From assembly GCA_021775575.1 (NCBI GenBank), contig JAJFHO010000060.1, positions 1-45,677 of the forward strand: DNA of 45,677 nt, given 5' to 3'. The number at the start of each line of letters is the position of its first letter. Positions within the stretch are counted from its first letter, which is position 1. This DNA comes from Hyphomicrobiales bacterium (GTDB lineage: Bacteria; Pseudomonadota; Alphaproteobacteria; Rhizobiales; Methyloligellaceae). Position numbers and translations under genes: made by a program. The notes under the pieces are model-generated. The model was not told the DNA's origin. It made no database searches and saw nothing but the letters and a program-made list of their open reading frames with translations. Below are positions 1-45,677 of this stretch, piece by piece.

Positions 1-998
1 CCGGTCTCCCGGTCGTGGACGACATGGATGCCCTCCAGCGCGGCGATCCGGTCCGCGAGGTCGCCCGCGTCCGCGCTCTCGGGCAGATAAACGGTGGCAA
101 AGGATCCAAGCGCGCCGTGATGGATCACGTAAGGGTCGGTGATCGGCAGGATGACCCGGGCTTGATCCTTGCCAAGCCAGTCATCCAGAAGGTCCTGCAA
201 ATAGAGAACATCAGGCTTGCCGTCGGCGCCATGCTTGTCCTTCATGCCATGGTCGGCGGTCAGAACGATTGTCGCGCCCGCGGCGTCGAGCCGGCCGAGA
301 TAGCCGTCCATCATCGCGTAGAAGGCGTCCGCGCCCGCGCTTCCGGGCGCGAATTTGTGCTGCACATAGTCGGTGGTCGACAGATACATCAGCTCGGGCC
401 GGTCGCGCTCCAGCAGCTTGACGCCGGCGGCGAAGACGAATTCGGACAGTTCCGCGGAATAGACCTCCGGCACCTCCATGCCGACAAGTTCGCAAACGCC
501 CGTGATGCCGTTGCCTTCAAGCGTGCATTCGTCCGCCCGCTCCGATGAAAAACAAATCGCGCCGCTGTCGCCGAATGTCAGCCCATTGCCGAGCAGAAGC
601 CGCAGCTTGTCCTTTGCCGTGAGCACAACGACCTTGGCGCCGGCTTTCTGGAAGGCGTCGAAAATGGTCGGCGCGCGCAGAAATTTGGGATCGTTCATCA
701 GTACTTCCTGACCCGAATCCGGGTCCAGGAAGAAATTGCCGGAAATGCCATGCACGGCGGGAGGACGGCCTGTGACGATCGAAAGATTGTTCGGGTTGGT
801 GAAGCTCGGCACCACCGAAAGACCGCGCAGATTGTCGCCCTTGGCGATGATCTTCGCCAGGTTCGGCATCAGGCCGCGCGCGGCGGCATCGTCCATATAG
901 GCCGGCTCGCTGCCGTCGCAGCAAATGACGACCAGGGGTTGCTCCGGCCAGTCATAACTCCGGCCATTGACCTCGACAGGTGTCTTTTGCGCCGCCAT
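1..998 (-). CDS. phnA: Phosphonoacetate hydrolase (alkaline-phosphatase superfamily), 3' end truncated by window start
   Basis: Minus-strand reading from ATG at 998 is open to the window edge: MAAQKTPVEVNGRSYDWPEQPLVVICCDGSEPAYMDDAAARGLMPNLAKI...PSFTNPNNLSIVTGRPPAVHGISGNFFLD...VLTADHGMKDKHG. Not in the supplied ORF track because it has no stop in the window. Sits directly downstream of phnW. Confidence 0.88.
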   Translation of the reverse strand, partial: MAAQKTPVEVNGRSYDWPEQPLVVICCDGSEPAYMDDAAARGLMPNLAKIIAKGDNLRGLSVVPSFTNPNNLSIVTGRPPAVHGISGNFFLDPDSGQEVLMNDPKFLRAPTIFDAFQKAGAKVVVLTAKDKLRLLLGNGLTFGDSGAICFSSERADECTLEGNGITGVCELVGMEVPEVYSAELSEFVFAAGVKLLERDRPELMYLSTTDYVQHKFAPGSAGADAFYAMMDGYLGRLDAAGATIVLTADHGMKDKHGADGKPDVLYLQDLLDDWLGKDQARVILPITDPYVIHHGALGSFATVYLPESADAGDLADRIAALEGIHVVHDRET

Positions 999-1037
999 GT
1001 TTCTCTCCTGTTCGGTTCCGGCTCTTCCGGCAATTCT

Positions 1038-2204
1038 TTACGCCGCTGCCGGCGTGCAGTCGGCAATCCCCAATTCATCCAGTGCTTCCGCGACCGCCGC
1101 CAGCGCGCCCTCGATCTGTTCCTTGCCCAGAGCGCCGATGCACCCGATCCTGAATGTATCCGCCACAGTGAGCTTGCCGGGATAGATAATGTATCCCTTT
1201 TTCCGCAGTGAATCGTAGAAAGCCTGAAACTCGAAACGCGGGTCGCTTGGAGTCTGGAACGTTACGATGATCGGAGCCTGCAATTCCGCCGGCAGAAGGG
1301 GCTGAAATCCGAGCTTCTTCATGCCGTCCGTCAGCGTGCGGCAATTCTCCGAATAGCGCTTTCCGCGTCCGGTTACGCCGCCCTCGGCCTCGAATTCTCT
1401 CAAGGCCTGGTCGAAGGACAGGATTGTGTGCACCGGCGGTGTAAAACGCCATTGCCCATTGCCCTCCATCGCACGCCACTGGTCATAAAGGTCGAGGGCG
1501 AGCGAGTGGGAATTGCCTTTTGTCTTCTCCAGCGCCTCGGTGCGGGCGAGACAGAATCCCAGGCCCGGTGTCGCTTCGAGACATTTGTTCGACGATGCCA
1601 CAATGGCATCGAACTTGATCCGGCGCGCGTCTATCTCTATCGCTCCGAAGGCGCTCATGGCATCGATCAACAGCGAGCGCCCGTGCGCGGCCGTGATTTG
1701 CGCAACCTGCTCGATCGGATTCAAAATGCCGGTTGTCGTCTCGCAGTGGATAACCGCCACATGGGTTATCGCCGGGTCTCCGGCCAGCGCCGCGTCGAGT
1801 TCCGCAGGGTCGATGGCCATATTTTCCGGCCGCTCCAGAACGATTTTGTCGCGATCCAGATAGTCGCAAATACGGGCGATCCTCTGGCCGTAGGCGCCGT
1901 TGACAAGTATCAGGATACGCCCCGATTGCGGCACGAATGTCCCGATCATCGCCTCGACGACGAATGTGCCGCTACCCTGCAGGGGGACACAAACGTAGCT
2001 GCCGCCGCCATGTATGATGTCCACCAGCCGCTTGCGCATGCGCGCATTGATGTCGATCAGATGATGATCGCGCGAGCCGAAATCATGTTGCATCGCCGTC
2101 TTGACCGACGGCGACGTGGTCAGGGGGCCAGGTGTCAGTAGCCACGGCTCGCCGGTCGGCGTGGCCGCCGCGCCTTTGCCGGCATCAGCAGGTCGGTCCA
2201 TCAT
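1038..2204 (-). CDS. phnW: 2-aminoethylphosphonate--pyruvate transaminase
   Basis: 388 aa class-V aminotransferase: LLTPGPLTTSPSVKTAMQHDFGSRDHHLIDINARMRKRL..., IDAMSAFGAIEID, ASSNKCLEATPGLGF; adjacent to phnA. Confidence 0.9.
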   Translation of the reverse strand: MMDRPADAGKGAAATPTGEPWLLTPGPLTTSPSVKTAMQHDFGSRDHHLIDINARMRKRLVDIIHGGGSYVCVPLQGSGTFVVEAMIGTFVPQSGRILILVNGAYGQRIARICDYLDRDKIVLERPENMAIDPAELDAALAGDPAITHVAVIHCETTTGILNPIEQVAQITAAHGRSLLIDAMSAFGAIEIDARRIKFDAIVASSNKCLEATPGLGFCLARTEALEKTKGNSHSLALDLYDQWRAMEGNGQWRFTPPVHTILSFDQALREFEAEGGVTGRGKRYSENCRTLTDGMKKLGFQPLLPAELQAPIIVTFQTPSDPRFEFQAFYDSLRKKGYIIYPGKLTVADTFRIGCIGALGKEQIEGALAAVAEALDELGIADCTPAAA

Positions 2205-2303
2205 GGGCCTCTTGTCAGGTGAGCAATTAGTCTATGTGACATATGCGCCGTTCACTGCTATTCATCCAATACATAATATCTACCTCTACTATAGGTAAAA
2301 TCT

Positions 2304-3191
2304 ATGAACCATTCACAGCTTCGCGCTTTCCACGCGGTCGCGCTTGAGGGTAGTTTTACAAAGGCAGCCGGTGTTTTGCACGTGTCGCAGCCTACCCTCT
2401 CCGGCCATGTCAAAGCGTTGGAGGAAGGGTATGGCGTGACTTTGTTCCAGCGCGGCAGCCGCGAGGTCGTGATGACCGATTTCGGCCGCGCCCTGTTTGC
2501 GATCACGCAACGCTATTTCGCCTCCGAAGCCGAAGCACAAAGGCTGCTGTTGACATCCGTGGGCCTGATCAGCGGCCGGCTCAGGATCGGCGCCGATTCC
2601 CCGTTCGCCGTTATACCGCTGCTCGCGGCTTTCAAGGGCCGCTTCCCGATGGTCGAGATCAATGTCGATTTCAGCAATTCGCGGGAAGTACTGAACGGCG
2701 TGCTGGCCAACAAGTGCGATATTGGCATTCTGGCCCGGATCGCGCCCGACAAGCGTTTGCATATCGCGCCATTTCGAGACGACTATTTGATCGTTTTCGT
2801 CGACCGCGGCCATGCCTGGTCGCAACGCAGGAGCATCAATATGCGCGATATCGCGGAACAGACCCTGGTCCTGCGCGAGGCGGGCTCGACGACGCGGGCC
2901 ATCTTCGAGGAGGCGCTGGCCGAGCGCGGTATCGAGCCGGCGGCGGTTTTGGAGATGGAAGGCCGTGAAGCCGTTCGCGAGGCAGTTGCCGCCGGTCTCG
3001 GTGTCGGTGTCGTGTGCGAGTATGAATTCGGGAACGATACGCGGCTGCACAAATTGATCGTCAAGGACGCCAAACTGAATTTGACGGAATGCGCCGTATG
3101 CCGGCGCGACAGCCGGACCAATCCGGCGGTGGCGGCCTTTCTCGATATCGTCGAGACCGCTTCCAGCCATCATCGCGTCCGGGCGGCTTAG
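2304..3191 (+). CDS. LysR-family transcriptional regulator, likely of the phnW-phnA genes
   Basis: N-terminal HTH MNHSQLRAFHAVALEGSFTKAAGVLHVSQPTLSGHVKALEEGYGVTLFQR plus effector domain; divergent from phnW. Confidence 0.9.
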   Translation: MNHSQLRAFHAVALEGSFTKAAGVLHVSQPTLSGHVKALEEGYGVTLFQRGSREVVMTDFGRALFAITQRYFASEAEAQRLLLTSVGLISGRLRIGADSPFAVIPLLAAFKGRFPMVEINVDFSNSREVLNGVLANKCDIGILARIAPDKRLHIAPFRDDYLIVFVDRGHAWSQRRSINMRDIAEQTLVLREAGSTTRAIFEEALAERGIEPAAVLEMEGREAVREAVAAGLGVGVVCEYEFGNDTRLHKLIVKDAKLNLTECAVCRRDSRTNPAVAAFLDIVETASSHHRVRAA

Positions 3192-3195
3192 CCTT

Positions 3196-4056
3196 ATGAA
3201 TCCGACGATCGCCGCAATGGTGATCGCTTCGGCCGCGATCCACCCGGTCTGGAATTTATTGCTGAAGAAAGAACCCGATCCGCAGCTCGGCTATCTCGGT
3301 CTGACCGTTATGATGGCGCTGTTGGCCGCGCTGCACGTGGTTGTGTCGGGTGCCGATATAGCCGCGGCCGGCGCCGTCCTGCCGCTGATTTTCTTGTCCT
3401 GGTGCGGTCAAATCCTCTATGGGACCTGCCTCACCGCGACGCTCATGCGCGGCGATCTGTCCGCTTATTATCCGATCATCCGCGCCTCGCCCGTGTTCAT
3501 TGTCATCGTCGGCGTTTCGCTGCTCGGCTACAGCTATTCCTGGGCCGTGCTGGCCGGGATTGCCATGGCGGTGGCGGGCGGTTTCCTGCTGCTCTACCGG
3601 CGGGGCACGCATTTTCTGGCCGATCCGGCAACGCTTGGATTTGCACTGCTCGCAATGTCCGGTACGGGGATTTATTCGATTGCCGATTCCCAGCTGATGC
3701 GGACCATCGAGCCTGAAGTCCAGCTGATGTGCGTGGAGGCATTGCTGCTTCCGGTCTATCTGGTGCTTTACCTGCGCCGCCGCGCGCATACGCGCCAGCC
3801 CGACCCACGCGCGGCGCTGGTCAGAGCCTCGATGTTCGTGATTCCCGGCGCGATGGCCTACAGCGCCTACTATCTGGTCCTGATGGCCTACCAGATGGGC
3901 GGCGAGGTCGCCGCAGTGACCTCGGTGCGGCAGGCCTCGATCCCGATTTCGGTGCTGCTCGGAGGCTTCTTCCTGCGCGAGGGGTCGATTGCGCGACGGC
4001 TGTTCGCCGCGACCCTGCTCGCTTCGGGAATCGTCGTCGTCATCGCCTCCGGCTAG
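3196..4056 (+). CDS. EamA/DMT-family transporter
   Basis: 286 aa, about 10 hydrophobic segments in DMT-like arrangement; starts 4 bp after the LysR gene. Confidence 0.75.
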   Translation: MNPTIAAMVIASAAIHPVWNLLLKKEPDPQLGYLGLTVMMALLAALHVVVSGADIAAAGAVLPLIFLSWCGQILYGTCLTATLMRGDLSAYYPIIRASPVFIVIVGVSLLGYSYSWAVLAGIAMAVAGGFLLLYRRGTHFLADPATLGFALLAMSGTGIYSIADSQLMRTIEPEVQLMCVEALLLPVYLVLYLRRRAHTRQPDPRAALVRASMFVIPGAMAYSAYYLVLMAYQMGGEVAAVTSVRQASIPISVLLGGFFLREGSIARRLFAATLLASGIVVVIASG

Positions 4057-5281
4057 GGCTCCGCTTTTCTTGCGGGCAGCTTCCCTTCATCTTGCTTTCG
4101 ATAACGCTGCCATAGCGGTCCAGTTCCAGCCGCACGCGCATGCCCTTGCGGCACCCCACGACGAACATTGTCGGGTTCGTCAATCCCCGCTTCTCAAGGT
4201 CTTTCAGAACGCGGCGGACCCGGCGGGATTCACACCGTCCCAGCTCTTTTTGACTGACCGTCTCGCCATAGACGGTCAAAGACAGCTGTAACCGCGCTTT
4301 GTCGTCGCATACCTCGGCGATGAAACCGCCAGGGTGCTTGTCGACGATCTGGACAGAGCCATAACCCATTTCGCGCAGCAATGCTTCAAGCTGGACGGAA
4401 CTCAATGCCGGCTCGCAGCGACCGATCCGGCGTTCGTCGACAATTTCGCCGTAGCGGTCCAGGCTGACCTCGACTCTTTCCACGTCGCGGCAGGCCTGCG
4501 CCATGTAGCGCGGCAGCTGTCTGTCGATAACCTCCACGCGCGAGAAGCCATAGCGGGCCAGAAGCGCCGGAATATTGGCCGGGTGGATGGCCGGGTCGCA
4601 GCGCCCGGTCGACCGCTCGGAGACGACGAAGCCGTCATTGTCGATCCGCAGCTCCAGCTTGTTGTCTCCCCGGCAGGCCACGGCGGAAAATCCTCCGCGC
4701 CGTTCCCTGTTCGCGCGAATCCGACTGAAGCCGCGCGCACGAAGCTGCGCCACGATGTCATGCACACCAAGATCGCCGCCACAGCGGCCCAAAGCCTTTT
4801 CGCTCTGAATATCGCCATAGCGGTTCATGGCCAGGCGGAGCCGGTTCCTGCCGCGGCAGGCCACGGCAAGGAATCCGTTGCCGCTCGGGTTGATCTGAAT
4901 TTTCCGGAAGCCGGTTTTGTGAAGAATTTGCTTGGCAATGCCGATGTCGATTTCGCGGCGGCAGCTGCCGATTTCGTTGGCTCTGCGAATCCGCCCGTCG
5001 AAGCTGATTTCGACGTCGTATTTCTTGCCGCCCTTGCAGGCTTCGGCGCGCGCCTTGGTCATCCGCCGGCGGGTAATCCTGATCTCGCTGTAGCCGTTGC
5101 TGGTCAGGACACGGTGCACAAGTCCGTCGGACACACCCAGTTCGAGCTGGCGTCCCTGCGCCAGAACAAAGGCATTGTCCGGCGACGCAACCGGCTTGAG
5201 CGCGCCCGGCTGGATAGCATGGGCATATGTGCCGGCGGTTAGGACCAGCAGCATGGCGGCAAGGCGGATGGAGAATTTCAT
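4040..5281 (-). CDS. Secreted protein with six tandem C-X24-C repeats (PepSY-like in appearance)
   Basis: Signal peptide from the internal Met at 5281 (MKFSIRLAAMLLVLTAGTYAHA); six repeats such as ACRGRNRLRLAMNRYGDIQSEKALGRC. The longer ORF start at 5359 lacks a signal peptide at its N-terminus. Confidence 0.75.
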   Translation of the reverse strand: MKFSIRLAAMLLVLTAGTYAHAIQPGALKPVASPDNAFVLAQGRQLELGVSDGLVHRVLTSNGYSEIRITRRRMTKARAEACKGGKKYDVEISFDGRIRRANEIGSCRREIDIGIAKQILHKTGFRKIQINPSGNGFLAVACRGRNRLRLAMNRYGDIQSEKALGRCGGDLGVHDIVAQLRARGFSRIRANRERRGGFSAVACRGDNKLELRIDNDGFVVSERSTGRCDPAIHPANIPALLARYGFSRVEVIDRQLPRYMAQACRDVERVEVSLDRYGEIVDERRIGRCEPALSSVQLEALLREMGYGSVQIVDKHPGGFIAEVCDDKARLQLSLTVYGETVSQKELGRCESRRVRRVLKDLEKRGLTNPTMFVVGCRKGMRVRLELDRYGSVIESKMKGSCPQEKRSPSRRR

Positions 5282-5430
5282 GGCAAGCCTCCCTTTGTCG
5301 TTCCTGTGATGCTGAACCGTACCCGGGCGGCAGCGTGTCCATAACGTATGGGGCGCCATGAACCTGTCGAATAACGTATGCGGATTAAGCGGCGTGCATC
5401 AAGGTCGAATTGCTCCCGCGCCCGGCAGGT

Positions 5431-7878
5431 TTACGCTTTGACCCGCTCCAAGCCGGGATCATAGGGCGTGCGCAGATGGCAGCGCGCCTTGAGTAGCGTT
5501 CCGGCATTGTCGATCTCGTAACTGCCGGACTCAAGGAAGGCTCTGTTCACGCCCGCCTCGTTATTGACGTAGCCGAGGGCGACCGCCGCGCCAAGCGTAT
5601 GGCCATAGGCGGCGGATTCGATATCGCCGACCGGCTGGCCGTCGCGAAGGATCAATTCTCCGCCCCAAAGGACCGGCTCGGGGTCCTCCAGCACGATTAG
5701 CGCGAGCCGGCGTGTGAGCGGTTCGTCTTTCACCTTCAACAATGCGTCGCGGCCCAGAAAGTCGCCCTTGTCGAAGTCGACCGCGAAGGACAGCCCGGCT
5801 TCAAAGGGCGTGTCGTCGGGGGTGAGTTCATGCCCCCAGGCGCGGTAGGCCTTTTCGAGCCTGAGCGAGTCCAGGGCATAATAGCCCGCATGGACAAGGC
5901 CAGTTTGCGCGCCAGCGGCAACAATCTCGTCATAGACGCTCAATGCCGATTCCACCGGCACGTAAAGCTCCCAGCCGAGCTCGCCCACATAGGTCAGGCG
6001 GGTCGCGCGCACGCGCGCGGGGCCAAGCGAAATCTCCCTGCTGGTGGCGAATGGAAAGCCGCCGATAGACAGATCGTCCGGCGTGAGCGAGGCAAGCAGC
6101 TCGCGCGATTTCGGGCCCATGACACTGAACACGGCGAGCGAATTGGTGATGTCGGTAACGCTGACATGAGCATTCTTGCCGATGTTGCGCGTGATCCAGT
6201 CGCGGTCGCGGATCGCTTCGGCCGAACCCGTCACCAGCAGGAAGCGCTCATTGTCGAGCCGCGTCACGGTGAGGTCGCTCTCATAACCGCCGCGCGCATT
6301 GAGCATGCCGGTGTAGACGCAATTGCCCGGCGCCACCGCTACATTATTGGCGCACAGGCGCTGAAGTTCGGCTTCCGCGTCGCGGCCCTGCACCAGCAGT
6401 TTGCCGAAGGAGGTCTGATCGAACAGCGCGACGCCCTCGCGCGCTGCCCGGTGTTCTTGCGCCGAATTCTCAAACCAGTTCTGCCGCTCAAAGGAATAGT
6501 CGATCGTCGGCGTCTGGCCTTCCTTGGCGTACCAGAGCGGGCGCTCCCAGCCCATTTTGGAGCCGAAGCAGGCGCGCTTTTCCTTCAGCCGCTCATAGAC
6601 AGGCGAACAGCGCAACGGGCGGCCGGAGTCCAGCTCCCTGTTCGGCCACGGCATTACATAATGCAGACCCAGCGTTTCCTTCACCCGCGCCTCAAGCCAG
6701 GCGTCGTTGCCCTGATAGGGTGCGAAACGGCGGATATCGACCGGCCAAACGTCGGATGTCGGCGCGCCCGCGACCATCCATTCAGCCAGCGCCATGCCGG
6801 CGCCGCCCGCGCTCGCGATTCCCATGGAGTTGAAGCCCGCGCAGACGAAATAGTTCCTGACCTCGGGCGCCTCGCCCAGAATGAAAGCGCCGTCGGAGGT
6901 AAAGCTCTCGGGCCCGTTGACAAACTGTTTGACCTCGGCGCGCTCCAGTGCCGGCACGCGGATAAGCGCATTCTCCATCAATATCTCGAACTGGTCCCAG
7001 TCATCCTCGAGCAGCGTGAATTCGAAGTCGTCGGGAATCGGGTTCACCTTCCAAGGTTTCGCCTCGGGCTCGAACCCGCCCATAACGAGGCCGCCAACCT
7101 CTTCCTTGAAATAGATATAGCCGTCGGGGTCGCGCAGGCAGGGAAGGTCCGTATGCACGCCGTCAATCAGCCCGGTGACGATGTAGAAATGCTCACAGGA
7201 GTAGAGCGGTATGTTGACGCCGGCGAGACGGCCAAACTGGCGCGCCCATTGACCGCCCGCATTGACGATATATTCGCATTCGATGTCGCCCTTATTCGTG
7301 CGGACTTTCCTGATCGCGCCATCGGCGAGATCGACGCCGGTGACGCGCGTTTGCTCGATGATCCGGCCGCCATTGCGCCGGGTGCCCCTGGCCAGCGCCT
7401 GGGTGAGATCGGTCGGGTTCGCCTTGCCGTCGCCCGGCAGCCAGACGCCGCCCGCGAGATCCTTGCTTTCCATGACGGGCCAGAGTTCGCCCGCTTCTTT
7501 CGCGGAGACGATTTCGGCTTCCACGCCATAGGCCCGCGCTTTCGCGGCGGTGCGTTTAAGCACGGTCATGCGGTCCTGCGTGCGGGCAATGCTCAGGCTG
7601 CCACAGGCCTTCCAGCCCGTCGCCTGGCCGGTCTCTTCCTCCAGGCTTGCATATAGCCTTGTCGAATATTCGATGAGCCGCGTGAGATTTTCATGGTTGC
7701 GCAACTGTCCCACGAGGCCGGCCGCGTGCCAGGTCGTGCCGCCGCTCAAACGGCCCTGCTCAAGCAGCACGACATCGCTCCAGCCAAGCTTGGTGAGATG
7801 GTAGGCGACGGAGCACCCCGCTATGCCGCCGCCGACAACCACGACTTGCGCCTGCGTTGGAAATTCGCCTTTTGCCAT
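5431..7878 (-). CDS. FAD-dependent oxidoreductase with C-terminal GcvT/aminomethyltransferase domain (dimethylglycine/sarcosine dehydrogenase-like)
   Basis: N-terminal dinucleotide motif VVVVGGGIAGCSVAYHLTKLGWSDVVLLEQ; GcvT-like C-terminus VRATRLTYVGELGWELYVPVE...; 815 aa. Confidence 0.88.
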   Translation of the reverse strand: MAKGEFPTQAQVVVVGGGIAGCSVAYHLTKLGWSDVVLLEQGRLSGGTTWHAAGLVGQLRNHENLTRLIEYSTRLYASLEEETGQATGWKACGSLSIARTQDRMTVLKRTAAKARAYGVEAEIVSAKEAGELWPVMESKDLAGGVWLPGDGKANPTDLTQALARGTRRNGGRIIEQTRVTGVDLADGAIRKVRTNKGDIECEYIVNAGGQWARQFGRLAGVNIPLYSCEHFYIVTGLIDGVHTDLPCLRDPDGYIYFKEEVGGLVMGGFEPEAKPWKVNPIPDDFEFTLLEDDWDQFEILMENALIRVPALERAEVKQFVNGPESFTSDGAFILGEAPEVRNYFVCAGFNSMGIASAGGAGMALAEWMVAGAPTSDVWPVDIRRFAPYQGNDAWLEARVKETLGLHYVMPWPNRELDSGRPLRCSPVYERLKEKRACFGSKMGWERPLWYAKEGQTPTIDYSFERQNWFENSAQEHRAAREGVALFDQTSFGKLLVQGRDAEAELQRLCANNVAVAPGNCVYTGMLNARGGYESDLTVTRLDNERFLLVTGSAEAIRDRDWITRNIGKNAHVSVTDITNSLAVFSVMGPKSRELLASLTPDDLSIGGFPFATSREISLGPARVRATRLTYVGELGWELYVPVESALSVYDEIVAAGAQTGLVHAGYYALDSLRLEKAYRAWGHELTPDDTPFEAGLSFAVDFDKGDFLGRDALLKVKDEPLTRRLALIVLEDPEPVLWGGELILRDGQPVGDIESAAYGHTLGAAVALGYVNNEAGVNRAFLESGSYEIDNAGTLLKARCHLRTPYDPGLERVKA

Positions 7879-7979
7879 TTACCCGTTCCGCTTCGCTGAT
7901 TTCGCCCGGTGCGGCCAGTTCAGCCTGGTTGCGGGCTATTGTTCAAATCGTTTGTTTCGACACCTGTCATCGGCGTCGG

Positions 7980-8834
7980 CTATACGCGCGCGGCTCGGCG
8001 CGCCAGCACCCGGATCCGCAGCCAATTGCCGAGCTCCGCCATGCGAAGGGCGGGGTCGAGAATTTCAGGCCCCAGACCCTGCCGTGCGGCCGCGGCTTCG
8101 TCGCCCGGGTTGGCGTGAAGCGCGCCAAAATCGGCGATGGCGCCGGCGACGCCCGCACTGTCTTGGTAAAGCCCTTGCTTGAGGATCGCAGCTTCGTCGC
8201 GCCGATACAGAACCGCGATGAGGGCCAGGTCGAATTCGGGATGATATTGCACGCCCCAGAAATCGCCCGCCGCCTCCGCCAGTTCCAAGGCCTGGATGTC
8301 GCTCATGGCGTTGCTCGCCAAGACCCGCGCGCCTTGGGGGAGCGTCACAACCTCGTCGCGGTGAATAGCGAGCGCGTCAAAGCTCTTTGCCTTGCCGGCG
8401 AACATCGGATGGCTGCCGCCCGCCTCGTTGCGGGCGATGGCGCGCGCCACACCGATCTCGATGCCCTTCGGATTGGCGCGGACCTCGCCGCCGAGCGCCT
8501 GACACATGATCTGCTGGCCCCAGCAACTGCCGAAACACGGGACGCCTGCGCCATGCACCGCCTTCGCCAGCTCGATCTGCCGGGTGACCTCGGGGCGGTC
8601 CTCGTAGGCGCTGAGCGCGGAACCGGTCCAAGCGATACCGTCGAAATCGGCAAGGCCCGTGCCGGCGGGCAGGGTGTCGCCGTCGGCGGCGTCCAGGATC
8701 GTTATATCGAGGTCCGGCTCAAAGAAGCGCAGGGCCTGCGCATAATTCTCGCCATAGACCGGCCCGCCCAGAGCGACGATCTTGCCCGTGCCTTCAGCAT
8801 TATTCCCGTTGATGATGAGAATGCGGGGCGGCAT
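7980..8834 (-). CDS. Class-I glutamine amidotransferase-like protein
   Basis: GVPCFGSCWGQQIM nucleophile elbow and GVQYHPEFD catalytic His motif. Confidence 0.85.
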   Translation of the reverse strand: MPPRILIINGNNAEGTGKIVALGGPVYGENYAQALRFFEPDLDITILDAADGDTLPAGTGLADFDGIAWTGSALSAYEDRPEVTRQIELAKAVHGAGVPCFGSCWGQQIMCQALGGEVRANPKGIEIGVARAIARNEAGGSHPMFAGKAKSFDALAIHRDEVVTLPQGARVLASNAMSDIQALELAEAAGDFWGVQYHPEFDLALIAVLYRRDEAAILKQGLYQDSAGVAGAIADFGALHANPGDEAAAARQGLGPEILDPALRMAELGNWLRIRVLARRAARV

Positions 8835-8837
8835 GGT

Positions 8838-10004
8838 TCAAAGCTCGCCGGCGCAGGCGCGAGTGTAAATCTCGGCATATCTATCGGCGCTGTGCCGGAT
8901 CGGATTACCGGCCGCGGTCGGGTCGCGGAGCGCGCGCGCGCCCATCTCTTCAGCTTCCGAGGCGTCGACGCCAAGCGCCGTTGCCCGATGCGGTATGCCG
9001 ACCTCCTCGCGCAGCGCAAGCAGCCAGTCGAACACCGCGTTATAGCCGGCCACTTGCAGCCCGAGCACACGGGCGAGCAGTTCCATATGGCTGGCGATCG
9101 CCTCCCGGTTGGCTTGAACCACATAGGGCATGACGACCGCGTTGGTCAGCCCGTGATGGGTGTCGTGCAGGGCGCCGATCGCATGGGACAGGGCGTGCAC
9201 CCCGCCGAGACCCTTCTGGAAGGCGGTCGCGCCCATCGCGGCGGCAGCCATCATATTGGCGCGCGCCTCGATATCATTGCCGTCCCTGACCGCGCGCGGC
9301 AGATGTTCGCCGGCCAGCCGCACGCCTTCGAGAGCGATGCCGTCGGCCATCGGATGATAGCCCGGTGCGCAGAACGCCTCGAAACAATGCACCAGCGCGT
9401 CGAAGCCGGTGGCGGCGGTGAGATTGGCCGGCAGGCCGCGCGTCAGCTCCGGGTCGCACAGGGCGGCGACCGGCATCATGCCGGGGTGGAAAATGATTTT
9501 TTTCTCTTTCGTTTCCTCATTGGAAATGACGCTGGCGCGGCCCACCTCCGAGCCGGTTCCGGCGGTGGTGGGGATGGCGATCACCGGTGGCAAGTCGCCG
9601 GCATTGGCGTCCTTCCAGCCCGGCGTAGCGTCGTCGAAATGCCAGACCGGCAATGTCTGCCGCGCCATGAAGGCGATGGTCTTGCCGGCATCGAGACCGC
9701 TGCCGCCGCCGAAGGCGATAACGGAATCATGGCCGCCCTCGCGAAAGGCGGCGACGCCGGCCTCGACATTGGATGCGCTCGGGTTTCCCTTCACCCCGGA
9801 GAAGACGCCGATGTCCAGCCCGCCGTCGCGGACGAGAGAGACGGTATCCTGCGTCATGGGTACGTCCATCAGGCCCTCGTCGGTGACGAGCAGCGGCGCC
9901 GTCATGCCCGACGATTGGCACAGGCGTGGCAGCCGCTCGATAGCGCCGGCGCCAAAAACGACGCGGGTTGGAAAATTCCACTGGCGGATGTCGAGAATAC
10001 TCAT
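8838..10004 (-). CDS. Iron-containing alcohol dehydrogenase
   Basis: GGGSGLDAGKTIA, IPTTAGTGSEVGRASV, GVHALSHAIGALHDTHHGLTNA metal-site motif. Confidence 0.9.
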   Translation of the reverse strand: MSILDIRQWNFPTRVVFGAGAIERLPRLCQSSGMTAPLLVTDEGLMDVPMTQDTVSLVRDGGLDIGVFSGVKGNPSASNVEAGVAAFREGGHDSVIAFGGGSGLDAGKTIAFMARQTLPVWHFDDATPGWKDANAGDLPPVIAIPTTAGTGSEVGRASVISNEETKEKKIIFHPGMMPVAALCDPELTRGLPANLTAATGFDALVHCFEAFCAPGYHPMADGIALEGVRLAGEHLPRAVRDGNDIEARANMMAAAAMGATAFQKGLGGVHALSHAIGALHDTHHGLTNAVVMPYVVQANREAIASHMELLARVLGLQVAGYNAVFDWLLALREEVGIPHRATALGVDASEAEEMGARALRDPTAAGNPIRHSADRYAEIYTRACAGEL

Positions 10005-10037
10005 GCGCGAAAAACCCTTCAGAAAGTATCGAGGCCG

Positions 10038-11435
10038 TCAGCTGGCCGTCCCGGTACGCAGATGGAAGCTCTTTGGCCGGGTCAGCTGCTCATAGCCAAG
10101 CGCGGAGAGGGTGCAGCCGCAGCCGCTGTCGCCGACACCGGTCCAGGCCAGCGCCGGGTCGAGCATGTCGCAGCGATTCATGAAAAAGGTGCCGGTCTCG
10201 ACTTTGTCGCCGATCGAGCGGGCCGCCGCCTCGTCACCGGTCCAGACGCTGGCGGTAAGGCCGAAGCGCGAGTCGTTCATCAACTCGACCGCCTCGTCGT
10301 CGCCGCTGACAGCCATAATGCCGATAACCGGACCGAAGGACTCCTCGCGCATAACGCTCATCTGGTGGTTGACGCCCGTCAGCACTTGCGGCGCCAGATA
10401 AGGCGTGCCCGCCTTGCTCGCGGGAAAGGCGGCCTCGTCGACATGCGCCGTCGCGCCGGCGTCCCGGGCGCTTGCTATCTGGCCGCGCACGAAGTCGGCG
10501 GCGCCCGCGTTCACCATGGGGCCAAGCGTCGTACTCGCCTCCAGCGGGTTGCCGAGCACATATTGCGAGGTGAGATTCACGAAGCCGTCGACGAATTCGT
10601 CATGGAGATCGTGATCGACGTAAATACGTTCGATGCCGCAGCAGGACTGGCCGGAATTGAAAAACGCGCCGTCGACGAGATTCTCGACCGCAAAGCCGAG
10701 ATCGGCGTCGGCCCGGACATAGGCCGGGTCCTTGCCGCCGAGTTCGAGCCCGAGCCGCATGAACCGGCCGGCAGCGGATTTTTCCACTGACGCGCCGCCG
10801 CCGACGGAGCCGGTAAAGCAGACCATGTCGACGAGGCCGCCGGCGATGATCCGCGCGCTTTGTTCGTGACTTAGCACGAGGTTCGCGAACAGCCCTTCCG
10901 GCAGGCCGGCCTGATCGAAGGCCTGGGCAAAGCGCTCGCCCGCGAGAAGGGTTTGCCGGGCATGTTTCAGGATCACCGCGTTGCCGGCCATCAGTGCTGG
11001 AATGATCGAATTCACCGCCGTGAGATAGGGATAGTTCCAGGGCGCGATGGTGAAAACCAGCCCGAGCGGTTCGCGGATAATGAAACGCTCAAAATCGGGT
11101 TTCGCTTCAGGCACGATATTGGCGAGCGCGTTCTTCGCAATATCGATCATATAGCGGGCGCGCTCCTCCAATCCCTTGAGCTCGCCACCGCCGAATTTAA
11201 TGGGGCGGCCCATTTGCCAGGCCAGTTCAGGGACGATTTTATCGCCCATCGCCAGCATCGCGTCGACCGCTCGCCGGCAATATTTCGCACGCTCGGCAAG
11301 CGTGACGAGCCGCCACTCGGCCTGTGCCCGCCGGGCGGCGGCGCAAGCGTTCTCAAGGTCTCTTTCGCTCGCCAGCGGACGCTCGGCGTAAATGCCGCCA
11401 TCCACCGGCGAGACGCACTGAACGGTATCCGGCAT
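10038..11435 (-). CDS. Aldehyde dehydrogenase family protein (candidate phosphonoacetaldehyde or gamma-glutamyl-aldehyde dehydrogenase)
   Basis: APWNYPY, CFTGSVGGG, LELGGKDPAYV, FFNSGQSCCG motifs. Confidence 0.9.
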   Translation of the reverse strand: MPDTVQCVSPVDGGIYAERPLASERDLENACAAARRAQAEWRLVTLAERAKYCRRAVDAMLAMGDKIVPELAWQMGRPIKFGGGELKGLEERARYMIDIAKNALANIVPEAKPDFERFIIREPLGLVFTIAPWNYPYLTAVNSIIPALMAGNAVILKHARQTLLAGERFAQAFDQAGLPEGLFANLVLSHEQSARIIAGGLVDMVCFTGSVGGGASVEKSAAGRFMRLGLELGGKDPAYVRADADLGFAVENLVDGAFFNSGQSCCGIERIYVDHDLHDEFVDGFVNLTSQYVLGNPLEASTTLGPMVNAGAADFVRGQIASARDAGATAHVDEAAFPASKAGTPYLAPQVLTGVNHQMSVMREESFGPVIGIMAVSGDDEAVELMNDSRFGLTASVWTGDEAAARSIGDKVETGTFFMNRCDMLDPALAWTGVGDSGCGCTLSALGYEQLTRPKSFHLRTGTAS

Positions 11436-11441
11436 CGGCTT

Positions 11442-12812
11442 TCAGATAATCTCCAGGTAGCGTTCCATCTCCCAGTCGGTGATGGCCTTGCGGAACTCGC
11501 GCTCTTCCCATTCGCGGGAGGTGGCGTAATGGTCGACGAAATCGGCGCCGAACAATTCAGCGGCCGGCTTGGATTTGCGCAGCCGTTGCGCGGACTCCCA
11601 CAGAGTCTTCGGAAGATGCTGTTTCGCCGGAAATTTCGTGTCATAGGCGTTGCCCGTGACCGGGGCTGTCGGTTCGATTTTGTTCTCAACGCCCCAGAGC
11701 CCCGACCCAAGCGCCGCGGCCAGCGCCAGATAGGGGTTGGCGTCGGCCGGGCCGATCCGGTACTCGACCCGCTGGGATTTCTTCGATCCCGGTATGACGC
11801 GCAGCGCGCAGGTGCGGTTGTCGACGCCCCAGCTCGCGTCGGTCGGCGCCCAGAAACCCGGAATCAGCCTTGTATAGGCGTTGATGGTCGATGCGACCAT
11901 GGCCAGGAGTTCCGGCATCAAGGCCTGCTGGCCGCCGACGAAATGCCGCATCGTCTCCGACATGGCGTGCTCGCCCTTGGCGTCGTGGAAGGCAGACTTG
12001 CCGTCTTTCCACAGCGACATATGTATATGGCCCGACTGGCCCGGCCAGTCCGGCGACCATTTCGCCATGAAGGTCGCCATCTTGTCCTGCTTCTGGGCGA
12101 ATATCTTGACGAAGGTCTTGAACAGGGCCGCCCGGTCCGCCGCCTCGACGGGGCCCGCGATCTCGATCGCCGCCTCCAGCGCTCCGGGTCCGGTTTCCTC
12201 ATGCAGTCCCTCAATCGGAAAATCCATTTTCTCCGACAAGTCGAGCAGCCCGCGATAGAAGTCGGACCCGGTCGTTGCCCGGATCATCGAGTATCCGAAA
12301 AAGCCCGGCGCCATCGGCTTCATGCCGCGGTAATTTTTTTCGCGCACCGAATGCGGTGTCTCGTCGAATACGAAGAATTCATATTCAAGGCCGGCCATCG
12401 CCTCAAACCCCATTGCCGCGGCCCTGTCCTGCACCTTGCGCATCACGCCGCGCGGACAAAAAGGCTCCGCCGCGCCGGTGAACTCGCCGAGCACGAAGAT
12501 CATATTTTCTTCCAGAGGGAGCTCGCGGGTCGTCTCGGGCAAGAGCCGCACGGGGGCGTCGGGATAGCCCGTATGCCAGCCGGTATATTTGACGCCGGGG
12601 TCCTCGTAGAGCTGGTCGTAGGAGTCCCACCCCAGCACTACGTCGCAAAAGCCGAAGCCATTTTCCAGCGCGGAGAGAAATTTTTCCCTCTTCATATATT
12701 TGCCACGCAGCACGCCATCGACATCGAACACGCCCACCTTGATGTGCGACATGCCGCGCTGGTCGACCAGCGCCTTCAGGTCGGCGGTCGACTTGACATC
12801 CCTAGCCCGCAT
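11442..12812 (-). CDS. Glutamine synthetase family protein (PuuA/GlnT-like gamma-glutamyl ligase)
   Basis: VGVFDVDGVLRGKYMKREKF, LEYEFFVFDETPH, GQSGHIHMSLWKDGKSAF, RIGPADANPYLALAA; likely start is the internal Met at 12812 of the ORF that opens at 12848. Confidence 0.87.
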   Translation of the reverse strand: MRARDVKSTADLKALVDQRGMSHIKVGVFDVDGVLRGKYMKREKFLSALENGFGFCDVVLGWDSYDQLYEDPGVKYTGWHTGYPDAPVRLLPETTRELPLEENMIFVLGEFTGAAEPFCPRGVMRKVQDRAAAMGFEAMAGLEYEFFVFDETPHSVREKNYRGMKPMAPGFFGYSMIRATTGSDFYRGLLDLSEKMDFPIEGLHEETGPGALEAAIEIAGPVEAADRAALFKTFVKIFAQKQDKMATFMAKWSPDWPGQSGHIHMSLWKDGKSAFHDAKGEHAMSETMRHFVGGQQALMPELLAMVASTINAYTRLIPGFWAPTDASWGVDNRTCALRVIPGSKKSQRVEYRIGPADANPYLALAAALGSGLWGVENKIEPTAPVTGNAYDTKFPAKQHLPKTLWESAQRLRKSKPAAELFGADFVDHYATSREWEEREFRKAITDWEMERYLEII

Positions 12813-12872
12813 TTCACTCTCCCCTTTTCCTTCCTTCGCGCGGGTCACCCGGTGATTGCGCGATCAGGCCAG

Positions 12873-14282
12873 CTAAGCCGCGGCCAGGTCCTGCAGACAG
12901 GCATCAAGTATGTCGATCGCCTGATCCATCTGTTCGAGCGTTGTGACGAGCGGCGGCGTAAGCGTAAGAATATTTCCCATCGAGGTCTTGAAGCTGAGGC
13001 CCCGGTCCAGCGCCGCATACATGATCTGTTCCGCCGCATCATCGGCGGGTTCCTTGCTGTCGCGGTCAAGAACGAGTTCGACGCCGATCAGCAGCCCGCG
13101 GCCGCGCACGTCGCCGATCAGGGGGTGGCGCGTTTTCATTTCGTTCAACCGCGTCAGCGCATGCGCGCCGACCCGCTCGGCATTCTCGACCAGCCCCTCA
13201 TCCTCGACGATCTCGATTGTCGTTAGCGCCGCGCGGGCCAGCACCGGGTTTTTTTCATGCGTGTAATGACCGAAGGCGTAGTCGCCGGCGATATCGAACT
13301 CCGGCCGGCAGACGGCGGCGGCGATTGGCAGAATGCCACCGCCGAGCGACTTGCCGAGCACGAGAATATCGGGGACCACGCCGTCATGATTGCAGGAGAA
13401 CATGGCACCGGTTTTGCCAAGCCCGGTCGGTATTTCGTCGAAGATCAGCAGGGCGCCATGATCGTTGCAGGCCTGCCGGACCGATGCCCAGAAGCCCGGT
13501 GGCGGCATATAGGATGTGGCGCGCGCGGGCTCGGCAATCACCGCCGCGATATCGCCCTCGCGCTCCAGCACATAGCGGACCATGTTCGCGCAGGCGAGCC
13601 GGCATATATCCAAATCCGGTTTTCCGTCCGCGCCGGTGGCGTAGCCGTAAGGGCAGCGGTAGCAGGCAAAGGGCGCTACATGTTCCGCGCCGGCCAGCAG
13701 GGGACCGACGGCGGGGCCGCGAAACAGCTGCTCGCCGCCTACGCTCGATGCGCCGAAACCCGCACCATGGAACGCGTCCCAGAAGGATATGGTCTTGAAG
13801 CGGCCGGTGCTCGCGCGGGCGATCTTGAGGGCGATTTCAACGGCGTCCGATCCGCCGGTCGCGAACAAAACCTTCGACAGATCGCCCGGTGTTATCGAGC
13901 CGAGCTTTTCAGCCAGCTCCACCGCCGGCTCGCTGACAAAACGCCTCGGCGCGAAGGGCAGGGCGTCCATCTGTTCGGCTATTGCCTGTTTGAGCCGCGG
14001 ATGGCCGTAGCCGATATGGTGAACATTATTGCCGTGGAAATCCATGTAGCGGCGCGCCTGGGTATCCTCGATCCAGATACCCTCGGCTTTGGCGATGGCG
14101 TTAAGACAGGGCGTGGAGACGGATTGATGCAGGAAGGCTTTCGAGTCGCGCGCCAGCAAAGCCCGGGTATCGGCGTCGAGCGCGCGCCCGCTCCATTCCG
14201 CGCGCCGCGCCGACAGGTTGACGTCGCTTTCGGACTGGGACGGAGAGCGGCTTTGTGTCCGGTTATCGAGAGCGCTGGCCAA
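12873..14282 (-). CDS. Class-III PLP aminotransferase-fold enzyme, PbfA-like ((R)-1-hydroxy-2-aminoethylphosphonate ammonia-lyase candidate)
   Basis: Class-III motifs LFATGGSDAVEIALKIAR, LLIFDEIPTGLGKTG, LVLGKSLGGGILPIAA; operon position immediately downstream of AEP-type transporter genes. PbfA assignment rests on context and recalled family resemblance. Confidence 0.75.
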   Translation of the reverse strand: MASALDNRTQSRSPSQSESDVNLSARRAEWSGRALDADTRALLARDSKAFLHQSVSTPCLNAIAKAEGIWIEDTQARRYMDFHGNNVHHIGYGHPRLKQAIAEQMDALPFAPRRFVSEPAVELAEKLGSITPGDLSKVLFATGGSDAVEIALKIARASTGRFKTISFWDAFHGAGFGASSVGGEQLFRGPAVGPLLAGAEHVAPFACYRCPYGYATGADGKPDLDICRLACANMVRYVLEREGDIAAVIAEPARATSYMPPPGFWASVRQACNDHGALLIFDEIPTGLGKTGAMFSCNHDGVVPDILVLGKSLGGGILPIAAAVCRPEFDIAGDYAFGHYTHEKNPVLARAALTTIEIVEDEGLVENAERVGAHALTRLNEMKTRHPLIGDVRGRGLLIGVELVLDRDSKEPADDAAEQIMYAALDRGLSFKTSMGNILTLTPPLVTTLEQMDQAIDILDACLQDLAAA

Positions 14283-14285
14283 GGT

Positions 14286-16022
14286 TCACGCGCTCCGGGT
14301 CCGCCAGGCGGAGTGACGCGCGTTAAGCGACTTCATCAAAAATGCGTGCAGCATGCGAACGGTAAAGGAGGTCGCGACGATGATCATGGCCATGGCCGCG
14401 GCTTCGGCCTGATCGCCCACATCGTCCAGATTGAGCACGGTTATCGCCGCCAGTTTGGTATCGGGCGAATAGAGGAACACAACCGCCGATACGGTCGTCA
14501 TGGCATTGACGAACAGATACATCATGACTTCCGAGACCGCCGGCAGGCAGATCGGCACATGCACCCGGAGCATGGTCTTGTAGAAGGGCACCTTGAGCGA
14601 TGCGGAAACGGATTCGAACTCCTTGTCGATCTGCTTGAGCGCGGTGAGCATGGTCAGATGACTCACGGTGTAGAAATGGACGACCGTGCAGACAACGAGG
14701 ATCGGCAGGGTCGCGTAGATGATCGACAGGGGGTTTTCAGGAACCGAGAAGAAAAATACGTAAGCCAGGCCCAGCACCAGGCCGGGGACGGCCATCGGCA
14801 TCATGGCGAGCATATGAAAGATGCCGCGCAGGCGCACGAAGCTTTGCCCTTTTTCCACGAAATAGGCGCCGAGAAAAATAATAACGACGCCGATCACGGC
14901 GGTAAGGGCCGCCATGCGCAGGCTGTTGTAAAAAGACGACCAGCCGTTCGGGTCGACCGCGTCGAAATCATAATGGATCAGCGAGAAGCTCAGATCATAG
15001 GGCCAGAATTTGGCGAATGAGCCGAAAGCGGCGGTGCCCAGAATGCCGATCAGGAACATGGCCATCACGGTGCAGTAGCCAAGAAAGGCCATATCGCGCG
15101 TTTTGTGCGGCTTGGGATGATACGGCACGGCGCGGGCCGACAGCAGCGCCACCTGCTTTTTCTGAACATGGCGGTCGATGATGAAGGAGAACAGAGCCGG
15201 CATCAGCAGCACGAGGCCGACGACCGCGCCCATCGAGAAATTCTGCTGGCCGACCACTTGCTTGTAGATGTCGGTGGCGAGCACATTATACTGGCCGCCG
15301 ATGACCTTGGGGACGCCAAAGTCGGTGATGGTCAAGGTGAAGGCGATGACGGCGGCGGAGACGATGCCGTAAATCGCACCGGGCAGCGTTATGGTGAAGA
15401 AGACGCGTACCGGCTTTGTGCCGAGCGCATCCGCCGCCTCATAGAGCCGTGCGTCCGTCGTCGACAGCGCGGTCACCATGATCATCAGCACATGCGGGAA
15501 GATATAAAATACCATGCCGATCATGATGCCGATCGGCCCGTAGATGGTCTCGCCGAACAGAAGGCCCTTGATCAACCCCTGATTGCCGAACAGGTAGATC
15601 AGCGAAATCGCCGGCAGCAGGGATGGCGCCAGAATCGGAATTGTCGCGATGGCCCGGAAGACCCGTTTGAAGGGCATGCATGTCCGCGTCAGCCCATAGG
15701 CGAAGGCAAAAGCCAGGACGCAGGCGATGACCATGGTGAGCAGAGCGATCGTCAGGCTGTTGCCGATCGACTGCACCAGACCCGCGGAAGTGAAATATTC
15801 CTGGAAGTTGGCGAGTCCGACAAAGGCGCCCTTGTCGTCCTCGACGCTCTTTTTCAGCAGCGCGTAAAGCGGCAGCGCCATAAAGGCGATCAGCGCCACC
15901 AAAATGGCGACAATACCCGCCAGCATGATCCAGGATTCGGCCTTCAGATGACGCAGACGCCGCATCGCCGGCGAACCCGGAGGCTCGATGCCGGTTGCGG
16001 CCGGTATGTCGAGCGCCGTCAT
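14286..16022 (-). CDS. Fused two-domain ABC permease, 2-aminoethylphosphonate-type importer
   Basis: 578 aa with about 12 TM segments and two binding-protein-dependent permease domains (PhnU/PhnV-like); overlaps the ATPase gene stop. Confidence 0.83.
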   Translation of the reverse strand: MTALDIPAATGIEPPGSPAMRRLRHLKAESWIMLAGIVAILVALIAFMALPLYALLKKSVEDDKGAFVGLANFQEYFTSAGLVQSIGNSLTIALLTMVIACVLAFAFAYGLTRTCMPFKRVFRAIATIPILAPSLLPAISLIYLFGNQGLIKGLLFGETIYGPIGIMIGMVFYIFPHVLMIMVTALSTTDARLYEAADALGTKPVRVFFTITLPGAIYGIVSAAVIAFTLTITDFGVPKVIGGQYNVLATDIYKQVVGQQNFSMGAVVGLVLLMPALFSFIIDRHVQKKQVALLSARAVPYHPKPHKTRDMAFLGYCTVMAMFLIGILGTAAFGSFAKFWPYDLSFSLIHYDFDAVDPNGWSSFYNSLRMAALTAVIGVVIIFLGAYFVEKGQSFVRLRGIFHMLAMMPMAVPGLVLGLAYVFFFSVPENPLSIIYATLPILVVCTVVHFYTVSHLTMLTALKQIDKEFESVSASLKVPFYKTMLRVHVPICLPAVSEVMMYLFVNAMTTVSAVVFLYSPDTKLAAITVLNLDDVGDQAEAAAMAMIIVATSFTVRMLHAFLMKSLNARHSAWRTRSA

Positions 16023-17146
16023 ATATGCTCGCCGCGCTTATCGTCGCGGAATGCCTGAAGGCGCTCTGTCGGCAGCGCCACCTTGAGCTTGGCGCCACGC
16101 TTCAGGTCGAAGTCGCGCATGAGGTTGATCGAGAAGTCGGCGATCAATTCCGCATTCTTGTCTCCGTCCACATCGAGAATGGCCCTGCAAAACGAACCCA
16201 GGAATTCGACCTCGCGAACCGACATGGCGTATTTGTTCGACCTGACCTGCTCCAATTCGCGTACCGCTACATCCTCCGGACGGATGCAGACGACCACATC
16301 GTCTCCCTTGGTAAACTCTGTGCCGGCGCCGTCGAGTGCAATCTTCAACCGGCCCACCTGAACGCGCCCGCCTGTCCCCATCCGCCCATGCAGGAAATTC
16401 ATCGAGCCGATGAAATCCGCCACATAGGCGCTTGTTGGATTGCGGTAGATTTCCATCGGCGTGCCGACCTGTTCGATGATGCCGTGATTCATGACCACGA
16501 TACGGTCGGCCATGGACAGGGCCTCTTCCTGGTCGTGGGTGACCATGACGGTGGTGATGCCGAGGCGGCGCTGCAGGTCCTTCATCTCGTGGCGCAGATG
16601 TTCGCGCACCTTGGCGTCGAGGGCGCTTAGAGGTTCGTCGAGGAGGAGCATGCCCGGCGATGTCGCCAGTGCGCGGGCGAGCGCCACGCGCTGCTGCTGA
16701 CCGCCCGACAGCGCAGCCGGGTATTTACTGCCGGAGCCCTGCAGGCCAACAAGTTCCAGAAGCTCTTCCACCCTTTCGGTGATGGCCTTCCGGCCCATGC
16801 GCCTGTTGACGAGGCCGTAGGCGATATTCTTGGCGACCGTCAAATTGGGGAACAGGGCGTAAGACTGGAACACAATGCCGAAGTCGCGGTCCGCCGGGGG
16901 CACGTCGGAAATATCGCGGCCGTTCTGGTAAATTCGTCCCGAGGTCTGAAAATCGAGTCCGGCTATGGCCCGCAGCAGCGTGGTCTTGCCGCAGCCCGAG
17001 GGCCCAAGGAAGCAGATCAGCTCACCGTCGATGATATCGAGCGTGATGTCTTTGAGCGCAGTGAAGTCGCCGAACTTCTTCGTGACGTCCCTGATTTCGA
17101 GGAATGCCCGCTCCGACGCCGACTTTGAGTTACCGTCCCGAGCCAT
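16019..17146 (-). CDS. phnT: ABC transporter ATP-binding protein, 2-aminoethylphosphonate type
   Basis: Walker A LGPSGCGKTTLLRAIAGL, signature LSGGQQQRVALARALA, Walker B MLLLDEPLSALD; start placed at internal Met 17146 (MARDGNSKSASERAFLEIRDVTKKF), after the intergenic terminator. Confidence 0.83.
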   Translation of the reverse strand: MARDGNSKSASERAFLEIRDVTKKFGDFTALKDITLDIIDGELICFLGPSGCGKTTLLRAIAGLDFQTSGRIYQNGRDISDVPPADRDFGIVFQSYALFPNLTVAKNIAYGLVNRRMGRKAITERVEELLELVGLQGSGSKYPAALSGGQQQRVALARALATSPGMLLLDEPLSALDAKVREHLRHEMKDLQRRLGITTVMVTHDQEEALSMADRIVVMNHGIIEQVGTPMEIYRNPTSAYVADFIGSMNFLHGRMGTGGRVQVGRLKIALDGAGTEFTKGDDVVVCIRPEDVAVRELEQVRSNKYAMSVREVEFLGSFCRAILDVDGDKNAELIADFSINLMRDFDLKRGAKLKVALPTERLQAFRDDKRGEHI

Positions 17147-17162
17147 CAGACCCCCCACTTGA

Positions 17163-17200
17163 TAAAAAACTCCCGGCCAGCTTAGCGCAGGCCGGGAGCT
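17163..17200 (-). terminator. Intrinsic terminator/attenuator between phnS and phnT
   Basis: Minus strand: CTCCCGGCC-tgcgctaagct-GGCCGGGAG followed by TTTTTTATC; 9 bp perfect stem with U run. Confidence 0.8.
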
Positions 17201-17214
17201 GCTTATCAAATTTT

Positions 17215-18258
17215 CTATTTTTTCTTGGGGGCCGATTTGGAGTCGTAACGCTTCTTCCACTCAGCCAGAATCCGCTTGCGGTTCTTGGCGGCCCACAGGA
17301 AGTCATTGTTGATCATCGCTTTGCCGATGCCGGCCGGAAAAAACTTCACCGGTTTGGCAACGCCGGGATAGGCGACGACAGCATAGGCTTCGTTATAGAT
17401 GACATTGGTTTCCTTGGTGACGGACCAGTCGGCGAACTTCTTGGCCGCCGCCATATGCTTGGCGCCCTTGACCAGCGCAAAGCTCTCCAGGTCCCAGCCA
17501 ACGCCTTCCGACGGCGCGACGGTCAGCACCGGTGCGCCTTTGGCCTTCAGCTGCGCGCCCTTGTAAGCAAAGGAAACGCCGATCGCGAATTCGCCCTTGC
17601 CGGCCATCTTGCACGGCTTGGAGCCGGAATGGGTGTAGATGCCGATATTCTGGTGCAGCCCGTCCATGAATTTCCAGGCCTTGTCCTCGCCCCACATCTG
17701 TATCCAGCTGGAGACGTCAAGGAAGCCGGTTCCCGAAGATGCCGGGTTCGGCATCACGACATGACCTTTATAGACCGGCTTGGTCAGGTCCTGCCAGGAA
17801 GCGGGGATCGGCAATTTATGCTTCTTCGCCTCGACCTCGTTGATGCAGATGGACGCAATCCAGGCACGTTGTCCAACCCATGACGGGGGGTTGTCGGGGT
17901 CGACAAATTTCTTTTCAAGCTTGTCGACGCCGGCCGGCGCATAAGGCTCCAATATGCCGGCATCCTTGAGCAGCAGCAGGCTCGTGGCTGCCAGGCCCCA
18001 GACGATGTCGGCCTGCGTATTCCGGCCTTCGGCAAGAAGCTTCGCGGTCATGATGCCAGTAGAGTCGCGCACCCATTTGATCTTGATGTCAGGATGCTTC
18101 GCCTCGAAGGCCTTCGCAAATCCGGTCAGCTCTTCCGGCTCGACCGCGGTATAGACAATAAGGTCCTCGGCCGCTTTTACCGCTCCGCCAAATACCGAAC
18201 CAGCGAACAGCGTCCCAAGGACGGTCAGTCCGACGCGTCTCCATAGATTTTTCATCAT
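17215..18258 (-). CDS. phnS: ABC transporter substrate-binding protein, 2-aminoethylphosphonate type
   Basis: Signal sequence MMKNLWRRVGLTVLGTLFAGSVFGGAVKA, then extracellular solute-binding fold LIVYTAVEPEELTGFAKAFEAKHPDIKIKWVRDSTG. Confidence 0.83.
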   Translation of the reverse strand: MMKNLWRRVGLTVLGTLFAGSVFGGAVKAAEDLIVYTAVEPEELTGFAKAFEAKHPDIKIKWVRDSTGIMTAKLLAEGRNTQADIVWGLAATSLLLLKDAGILEPYAPAGVDKLEKKFVDPDNPPSWVGQRAWIASICINEVEAKKHKLPIPASWQDLTKPVYKGHVVMPNPASSGTGFLDVSSWIQMWGEDKAWKFMDGLHQNIGIYTHSGSKPCKMAGKGEFAIGVSFAYKGAQLKAKGAPVLTVAPSEGVGWDLESFALVKGAKHMAAAKKFADWSVTKETNVIYNEAYAVVAYPGVAKPVKFFPAGIGKAMINNDFLWAAKNRKRILAEWKKRYDSKSAPKKK

Positions 18259-18450
18259 CTTTCTCTCCCTTTACTGTGTAACTAACATGGCCGGCATCCG
18301 TGCCGTTTTAGATTGGCTCAAGATCAGTCGAACTGCAATTTTCGGTGCGCGTCACGGTGAACGTGTTTGCCAGCCATCGACCGCGAAAACAGACAGACGT
18401 GCGAAATCAACGTTTGTCTTCAAGGTAGAATGGTTGGATGACTGTGTTGT

Positions 18451-18559
18451 GACATACTACTCCGGCAACCGTGATGCAGCCGCGGGAAGGGCCGCGCGTC
18501 CTCCGCAACCGAAAACCCTCCTGCACCGAGAATGAGACGGTGCGAAGTAGGTATAAGTC
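18451..18559. ncRNA. Candidate structured RNA (three-way-junction-like), family not recognised
   Basis: Closing helix GAC/ATAC/TACT (18451-18461) with AGTA-G-GTAT-AA-GTC (18546-18559) encloses hairpins CGCGG-gaaggg-CCGCG (18481-18496) and GCACCG-N9-CGGTGC (18523-18543). Lies about 200 bp upstream of phnS. Confidence 0.4.
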
Positions 18560-18570
18560 AAATCGCTAAA

Positions 18571-18589
18571 GCCGATAAATACTATCGGA
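18571..18589. terminator. Small perfect hairpin downstream of coxL-like gene, possible transcript 3' end
   Basis: CCGATA-AATAC-TATCGG; no strong U run, so weak terminator evidence. Confidence 0.3.
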
Positions 18590-18638
18590 TTCATCTATGT
18601 CCTTGATATCCTGGTTTTTGGCGCTGTTGCGGGGAAAA

Positions 18639-20972
18639 TCAACGTGCTGACGCAATTGCGCGCCAAACTTTTTCCGGCGTCAGCGGCATCTCGATATGGC
18701 GGACGCCGTCTGGCGCGAGAGCGTCGATGACGGCGTTTACGATCGCCGGCGGCGCGCCGCAGCATCCCGCCTCGCCGGCGCCCTTGACGCCCAGCGGATT
18801 CTTGGCCGTCGGCGCGTCCTCGAAATAGGCAATCTTCATCTCCGGCAGATCGTCGGCGCGGGGAAGTGCATAGTCCATCAGCGAGCCGGTCAGAAGCTGG
18901 CCGCTGTCCTCGTCATAGACGATCTCTTCCAGCAGCGCCTGCCCGAGCCCCTGCGCGACTCCGCCCATGACTTGTCCATCCGCAAGCAGCGGATTGATTA
19001 TTTTGCCGAAATCGTCAACGGCCCAGAACCGCTCCACCCGGACGGCCCCGGTTTCCGGATCGACTTCAACCTCGGCGGCGTGGCAGCCATTGGGGATAGT
19101 GATGATTTCGCGCTCATAGACGGTGCCGGTGTCGAGACATCCCGGGTCCATGGCTTCCGGCAATCGGCCGGTCTCGAAAGACGCCTCGATCACGTCGTCC
19201 ATGGCGATGCTCTGTCCGGTTTTCACGTCTTTGAATGCGCCATCGGCGAAGTCGATATCGTCCTCATTCGAATTCAGAAGATGCGCCGCGATCCGCTTGC
19301 CCTTGGCCGTGATCTCGCGGGCCGCCTGCAACACTGCGTTGCCACCCACCTCGAGATTGCGCGAACCGCCATGGCCGCCGCCGATGGGCGTCGCTTCGGT
19401 ATCGCCCTGCACATAGGTGACGCGGTCGAAATCGATGCCGAGTTCCGCGGCGAGAATCTGCGGCATCGAGGTCTCGTGGCCCATGCCGGTGGATTGCGAC
19501 CCGACGCGCAGCGTGACCGTGCCATCCCGGCCGAAATCCACGCCGGCGAATTCCTTCGGTCCGCCGCCGGTGCATTCCATATAGGGCGCGATGGCGAAGC
19601 CGCGGCGGATACCTTTTTCGGCGCTCGCCGCGACGCGGGCCCGATAGCCCGCACGGTCGCTCATGGCGAGGGTGCGGTCGAAAACTTCGGGGAAGTTCCC
19701 GGAATCGACATCGAGGCCCATCGGCGTCTTGCGCGGCAGCATGTCGGGCGTCATCAGATTCCTGCGCCTGAGCTCGACCGGATCGAAGCCGAGCGTGCGC
19801 GCCGCATAGTCGATAATACGTTCGGTTTGGAACGAGGCCTCGGGCCGCCCGGCGCCGCGATAGGGGTCCATTGGCGCGGTGTTTGTGAAGGCCACTTTCG
19901 AGCTGTAATACATGGCCGGGAAATTATAGGGACCGCCTTGGGTGCGTGCCGCTCCGCCGGACGGTGTAAAAGGGCCGACGGTCCAGCAATAGCAGCCGAT
20001 GCCGCCGATCGTCGACGTCCGCAACGCCCGGAATGTGCCGTCCTTGTCGAGCGCCAGTTCGACCGTCGACAACTGCCCGCGGCCATGGGTGTCGGACAGA
20101 AAGCTCTCGCCGCGCTGGTTGATCCATTTGACCGGCCGGCCGGTGCGCTTCGCCGCGTAGAGGATCAGCGCCGGCTCGCCATAGGCGGAGTTCTTGGCGC
20201 CGAAGCCGCCGCCGACATCGGGCGCGATATGGTGCAGCTGTTCTTCCGGTATGTTCAGCACGTCGCCGGCAAAGGTCGCGCGGTTGGCGTGCACATTCTG
20301 TGTCGCATTCTCCAGCAGATAGTTTTCCGTCTCCGGGTCGTAGCTGGCGATGGCGCCGCGCGTCTCCAGCGGCACCGCCGTCACCCGGTTATTCTCTATG
20401 GCGAGGGAGACGACATGGTCGGCGCTCGCGAACGCCGCTTGCGTGCCGTCCTTGTCACCGAGCTCGAAATCGAGGCAGAAATTGCCCGGGATATCGTCCC
20501 AGAGTTGCGGCGCGCCGGGCGCCAGCGCCTTGACCGGATCGACGACCGCGTCGAGCTCGTCATAGTCGATGTCGAGGGCTTCCGCGGCGTCGACCGCCTG
20601 CATTTCCGTTTCCGCCACGACCAGGGCCACCGGCTCGCCGACATAGCGCGCGGTGTCGATGGCGAGGGCGTGGCGCGGCGGCTGGTTGAGCGGCGTGCCG
20701 TCGATCTTTTTCTGAACGGCGGACTTTGTCGGCATCGTCCCGAAGCCTTCCCGCGTCCAGTCCTCGCCGGTGACGATCAGCAATACTCCTGGCATCGCCA
20801 TTGCGGATTGCGCCTCGATGGCGACAATCTTCGCATGCGCGTGGGGCGAGCGGACGACGACGGCATGGACCATGCCGTCATGGGTGATATCGTCGATATA
20901 GGTGCCCTTGCCGCTGAGAAAGCGAAAATCCTCATGGCGGCGGATGCCTTGTCCGATACCGAATTTTTCCAT
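18639..20972 (-). CDS. Xanthine-oxidase-family molybdopterin-binding subunit (CoxL-like)
   Basis: MEKFGIGQGIRRHEDFRFLSGKGTYIDDI; DVGGGFGAKNSAYGE; DPYRGAGRPEASFQTERIIDYAA; GVKGAGEAGCCGAPPAIVNAV. Confidence 0.88.
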   Translation of the reverse strand: MEKFGIGQGIRRHEDFRFLSGKGTYIDDITHDGMVHAVVVRSPHAHAKIVAIEAQSAMAMPGVLLIVTGEDWTREGFGTMPTKSAVQKKIDGTPLNQPPRHALAIDTARYVGEPVALVVAETEMQAVDAAEALDIDYDELDAVVDPVKALAPGAPQLWDDIPGNFCLDFELGDKDGTQAAFASADHVVSLAIENNRVTAVPLETRGAIASYDPETENYLLENATQNVHANRATFAGDVLNIPEEQLHHIAPDVGGGFGAKNSAYGEPALILYAAKRTGRPVKWINQRGESFLSDTHGRGQLSTVELALDKDGTFRALRTSTIGGIGCYCWTVGPFTPSGGAARTQGGPYNFPAMYYSSKVAFTNTAPMDPYRGAGRPEASFQTERIIDYAARTLGFDPVELRRRNLMTPDMLPRKTPMGLDVDSGNFPEVFDRTLAMSDRAGYRARVAASAEKGIRRGFAIAPYMECTGGGPKEFAGVDFGRDGTVTLRVGSQSTGMGHETSMPQILAAELGIDFDRVTYVQGDTEATPIGGGHGGSRNLEVGGNAVLQAAREITAKGKRIAAHLLNSNEDDIDFADGAFKDVKTGQSIAMDDVIEASFETGRLPEAMDPGCLDTGTVYEREIITIPNGCHAAEVEVDPETGAVRVERFWAVDDFGKIINPLLADGQVMGGVAQGLGQALLEEIVYDEDSGQLLTGSLMDYALPRADDLPEMKIAYFEDAPTAKNPLGVKGAGEAGCCGAPPAIVNAVIDALAPDGVRHIEMPLTPEKVWRAIASAR

Positions 20973-20986
20973 TTTATCGCTCCCGT

Positions 20987-21781
20987 TCAACCGGTCTGCA
21001 GGACTGCGCGCCTGGCGAGCACGCCGATCAGATGCGACCGGTATTCGGCCGATGCGTGGATATCGGCGTTCAGTTCGTCCGCCGGGACGGCTATGCCATC
21101 CAGCGCACCGGGCGAGAAATCCTTGCTCAGCGCCTGTTCCATCGCCTCTACACGGAACACGCAAGCGCCGGCGCCTGTGACGGCGACGCGTATCCCGGTG
21201 GCCGTCTTCGCGACGAACACGCCGGCGGTCGCATAGCGCGAGGCGGGATTGGCGAATTTGGCGTAAGCGGCCTTTTCGGGCGCTGGAAAGCTGACCCGGG
21301 TAATCAGCTCGTCATCCTCCAGCGCGGTCTCGAACATATCGGTAAAAAAGGCGTCGGCGGCGATGTCGCGCGCGGTTGTATGCACGGTCGCGTTCAGGCC
21401 GAGCACGGCGGCCGGATAGTCGGCGGACGGGTCGTTATTGGCGATCGAGCCGCCGATGGTGCCGCGGTTGCGCACCGCCGGGTCGCCGATGCCGCCGGCC
21501 AGCGCCGCCAGCGCCGGAATGGCCTTTTCGACCTCTTTCGATCCGGCCACTTCCGCGTGGGGGGTCATCGCGCCGATGGTCACCATGCCGGCTCCGGCGG
21601 ACAGACCGGTGAGCTCCCCGATGCGGGACAAATCGATAATGTCCGAGGGCATGGCGAGACGCTGTTTCATGACCGGGATCATGGTCATGCCGCCGGCAAG
21701 GAATTTTGGATCGTCGGCGCCGGCAAAGATCTTCGCCGCCTCATCGAGACTTTCGGGCCGGTGATATTGAAATTCATACAT
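20987..21781 (-). CDS. FAD-binding subunit of molybdenum hydroxylase (CoxM-like)
   Basis: MYEFQYHRPESLDEAAKIF; KFLAGGMTMIPVMKQRL; RNRGTIGGSIANNDPSADYPAAVL. Confidence 0.9.
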   Translation of the reverse strand: MYEFQYHRPESLDEAAKIFAGADDPKFLAGGMTMIPVMKQRLAMPSDIIDLSRIGELTGLSAGAGMVTIGAMTPHAEVAGSKEVEKAIPALAALAGGIGDPAVRNRGTIGGSIANNDPSADYPAAVLGLNATVHTTARDIAADAFFTDMFETALEDDELITRVSFPAPEKAAYAKFANPASRYATAGVFVAKTATGIRVAVTGAGACVFRVEAMEQALSKDFSPGALDGIAVPADELNADIHASAEYRSHLIGVLARRAVLQTG

Positions 21782-21785
21782 GGCT

Positions 21786-22253
21786 TCAGCCCTTCATGGC
21801 CTTCGCGCCCGCGCGGACTGCGTGGATGATATTCTGATAGCCCGTGCAGCGGCACAGATTGCCTTCCAGCCCGTGCCGGATCGCATCGTCGTCTAGATCG
21901 GGATTGTCCCGCGCCAGCACGACCGACATCATCACCATGCCCGGCGTGCAGAAACCGCATTGCAGGGCGTGATGATCGCGAAAGGCTTCCTGCATCGGGT
22001 GCATTTCGCCCTCCGACGCAAGCCCCTCGATGGTTGTCACATCGGCGCCGTCCGCCTGGAGAGCGAGCATCGTGCAGCTTTTCACCGCCTTGCCGTCGAC
22101 ATGGATGACGCACACGCCGCACTGGCTCGTGTCGCAGCCGATATGGGTTCCCGTCAGGCCCAGCTGTTCGCGCAGAAATACAGAAAGCAGCTGGCGCGTA
22201 TCGGCCTCCGCCGATACGGGCTTGCCGTTTACAGTCAAGGATATGGTGGGCAT
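21786..22253 (-). CDS. 2Fe-2S subunit of molybdenum hydroxylase (CoxS-like)
   Basis: [30 protein letters not shown] and [12 protein letters not shown]...[15 protein letters not shown], both 2Fe-2S motifs; start placed at [10 protein letters not shown] (22253). Confidence 0.92.
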
Positions 22254-22407
22254 TGGTCCTACTAATTCCGTTTTTCGGGGCGGGGCCGTCCGGCGGCAGC
22301 CGACCATACATCAAGGCGTTTGCGATGAGAATGGTCTGCTTGAAAATGTCGGCCGGCCCAATTGCGTCACCAGCCGGAAACGTCTTTGTTCGGTTGCGCG
22401 GGAGCGC

Positions 22408-23610
22408 CTATATGACCCCTTGCTCCTGAAGGCCCTCGATTTCGGCGGGCGACAGGCCGAAGGCCTGATAAACTTCCAGATTGTGTTCGCCGAGTTGCGG
22501 CGGAGCGCTATCGACGCGCGGGGCCTGGCCATCGAGTTTCACACCTGTCCGCACGATGTGGATATCGCGGCCGATGCCCGGCGCCGACTTGAACTCGGCG
22601 ACCATACCGCGCTCTGCGATTTGCGGATGGCGGAGGACTTCGGGAACGCTCAGCACGGGCCCGGATGGAATGCCGGCCCGGTTGAAGGCTTGCGCCCATT
22701 CGGCTGCCGTTTTTTCCCGCAGCGTTTCTTCCAGTTGGTCCTTGAGCGCATTGCGGTTGGTCTTGCGGTCCTGGCGGGTGACGAAATCGGGATGGGACAG
22801 CAGGTCCTCACGGCCGGTCACCGCGCACAGCGCCTCGAACTGCTCCTGTTTATTGGCGGCGATATTGAGCGGAGCGTCCTTGGTCTGGAATGTGCCCGAC
22901 GGGGAAGAGGTGATATTCTCGTTGCCGAAGGGTTTGGGAGCCATTCCGGAGATCAGAAAGTTGGACACGACCCAGCCCATGGTCGCCAGCGTCGCCTCCA
23001 GCATGGAGACGTCGATGAAGCTGCCGCCATTCGTTTCCCGCGCATTGAGCGCGGCGGCAATAGCCATTGCCGCGGTCAGCCCGCCGATCGTGTCGCAGAG
23101 CGGATATCCCACCCGCAGCGGCGCGGACTCCGGCGTTCCGGTAATGCTCATAACGCCCGACATGCCCTGAATGATCTGGTCGTAGGCCGGCATGTCGCGC
23201 ATCGGTCCATCCTGGCCGTAACCGGAAATTGCGCAGTAAACGAGGCGCGGATTGACCTTCTTGAGCATGTCGTAACCAACACCCAGCCGCTCCATCACGC
23301 CAGGGCGGAAATTCTCCACCACGACATCGGCCGTGGCGGTGATGCTCTTGAAGAGATCCACGCCCTTCTCGTGCTTCAGATTAAGCGTGATCGACTTCTT
23401 GCCGGCATTCTGCGCCAGGAAGGAGATGCCCATCAGCCGGTCATTCAGCTCCTGCTCGGGGCCGAGCTGGCGGGCAAGGTCGCCACGTCCGGGCACCTCG
23501 ACCTTGACGACTTCCGCGCCCAGATGGGCGAGCTGATGGCAGCAGAAAGGCCCCGCCAGCACATTGGTGAGGTCGAGCACTCTCGTGCCCTGCAACGGCT
23601 TGACCGCCAT
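22408..23610 (-). CDS. CaiB/BaiF family CoA-transferase (class III)
   Basis: MAVKPLQGTRVLDLTNVLAGPFCCHQLAHLGAEVVKVEVPGRGDLAR; AYDQIIQGMSGVMSITG. Confidence 0.92.
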   Translation of the reverse strand: MAVKPLQGTRVLDLTNVLAGPFCCHQLAHLGAEVVKVEVPGRGDLARQLGPEQELNDRLMGISFLAQNAGKKSITLNLKHEKGVDLFKSITATADVVVENFRPGVMERLGVGYDMLKKVNPRLVYCAISGYGQDGPMRDMPAYDQIIQGMSGVMSITGTPESAPLRVGYPLCDTIGGLTAAMAIAAALNARETNGGSFIDVSMLEATLATMGWVVSNFLISGMAPKPFGNENITSSPSGTFQTKDAPLNIAANKQEQFEALCAVTGREDLLSHPDFVTRQDRKTNRNALKDQLEETLREKTAAEWAQAFNRAGIPSGPVLSVPEVLRHPQIAERGMVAEFKSAPGIGRDIHIVRTGVKLDGQAPRVDSAPPQLGEHNLEVYQAFGLSPAEIEGLQEQGVI

Positions 23611-23770
23611 GTCGTCTATCCCCCTGCCTACCGATCATGATCGCAACGCGCCTGTTTAGCAGATCGGAGCATGGTTGAGCAGGGCGCGGGGAATTCGTTC
23701 AAATTGGATCTATTCCCGCGACGGTTCCTTAAGCGCTGCTCGCTATGATCGAGGCTGGAATTGAAGCGGG

Positions 23771-24661
23771 ATGAGGTTCATGCGTATCGGTAGTATCATT
23801 ATGCTTTCGGCCGCCCTGGTGTTGGGCCTGGCGGCGGCGTTTCTGGTCAAGGTCTGGCTGGAAAATCAGACACCGGTGCCTGTCGCGGTGCAGGAGCGGC
23901 CCGCCGTTCCGGTGCGCACGGTTGTCGTCGCCAAACAGCCCATGCGTTTCGGCATGGAGGTTACGCTGGCGCATCTGAGCGAGATCGAGTGGCCCGAGGG
24001 CGCTATTCCGAAGGGCGCATTTTCCAAAATCGCCGAATTATTGAAAAGCGGCAACAAGCGTCTTGTGCTTTCGGCGATCGCCGTAAACGAACCGGTCCTG
24101 CGCGAAAAGATCACCGGACCCGGCCAGCGCGCCACGCTTTCCGCCCTCGTGGCCGAGGGCAAGACGGCGGTCGCGATTTCGGTCAATGACGTTCTGGGCG
24201 TCGCCGGCTTCGTTCTGCCGGGCGAGCGGGTCGATATTCTCCTGACCCAGTCGGAGAGCCGCGAAGTCGTCGGAAAGCCGTCACGCAAGACCGCCTTCAC
24301 CGACGTTCTTTTGCAGAATGTCCGGGTTCTGGCCGTGGATCAGGCCACGGACGACCGCACGGCGAAACCCGCGCTGGCCAAGACCGTGACCATCGAAGTG
24401 GACGTGGCGCAAGCGCAGAGAATTGCCCTGGCGACATCGGTCGGCACGCTGTCGCTGGCGTTGCGCAGCGCCGGCTCCACGAGGGACAACCGGGCTGCGC
24501 GCGTATCGCTCGACGATCTGAACGGTAGGAAAAAGCCGCAAGACGCACCCCGCTTCACCGACCTCTTCGGCGTACGCGACCAGAGCGCGCGGATCGTTGT
24601 CACGCGGGCCGCGGAACAGAAGGAATACAGTGTTCCACGGGAAACAACGACCGAGCAATAA
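23771..24661 (+). CDS. cpaB: Flp/Tad pilus assembly protein CpaB (RcpC)
   Basis: N-terminal TM then SAF-like domain: VVVAKQPMRFGMEVTLAHLSEIEWPEGAIPKGAFSKI; ...VNDVLGVAGFVLPGERVDILLTQ. Confidence 0.87.
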   Translation: MRFMRIGSIIMLSAALVLGLAAAFLVKVWLENQTPVPVAVQERPAVPVRTVVVAKQPMRFGMEVTLAHLSEIEWPEGAIPKGAFSKIAELLKSGNKRLVLSAIAVNEPVLREKITGPGQRATLSALVAEGKTAVAISVNDVLGVAGFVLPGERVDILLTQSESREVVGKPSRKTAFTDVLLQNVRVLAVDQATDDRTAKPALAKTVTIEVDVAQAQRIALATSVGTLSLALRSAGSTRDNRAARVSLDDLNGRKKPQDAPRFTDLFGVRDQSARIVVTRAAEQKEYSVPRETTTEQ

Positions 24662-24729
24662 CGATTTCCTAAGCATGTCCGCTAACGTTTTTCTAAGCAC
24701 GCTGGCTAACGGATTTATAAGCACGAAAT
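24658..24729. repeat. Three 24-bp tandem iterons in the cpaB-cpaC intergenic region
   Basis: ATAACGATTTCCTAAGCATGTCCG / CTAACGTTTTTCTAAGCACGCTGG / CTAACGGATTTATAAGCACGAAAT at 24658, 24682, 24706. Confidence 0.75.
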
Positions 24730-24834
24730 CATCTAGGCGAAAAAAAACGCTTCCCCCTCACCGGGCAATAACCATTGCACATCTATGCTCGGTTCAAATT
24801 CGAGAAGAAATCTCGGGAATTTTGGGGGATACCA

Positions 24835-26553
24835 ATGAAAACGGGCCGGATACAGTATGAATCTGCACGCATGCGTCAGGAGACGCAGGCATGCGGACGC
24901 GCGCCCACGAGCGGCAACATTGGTGCGGGCAAACTGGCATGGACCATGCTGATCAGCCTCGCCTGGGCGATTTTGACGAGTGCGGGTGCGCTGATCGCGG
25001 TAAATGGCGCCGCCTATGCCGCGGGTCCGGTGCCCGGCGGGCAGGTCTTCAGCCTCGCCAATCCGGAGCACGTTTCGCGGGTCGCAGTCACCGTAAACAA
25101 GTCGCAGACGGTCCGTGTCGACCATCCTTTTGCGGAAGCGCTGGTTGGCAACTCCGAAATCGCGGACGTTATTCCGCTGACCGATCGCACGCTCTACATT
25201 CTCGGCAAGGAGATCGGCGGCACGCGGATTTCGATCCTCGACAAGGATAAGAAACTGCTCGGCGTCATGGAGATCGAGGTTTCCTATGACGCCGATGCGA
25301 TCCATGCGCAATTCAAGAAGAGCATGCCGCGCTCGCAGATCAAGGTCACGCCCGTCAATGGCAAAATTCTACTGACCGGTTTCGTGCCCGATGCGATCGA
25401 ACTTGAAAAAGCGATGGCGATCGCCAGCCAGTATGCGCCGGAATCGGTGACGAATTCACTGTCCGTCGCCGGCTCGCAGCAGGTGCTTCTTGAAGTGCGC
25501 TTCGTCGAGGCATCGCGCAACGCGACCCGCAATCTGGGCGTGAACTGGAGAGCCGTTGCGCAATCCGCGGGCAATTTCGCGTTGAATACAAACCTGCCTG
25601 GCACGATCGGGCTCGGTGCGTTCCCGGCGACGACACTTCCTTTCGGTTCAATGGTCACCCGCCTGCTGAGCAATGGCGTGAACGCCGACCTGATCATCCA
25701 GGCGCTTGAGGAGAAGGGGCTCGCGCGCCGGCTCGCGGAGCCGAATCTTGTTGCCCTGTCGGGCGATACGGCCAGCTTTCTCGCCGGCGGTGAATTTCCC
25801 TTTCCGATCGCGCGTCAGGACGACACGATCACCATCGAATTCAAGAAATTCGGCGTAGGTCTCGGCTTTACCCCGACAGTTCTGGGGAACGGGCTCATCA
25901 ACCTCAAAATCGAGCCCGAGGTCAGCGAGATCGATCCCAACAACACGCTCGTGGTCAACGACACGACCATTCCGGGTCTGGTAACCCGGCGCGCCAAGAC
26001 GACGGTCGAATTGCGTGACGGGCAGAGCTTCGCCATCGCCGGTCTGTTGCAGTCCAACCATTCCAAGTCGTCGCGGCAGTTGCCGTGGATCGGGCAGGTT
26101 CCGGTTCTTGGCGCCCTGTTCCGCAGCGCGTCTTATGAGAGAAACGAGACCGATCTCGTGATCATCGTCACGCCGCGGCTGGTAAAACCCGCCGCGCCGG
26201 GCCAGCCGTTGATCACGCCATTCGACAAAACTGCGCCGAGCAACGATGCCGAGTTTTTCCTCAACGGGAAGACGGAGCGGCCGAGTTGGCGGGCGCATGT
26301 CGCGCGGACCCGCCACGCGCATCCGAAAAAGGTTCCGCCGGCCGGTCATATGCTGGGCGCGGGCGGGCCCGTGGCCGAGACACCGGGCAGCTACAAGGAC
26401 ACTTACAGCCGGTCCTACAAGGAAAGCGCCTTGCGCTCGTCCGACCTGATTACCGGCAGCCTTCCCAAGAAGGATGACACACCGGACCAACCCGCGGCGG
26501 CGCTGCCGGCGGCGGAGGGTTTGGACGCCGAGCTGGAAAGGGGCGGAGCATGA
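24835..26553 (+). CDS. cpaC: Tad/Flp pilus outer-membrane secretin CpaC (RcpA)
   Basis: BON/secretin domains: VTVNKSQTVRVDHPFAEALVGNSEIADVIPLTDRTLYILGKEIGGTRISI ...; secretin core VLLEVRFVEASRNATRNLGVNW ... ELRDGQSFAIAGLLQ ... LVIIVTPRLVKPA. Confidence 0.92.
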   Translation: MKTGRIQYESARMRQETQACGRAPTSGNIGAGKLAWTMLISLAWAILTSAGALIAVNGAAYAAGPVPGGQVFSLANPEHVSRVAVTVNKSQTVRVDHPFAEALVGNSEIADVIPLTDRTLYILGKEIGGTRISILDKDKKLLGVMEIEVSYDADAIHAQFKKSMPRSQIKVTPVNGKILLTGFVPDAIELEKAMAIASQYAPESVTNSLSVAGSQQVLLEVRFVEASRNATRNLGVNWRAVAQSAGNFALNTNLPGTIGLGAFPATTLPFGSMVTRLLSNGVNADLIIQALEEKGLARRLAEPNLVALSGDTASFLAGGEFPFPIARQDDTITIEFKKFGVGLGFTPTVLGNGLINLKIEPEVSEIDPNNTLVVNDTTIPGLVTRRAKTTVELRDGQSFAIAGLLQSNHSKSSRQLPWIGQVPVLGALFRSASYERNETDLVIIVTPRLVKPAAPGQPLITPFDKTAPSNDAEFFLNGKTERPSWRAHVARTRHAHPKKVPPAGHMLGAGGPVAETPGSYKDTYSRSYKESALRSSDLITGSLPKKDDTPDQPAAALPAAEGLDAELERGGA

Positions 26554-26909
26554 GCAACATCATCAACAGGACTATGCCTGGGCTGGCGGTAAAGGTTGGC
26601 TGTATTGGCGCCGTTATCTTGTCGTCGGCGCTGCTGGCGGCCTGCCGCGATACCAATCAGTATCTGAGCCGGCGCGACACCATCATGCTGGGAGCCGGCG
26701 ACGCCATGGCCCATAACCGCGCCGTGCATACGATCGACCCGTGGGCGCCGCACTCCAAGGACACCAACATTCCCGCCGACGGCAAGCGGATGATGGTCGG
26801 TATCAAGCGTTATCAGGAAAACAAGAGCCTGGAGCCGGAGGGCGAGGACACCACCGAGCGTTTCGAAGAGCAGGAGGGCGGTCCGCCGCCCGCCGGGCCC
26901 TCGTCGTAA
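26550..26909 (+). CDS. Small Tad-locus lipoprotein (possibly CpaD-position protein)
   Basis: Lipobox SALLAAC, then RDTNQYLSRRDTIMLGAGDAMAHNRAVHTIDPWAPHSKDTNI; start overlaps the cpaC stop. Confidence 0.7.
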   Translation: MSNIINRTMPGLAVKVGCIGAVILSSALLAACRDTNQYLSRRDTIMLGAGDAMAHNRAVHTIDPWAPHSKDTNIPADGKRMMVGIKRYQENKSLEPEGEDTTERFEEQEGGPPPAGPSS

Positions 26910-26960
26910 ACGCCGCCGGCGCGGCCAACGGAATGTTAAGCGCGGTATGATAGGCAGTGC

Positions 26961-28220
26961 TTGAGACCAGGCTTGTCGGACACAGGACGGATGCTGAGCA
27001 AATTCACCAGTAAGGGCAAGAAGAACGCCGAGGTCGCCGTTGATCTGGTGGCCGCGAACCCTGCTATCAAGCACATGGTGGGGGAGGCGCTGGATCGCGA
27101 CGAGCGTTTTACGCTTGCGAAAAGTTTCGACACGATCGAGGAGGCCGAGCAAAGCAGTCTGGCTGCGTCGAGCCCGGCTATTCTGCTCGTTGAAATCGAC
27201 CCCGCCAAACCGGGCGATCTGGCGGCGATGGACAGGGTTATGGCGGGGCCGGCACAAGGACGCGCGGTCATCGCCATCATCGATGCGTTGACCGAAAGCG
27301 CGGTTCGCCAGTTGCTGCATCTGCATGTCTCGGACCTGCTGTCGCGCGATTGCGAGGCTGATGGTCTGCTGCGCGCCTGCGAACGGGCGATCCGGCCCGA
27401 AAGCGAGCGCAGCCGCTTTGCCGGCGCCAAATGCTATGCTTTCATTTCCGCTGGCGGCGGGGCCGGCAACACCTCGCTCGCGATCCAGAGCGCCTTTGTC
27501 CTTGCCCGCAAGACCCGCCAGTATCAGTCGACCTGCCTGATCGACATGGATTTTCAGGGCGGGGCCGTGGCCGACTATGTCGATGTTTCGCCAAATCTGC
27601 AGCTTGACGAAGTTGCCCGCTCTCCCGACAGGCTCGACGCCCAGCTTCTGGAAGTGATGATATCGCGCCATGATACGGGCCTGGCGGTAATGGCGGCGGA
27701 AAGCGCCTTGCGCCCCTATGACAGTGTCAGCGGCGACTGGGTCACCCGGCTGCTCGACATGGCATCGCTCAAATTCGAGAGCATCGTGCTCGATATGCCG
27801 CGTGTCTGGCTGCCATGGAGCGAGAGCGTGCTTCGCGGTTCGGACCGCGTATTTATCGTCACCGAAATGACCGTGCCCGGGCTCAGACAGGCGCGCCGGC
27901 TGCTCGAGGCGATCAAGAAGCAATGCGACGGCGAAATCGACATCTCGGTTATCGTCAACCGTTTCCGCCAGTCGTTCCTTGGCGGGGTCAACGCGGTCCG
28001 CAAGAAGGATGCGGAAGATTTGCTCGGAGACTGCCTCGCGGGCTGTGTCGCGGAAGATTACAAACTGGTGCGCGAGGCGATCGACCGCGGCGTGCCGCTC
28101 TACGAGATCGACAAGAAGAACAAGATCGAAAAGGATCTGGAGGCAATTCTGTTCGCCGAGCGCCCGCAGACCCTGCCGGTTCCAGTGGACGAACCAAAGG
28201 CGCGCGCCGCCGGCGATTAG
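26961..28220 (+). CDS. cpaE: Tad pilus localisation ATPase-like protein CpaE/TadZ
   Basis: Receiver-like N-terminus, degenerate ParA/MinD P-loop AFISAGGGAGNTSLAIQSAFVLA, CLIDMDFQGGAVADYVDVSPN. Start codon not certain. Confidence 0.82.
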   Translation: MRPGLSDTGRMLSKFTSKGKKNAEVAVDLVAANPAIKHMVGEALDRDERFTLAKSFDTIEEAEQSSLAASSPAILLVEIDPAKPGDLAAMDRVMAGPAQGRAVIAIIDALTESAVRQLLHLHVSDLLSRDCEADGLLRACERAIRPESERSRFAGAKCYAFISAGGGAGNTSLAIQSAFVLARKTRQYQSTCLIDMDFQGGAVADYVDVSPNLQLDEVARSPDRLDAQLLEVMISRHDTGLAVMAAESALRPYDSVSGDWVTRLLDMASLKFESIVLDMPRVWLPWSESVLRGSDRVFIVTEMTVPGLRQARRLLEAIKKQCDGEIDISVIVNRFRQSFLGGVNAVRKKDAEDLLGDCLAGCVAEDYKLVREAIDRGVPLYEIDKKNKIEKDLEAILFAERPQTLPVPVDEPKARAAGD

Positions 28221-28488
28221 GTTGAGAACTCATAAATATCGTCCATTCCACGCAGTGGATTTTGTCTCTGACAAGGCAGAAGAACGCGGGAAATCTTCAT
28301 GATTTTCAAGTTCTTATAACGCAGGCAGTGGCGAAATCCACCACGCCTGGAGGATTGAAAAAAAGGCGGCCCATCCGCCGCGCAGCCGGCTCTCGAATAG
28401 GCTATGGCCTGTCCATCGGCCCGATTGCGCGGCGGATGAGCCGCCTTTTACGAATGGAATTGCACGATATTTATGAGTTCTCAACCTA
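28218..28488. mobile_element. MITE-like element, copy 1 (~271 bp) with terminal inverted repeats
   Basis: Left end TAGGTTGAGAACTCATAAATATCGTCCATTCC; right end reverse complement TAGGTTGAGAACTCATAAATATCGTGCAATTCC. Internal 24-nt stem, 23/24 paired (28361-28384 with 28426-28449). Confidence 0.85.
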
Positions 28489-28523
28489 GGCTCCGGACCC
28501 AAGCCTCATACCTGCGACGTCCA

Positions 28524-31500
28524 TTATTTCGACCGCATTTCCGCTTCGCGTTCCAACAGCCGCTCGACGGTTTGGCGCAGCAGCGCGTAGGTGGCGCTGG
28601 GCGAGGCGTCGAGAAACTGCCTGAAACGGTCATGGGCCAGGGGAAGAAGAACCGAATCCTCGGCGCATTTTACGGTCGCCGAACTGGTCCTGTCCGCGAA
28701 CAGCGAGTATTCGCCGATCATGTCGCTGGCATGAAGACGGCGGACCGGCCTGCGGGTCTTCGGCAGATAAACGTCGAGGCCCCCGGACATAATGAGGAAT
28801 ATCTCGCTGGCCGGTTCTCCGAAGGTGCACACGGTTTCACCCTTGGCATATTCCTCCGGCTGGAGCATCTCGGCGAGTTCGTGAAGTTCGTGGACCGGCA
28901 GGTTGCCGAAGAAATTCGATTTCTTCAAAATCCAGAATTTGGCGTCGGGCTCCTGGTCGAACTCGACCGGCTGCTCGGCGATTGTCGCCCGGAAGTCGGC
29001 GTCGCGGGGAAAGAGCTCGCTGAACTTGCCCGTTGCATGGACCGCGCCTTCCTTCATGACCACGACCTGGTCGGCCAACTTGGCGAGATCGAGATCGTGG
29101 GTGATCGCGATAACGGTCTTTTGCTTCGCGCGTTCCTGCAGCAACCTGTTCACGTTCCACCGCTTGACCAGATCGAGCGCGGAGGTCGGTTCGTCGAGAA
29201 GATAAGTTTCCGCGTCACGCAGCAGTGTCCGGCCGAGACAGACGAGCTGGCGTTGCCCGCCCGATAAGCGCCGTCCGTCCCGGCCGACGCCGGTCTGAAG
29301 GCCGGATTCGATCAGCATGGCCCTGAGCGGTGATGCGGCCGTGTTGGCCAGGAGGATGCGGTCGAGCTTGCGCTGTATCCTGGTATCCGCGCTCGGCGCC
29401 CCGGCGAACAGGAGATTGTCGCGCCAGTTCAGGCCACCAAGGATCCTGGCCTCATCGAATGGCTCGACCGCGCCGGCAAGCCGCCGCTTGAGCGGTCCTA
29501 TAAATTCCGCTTGCGCCGTGCCGTTGCGCGCGAGTCCAAGACGCGCCGGGTCCCTGATTTCAAGTTCCGCGGGCGCCGTCAAAAGACCGGCCAGCATCAG
29601 CTGCGGATTCGCCTGGTCCTGCACTCCCAGGTCTTCGAGCAGCGATTTGCGCAGCATCCAGACCGGCGGGGAAAGCGGAAAACGCGCCTTGCCGTTATAG
29701 TCCTGGGGGCTGCCGCTGCGCGACAGCAACTCCCGTGTCCCCTTCAAGGCACGCAGCGCAAGGCCCGACAGGGCGTCCGCGAAGGCCGTACCGGCGAGCG
29801 CATCGAGGAATGCACGGTCGCTTTTCTGCTGCAGCATCAGCAGCGCATGCCGTTGGGTGACGCCGCCGAGGATATGGTCGACGACAGGATGATGGAGCGC
29901 CGCGCGGCCATCGCGGAAATAATGGAGCTTTAGTCCAAGCTCGCCCTCGACCTCTTCCTGCAGCATCCGCCGGACCGCGTGGAGCGCGCCGCCATCTATG
30001 TGCCTGGCCAGCGCCATTATCGGCTTGCGGTCCAGCGCCCGCTCCATGGCGAGCTGATCGAGGCCGATCGACTCTATGACCGCCAGCTCTTCGCCGGTCA
30101 GCGGCCGGCTGAAGCCGGAGGTTGCCTTGTTGTTGCCGCCGTCCTCTTTTTCTTTTGCATGTCCCGGATTGTCCGCTGCCGGCGCGATGCAGCCGAATAG
30201 CAGATTGCCCTTGATCGACGCATTCACCAGCGCACTGGTTTGCGGCATGTAGCTGAAAATCCTTGCCCGCTCTTCCGGCGATAGCCGGGATATTGCTGTG
30301 CCGGCATACAGGATTGTGCCCTTGTCGGTTTTCTTTCGTCCCAGCATGAGCTGGCTGAGCATGGACTTGCCCGAGCCCGACCCGCCAATGATGGCGGTAA
30401 GCGTACGGGGTTTGAAGCTAACGTTTACGCCGTCTTGCCCGCCCTGAACCTGGCCGTCCGCGCCAAAGCGGTATTTGACATTGCTCAGCGAGAGCGCCGC
30501 GGGCGATTTGCGCGCGCCTTTCGGCTTGCTGCTGCGCCTCGCCGGGGCGGGCGAGGCATATTGCATCAATCGGTCCACGGCATGCTGATTGATCCGGAAC
30601 TGCATCCGCAGCCGGGCGATCAGCAGCATATGGTGGAACAGGCTTGGCAGTGTGCGGATGATGACCGGCACTTCGCGCAAATTGACCTGACCGGAAAAAA
30701 ACTGGACCAGCGCCGTGATGAAGGCGGCGAAGGCGGCCATATTCGTAATCTTGTAGTTTGCCGCCTGGCGCCGGTTGAGTGGAATCAATTCCTCATAGGT
30801 CTGCCGGCGCGGTTTCTGAATGTCGGTGAAGCTCCGAAGCGTACCGGCATAGAGATTGGAGACCTGGACTTCCGGAGACACATTCAAATAGTCGCCGAGA
30901 ACCGACTTTATCCTGTCGTCCTGATCGCTGAGCTGCCGCTGGATTACCGGCAAGCGGGCGATGATGCGGTTGGCTGTCCAGGCTCCCACGCCAACGACGC
31001 CGAAGCCGATGAGGGCAAGCCGCCAGTCGAGTTTGAGAAAATAGATTAGCGGCGCAACGAGATTGCACGCCGCGAACCATAATTCGGAAATATCGTTGCG
31101 CCGTTCGATGATCTGATAGGCGTCGCCGGTGAGCCGGTTGGCAATTTCCGTGGCCGCGTGCTGGCGGAAGAATTCATCGTCCTGGCGCAGCAGATTGGCC
31201 AGCACTTCGCGCTCGATGTCTTCGCGCGAGATCGCGGTCAGGCTGCCGGTGGTCCATTCCTTGGCAAATTCGATAAGCGCTCCGATCGACAGAAAGCCGC
31301 AATAGAGCAGGAGCAGGGCAAAGAATGTCTGTCTGCCGGCCCCGGCGCCAAATGATTGAAGGAAGGCGCCAAAGTTCACCGTGTAGAAATTCGCGCTGCC
31401 TTGATCGGCGGTTCCCGCCGCGCGGTCCGAAATCATTCCGTATAAGGCGTCGACCAGCTGCGAGAGGAGCTCGAGTTCGTAATAGAGAATGAATGTGACC

Positions 31501-31610
31501 AGGGTTCCGCAAACGAACAGCGCCAGGAAATGCCCGAGATATTTCCGGTTATAGACCGACAGCCAGTCCTGCAGGGCGGCGTTGGCCGGCATCTTGTTGG
31601 CTTTCGGCAT
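28524..31610 (-). CDS. ABC transporter (TM + NBD with large insertion) with C-terminal cyclic-nucleotide-binding domain
   Basis: TM N-terminus; Walker A IIGGSGSGKSMLSQLMLG; LSGGQRQLVCLGRTLL; Walker B TYLLDEPTSALD; C-terminal CTFGEPASEIFLIMSGGLDVYL...IGEYSLFADRTSSATVKCAEDSVLLPLAHDRF. Confidence 0.88.
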   Translation of the reverse strand: MPKANKMPANAALQDWLSVYNRKYLGHFLALFVCGTLVTFILYYELELLSQLVDALYGMISDRAAGTADQGSANFYTVNFGAFLQSFGAGAGRQTFFALLLLYCGFLSIGALIEFAKEWTTGSLTAISREDIEREVLANLLRQDDEFFRQHAATEIANRLTGDAYQIIERRNDISELWFAACNLVAPLIYFLKLDWRLALIGFGVVGVGAWTANRIIARLPVIQRQLSDQDDRIKSVLGDYLNVSPEVQVSNLYAGTLRSFTDIQKPRRQTYEELIPLNRRQAANYKITNMAAFAAFITALVQFFSGQVNLREVPVIIRTLPSLFHHMLLIARLRMQFRINQHAVDRLMQYASPAPARRSSKPKGARKSPAALSLSNVKYRFGADGQVQGGQDGVNVSFKPRTLTAIIGGSGSGKSMLSQLMLGRKKTDKGTILYAGTAISRLSPEERARIFSYMPQTSALVNASIKGNLLFGCIAPAADNPGHAKEKEDGGNNKATSGFSRPLTGEELAVIESIGLDQLAMERALDRKPIMALARHIDGGALHAVRRMLQEEVEGELGLKLHYFRDGRAALHHPVVDHILGGVTQRHALLMLQQKSDRAFLDALAGTAFADALSGLALRALKGTRELLSRSGSPQDYNGKARFPLSPPVWMLRKSLLEDLGVQDQANPQLMLAGLLTAPAELEIRDPARLGLARNGTAQAEFIGPLKRRLAGAVEPFDEARILGGLNWRDNLLFAGAPSADTRIQRKLDRILLANTAASPLRAMLIESGLQTGVGRDGRRLSGGQRQLVCLGRTLLRDAETYLLDEPTSALDLVKRWNVNRLLQERAKQKTVIAITHDLDLAKLADQVVVMKEGAVHATGKFSELFPRDADFRATIAEQPVEFDQEPDAKFWILKKSNFFGNLPVHELHELAEMLQPEEYAKGETVCTFGEPASEIFLIMSGGLDVYLPKTRRPVRRLHASDMIGEYSLFADRTSSATVKCAEDSVLLPLAHDRFRQFLDASPSATYALLRQTVERLLEREAEMRSK

Positions 31611-31664
31611 GGCGACTATGGCATCGTCCGGAGTTATCGGAGCCGAACTGGTGAAACAGGAAAC

Positions 31665-31933
31665 TAGGTCATGAACTCATATATGTCGTGCAATTCCGTA
31701 CGAACAGGGCGGTCCATCCGCTGCGCACTCGGCTCTCGAATTGGCCGTGGCCTGTCCTTCGACCCGCTTGCGTGCGTCTGAATCGTCGTTTTCAAGCCCT
31801 CGGGACGTGGTGGATTTTGCCGCTGGACGCGTTAGAAGGGTTTGAAAAACATGGATATTTCCAACGCCCCTCGGCTTTGCCGGAGACAAAATCCGGCGCG
31901 CGGAATGGACGGCATTTATGAATTCATGACTTG
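31665..31933. mobile_element. MITE-like element, copy 2 (~269 bp), inverted relative to copy 1
   Basis: Left end TAGGTCATGAACTCATATATGTCGTGCAATTCC; right end reverse complement CAAGTCATGAATTCATAAATGCCGTCCATTCC. Internal sequence (CGGCTCTCGAATTGGCC, GTGGTGGATTTTGCC, GAGACAAAATCC) matches the reverse complement of copy 1. Confidence 0.85.
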
Positions 31934-32080
31934 GCTTGAGCGGGAGCGGACATACAGACCCGCCCGATCCGTTAAAATTTGAGCGATTGGATTCGGTATA
32001 TTTTTTCTTTCTTTGCTTATCCTCTCAGGCTGCGGATTGCCGCAAAGGGTTCAAAGTGAGAGGGAGCGTGCGTCCGGGTT

Positions 32081-33487
32081 ATGGGACGATTTTCATCAGC
32101 AATATTGAGTCCGGTTACGGAATGCGACGATGATGCGCCGCACGAGGCGGAGTCCGTGCCGGGCGATCCTGTGGAGATTGAAGCTGACGAGGCGCCCCGC
32201 GACAGCAAGCTAACCCAGCCGCGTTTTCTCGAGGCGAAGGTGCGCCTTCACCGCATGCTGATCGAGGTGATCGATCTTTCGGTCCTTGAAAAAGTCAGCC
32301 GGGAAGAGCTGCGCGACCTGGTCGGAGAGGTCGTCAGCAAGCAGGTTCTCGACGAGCGTCTGCCATTGAACAAGGAGGAACTTGCGGAATTTTGTGAAGA
32401 GGTCTGCGACGAGATGACGGGGCTTGGGCCGCTCGAGCCGCTACTCGAGGACCCAACGATTTCCGACATTCTCATCAATACCCATGACCAGGTTTACGTG
32501 GAGCGTTTCGGCCAGCTTGAGCTGACCCAGGTGAAATTCAAGGATGAAGCGCACCTGCTGCGGATCCTGAACAAGATCGTCGCTGCCGTGGGGCGGCGCG
32601 TCGACGAGTCCCAGCCTATGGTCGATGCCCGGCTGGCGGACGGCAGCCGCGTCAATGCCGTCATCCGCCCACTGGCCGTCGACGGGCCGCTGATCTCGAT
32701 CCGGAAATTCTCCAAGAAGCCGTTCTCGATGGACAAGCTCGTCGAGATGGGCGCACTCAAGAAACCGATTGCAGAGGTGCTTGCCGCCGCCGTCAAAGGC
32801 CGTGTTTCGATGATCGTGTCGGGCGGCACGGGCACCGGCAAGACAACAATGCTGAACGCGCTCTCAAATCATATCTCGGACAAGGAACGGCTTGTCACGA
32901 TTGAGGACGCGGCCGAGCTGCAGCTTCAGCAGCCTCATGTCGGGCGTCTGGAAACCCGACCGCCGAATATTGAAGGCAACGGCGAAATCCGCCAGCGCGA
33001 ACTGGTCAAGAATGCACTGCGCATGCGCCCGGACCGGGTGATCCTCGGCGAGGTGCGCGGCGAGGAAGCCTTCGACATGCTTCAGGCGATGAATACCGGC
33101 CATGAAGGGTCGATGGCGACAATCCACGCCAACAACCCGCGCGACGCCATCGCGCGGCTGGAGAATATGATCGGCATGGCCGGCTTCAACATGGGCGAAA
33201 CGTCGATGCGCTCGCAGATTGCCTCGGCCGTCGGCATGATCGTTCAACTGACACGCTTGAGCGACGGCACGCGCCGGCTGACCAGCGTCGCCGAGATCAC
33301 CGGCATAGAGGGCTCGATCCTGCAGATGCAGGAAATCTTCAAATTCGAGCGCACCCATACCGACGAGAACTACAAGGTGCACGGGGAGTTCCGGGCGACC
33401 GGCGTACGGCCAAAATTCATGGATGAGCTCAAGTTGAGTGGCGTCGAGCTGCCGTCCGAATATTTCGATCCCAAAGATCCGCTTTAG
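32081..33487 (+). CDS. cpaF: Tad pilus secretion ATPase CpaF (TadA)
   Basis: [77 protein letters not shown]. Confidence 0.95.
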
Positions 33488-33496
33488 GGGCGCACG

Positions 33497-34465
33497 ATGG
33501 CCGATCCTCAGCTCATCCAGACCGCTATCGTAGTGCTCGCCGGAATCGCGGTGTTCCTGACGCTTGAGGCCGGCTACCTCGTCATTTCGAAGCGCCGCTC
33601 CTACAAGGGACGCGTGAACCGCCGGCTGAAAATTTTTGGCGATGTGGGCTCTCAGCATGACGTTCTTCTGACCCTGCGCCGCGAACGCGGGCTTACGTCG
33701 GAAGGCAGATACCGGCTGCCGTTGATCTGGTTTAACCGGCTGCTCTTGCAATCCGGCATCGGCGTGAGCGCGACCCGGCTGGCGACCATCGCCCTGTTTC
33801 CCGCCGCCGCCGCATTCGTCGCGGCCCATATTGTTTTGCATTTAATAATAGCCAGCATCGCCGCGGCGATGCTCGCGGCTGTATTTTTGCCGTTGCTCGT
33901 TATGCTTTTTCTGCGCCGAAAGCGGCGCAACAAATTTGCGGCGCTGCTGCCGGACGCGGTCGACGTTCTGGTCCGAAGTCTGCGCGCCGGGCACCCGCTG
34001 CCGATCGCGATCTCGATGGTCGGGCGTGAGATGCCCGATCCCATTGGCACCGAATTCGGCATGACGGCCGATGAGATGACATATGGTCTCGATCTCGATT
34101 CGGCGATGAACAATATGAACAGCCGCGTCGGGCAGGACGACCTTGCCCTGCTCGTGGTAGCGATTTCAATCCAGTCCAAGACCGGCGGCAATCTCGCGGA
34201 GATCCTGAGCAATCTGTCGAAAGTGCTGCGCGCGCGCTTCAAGATGCGGCGCCGGATCAAGGCGGTATCGGCCGAGGGCCGGGTGTCCGCGATCGGTCTT
34301 AGCTTGTTGCCATTTCTCGTCTTCGGCATTCTCAACGTTATGGCGCCCGGCTTTTACGGCGATGTCTGGGATAAACCGATCACACCGCAGGTCATCGGCT
34401 TTGCCATCGGGCTCATGAGCGTAGGCAATTTGATCATGTTCCGGATGGTCAACTTCAGGATCTGA
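33497..34465 (+). CDS. tadB: Tad pilus inner-membrane protein TadB (type II secretion F domain)
   Basis: LPDAVDVLVRSLRAGHPLPIAISMVGREMPDPIGTEFGMTADEMTYGLDLDSAMNNMNSRV; position after cpaF. Confidence 0.9.
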   Translation: MADPQLIQTAIVVLAGIAVFLTLEAGYLVISKRRSYKGRVNRRLKIFGDVGSQHDVLLTLRRERGLTSEGRYRLPLIWFNRLLLQSGIGVSATRLATIALFPAAAAFVAAHIVLHLIIASIAAAMLAAVFLPLLVMLFLRRKRRNKFAALLPDAVDVLVRSLRAGHPLPIAISMVGREMPDPIGTEFGMTADEMTYGLDLDSAMNNMNSRVGQDDLALLVVAISIQSKTGGNLAEILSNLSKVLRARFKMRRRIKAVSAEGRVSAIGLSLLPFLVFGILNVMAPGFYGDVWDKPITPQVIGFAIGLMSVGNLIMFRMVNFRI

Positions 34466-34466
34466 C

Positions 34467-35441
34467 ATGGGCACAGCTATTACACAGTTCCTGCAGAGCC
34501 AGGGCCTCGATCCCTCCGATCTGATATTCGTCGTCATGGCCGCGGCCTTCCTGTTCGTGTTTTTGGCAACCGTCGGTCTGGCCCGGACGATGCGGGGGCG
34601 CGAACAAATTCGCCGGCGCGCTCTTTATGACGGGGATTCGAGCCAAGATGCTCATAACGATCGCCGCTCCTTGCGCCATCAGCGCCTGGCCGGCACCAAG
34701 CGGCTGTTGTCGCTGGTCGGCGCGAATTTCGTACCCGGCAACCAGAAATCGGTTTCCGAGGTGCGCAAGAGCCTGATGCGGGCCGGATTTTTCCAGCCGG
34801 CGGCGGTGGGCGGGTATTATCTGCTGCGTGTCGTCCTGGCCGCGACCTTGCCCGGGGTCGCGTTCCTTGTGATCGGTATCGGCGATTATGACGTCACCGG
34901 AACCCGGATGCTGATGACGCTCGTAGCGGCGGCGGCGGCCGGCCTTGTCTTTCCCAGCCTATACATTTCGCATCGAGCTAAGCGGCTGCAGCGCCAGTGC
35001 CGGGAAGGGTTTCCCGATTTCATGGACCTGATGGTCGTATGCGCCGAAGCCGGGATCAGCCTGGAAGCCGCGATCGGGCGCGTGAGCCGGGAGATCGCTC
35101 AGAACTACCCCTATCTTGGTATCAGCCTTCACATGGCCAGCCTTGAATTGCGCGCCGGTCGGCCGCTGATCGAAGCCTTTCAGAATCTGGCCGAGCGGCT
35201 GGGTATCGACGAGGCGCACAATCTGGGATCGCTCCTGCAGCAGTCCGAGGAACTCGGCACCAGCCTCTCCGACGCGCTGCGCGTCTATAGCGACGAGATG
35301 CGCGACAAGCGCATGTCGGGGGCGGAGGAAAAGGCGCACGCACTGCCGGCCAAAATGGCGCTTCCACTGACGATGTTCGTTTTCCCCACCATCCTGATTG
35401 TCATCCTGCTGCCCGTGTTCGTGCGCATCAGCTCGATGTAG
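34467..35441 (+). CDS. tadC: Tad pilus inner-membrane protein TadC (type II secretion F domain)
   Basis: FPDFMDLMVVCAEAGISLEAAIGRVSREIAQNYPYLGISLHMASLELRAGRPLIEAFQNLAERLG. Confidence 0.9.
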   Translation: MGTAITQFLQSQGLDPSDLIFVVMAAAFLFVFLATVGLARTMRGREQIRRRALYDGDSSQDAHNDRRSLRHQRLAGTKRLLSLVGANFVPGNQKSVSEVRKSLMRAGFFQPAAVGGYYLLRVVLAATLPGVAFLVIGIGDYDVTGTRMLMTLVAAAAAGLVFPSLYISHRAKRLQRQCREGFPDFMDLMVVCAEAGISLEAAIGRVSREIAQNYPYLGISLHMASLELRAGRPLIEAFQNLAERLGIDEAHNLGSLLQQSEELGTSLSDALRVYSDEMRDKRMSGAEEKAHALPAKMALPLTMFVFPTILIVILLPVFVRISSM

Positions 35442-35538
35442 GCGTTAACCCTCTGTTTAGCCTGATCAAAGGCAACACGTGTCAGATCGTGTCTTGAGCG
35501 GTACAACTATACCTACCGGTAGAATCCGCGGGGGAACC

Positions 35539-36012
35539 ATGTTCATACGGGCATTGCCAGCCATTTTCCTGGCGCTCGTGCTGGCCGGCTGTGTCGTCGG
35601 CCAGAAGGGCGTTGCGCCGCGCAATCCCCATGCCAGCTTGCCCGCGGCGTCGCGTCTCGACCCGTCTCAGGTAGACCTCGTCAAGGCGCAAAACCACTTC
35701 CGCAACGAGGATTACGGTCTCGCGGAAACCTATTTCCGCAAGGCTGTCGAACGATATCCGAACAATGGCGACGCCTGGGTCGGTCTGGCCGCATCCTATG
35801 ACCGGTTGCGCCGTTTCGATTTGGCGGAACGGGCCTATAGGGTCGTGGTCCAGAAGGTCGGATATACCGTAACCGTGCACAATAATCTGGGCTACCATCA
35901 CTATCTGCGCGGCAACATGACCAAGGCGCGCAAGCATTTCGACGCCGCCCACGAAATGGAGCCCAAAAATCCATACATCCTCAACAATTTGAAGCTCGTC
36001 GACGCATCCTGA
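35539..36012 (+). CDS. tadD: TPR lipoprotein TadD
   Basis: Lipobox LALVLAGC after MFIRALPAIF; TPR motifs YGLAETYFRKAVERYPNNGDAWVGLAASYDRLRRFDLAERAYR. Confidence 0.82.
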   Translation: MFIRALPAIFLALVLAGCVVGQKGVAPRNPHASLPAASRLDPSQVDLVKAQNHFRNEDYGLAETYFRKAVERYPNNGDAWVGLAASYDRLRRFDLAERAYRVVVQKVGYTVTVHNNLGYHHYLRGNMTKARKHFDAAHEMEPKNPYILNNLKLVDAS

Positions 36013-36160
36013 AGCGATTGACGGCGCACGCGATTGCCTGCTGCATTGTTTGCGGTGGGTCTCTGCTTCGCTATAATGATCTGATATGAGGCAAGAAGCC
36101 GGGCCCGTTGTTCGCTGGGGGCTGGACGGCAGGATCGTATCAGGAGAGGCCGGCTTTCCG

Positions 36161-36889
36161 ATGGTGGCTCACTTGCACAATACAATAGCGACCAGATGCA
36201 GCAGATGCGTCCTCCGTCACAAAGCAATCTGCGCCGCTCTGTCGGAGACCGAACTAAACGATTTCAACAAAATTGCACGCCAGCGCACGATCACGGCCGG
36301 CCAGGTGATTTATGGCGACGACGACGTCATGCTGGCCAACATTCTCATGGGCGTCATCAAGCTGACCAAAACTCTCTCCGACGGCAGACAACAGATCGTC
36401 GGCTTGCAGTTCCCGCCGGACTTTTTGGGGCGCATTTACACCAAGACAGCGCCCTATTTTGCCGAGGCTGCCACCGATGTGGAGCTTTGCACCTTTCCGA
36501 AGGCCGGTTTCGAGGCAATGCTGCGTCGCTACCCAGGGCTGGAGCATCGTCTGTTCGAGAACACGCTGGATGAACTCGATTCGGCGCGCGAATGGATGCT
36601 GCTGCTGGGACGCAAGACCGCGCAGGAAAAAGTCGCGACCCTGCTTTTGATGATCGCCAGCCGGGCGTCCAATGTCGGCTGCAGCCATATCCATTCGCCG
36701 GAGATCAGTTCTGCCCGCTTCTCGCTGCCTCTGACACGCGCCGACCTGGCCGACTATCTCGGGCTTACGCTTGAGACGGTCAGCAGGCAAATGACGAAGC
36801 TGAAGTCGATCGGGGTCATTGAACTGGTGGACAATCGCGAGATCATTGTCCCGGATATTTCCATGCTGGAAAAGATCGCCGATCCGTGA
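36161..36889 (+). CDS. Crp/Fnr-family regulator with Fnr-type Fe-S cysteines (FnrL/FnrN-like)
   Basis: CSRCVLRHKAIC plus a downstream Cys (VELCTFPKAGF); HTH LTRADLADYLGLTLETVSRQMTKLK; start placed at MVAHLHNTIATRC. Confidence 0.88.
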   Translation: MVAHLHNTIATRCSRCVLRHKAICAALSETELNDFNKIARQRTITAGQVIYGDDDVMLANILMGVIKLTKTLSDGRQQIVGLQFPPDFLGRIYTKTAPYFAEAATDVELCTFPKAGFEAMLRRYPGLEHRLFENTLDELDSAREWMLLLGRKTAQEKVATLLLMIASRASNVGCSHIHSPEISSARFSLPLTRADLADYLGLTLETVSRQMTKLKSIGVIELVDNREIIVPDISMLEKIADP

Positions 36890-36898
36890 CGCCGCCTG

Positions 36899-37474
36899 CT
36901 ACCGTCGCTTGCCTGCCACCAAATCCGCTATATCTGAGTTGCTGAGCGGCGTCAGATCCTCGGGTTTGAGACGCCGGTGCGCCAGCGGAATCACGACCGC
37001 GCCCTCCCAGCTGATGTGCCGGCGGCGGCCTTCGAAAAGACCGCGCAGCATATAAGCGAGCATATCCGGATTTTGATGCCGTCCCCTGGCAAGTGCCGCT
37101 TCGAGCTGATCAGCGGTATCGTAGCCCAGTCCTTCGTCCGCATCGTTAGCCAATGTTATCCGTCGAATCAGGGCATCGATATTGTCTTTTCCCCGTGCGC
37201 GGCGGCGCAGCAGCGGGAACAGAAGCCGTTCCTGAATGGTGATGTAGCGGGGGACGCCCGTGCGCAGCATCGTTAGCGATAGCTCCGCCCTTATGCGGTC
37301 GACAGGGCCTGGCAGCGTATCGGCAATCTCCTCGAGAATACCGCATAACTGCTCTTGCAGCGAATGCTCGCTCGAGAGCCAGTCGAGAATATCCCGAGCC
37401 GAAGCATCCGGACCATCACTCTGATCCGAATCCGTTCCAAAAATCGGTATGGGCGTTGTGTCTCGCGCTGGCAT
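36899..37474 (-). CDS. Hemerythrin-like domain protein
   Basis: Spaced His/Glu helices: LSSEHSLQEQL, YITIQERLLFPLL, HISWEGAVVIPLAHRRL. Confidence 0.65.
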   Translation of the reverse strand: MPARDTTPIPIFGTDSDQSDGPDASARDILDWLSSEHSLQEQLCGILEEIADTLPGPVDRIRAELSLTMLRTGVPRYITIQERLLFPLLRRRARGKDNIDALIRRITLANDADEGLGYDTADQLEAALARGRHQNPDMLAYMLRGLFEGRRRHISWEGAVVIPLAHRRLKPEDLTPLSNSDIADLVAGKRR

Positions 37475-37564
37475 GCGTCAACCGCGCCCCGTGCTTGATC
37501 CTCGAATATATCCGCAAATTTTCGTCACCGTGACCAAAGGTAAGTGGTGTCGGACAGCAGTGAG

Positions 37565-37578
37565 TTGACTCAGATCAA
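37565..37578. promoter_or_regulatory. FNR/FixK-type box upstream of ccoN
   Basis: TTGAC-TCAG-ATCAA, one mismatch from TTGAT-N4-ATCAA; about 120 bp before ccoN start and about 91 bp before the divergent hemerythrin gene. Confidence 0.75.
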
Positions 37579-37697
37579 TGCTTGGCTCATGCGTATCCTT
37601 AATCAAGGCACAGGGTAGTGGCACGAGGGCACATATTGCTGTATCAGACATTCCTGCCACGCCCGATATGCCGGGGCAAGATTGAGGGATCGATGAA

Positions 37698-39374
37698 ATG
37701 AATCCACGACCAGCAGCGTCGAGTGCTTTTTCCGATGTCATGGCGCTGGCCGGCTCGCTAGTCGCCATTGCCGTGGGAATGATGTTTGCGATCGCCGGCA
37801 AGGATGCGGTGATCGTTTTCCATGGCTGGCTTTTCACCGCCGCGGCTGCGATCGTGGCGCTGATCGCGCTCAACCGGATGCGCGGCAAGGGGCCTGACGT
37901 TGATCCAACGGCATATGTCGACGGTCCGGTGCGGGTTGCAACCGTTGCCACTGTATTTTGGGGCGTGGTCGGCTTTCTGGTCGGCGACATCATTGCCTGG
38001 CAACTTGCTTTTCCGATTCTCAATTTCGACCTGCCCTGGACCAGCTTCGCACGGCTGAGGCCTGTCCACACCTCGGCTGTTATATTCGCCTTCGGCGGCA
38101 ACGCGCTTCTGGCGACGTCCTTCTATATTGTCCAGCGGACCTGCCGGGCGCGGCTCGCCGGGAGCTGGGCGCCCTGGTTCGTGATCTGGGGTTATCAGCT
38201 TTTTCTGGTGCTCGCCGCCAGCGGCTATGTCCTGGGCGTGACCCAGTCGAAGGAATATGCCGAGCCGGAATGGTATGTTGATCTGTGGCTGACGCTGGTC
38301 TGGGTCGTTTATTTCCTTGTCTTCATCGGCACGCTGGCGCGGCGCAAGGAGCCGCATATCTACGTCGCCAACTGGTTCCTCCTGGCCTTCATCGTGACCG
38401 TGGCGATATTGCACCTCGTCAACAACGCAGCTCTGCCGGTCTCGTTCCTCGGCACGAAAAGCTACATCATCTATACCGGCGTCCAGGACGCCATGACCCA
38501 GTGGTGGTATGGCCATAACGCGGTGGGATTTTTCCTGACTGCGGGCTTTCTCGGCATGATGTATTATTTCGTGCCGAAGCGCGCCGAACGCCCGGTCTAC
38601 TCCGACCGGCTGTCGATCGTGCATTTCTGGTCGCTGATTTTCCTCTATATCTGGGCCGGTCCGCATCATCTTCACTACACCGCACTGCCCGACTGGGCGC
38701 AGACCCTCGGCGCGACCTTTTCCGTGATGCTATGGATGCCGTCATGGGGCGGCATGATCAACGGGCTGATGACCCTGTCCGGAGCCTGGGACAAGTTAAG
38801 GACCGATCCGGTAATTCGAATGCTCGTGGTCTCGGTCGCTTTTTACGGCATGTCGACCTTCGAGGGGCCGCTGATGAGCGTGAAAGCGGTCAACTCGCTC
38901 TCCCACTATACCGACTGGACCATCGGCCATGTTCATTCCGGCGCGCTTGGCTGGGTCGGCTTCGTGAGCTTCGGCGCGGTCTACTGCCTGGTGCCATGGC
39001 TATGGGGCCGCAAAGGCCTCTACTCCATGAAGCTTGTCGAATGGCATTTCTGGATTTCGACGCTGGGCATCCTGCTCTACATCACCGCCATGTGGGTGTC
39101 CGGCATTCTGCAGGGCCTGATGTGGCGGGCGTACGACTCGCTCGGCTTCCTCGAATATTCCTTCGTTGAATCCGTCGAGGCGATGCATCCCTTCTATATC
39201 ATCCGCGCCCTGGGCGGATTGCTGTTCGTCATCGGCGCGTTGCTTATGGCCTGGAATCTCTGGCGCACGGTTTATGGCGAGGAGCCTGCCGATATGCGCG
39301 ATCAGCCGAGGATAGCGGCGGCTCCCGAGTTGCGCGAACCGGCTGCTGCGGTGCGCCCCTTGGCGGCGGAATAG
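37698..39374 (+). CDS. ccoN: cbb3-type cytochrome c oxidase subunit I
   Basis: [76 protein letters not shown]. Confidence 0.97.
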
Positions 39375-39383
39375 GAGGGGGCT

Positions 39384-40118
39384 ATGGATTATTCGAAACA
39401 CAAGATATTCGAAACCAACTCGGTACTCTTGCTGGTTGGCATTCTGATCATGGTGTCAATCGGTGGCCTGGTTGAGATATTGCCGCTCTACTGGCTCAAA
39501 TCGACGGTGGAAAAGGTTCAAGGCATGCGGCCCTATACGCCGCTCGAACTGGCTGGCCGCAATATTTATGTCCGCGAGGGCTGTTATCTTTGCCACAGCC
39601 AGATGATCCGGAGCCTGCGCGACGAGGTGGAACGCTACGGCCATTATTCCCTCGCCGCGGAAAGCATGTATGACCATCCCTTCCAATGGGGTTCGAAGCG
39701 GACCGGTCCGGACCTCGCCCGGGTAGGCGGCAAATATTCAGACGAGTGGCATGTGCTGCATTTGAAAGATCCGCGCGCGGTCGTGCCGGAGTCGATCATG
39801 CCCGGTTATCCGTGGCTGGCGAAACGTCCGCTCGACGCCGGGAGCCTTTCAGACCATCTGGCAACGCTAAAGACCATCGGCGACCCTTATACAGAGGAGA
39901 TGGTCAAGGCGGCGTCCGCCGACATCGCCGCTCAGGTCGACCCCGACAGCGACGGTGTCGATGCCCTGCAAAAGCGTTATCCGAAGGTGGTTGTCCGCCA
40001 GTTCGACGGCGATCCGACCTTCGTCTCGGAGATGGATGCGCTCGTTGCCTATCTGCAAATGCTGGGCACGCTTGTGGACTTCGCGACGTTCGACGCGTCG
40101 GGTCCGAATCTGCGTTAG
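39384..40118 (+). CDS. ccoO: cbb3-type cytochrome c oxidase subunit II
   Basis: [62 protein letters not shown]. Confidence 0.97.
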
Positions 40119-40130
40119 GGGAGCGGGAAC

Positions 40131-40307
40131 ATGGCGTATGAAACAATTGTGACCATCACTCAGTCCGTGGCGCTGATTTTCTTCATTCTGCTGTTTGCGG
40201 GCGTGGTCGCCTATGTGTTCTGGCCCGGCAACAGGGACAAATTCGAACGCGCGGCCCGGATCCCCTTCGAGCCGGGTGAGGCAATAGCTAAGAACCGGAA
40301 AGGCTGA
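40131..40307 (+). CDS. ccoQ: cbb3-type cytochrome c oxidase subunit CcoQ
   Basis: 58 aa MAYETIVTITQSVALIFFILLFAGVVAYVFWPGNRDKFERAARIPFEPGEAIAKNRKG; below the ORF-track cut-off, identified from position and single TM. Confidence 0.9.
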   Translation: MAYETIVTITQSVALIFFILLFAGVVAYVFWPGNRDKFERAARIPFEPGEAIAKNRKG

Positions 40308-40311
40308 CCTC

Positions 40312-41178
40312 ATGGCCAAACCCGAAATTGACGAAATCACCGGCGCCGAGACCACCGGTCACGAGTGGGACGGCTTGAAGGAACTCAACAAGCCGCTGCC
40401 GCGCTGGTGGCTGTGGTCGTTGTGGGCGTGTGTCGTGTGGGCGATTGGATATTGGATCGCAATGCCCGCATGGCCCCTGGTTTCCGGCTACACCGAAGGT
40501 CTGCTCGGCTATTCGCAGCGGGTGAGCGTGACCAGCGCCTTGGCCGAGGCAAAAGAAGCACAGTCCGAGTTTTTAGAGAAAATCGCGGCCTTGGAAGTGT
40601 CGTCCATCAAGAGTGATCCGGAGCTGTTGCGGTTCTCGCTGGCGGGCGGGGCCGCCGCATTCGGTGACAATTGCGCCCCTTGCCACGGACGTGGCGCCCA
40701 GGGTGCTCCGGGCTACCCGAACCTGAATGACGACAACTGGCTTTGGGGCGGCAAGCTGGAGGATATTCACCAGACACTCGTTGTCGGCATCCGTTCCAAC
40801 CACGACGATACCCGGGACAATCCCATGCCGGCCTTCGGCAGGGACGAGATCCTGACGCCCGCGCAAATCGCCGATGCGGCCCAGTTTGTTCTGTCGCTGT
40901 CAGGCAACAAGGTGGATACTGCGGCGGCGGAGCGGGGCAAGGAGATATTCGCCGAGCAATGCGTCGCCTGCCATGGCGAGGAAGGCAAGGGCAACCCGGA
41001 ACTGGGCGCACCGAACCTGACGGACAGGATATGGCTCTATGGTGGATCGAAGGAAGCTATTTCGCTCACCATCCGCAATTCCCGCGCCGGCGTCATGCCC
41101 TCCTGGGAAGGACGGCTGTCACCGGAGACAATCAAGCAGCTTGCGGTCTATGTCCATTCGCTGGGAGGCGGTCAATAA
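40312..41178 (+). CDS. ccoP: cbb3-type cytochrome c oxidase subunit III (dihaem)
   Basis: Two haem c motifs NCAPCHGRG and QCVACHGEE; N-terminal HEWDGLKELNKPLPRWWLWSLW. Confidence 0.97.
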   Translation: MAKPEIDEITGAETTGHEWDGLKELNKPLPRWWLWSLWACVVWAIGYWIAMPAWPLVSGYTEGLLGYSQRVSVTSALAEAKEAQSEFLEKIAALEVSSIKSDPELLRFSLAGGAAAFGDNCAPCHGRGAQGAPGYPNLNDDNWLWGGKLEDIHQTLVVGIRSNHDDTRDNPMPAFGRDEILTPAQIADAAQFVLSLSGNKVDTAAAERGKEIFAEQCVACHGEEGKGNPELGAPNLTDRIWLYGGSKEAISLTIRNSRAGVMPSWEGRLSPETIKQLAVYVHSLGGGQ

Positions 41179-41235
41179 CCGAGGGCCCCGCGCCGGTGGA
41201 TACACAGGCCGGCATAGGCCACACTCGGTGAACCC

Positions 41236-42744
41236 ATGGCGATAACAGCGAAAGAAGCAGCCCGCCGCCGGCCGAAGCGGGCGGCGCCGGGCGTTGAGCG
41301 TGTCGATGTCAAGGCTGTCAACGCCGCGGAGTCCCGGTCGCTCTATGCGTTGCGCGAAAAGGTTTACGCCAAGCGCACCTACGGCACCTTCCGCACCACA
41401 AAATGGGTGGTGATGGCGGTCACCCTCGGCATTTACTATTTGCTGCCCTGGCTGCGCTGGGACCGCGGTCCGCATCTCTCCGATCAGGCGGTGCTGATCG
41501 ATTTCGGGAACCGGCGTTTCTTTTGGTTCTTTCTCGAAATCTGGCCGCAGGAATTCTATTTCATCACTGGACTTCTGGTCATCGCGTCGCTGGTACTGTT
41601 TCTTGCAACGGCGCTGGCCGGGCGCGTGTGGTGCGGTTATACCTGCCCGCAGACGGTGTGGACCGACCTGATGATCGCGGTGGAGCGCTTTTGGCAGGGC
41701 GACCGCAATGCGAGGATTCGTCTCGACAAGGCGCCCTGGACCCTGGACAAGGTCTGGCGGAAGGGTGGCACCCATCTCTCCTGGCTTCTGATCGGCGTGT
41801 TGACCGGCGGCGCCTTCGTTTTCTATTTCCGTGACGCACCGACGCTGTTGGCCGAGTTCATCGCTTTCGAGGCGCCGGCCATCGCCTATATTTTTCTCGG
41901 TATATTTGCAGCGACCACCTATTTGCTCGGCGGCTTGGCGCGGGAACAGGTCTGCACCTATATGTGCCCGTGGCCGCGAATCCAGGGTGCGATGTTCGAC
42001 CAACATTCGCTGCTGGTTTCCTACCGCGACTGGCGTGGCGAGCCGCGCGGGCCCCACAAGAAGGGCGAGAAATGGGAAGGCCGCGGCGATTGTATCGACT
42101 GCAAGCAATGCGTCGTCGTTTGTCCGGCCGGAATCGATATCCGTGACGGAGCCCAGCTCGAATGTATCCAGTGTGCATTGTGCATCGACGCCTGTGACAC
42201 GATCATGAGCAGGATCGGCCGCCCGCGCGGTCTGATCGCCTATGACACGGTCGACAATCTCGAGGCTTGTGCGAAGGGCGGCAAATCGCCTGTCCAACTG
42301 CTGCGTCCCCGCATTCTGTTATATGCCGCGATGATCGCGCTGGTCGGACTCATAATGCTGGTTGCCCTGTGGAATCGTACCGTGCTCGAGGTCAATGTGC
42401 TGCGCGACCGCAATCCGATATTCGTGGAGCTTTCCGATGGCGGCGTGCGCAACGGCTATACGATCAAGATTCTGAACAAGCGCCACGAGCGTCGCCGCTT
42501 CCGCGTCGGGATCGTGGGATTGCAGGGCGGAACATTGCGTATCGTGGGGTATGAGGGCGAAACCGATCCCGTCATTTCGGTCGTGCCGGATGATTTGCGC
42601 GCGCTGCGCATCTATGTGACGCTGTCGGAGGACGCGGTGGCCAAGCTTGGCCGCGAGGTGACCGATTTCGATTTCTGGGTCACCGATCTCGGCGACAATT
42701 CGCAGGTGAGCAACGACACCACCTTCAGGAGCCCGGTCCGATGA
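41236..42744 (+). CDS. ccoG: cbb3 oxidase accessory Fe-S protein CcoG (RdxA/FixG)
   Basis: GRVWCGYTCPQTVWTDLMIAVE; CIDCKQCVVVCPAGIDIRDGAQLECIQCALCIDACD. Confidence 0.95.
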   Translation: MAITAKEAARRRPKRAAPGVERVDVKAVNAAESRSLYALREKVYAKRTYGTFRTTKWVVMAVTLGIYYLLPWLRWDRGPHLSDQAVLIDFGNRRFFWFFLEIWPQEFYFITGLLVIASLVLFLATALAGRVWCGYTCPQTVWTDLMIAVERFWQGDRNARIRLDKAPWTLDKVWRKGGTHLSWLLIGVLTGGAFVFYFRDAPTLLAEFIAFEAPAIAYIFLGIFAATTYLLGGLAREQVCTYMCPWPRIQGAMFDQHSLLVSYRDWRGEPRGPHKKGEKWEGRGDCIDCKQCVVVCPAGIDIRDGAQLECIQCALCIDACDTIMSRIGRPRGLIAYDTVDNLEACAKGGKSPVQLLRPRILLYAAMIALVGLIMLVALWNRTVLEVNVLRDRNPIFVELSDGGVRNGYTIKILNKRHERRRFRVGIVGLQGGTLRIVGYEGETDPVISVVPDDLRALRIYVTLSEDAVAKLGREVTDFDFWVTDLGDNSQVSNDTTFRSPVR

Positions 42745-43247
42745 GTGCGATTCGCCTGATTCCGGAGAAGATTGAAGGCCGGCATGTGCTGATCTGGCTG
42801 CTCGTTTTTTTCGGTGTCATGCTCCTCGCCAACGGCATCTTTCTCTATTATGCGGTAGGAACCTTCAACGGCTTCGAGACCGCCGACGCCTACCGCAAGG
42901 GCCTGACCTACAATGAGCGCATTGCCGAGGACACGGCGCAGTCGGTGCAAGGCTGGCAGCCGGCGGCGCGTTATGAGGAGGAGAGGGGCGAACTCATCGT
43001 CACGGTGCGCGACGCGCAAGGCCGGGGCGTGGCGGGACTCTCCATTTCCGGCGAAGTGCGCCGTCCCGCGACCGACAGGGACGATCGCCCGGTAATCCTC
43101 CATGAAACGGCGCCGGCACGCTACGCGGCGGCGTTTGAGCTTGCAGCCGGGCAATGGATCCTGCTGGCGCGGATCGTGGAACCTGGAACGTCCGGCGCGC
43201 GGATGCACCGTTTCAAGCAGCGGTTTTCGGTAAAGGCGAAGCAATGA
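42741..43247 (+). CDS. ccoH: FixH/CcoH family protein
   Basis: HVLIWLLVFFGVMLLANGIFLYYAVGTFNGFETADAYRKGLTYNERIA; between ccoG and ccoI. Confidence 0.92.
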   Translation: MSAIRLIPEKIEGRHVLIWLLVFFGVMLLANGIFLYYAVGTFNGFETADAYRKGLTYNERIAEDTAQSVQGWQPAARYEEERGELIVTVRDAQGRGVAGLSISGEVRRPATDRDDRPVILHETAPARYAAAFELAAGQWILLARIVEPGTSGARMHRFKQRFSVKAKQ

Positions 43248-45433
43248 GCGCCCAGACCACGCTTGCCGGAACGCTCGCGCCCACGCCCACCGACGACGCG
43301 GGCGAACAGCCGCGCGCGATATCGCTGGCGATCGAGAATATGCGCTGCGGCGGCTGCCTGCGGGCGGTCGAAAAGGCCATCGCCGCCGTTCCCGGCGTCG
43401 TGCACGCACGCGCCAATCTCTCCGCCAAACGCGTCACCGCGCGCGTCGATCCGGCCGAATGCGCCGAGGACGATCTTGTCACAGCGCTTGCGCGCGCCGG
43501 GTTCAAGGCCGCGCCCATGGAGGCGGAAGCAAGCGGGCAAGCGCACACGCAGGACCAGGACTATCTCCGCCGCGTTGGCGTCGCCGGTTTTGCCGCCGCC
43601 AACATCATGCTGCTGTCGGTCTCGGTCTGGTCGGGAGCGGGCGATATGGATGCGGTGACCCAGGCCTTCTTTCACCGCCTGTCGGCGCTGATCGCACTGC
43701 CCGCGGTGGCCTATGCGGGCCAGCCCTTCTTTCGCTCCGCCCTTACCGCGTTAAAGGCGCGGCGTCTGAACATGGACGTGCCGATTTCGCTCGCGGTCAT
43801 CCTGGCGACGGGCATGAGCTGCTTTCAGATGCTGAATGGTTCGCATCAGGTCTTCTTCGATGCCGCCGTCACGTTGCTGTTCTTCCTGCTGATCGGACGC
43901 TGGCTCGATCAACGCCTGCGTACGCGCGCCCAGGGCGAAGCGCAGAATCTTCTGAGTCTGCAGAGCGGGCTGGCGACGCTCATTGGTCCGGGGCGGGAAC
44001 ATCGCAGCGTCCCCGCACACGCACTGGTGCGGGGAGACAAGGTGCTCGTCGCCGCCGGCGAACGCGTGCCGGCCGACGGAATTATCCTGTCGGGCGGCGG
44101 CGACATCGACCAGAGCCTCATCACCGGCGAGAGCGATCCCGTAACGGCGAAAAGCGGCGATCAGATCCATGCGGGTACGCTCAATCTTGCAAAAGCGCTC
44201 ACGCTGCGGGTGACAGCGGCCGACGATATGACGCTTCTGGCCGAGATCGGCCGGCTGATGGCCAATGCCGAGCAGGGCCGGGCGTCATACCGCCGTCTCG
44301 CCGACCGGGCAGCGGAGATTTATGCGCCCGCCGTTCATATCCTCGGCGCTCTCACATTCGCCGGCTGGCTCATGCTTGGCGCGGGGTGGGAGGTGGCGCT
44401 CACCTACGCCATTGCCGTCTTGATCATCACTTGTCCCTGCGCGCTGGCGCTCGCGGTGCCCGCGGTACAGATCGCCGCCGCCAGCCGGCTGTTCCGCGCC
44501 GGCATTATCCTGAAAAGCGCCGATGCGCTGGAGCGTCTCGCCGAGGCCGATTTTATCGTCTTCGACAAGACGGGCACGCTGACCCTTGGGCGTCCGGTTC
44601 TGTTGAACGCCGATGAGATTTCTGACGATAGGCTAAAAGCCGCCGCTACGCTTGGCGCCGCCAGCCGGCATCCTTATGCGAAAGCCGTCGTGGAGGCGGC
44701 GCGCGCGCGTTTGGGCGGCGTTGCGGTCGTCGATGGCGTGGAGGAGGTTCCGGGCGAAGGGCTCAAGCGCCTGACGCCGCATGGCGAGGAACGGCTCGGC
44801 TCGCCGGCGTGGTGCGGCGTGGGAGTGAGCGATACCGCGTCGCTTTGCTATCGCGCGCCCGGCGGCGAAACCACTGCCTTCCGGTTCCGGGATATGCTGC
44901 GCGGGGATGCCGGTGAAACGGTGTCGCGGCTTCAGGCGCAAGGGTTCGCTCTTGCCCTGTTCTCGGGCGACCGAAGCCAGGCGGTTCGCGAAACCGCCAA
45001 GGCGGTCGGCATCGGCAACTGGCGCGGCGGGGCCAATCCAGCGGACAAGATCGCCGCGCTTAAGGAAATATCGCAACAGCACAAGGTGCTGATGGTTGGC
45101 GATGGTCTCAACGACGCCCCGGCGCTGGCCGCGGCGCATGTCTCGATGTCACCGGCGGGCGCGGCCGACATCACCCAGCGCGCCGCCGATCTGGTGTTTC
45201 AGGGCGAGCGCCTGGCGCCGGTGATCGAGGCGGTTCGCGTCGCCGCGCGCGCGCGCGCCATGGCCTTCCAGAATTTCGCCATCGCGCTGGCCTATAACGC
45301 TGTCTGCGTGCCTTTGGCGATGGGCGGTTACGTCACGCCGCTGGTGGCGGCTGTCGCCATGTCGACATCGTCCATCCTGGTGACGGCCAATGCGCTCAGG
45401 CTTGGCACAAAAACCGCGGGAGAAACGTTATGA
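43244..45433 (+). CDS. ccoI: Copper-type P1B ATPase CcoI (FixI)
   Basis: HMA motif MRCGGCLRAVEKAI; CPC motif ITCPCALALAVPAVQ; FDKTGTLTLG; VGDGLNDAPALAAAHVSMS. Start placed at 43244 (ATGA overlap with ccoH), not at the ORF-track start 43154. Confidence 0.95.
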   Translation: MSAQTTLAGTLAPTPTDDAGEQPRAISLAIENMRCGGCLRAVEKAIAAVPGVVHARANLSAKRVTARVDPAECAEDDLVTALARAGFKAAPMEAEASGQAHTQDQDYLRRVGVAGFAAANIMLLSVSVWSGAGDMDAVTQAFFHRLSALIALPAVAYAGQPFFRSALTALKARRLNMDVPISLAVILATGMSCFQMLNGSHQVFFDAAVTLLFFLLIGRWLDQRLRTRAQGEAQNLLSLQSGLATLIGPGREHRSVPAHALVRGDKVLVAAGERVPADGIILSGGGDIDQSLITGESDPVTAKSGDQIHAGTLNLAKALTLRVTAADDMTLLAEIGRLMANAEQGRASYRRLADRAAEIYAPAVHILGALTFAGWLMLGAGWEVALTYAIAVLIITCPCALALAVPAVQIAAASRLFRAGIILKSADALERLAEADFIVFDKTGTLTLGRPVLLNADEISDDRLKAAATLGAASRHPYAKAVVEAARARLGGVAVVDGVEEVPGEGLKRLTPHGEERLGSPAWCGVGVSDTASLCYRAPGGETTAFRFRDMLRGDAGETVSRLQAQGFALALFSGDRSQAVRETAKAVGIGNWRGGANPADKIAALKEISQQHKVLMVGDGLNDAPALAAAHVSMSPAGAADITQRAADLVFQGERLAPVIEAVRVAARARAMAFQNFAIALAYNAVCVPLAMGGYVTPLVAAVAMSTSSILVTANALRLGTKTAGETL

Positions 45434-45579
45434 ACGCGCTCGCCTGGCTGATACCGGCCGCGCTTTTCCTCGGATTGCTGGGCTTGGCCGCATTCCTCTG
45501 GTCGCTGCGCAGCGGCCAGTTCGACGACCTTGAGGGAGCGGCCTGGCGTGCGATAGATGATGAGGACGAGCCCGGCTAG
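45430..45579 (+). CDS. ccoS: cbb3-type oxidase assembly protein CcoS
   Basis: 49 aa MNALAWLIPAALFLGLLGLAAFLWSLRSGQFDDLEGAAWRAIDDEDEPG; ATGA overlap with ccoI. Confidence 0.92.
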   Translation: MNALAWLIPAALFLGLLGLAAFLWSLRSGQFDDLEGAAWRAIDDEDEPG

Positions 45580-45618
45580 GGCGCGCGCTGCCGGAAGCGT
45601 CCGGGTCTGCGTGAAGCT

Positions 45619-45677
45619 CTATTTGCCTTTTTTATTCAGGGGCGGGACCAGGCTTCTATAGGCATGCCAGGTGGCGT
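45619..45677 (-). CDS. C-terminal fragment of an unidentified protein, truncated by window end
   Basis: Minus strand open frame from window edge: ATWHAYRSLVPPLNKKGK-stop. Short; other frames have stops. Confidence 0.3.
   Translation of the reverse strand, partial: ATWHAYRSLVPPLNKKGK

Follow-up and report, generated by a model that had tools for sequence, protein, structure and literature searches.

How did an ABC transporter gene come to lie between cpaE and cpaF in the tad pilus locus of a Hyphomicrobiales bacterium, and did the two related repeats around it carry it there? The window analysed is the whole stretch of 45,677 nucleotides of contig JAJFHO010000060.1 (assembly GCA_021775575.1). 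An earlier note on this DNA had taken the 3.7-kb block for a composite unit, in which a pair of MITE-like elements had mobilised the ABC gene as cargo. We examined the elements, their relatives, their target sites and the junction itself.

The element pair and its setting

Elements a and b bracket a minus-strand gene for a 1028-aa ABC/cNMP protein inside the cpaE–cpaF interval. The covariance model R1 (see below) matches both elements over their full length, and the description of two related elements of ~270 bp around the ABC gene is correct. The features are as follows (positions in the window).

26961-28220, plus strand: cpaE/tadZ, with its stop codon within the target site of a
28218-28488, plus strand: element a, a 271-bp MITE, young copy (R1, 229.5 bits, E 8e-67)
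28218-28245, plus strand: left terminal inverted repeat (TIR) of a; it opens with TAG, which doubles as the stop codon of cpaE (GAT TAG)
28250-28346, plus strand: hairpin 1 of a, the most conserved arm, with a GGAAA..TTTTCAAG core (fold and covariation; coordinates from alignment A2)
28354-28455, plus strand: hairpin 2 of a, a terminator-like stem (fold)
28461-28488, minus strand: right TIR of a, followed by G (CTAG)
28524-31610, minus strand: ABC exporter gene (Pfam, sequence, GC3)
31665-31933, minus strand: element b, a 269-bp MITE, old copy (R1, 106 bits, E 5e-30)
31971-31982, plus strand: cpaF leader box GTTAAAATTTGA, 110 nt before the cpaF ATG, same sequence and position in genome G004
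32081-33487, plus strand: cpaF/tadA

The two elements are about 71-74% identical to each other, and b, which lies 54 bp from the start of the ABC gene, is far more decayed; its outer end reads CTTG in place of CCTA. The inverted arms at the ends of a comprise 36 bp and are 89% complementary. The inverted orientation reported for the pair applies to the greater part of the element; the exception is hairpin 2 of b, which is flipped relative to hairpin 1 of b. The terminator-like stem of hairpin 2 of a has a T run on the minus strand (28381-28366), i.e., on the strand that would serve the ABC transcript, and element a may now terminate transcription between cpaE and the ABC gene, which are convergent. 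Directly after a, the sequence TAGGCTCCGGACCCA (28487-28501) resembles another IS427-type end; the candidate partner sought for it across the ABC gene was no better than chance.

Copies in the same genome and the ages of a and b

Element a matches ten other places in its own genome (E < 1e-54), well beyond chance, and about a dozen full-length or short copies are found there, in addition to partial ones. Over the whole length, a is 96%, 94% and 93% identical to the solo copies on contigs C73, C7 and C225, respectively, and it is 82% identical to the copy on C45. The first 128 nt of a are 100% identical to the C73 and C98 copies, whereas b is 74% identical to a in this segment, and the identity of b to each of the own-genome copies is 71-77%. 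The identities of 93-96% (100% over 128 nt) for a, compared to 71-77% for b, show that a moved recently and b long ago. Thus, the earlier proposal of an old event is retained for b, and a is a young arrival. Five short copies (~160-190 bp; C98, C249, C254, C47 and C273, loci L006-L010) are devoid of hairpin 2; their break points differ slightly, as if hairpin 2 had been lost repeatedly.

Probable mobilisation by IS5/IS427-type transposases

MITEs moved by an IS are of a well-known kind (PMC10969869). In two genomes that carry the family we found ISs with ends nearly those of the elements, namely L187 4-843 in G066 (ends TAGGTCATGGACTCATTAAA) and L183 1061-1905 in G107 (ends TAGGGTCCRGACYCTTTA), both in CTAG. 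These ISs are 840-845 bp long and contain two ORFs, and their proteins match NCBIfam NF033580 (IS5 family) and the Pfam domains DUF4096 and DDE_Tnp_1. They fit the IS427-group ISs described for Paracoccus, which are 832-865 bp long, in some cases have two overlapping ORFs, and mostly generate 2-bp duplications (PMC3281130). Significant similarity between elements and ISs is confined to the last ~19 bp, as it is in type II MITEs of the IS427 group. The elements also share with type II MITEs (IS5 family, IS427 group) the non-coding sequence, the length below 500 bp, the IS427-type TIRs, the TA/YTAR target and the occurrence as several solo copies. The label MITE-like is upheld by the TIRs, the YTAR target with TA duplication, the multiple solo copies and the presence, in related genomes, of IS5/IS427-type elements whose ends match.

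Given the matching-end IS5-family (IS427-type) ISs in carrier genomes, the elements probably belong to the type II MITEs and are moved in trans. An IS427-group transposase would recognise TIRs of ~18-20 bp, insert at YTAR and duplicate TA; one of this type presumably moved a and b. A parent transposase with these ends, for which the earlier note had proposed a search, was not found in the own genome with the DDE_Tnp_1 and DDE_3 profiles (281 contigs): the former returned only an IS1182-like gene that does not have these ends, and the latter nothing.

Target sites and stop codons

Across 58 elements, 53 have a YTAR target (CTAG 25, TTAG 14, CTAA 10 and TTAA 4). Among 38 ORFs that enter an element, the terminal TAG of the element serves as the in-frame stop of 26, compared to the expected one third (p 1.5e-5); it should be noted that ORFs of at least 120 codons were called mechanically, and single cases may be wrong. 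Because an in-frame TAR is a stop codon, these insertions hit native stops that were restored by the TIR. The TIR begins with TAG, and insertion at a TAR stop codon regenerates the codon, as a did at the stop of cpaE. The last codons of cpaE, at element a, are GAT TAG; without the element, the site would read GAT TAG GCT. Four elements show stop-codon landing on both sides, between convergent genes, and a CDS of Phyllobacterium zundukense, annotated independently, stops at the last three bases of an element. The pattern may reflect targeting or selection against gene damage; the YTAR preference combined with selection is sufficient to account for it.

The cpaE–cpaF junction in relatives

According to the earlier note, cpaE and cpaF are normally adjacent. 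This is the case in G004 (same family), where the junction is empty and the alignments of the two genes are separated by 153 bp, and in G031 and G041 (same order), where cpaE adjoins cpaF. The three genomes G011, G013 and G015, which represent another genus of the family, are different: the gap holds 4.4, 6.3 and 1.5 kb of unrelated genes, respectively. Judged by eye from their sequences, these code for a DinB-like polymerase together with an FAD oxidoreductase, or for a CoA-transferase. The R1 search found no element of the family between cpaE and cpaF at any of these loci. The leader box GTTAAAATTTGA is present upstream of cpaF in G011, G013 and G015, exactly or with one mismatch, and in G004 it is separated from the cpaE stop by only ~12 nt. 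Its conservation in G004, G011, G013 and G015 suggests that the junction is an insertion-prone boundary between transcription units. On the simplest reading, cpaF of this family would start a separate transcription unit, and insertions would be tolerated in the gap before it. A scan of 28100-32200 for consensus promoters gave sites no more numerous than in shuffled sequences.

A local rearrangement of the tad region was seen in G019 (L106): cpaE is followed by CoA-transferase-like and xanthine-dehydrogenase-like genes, and then by genes homologous to ORFs 21032 and 22030, two ORFs that in the window are located upstream of the tad genes.

The ABC gene

The product of the ABC gene contains a transmembrane domain, a nucleotide-binding domain and a C-terminal cNMP-binding domain (Pfam). 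Walker A is located at about residue 409 and the LSGGQ signature at 782, with ~370 residues between them, and the motif NLLFG/NLLFAG is repeated at both borders. From its sequence, the protein looks like one with a single nucleotide-binding domain that is split by ~250 aa and followed by the cNMP-binding domain. An AlphaFold model computed from two sequences was useless (pLDDT 32). The GC3 of the gene (0.759) is the same as that of the tad genes (0.754-0.772), and the gene therefore shows no sign of having come recently from a foreign source.

The ABC gene was found at the cpaE–cpaF site in no sampled relative. Its closest homolog is a paralog on C254 of the same genome (34-38% identity); outside this genome, one Hyphomicrobiales MAG has a homolog with 32%, and others reach at most 32% over comparable length. 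Only distant homologs being available, the gene could not be used for dating through its relatives. The element nearest to the C254 paralog is 22 kb away. The paralog (L092:860-5839 on C254) has a Pro/Gly-rich N-terminus and lies beside a divergent radical-SAM-like gene with a CxxxCxxC motif; the same pair is present in the Hyphomicrobiales MAG OFTM346. This arrangement suggests a putative peptide-export system.

Independent insertions versus a composite transposon

Taken together, these observations make us confident that a and b are independent insertions of different age from one non-autonomous family, probably moved in trans by IS5-family transposases, and that the ABC gene arrived separately, presumably by its own route, into the narrow space that separates the stop of cpaE from the leader of cpaF. 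A composite transposon, i.e., a and b as the ends of a single 3.7-kb unit that brought the ABC gene into the tad locus, is suggested by inverted related elements at both ends of a gene that is absent from the same site in relatives. Instead of near-identical ends, however, the block has ends with 71% identity, one of them decayed, compared to 93-100% between a and solo copies. The flanks at the elements are CTAG/TTAG, and each element has its own YTAR-type site, which is seen at both ends of a and at the inner end of b; the outer target site of b is unreadable because this end has decayed to CTTG, and a single duplication outside the whole block is thus not legible. The block occurs at one locus only (no second copy in the 4.06 Mb and 281 contigs of the genome), the C254 paralog is unflanked, and the composition of the supposed cargo is fully host-like. 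With the great difference in age and a junction that has been invaded recurrently by other genes without these elements, the composite origin put forward in the earlier note is not supported and is very improbable. By a rough estimate, the chance that two of ~15 copies in 4 Mb lie as close as here (3.2 kb apart, within 3.7 kb) is ~15%; the bracket therefore needs no special cause, and coincidental bracketing is plausible.

It is also conceivable, though unlikely, that b came with the ABC gene or marks a rearrangement point, and that a was inserted later at the cpaE stop codon. The age of b and its position 54 bp from the ABC start, next to a young a, would fit such a history, but no partner end for b was seen. 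A TIR-like inverted match immediately around the ABC gene was considered and rejected as chance-level, because 330 of 2000 random pairs score as high. We retain independent insertion as the preferred explanation.

Spread and conserved fold of the element family

The TIR pattern was found in nine genera within a 398-genome sample of the order, mostly in elements of ~268 bp. Eleven elements from several families, 268-271 bp in length, gave an almost gap-free alignment that was made without reference to structure, and the covariance model R1 was built from them. With R1, full-length relatives of ~266-275 bp were detected in 86 of 298 genomes and 56 of 123 genera of the order (E <= 1e-5), and outside the order in 20 of 288 genomes of a class-wide sample (E <= 1e-6). 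At most six candidates per genome were scored in these searches, and copy numbers are lower bounds. The named carriers are plasmids of Nitratireductor and Phyllobacterium (Hyphomicrobiales), in which the element itself is unannotated. Neither the window elements nor 20 relatives matched Rfam, and no name for the ~270-base family was found in Rfam or in the literature searched.

The consensus fold consists of an outer TIR stem, a branched hairpin 1 and hairpin 2. Among 92 pairs, 74 have changes on both sides, and 91% of the pairing cells are paired; shuffling lowers this value to 70%, and sliding the partner lowers it to 42% or less. Unpaired and paired positions are conserved to a similar extent (0.67 and 0.63). 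In a fixed register on the structure-blind alignment, the ratio of G-T to A-C mismatches is 126:28 in hairpin 1, 41:32 in the TIR stem and 57:76 in hairpin 2; one conserved G-T column contributes 29 of the 126 in hairpin 1. A cruder structure-blind count that runs through internal loops gives 103:97. As proof of an RNA function this strand bias was set aside as suggestive only, since it appears for hairpin 1 in the model-based and fixed-register counts but not in the cruder one; it hints that hairpin 1 is maintained as a structure of the single strand.

What maintains the fold can be read in two ways. A serious rival to selection is homogenisation of the palindromes at the DNA level, by template switching between the arms, which would leave structure without function. 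Quasi-palindrome correction can transfer changes from arm to arm, and the TIR stem and hairpin 2, with 41:32 and 57:76, are free of strand bias; we consider this explanation a substantial possibility, short of probable. The conservation of unpaired positions like paired ones, the length that stays fixed near 268 bp class-wide and the 126:28 ratio of hairpin 1 speak against it, although the cruder count gave 103:97. Only tentatively do we consider a class-wide alphaproteobacterial element whose folded non-coding interior is selected, as RNA or as a single DNA strand for mobilisation, whose ends are re-fitted to the resident IS427-type transposase, and which spreads harmlessly by insertion at stop codons that it regenerates.

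Unusual forms were also encountered. L111 and L138 (G321) are 49-bp relics that comprise little beyond two fused TIRs, in the same kind of target site. L121 and L127 (G089) are versions of 274 and 374 bp with an extra palindrome inside hairpin 1, with or without hairpin 2, i.e., a modular exchange of hairpins.

Comparison with known repeats

In ordinary type II MITEs, similarity to an IS is limited to the ends (PMC10969869), whereas the present family keeps interior length and fold across the class. It is unusual for an interior to be conserved class-wide when the ends vary from lineage to lineage. Br-REP1 and Br-REP2 of Bradyrhizobium are also intergenic palindromic repeats of Hyphomicrobiales and are transcribed as 3'-end hairpins; they differ in being short REPs with another consensus, and a ~270-bp mobile unit with TIRs and a TA target is not described for them (PMC5082802). 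An uncertain 'Rhizobiales-1' motif with no Rfam entry is listed in PMC2864571.

The likeliest earlier description of the family is that of the Caulobacter CIR repeats. CIR elements were reportedly described by Chen and Shapiro in 2003 (cited by title in PMC10969869) as long intergenic repeats of Caulobacter crescentus and other Alphaproteobacteria that are associated with CcrM sites. They have an inverted-repeat layout. Like the present elements, they are long intergenic repeats of Alphaproteobacteria, a likeness by description; the two may be the same family. GANTC occurs at 18 of 84 ends of the present elements, compared to 5.7 expected from shuffles; this comparison is uncorrected for common descent, and the link to CcrM was set aside.

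Implications

These results remove a false composite MITE transposon; in its place stands a family of elements for which one covariance model suffices as a search tool. Landing on stop codons explains how such elements accumulate in compact genomes without breaking genes. The elements may supply ready-made 3' ends, for example the current one that lies downstream of both cpaE and the ABC gene. Should selection act on the folded interior, the family would allow one to examine why a selfish element that has no gene retains its shape for so long.
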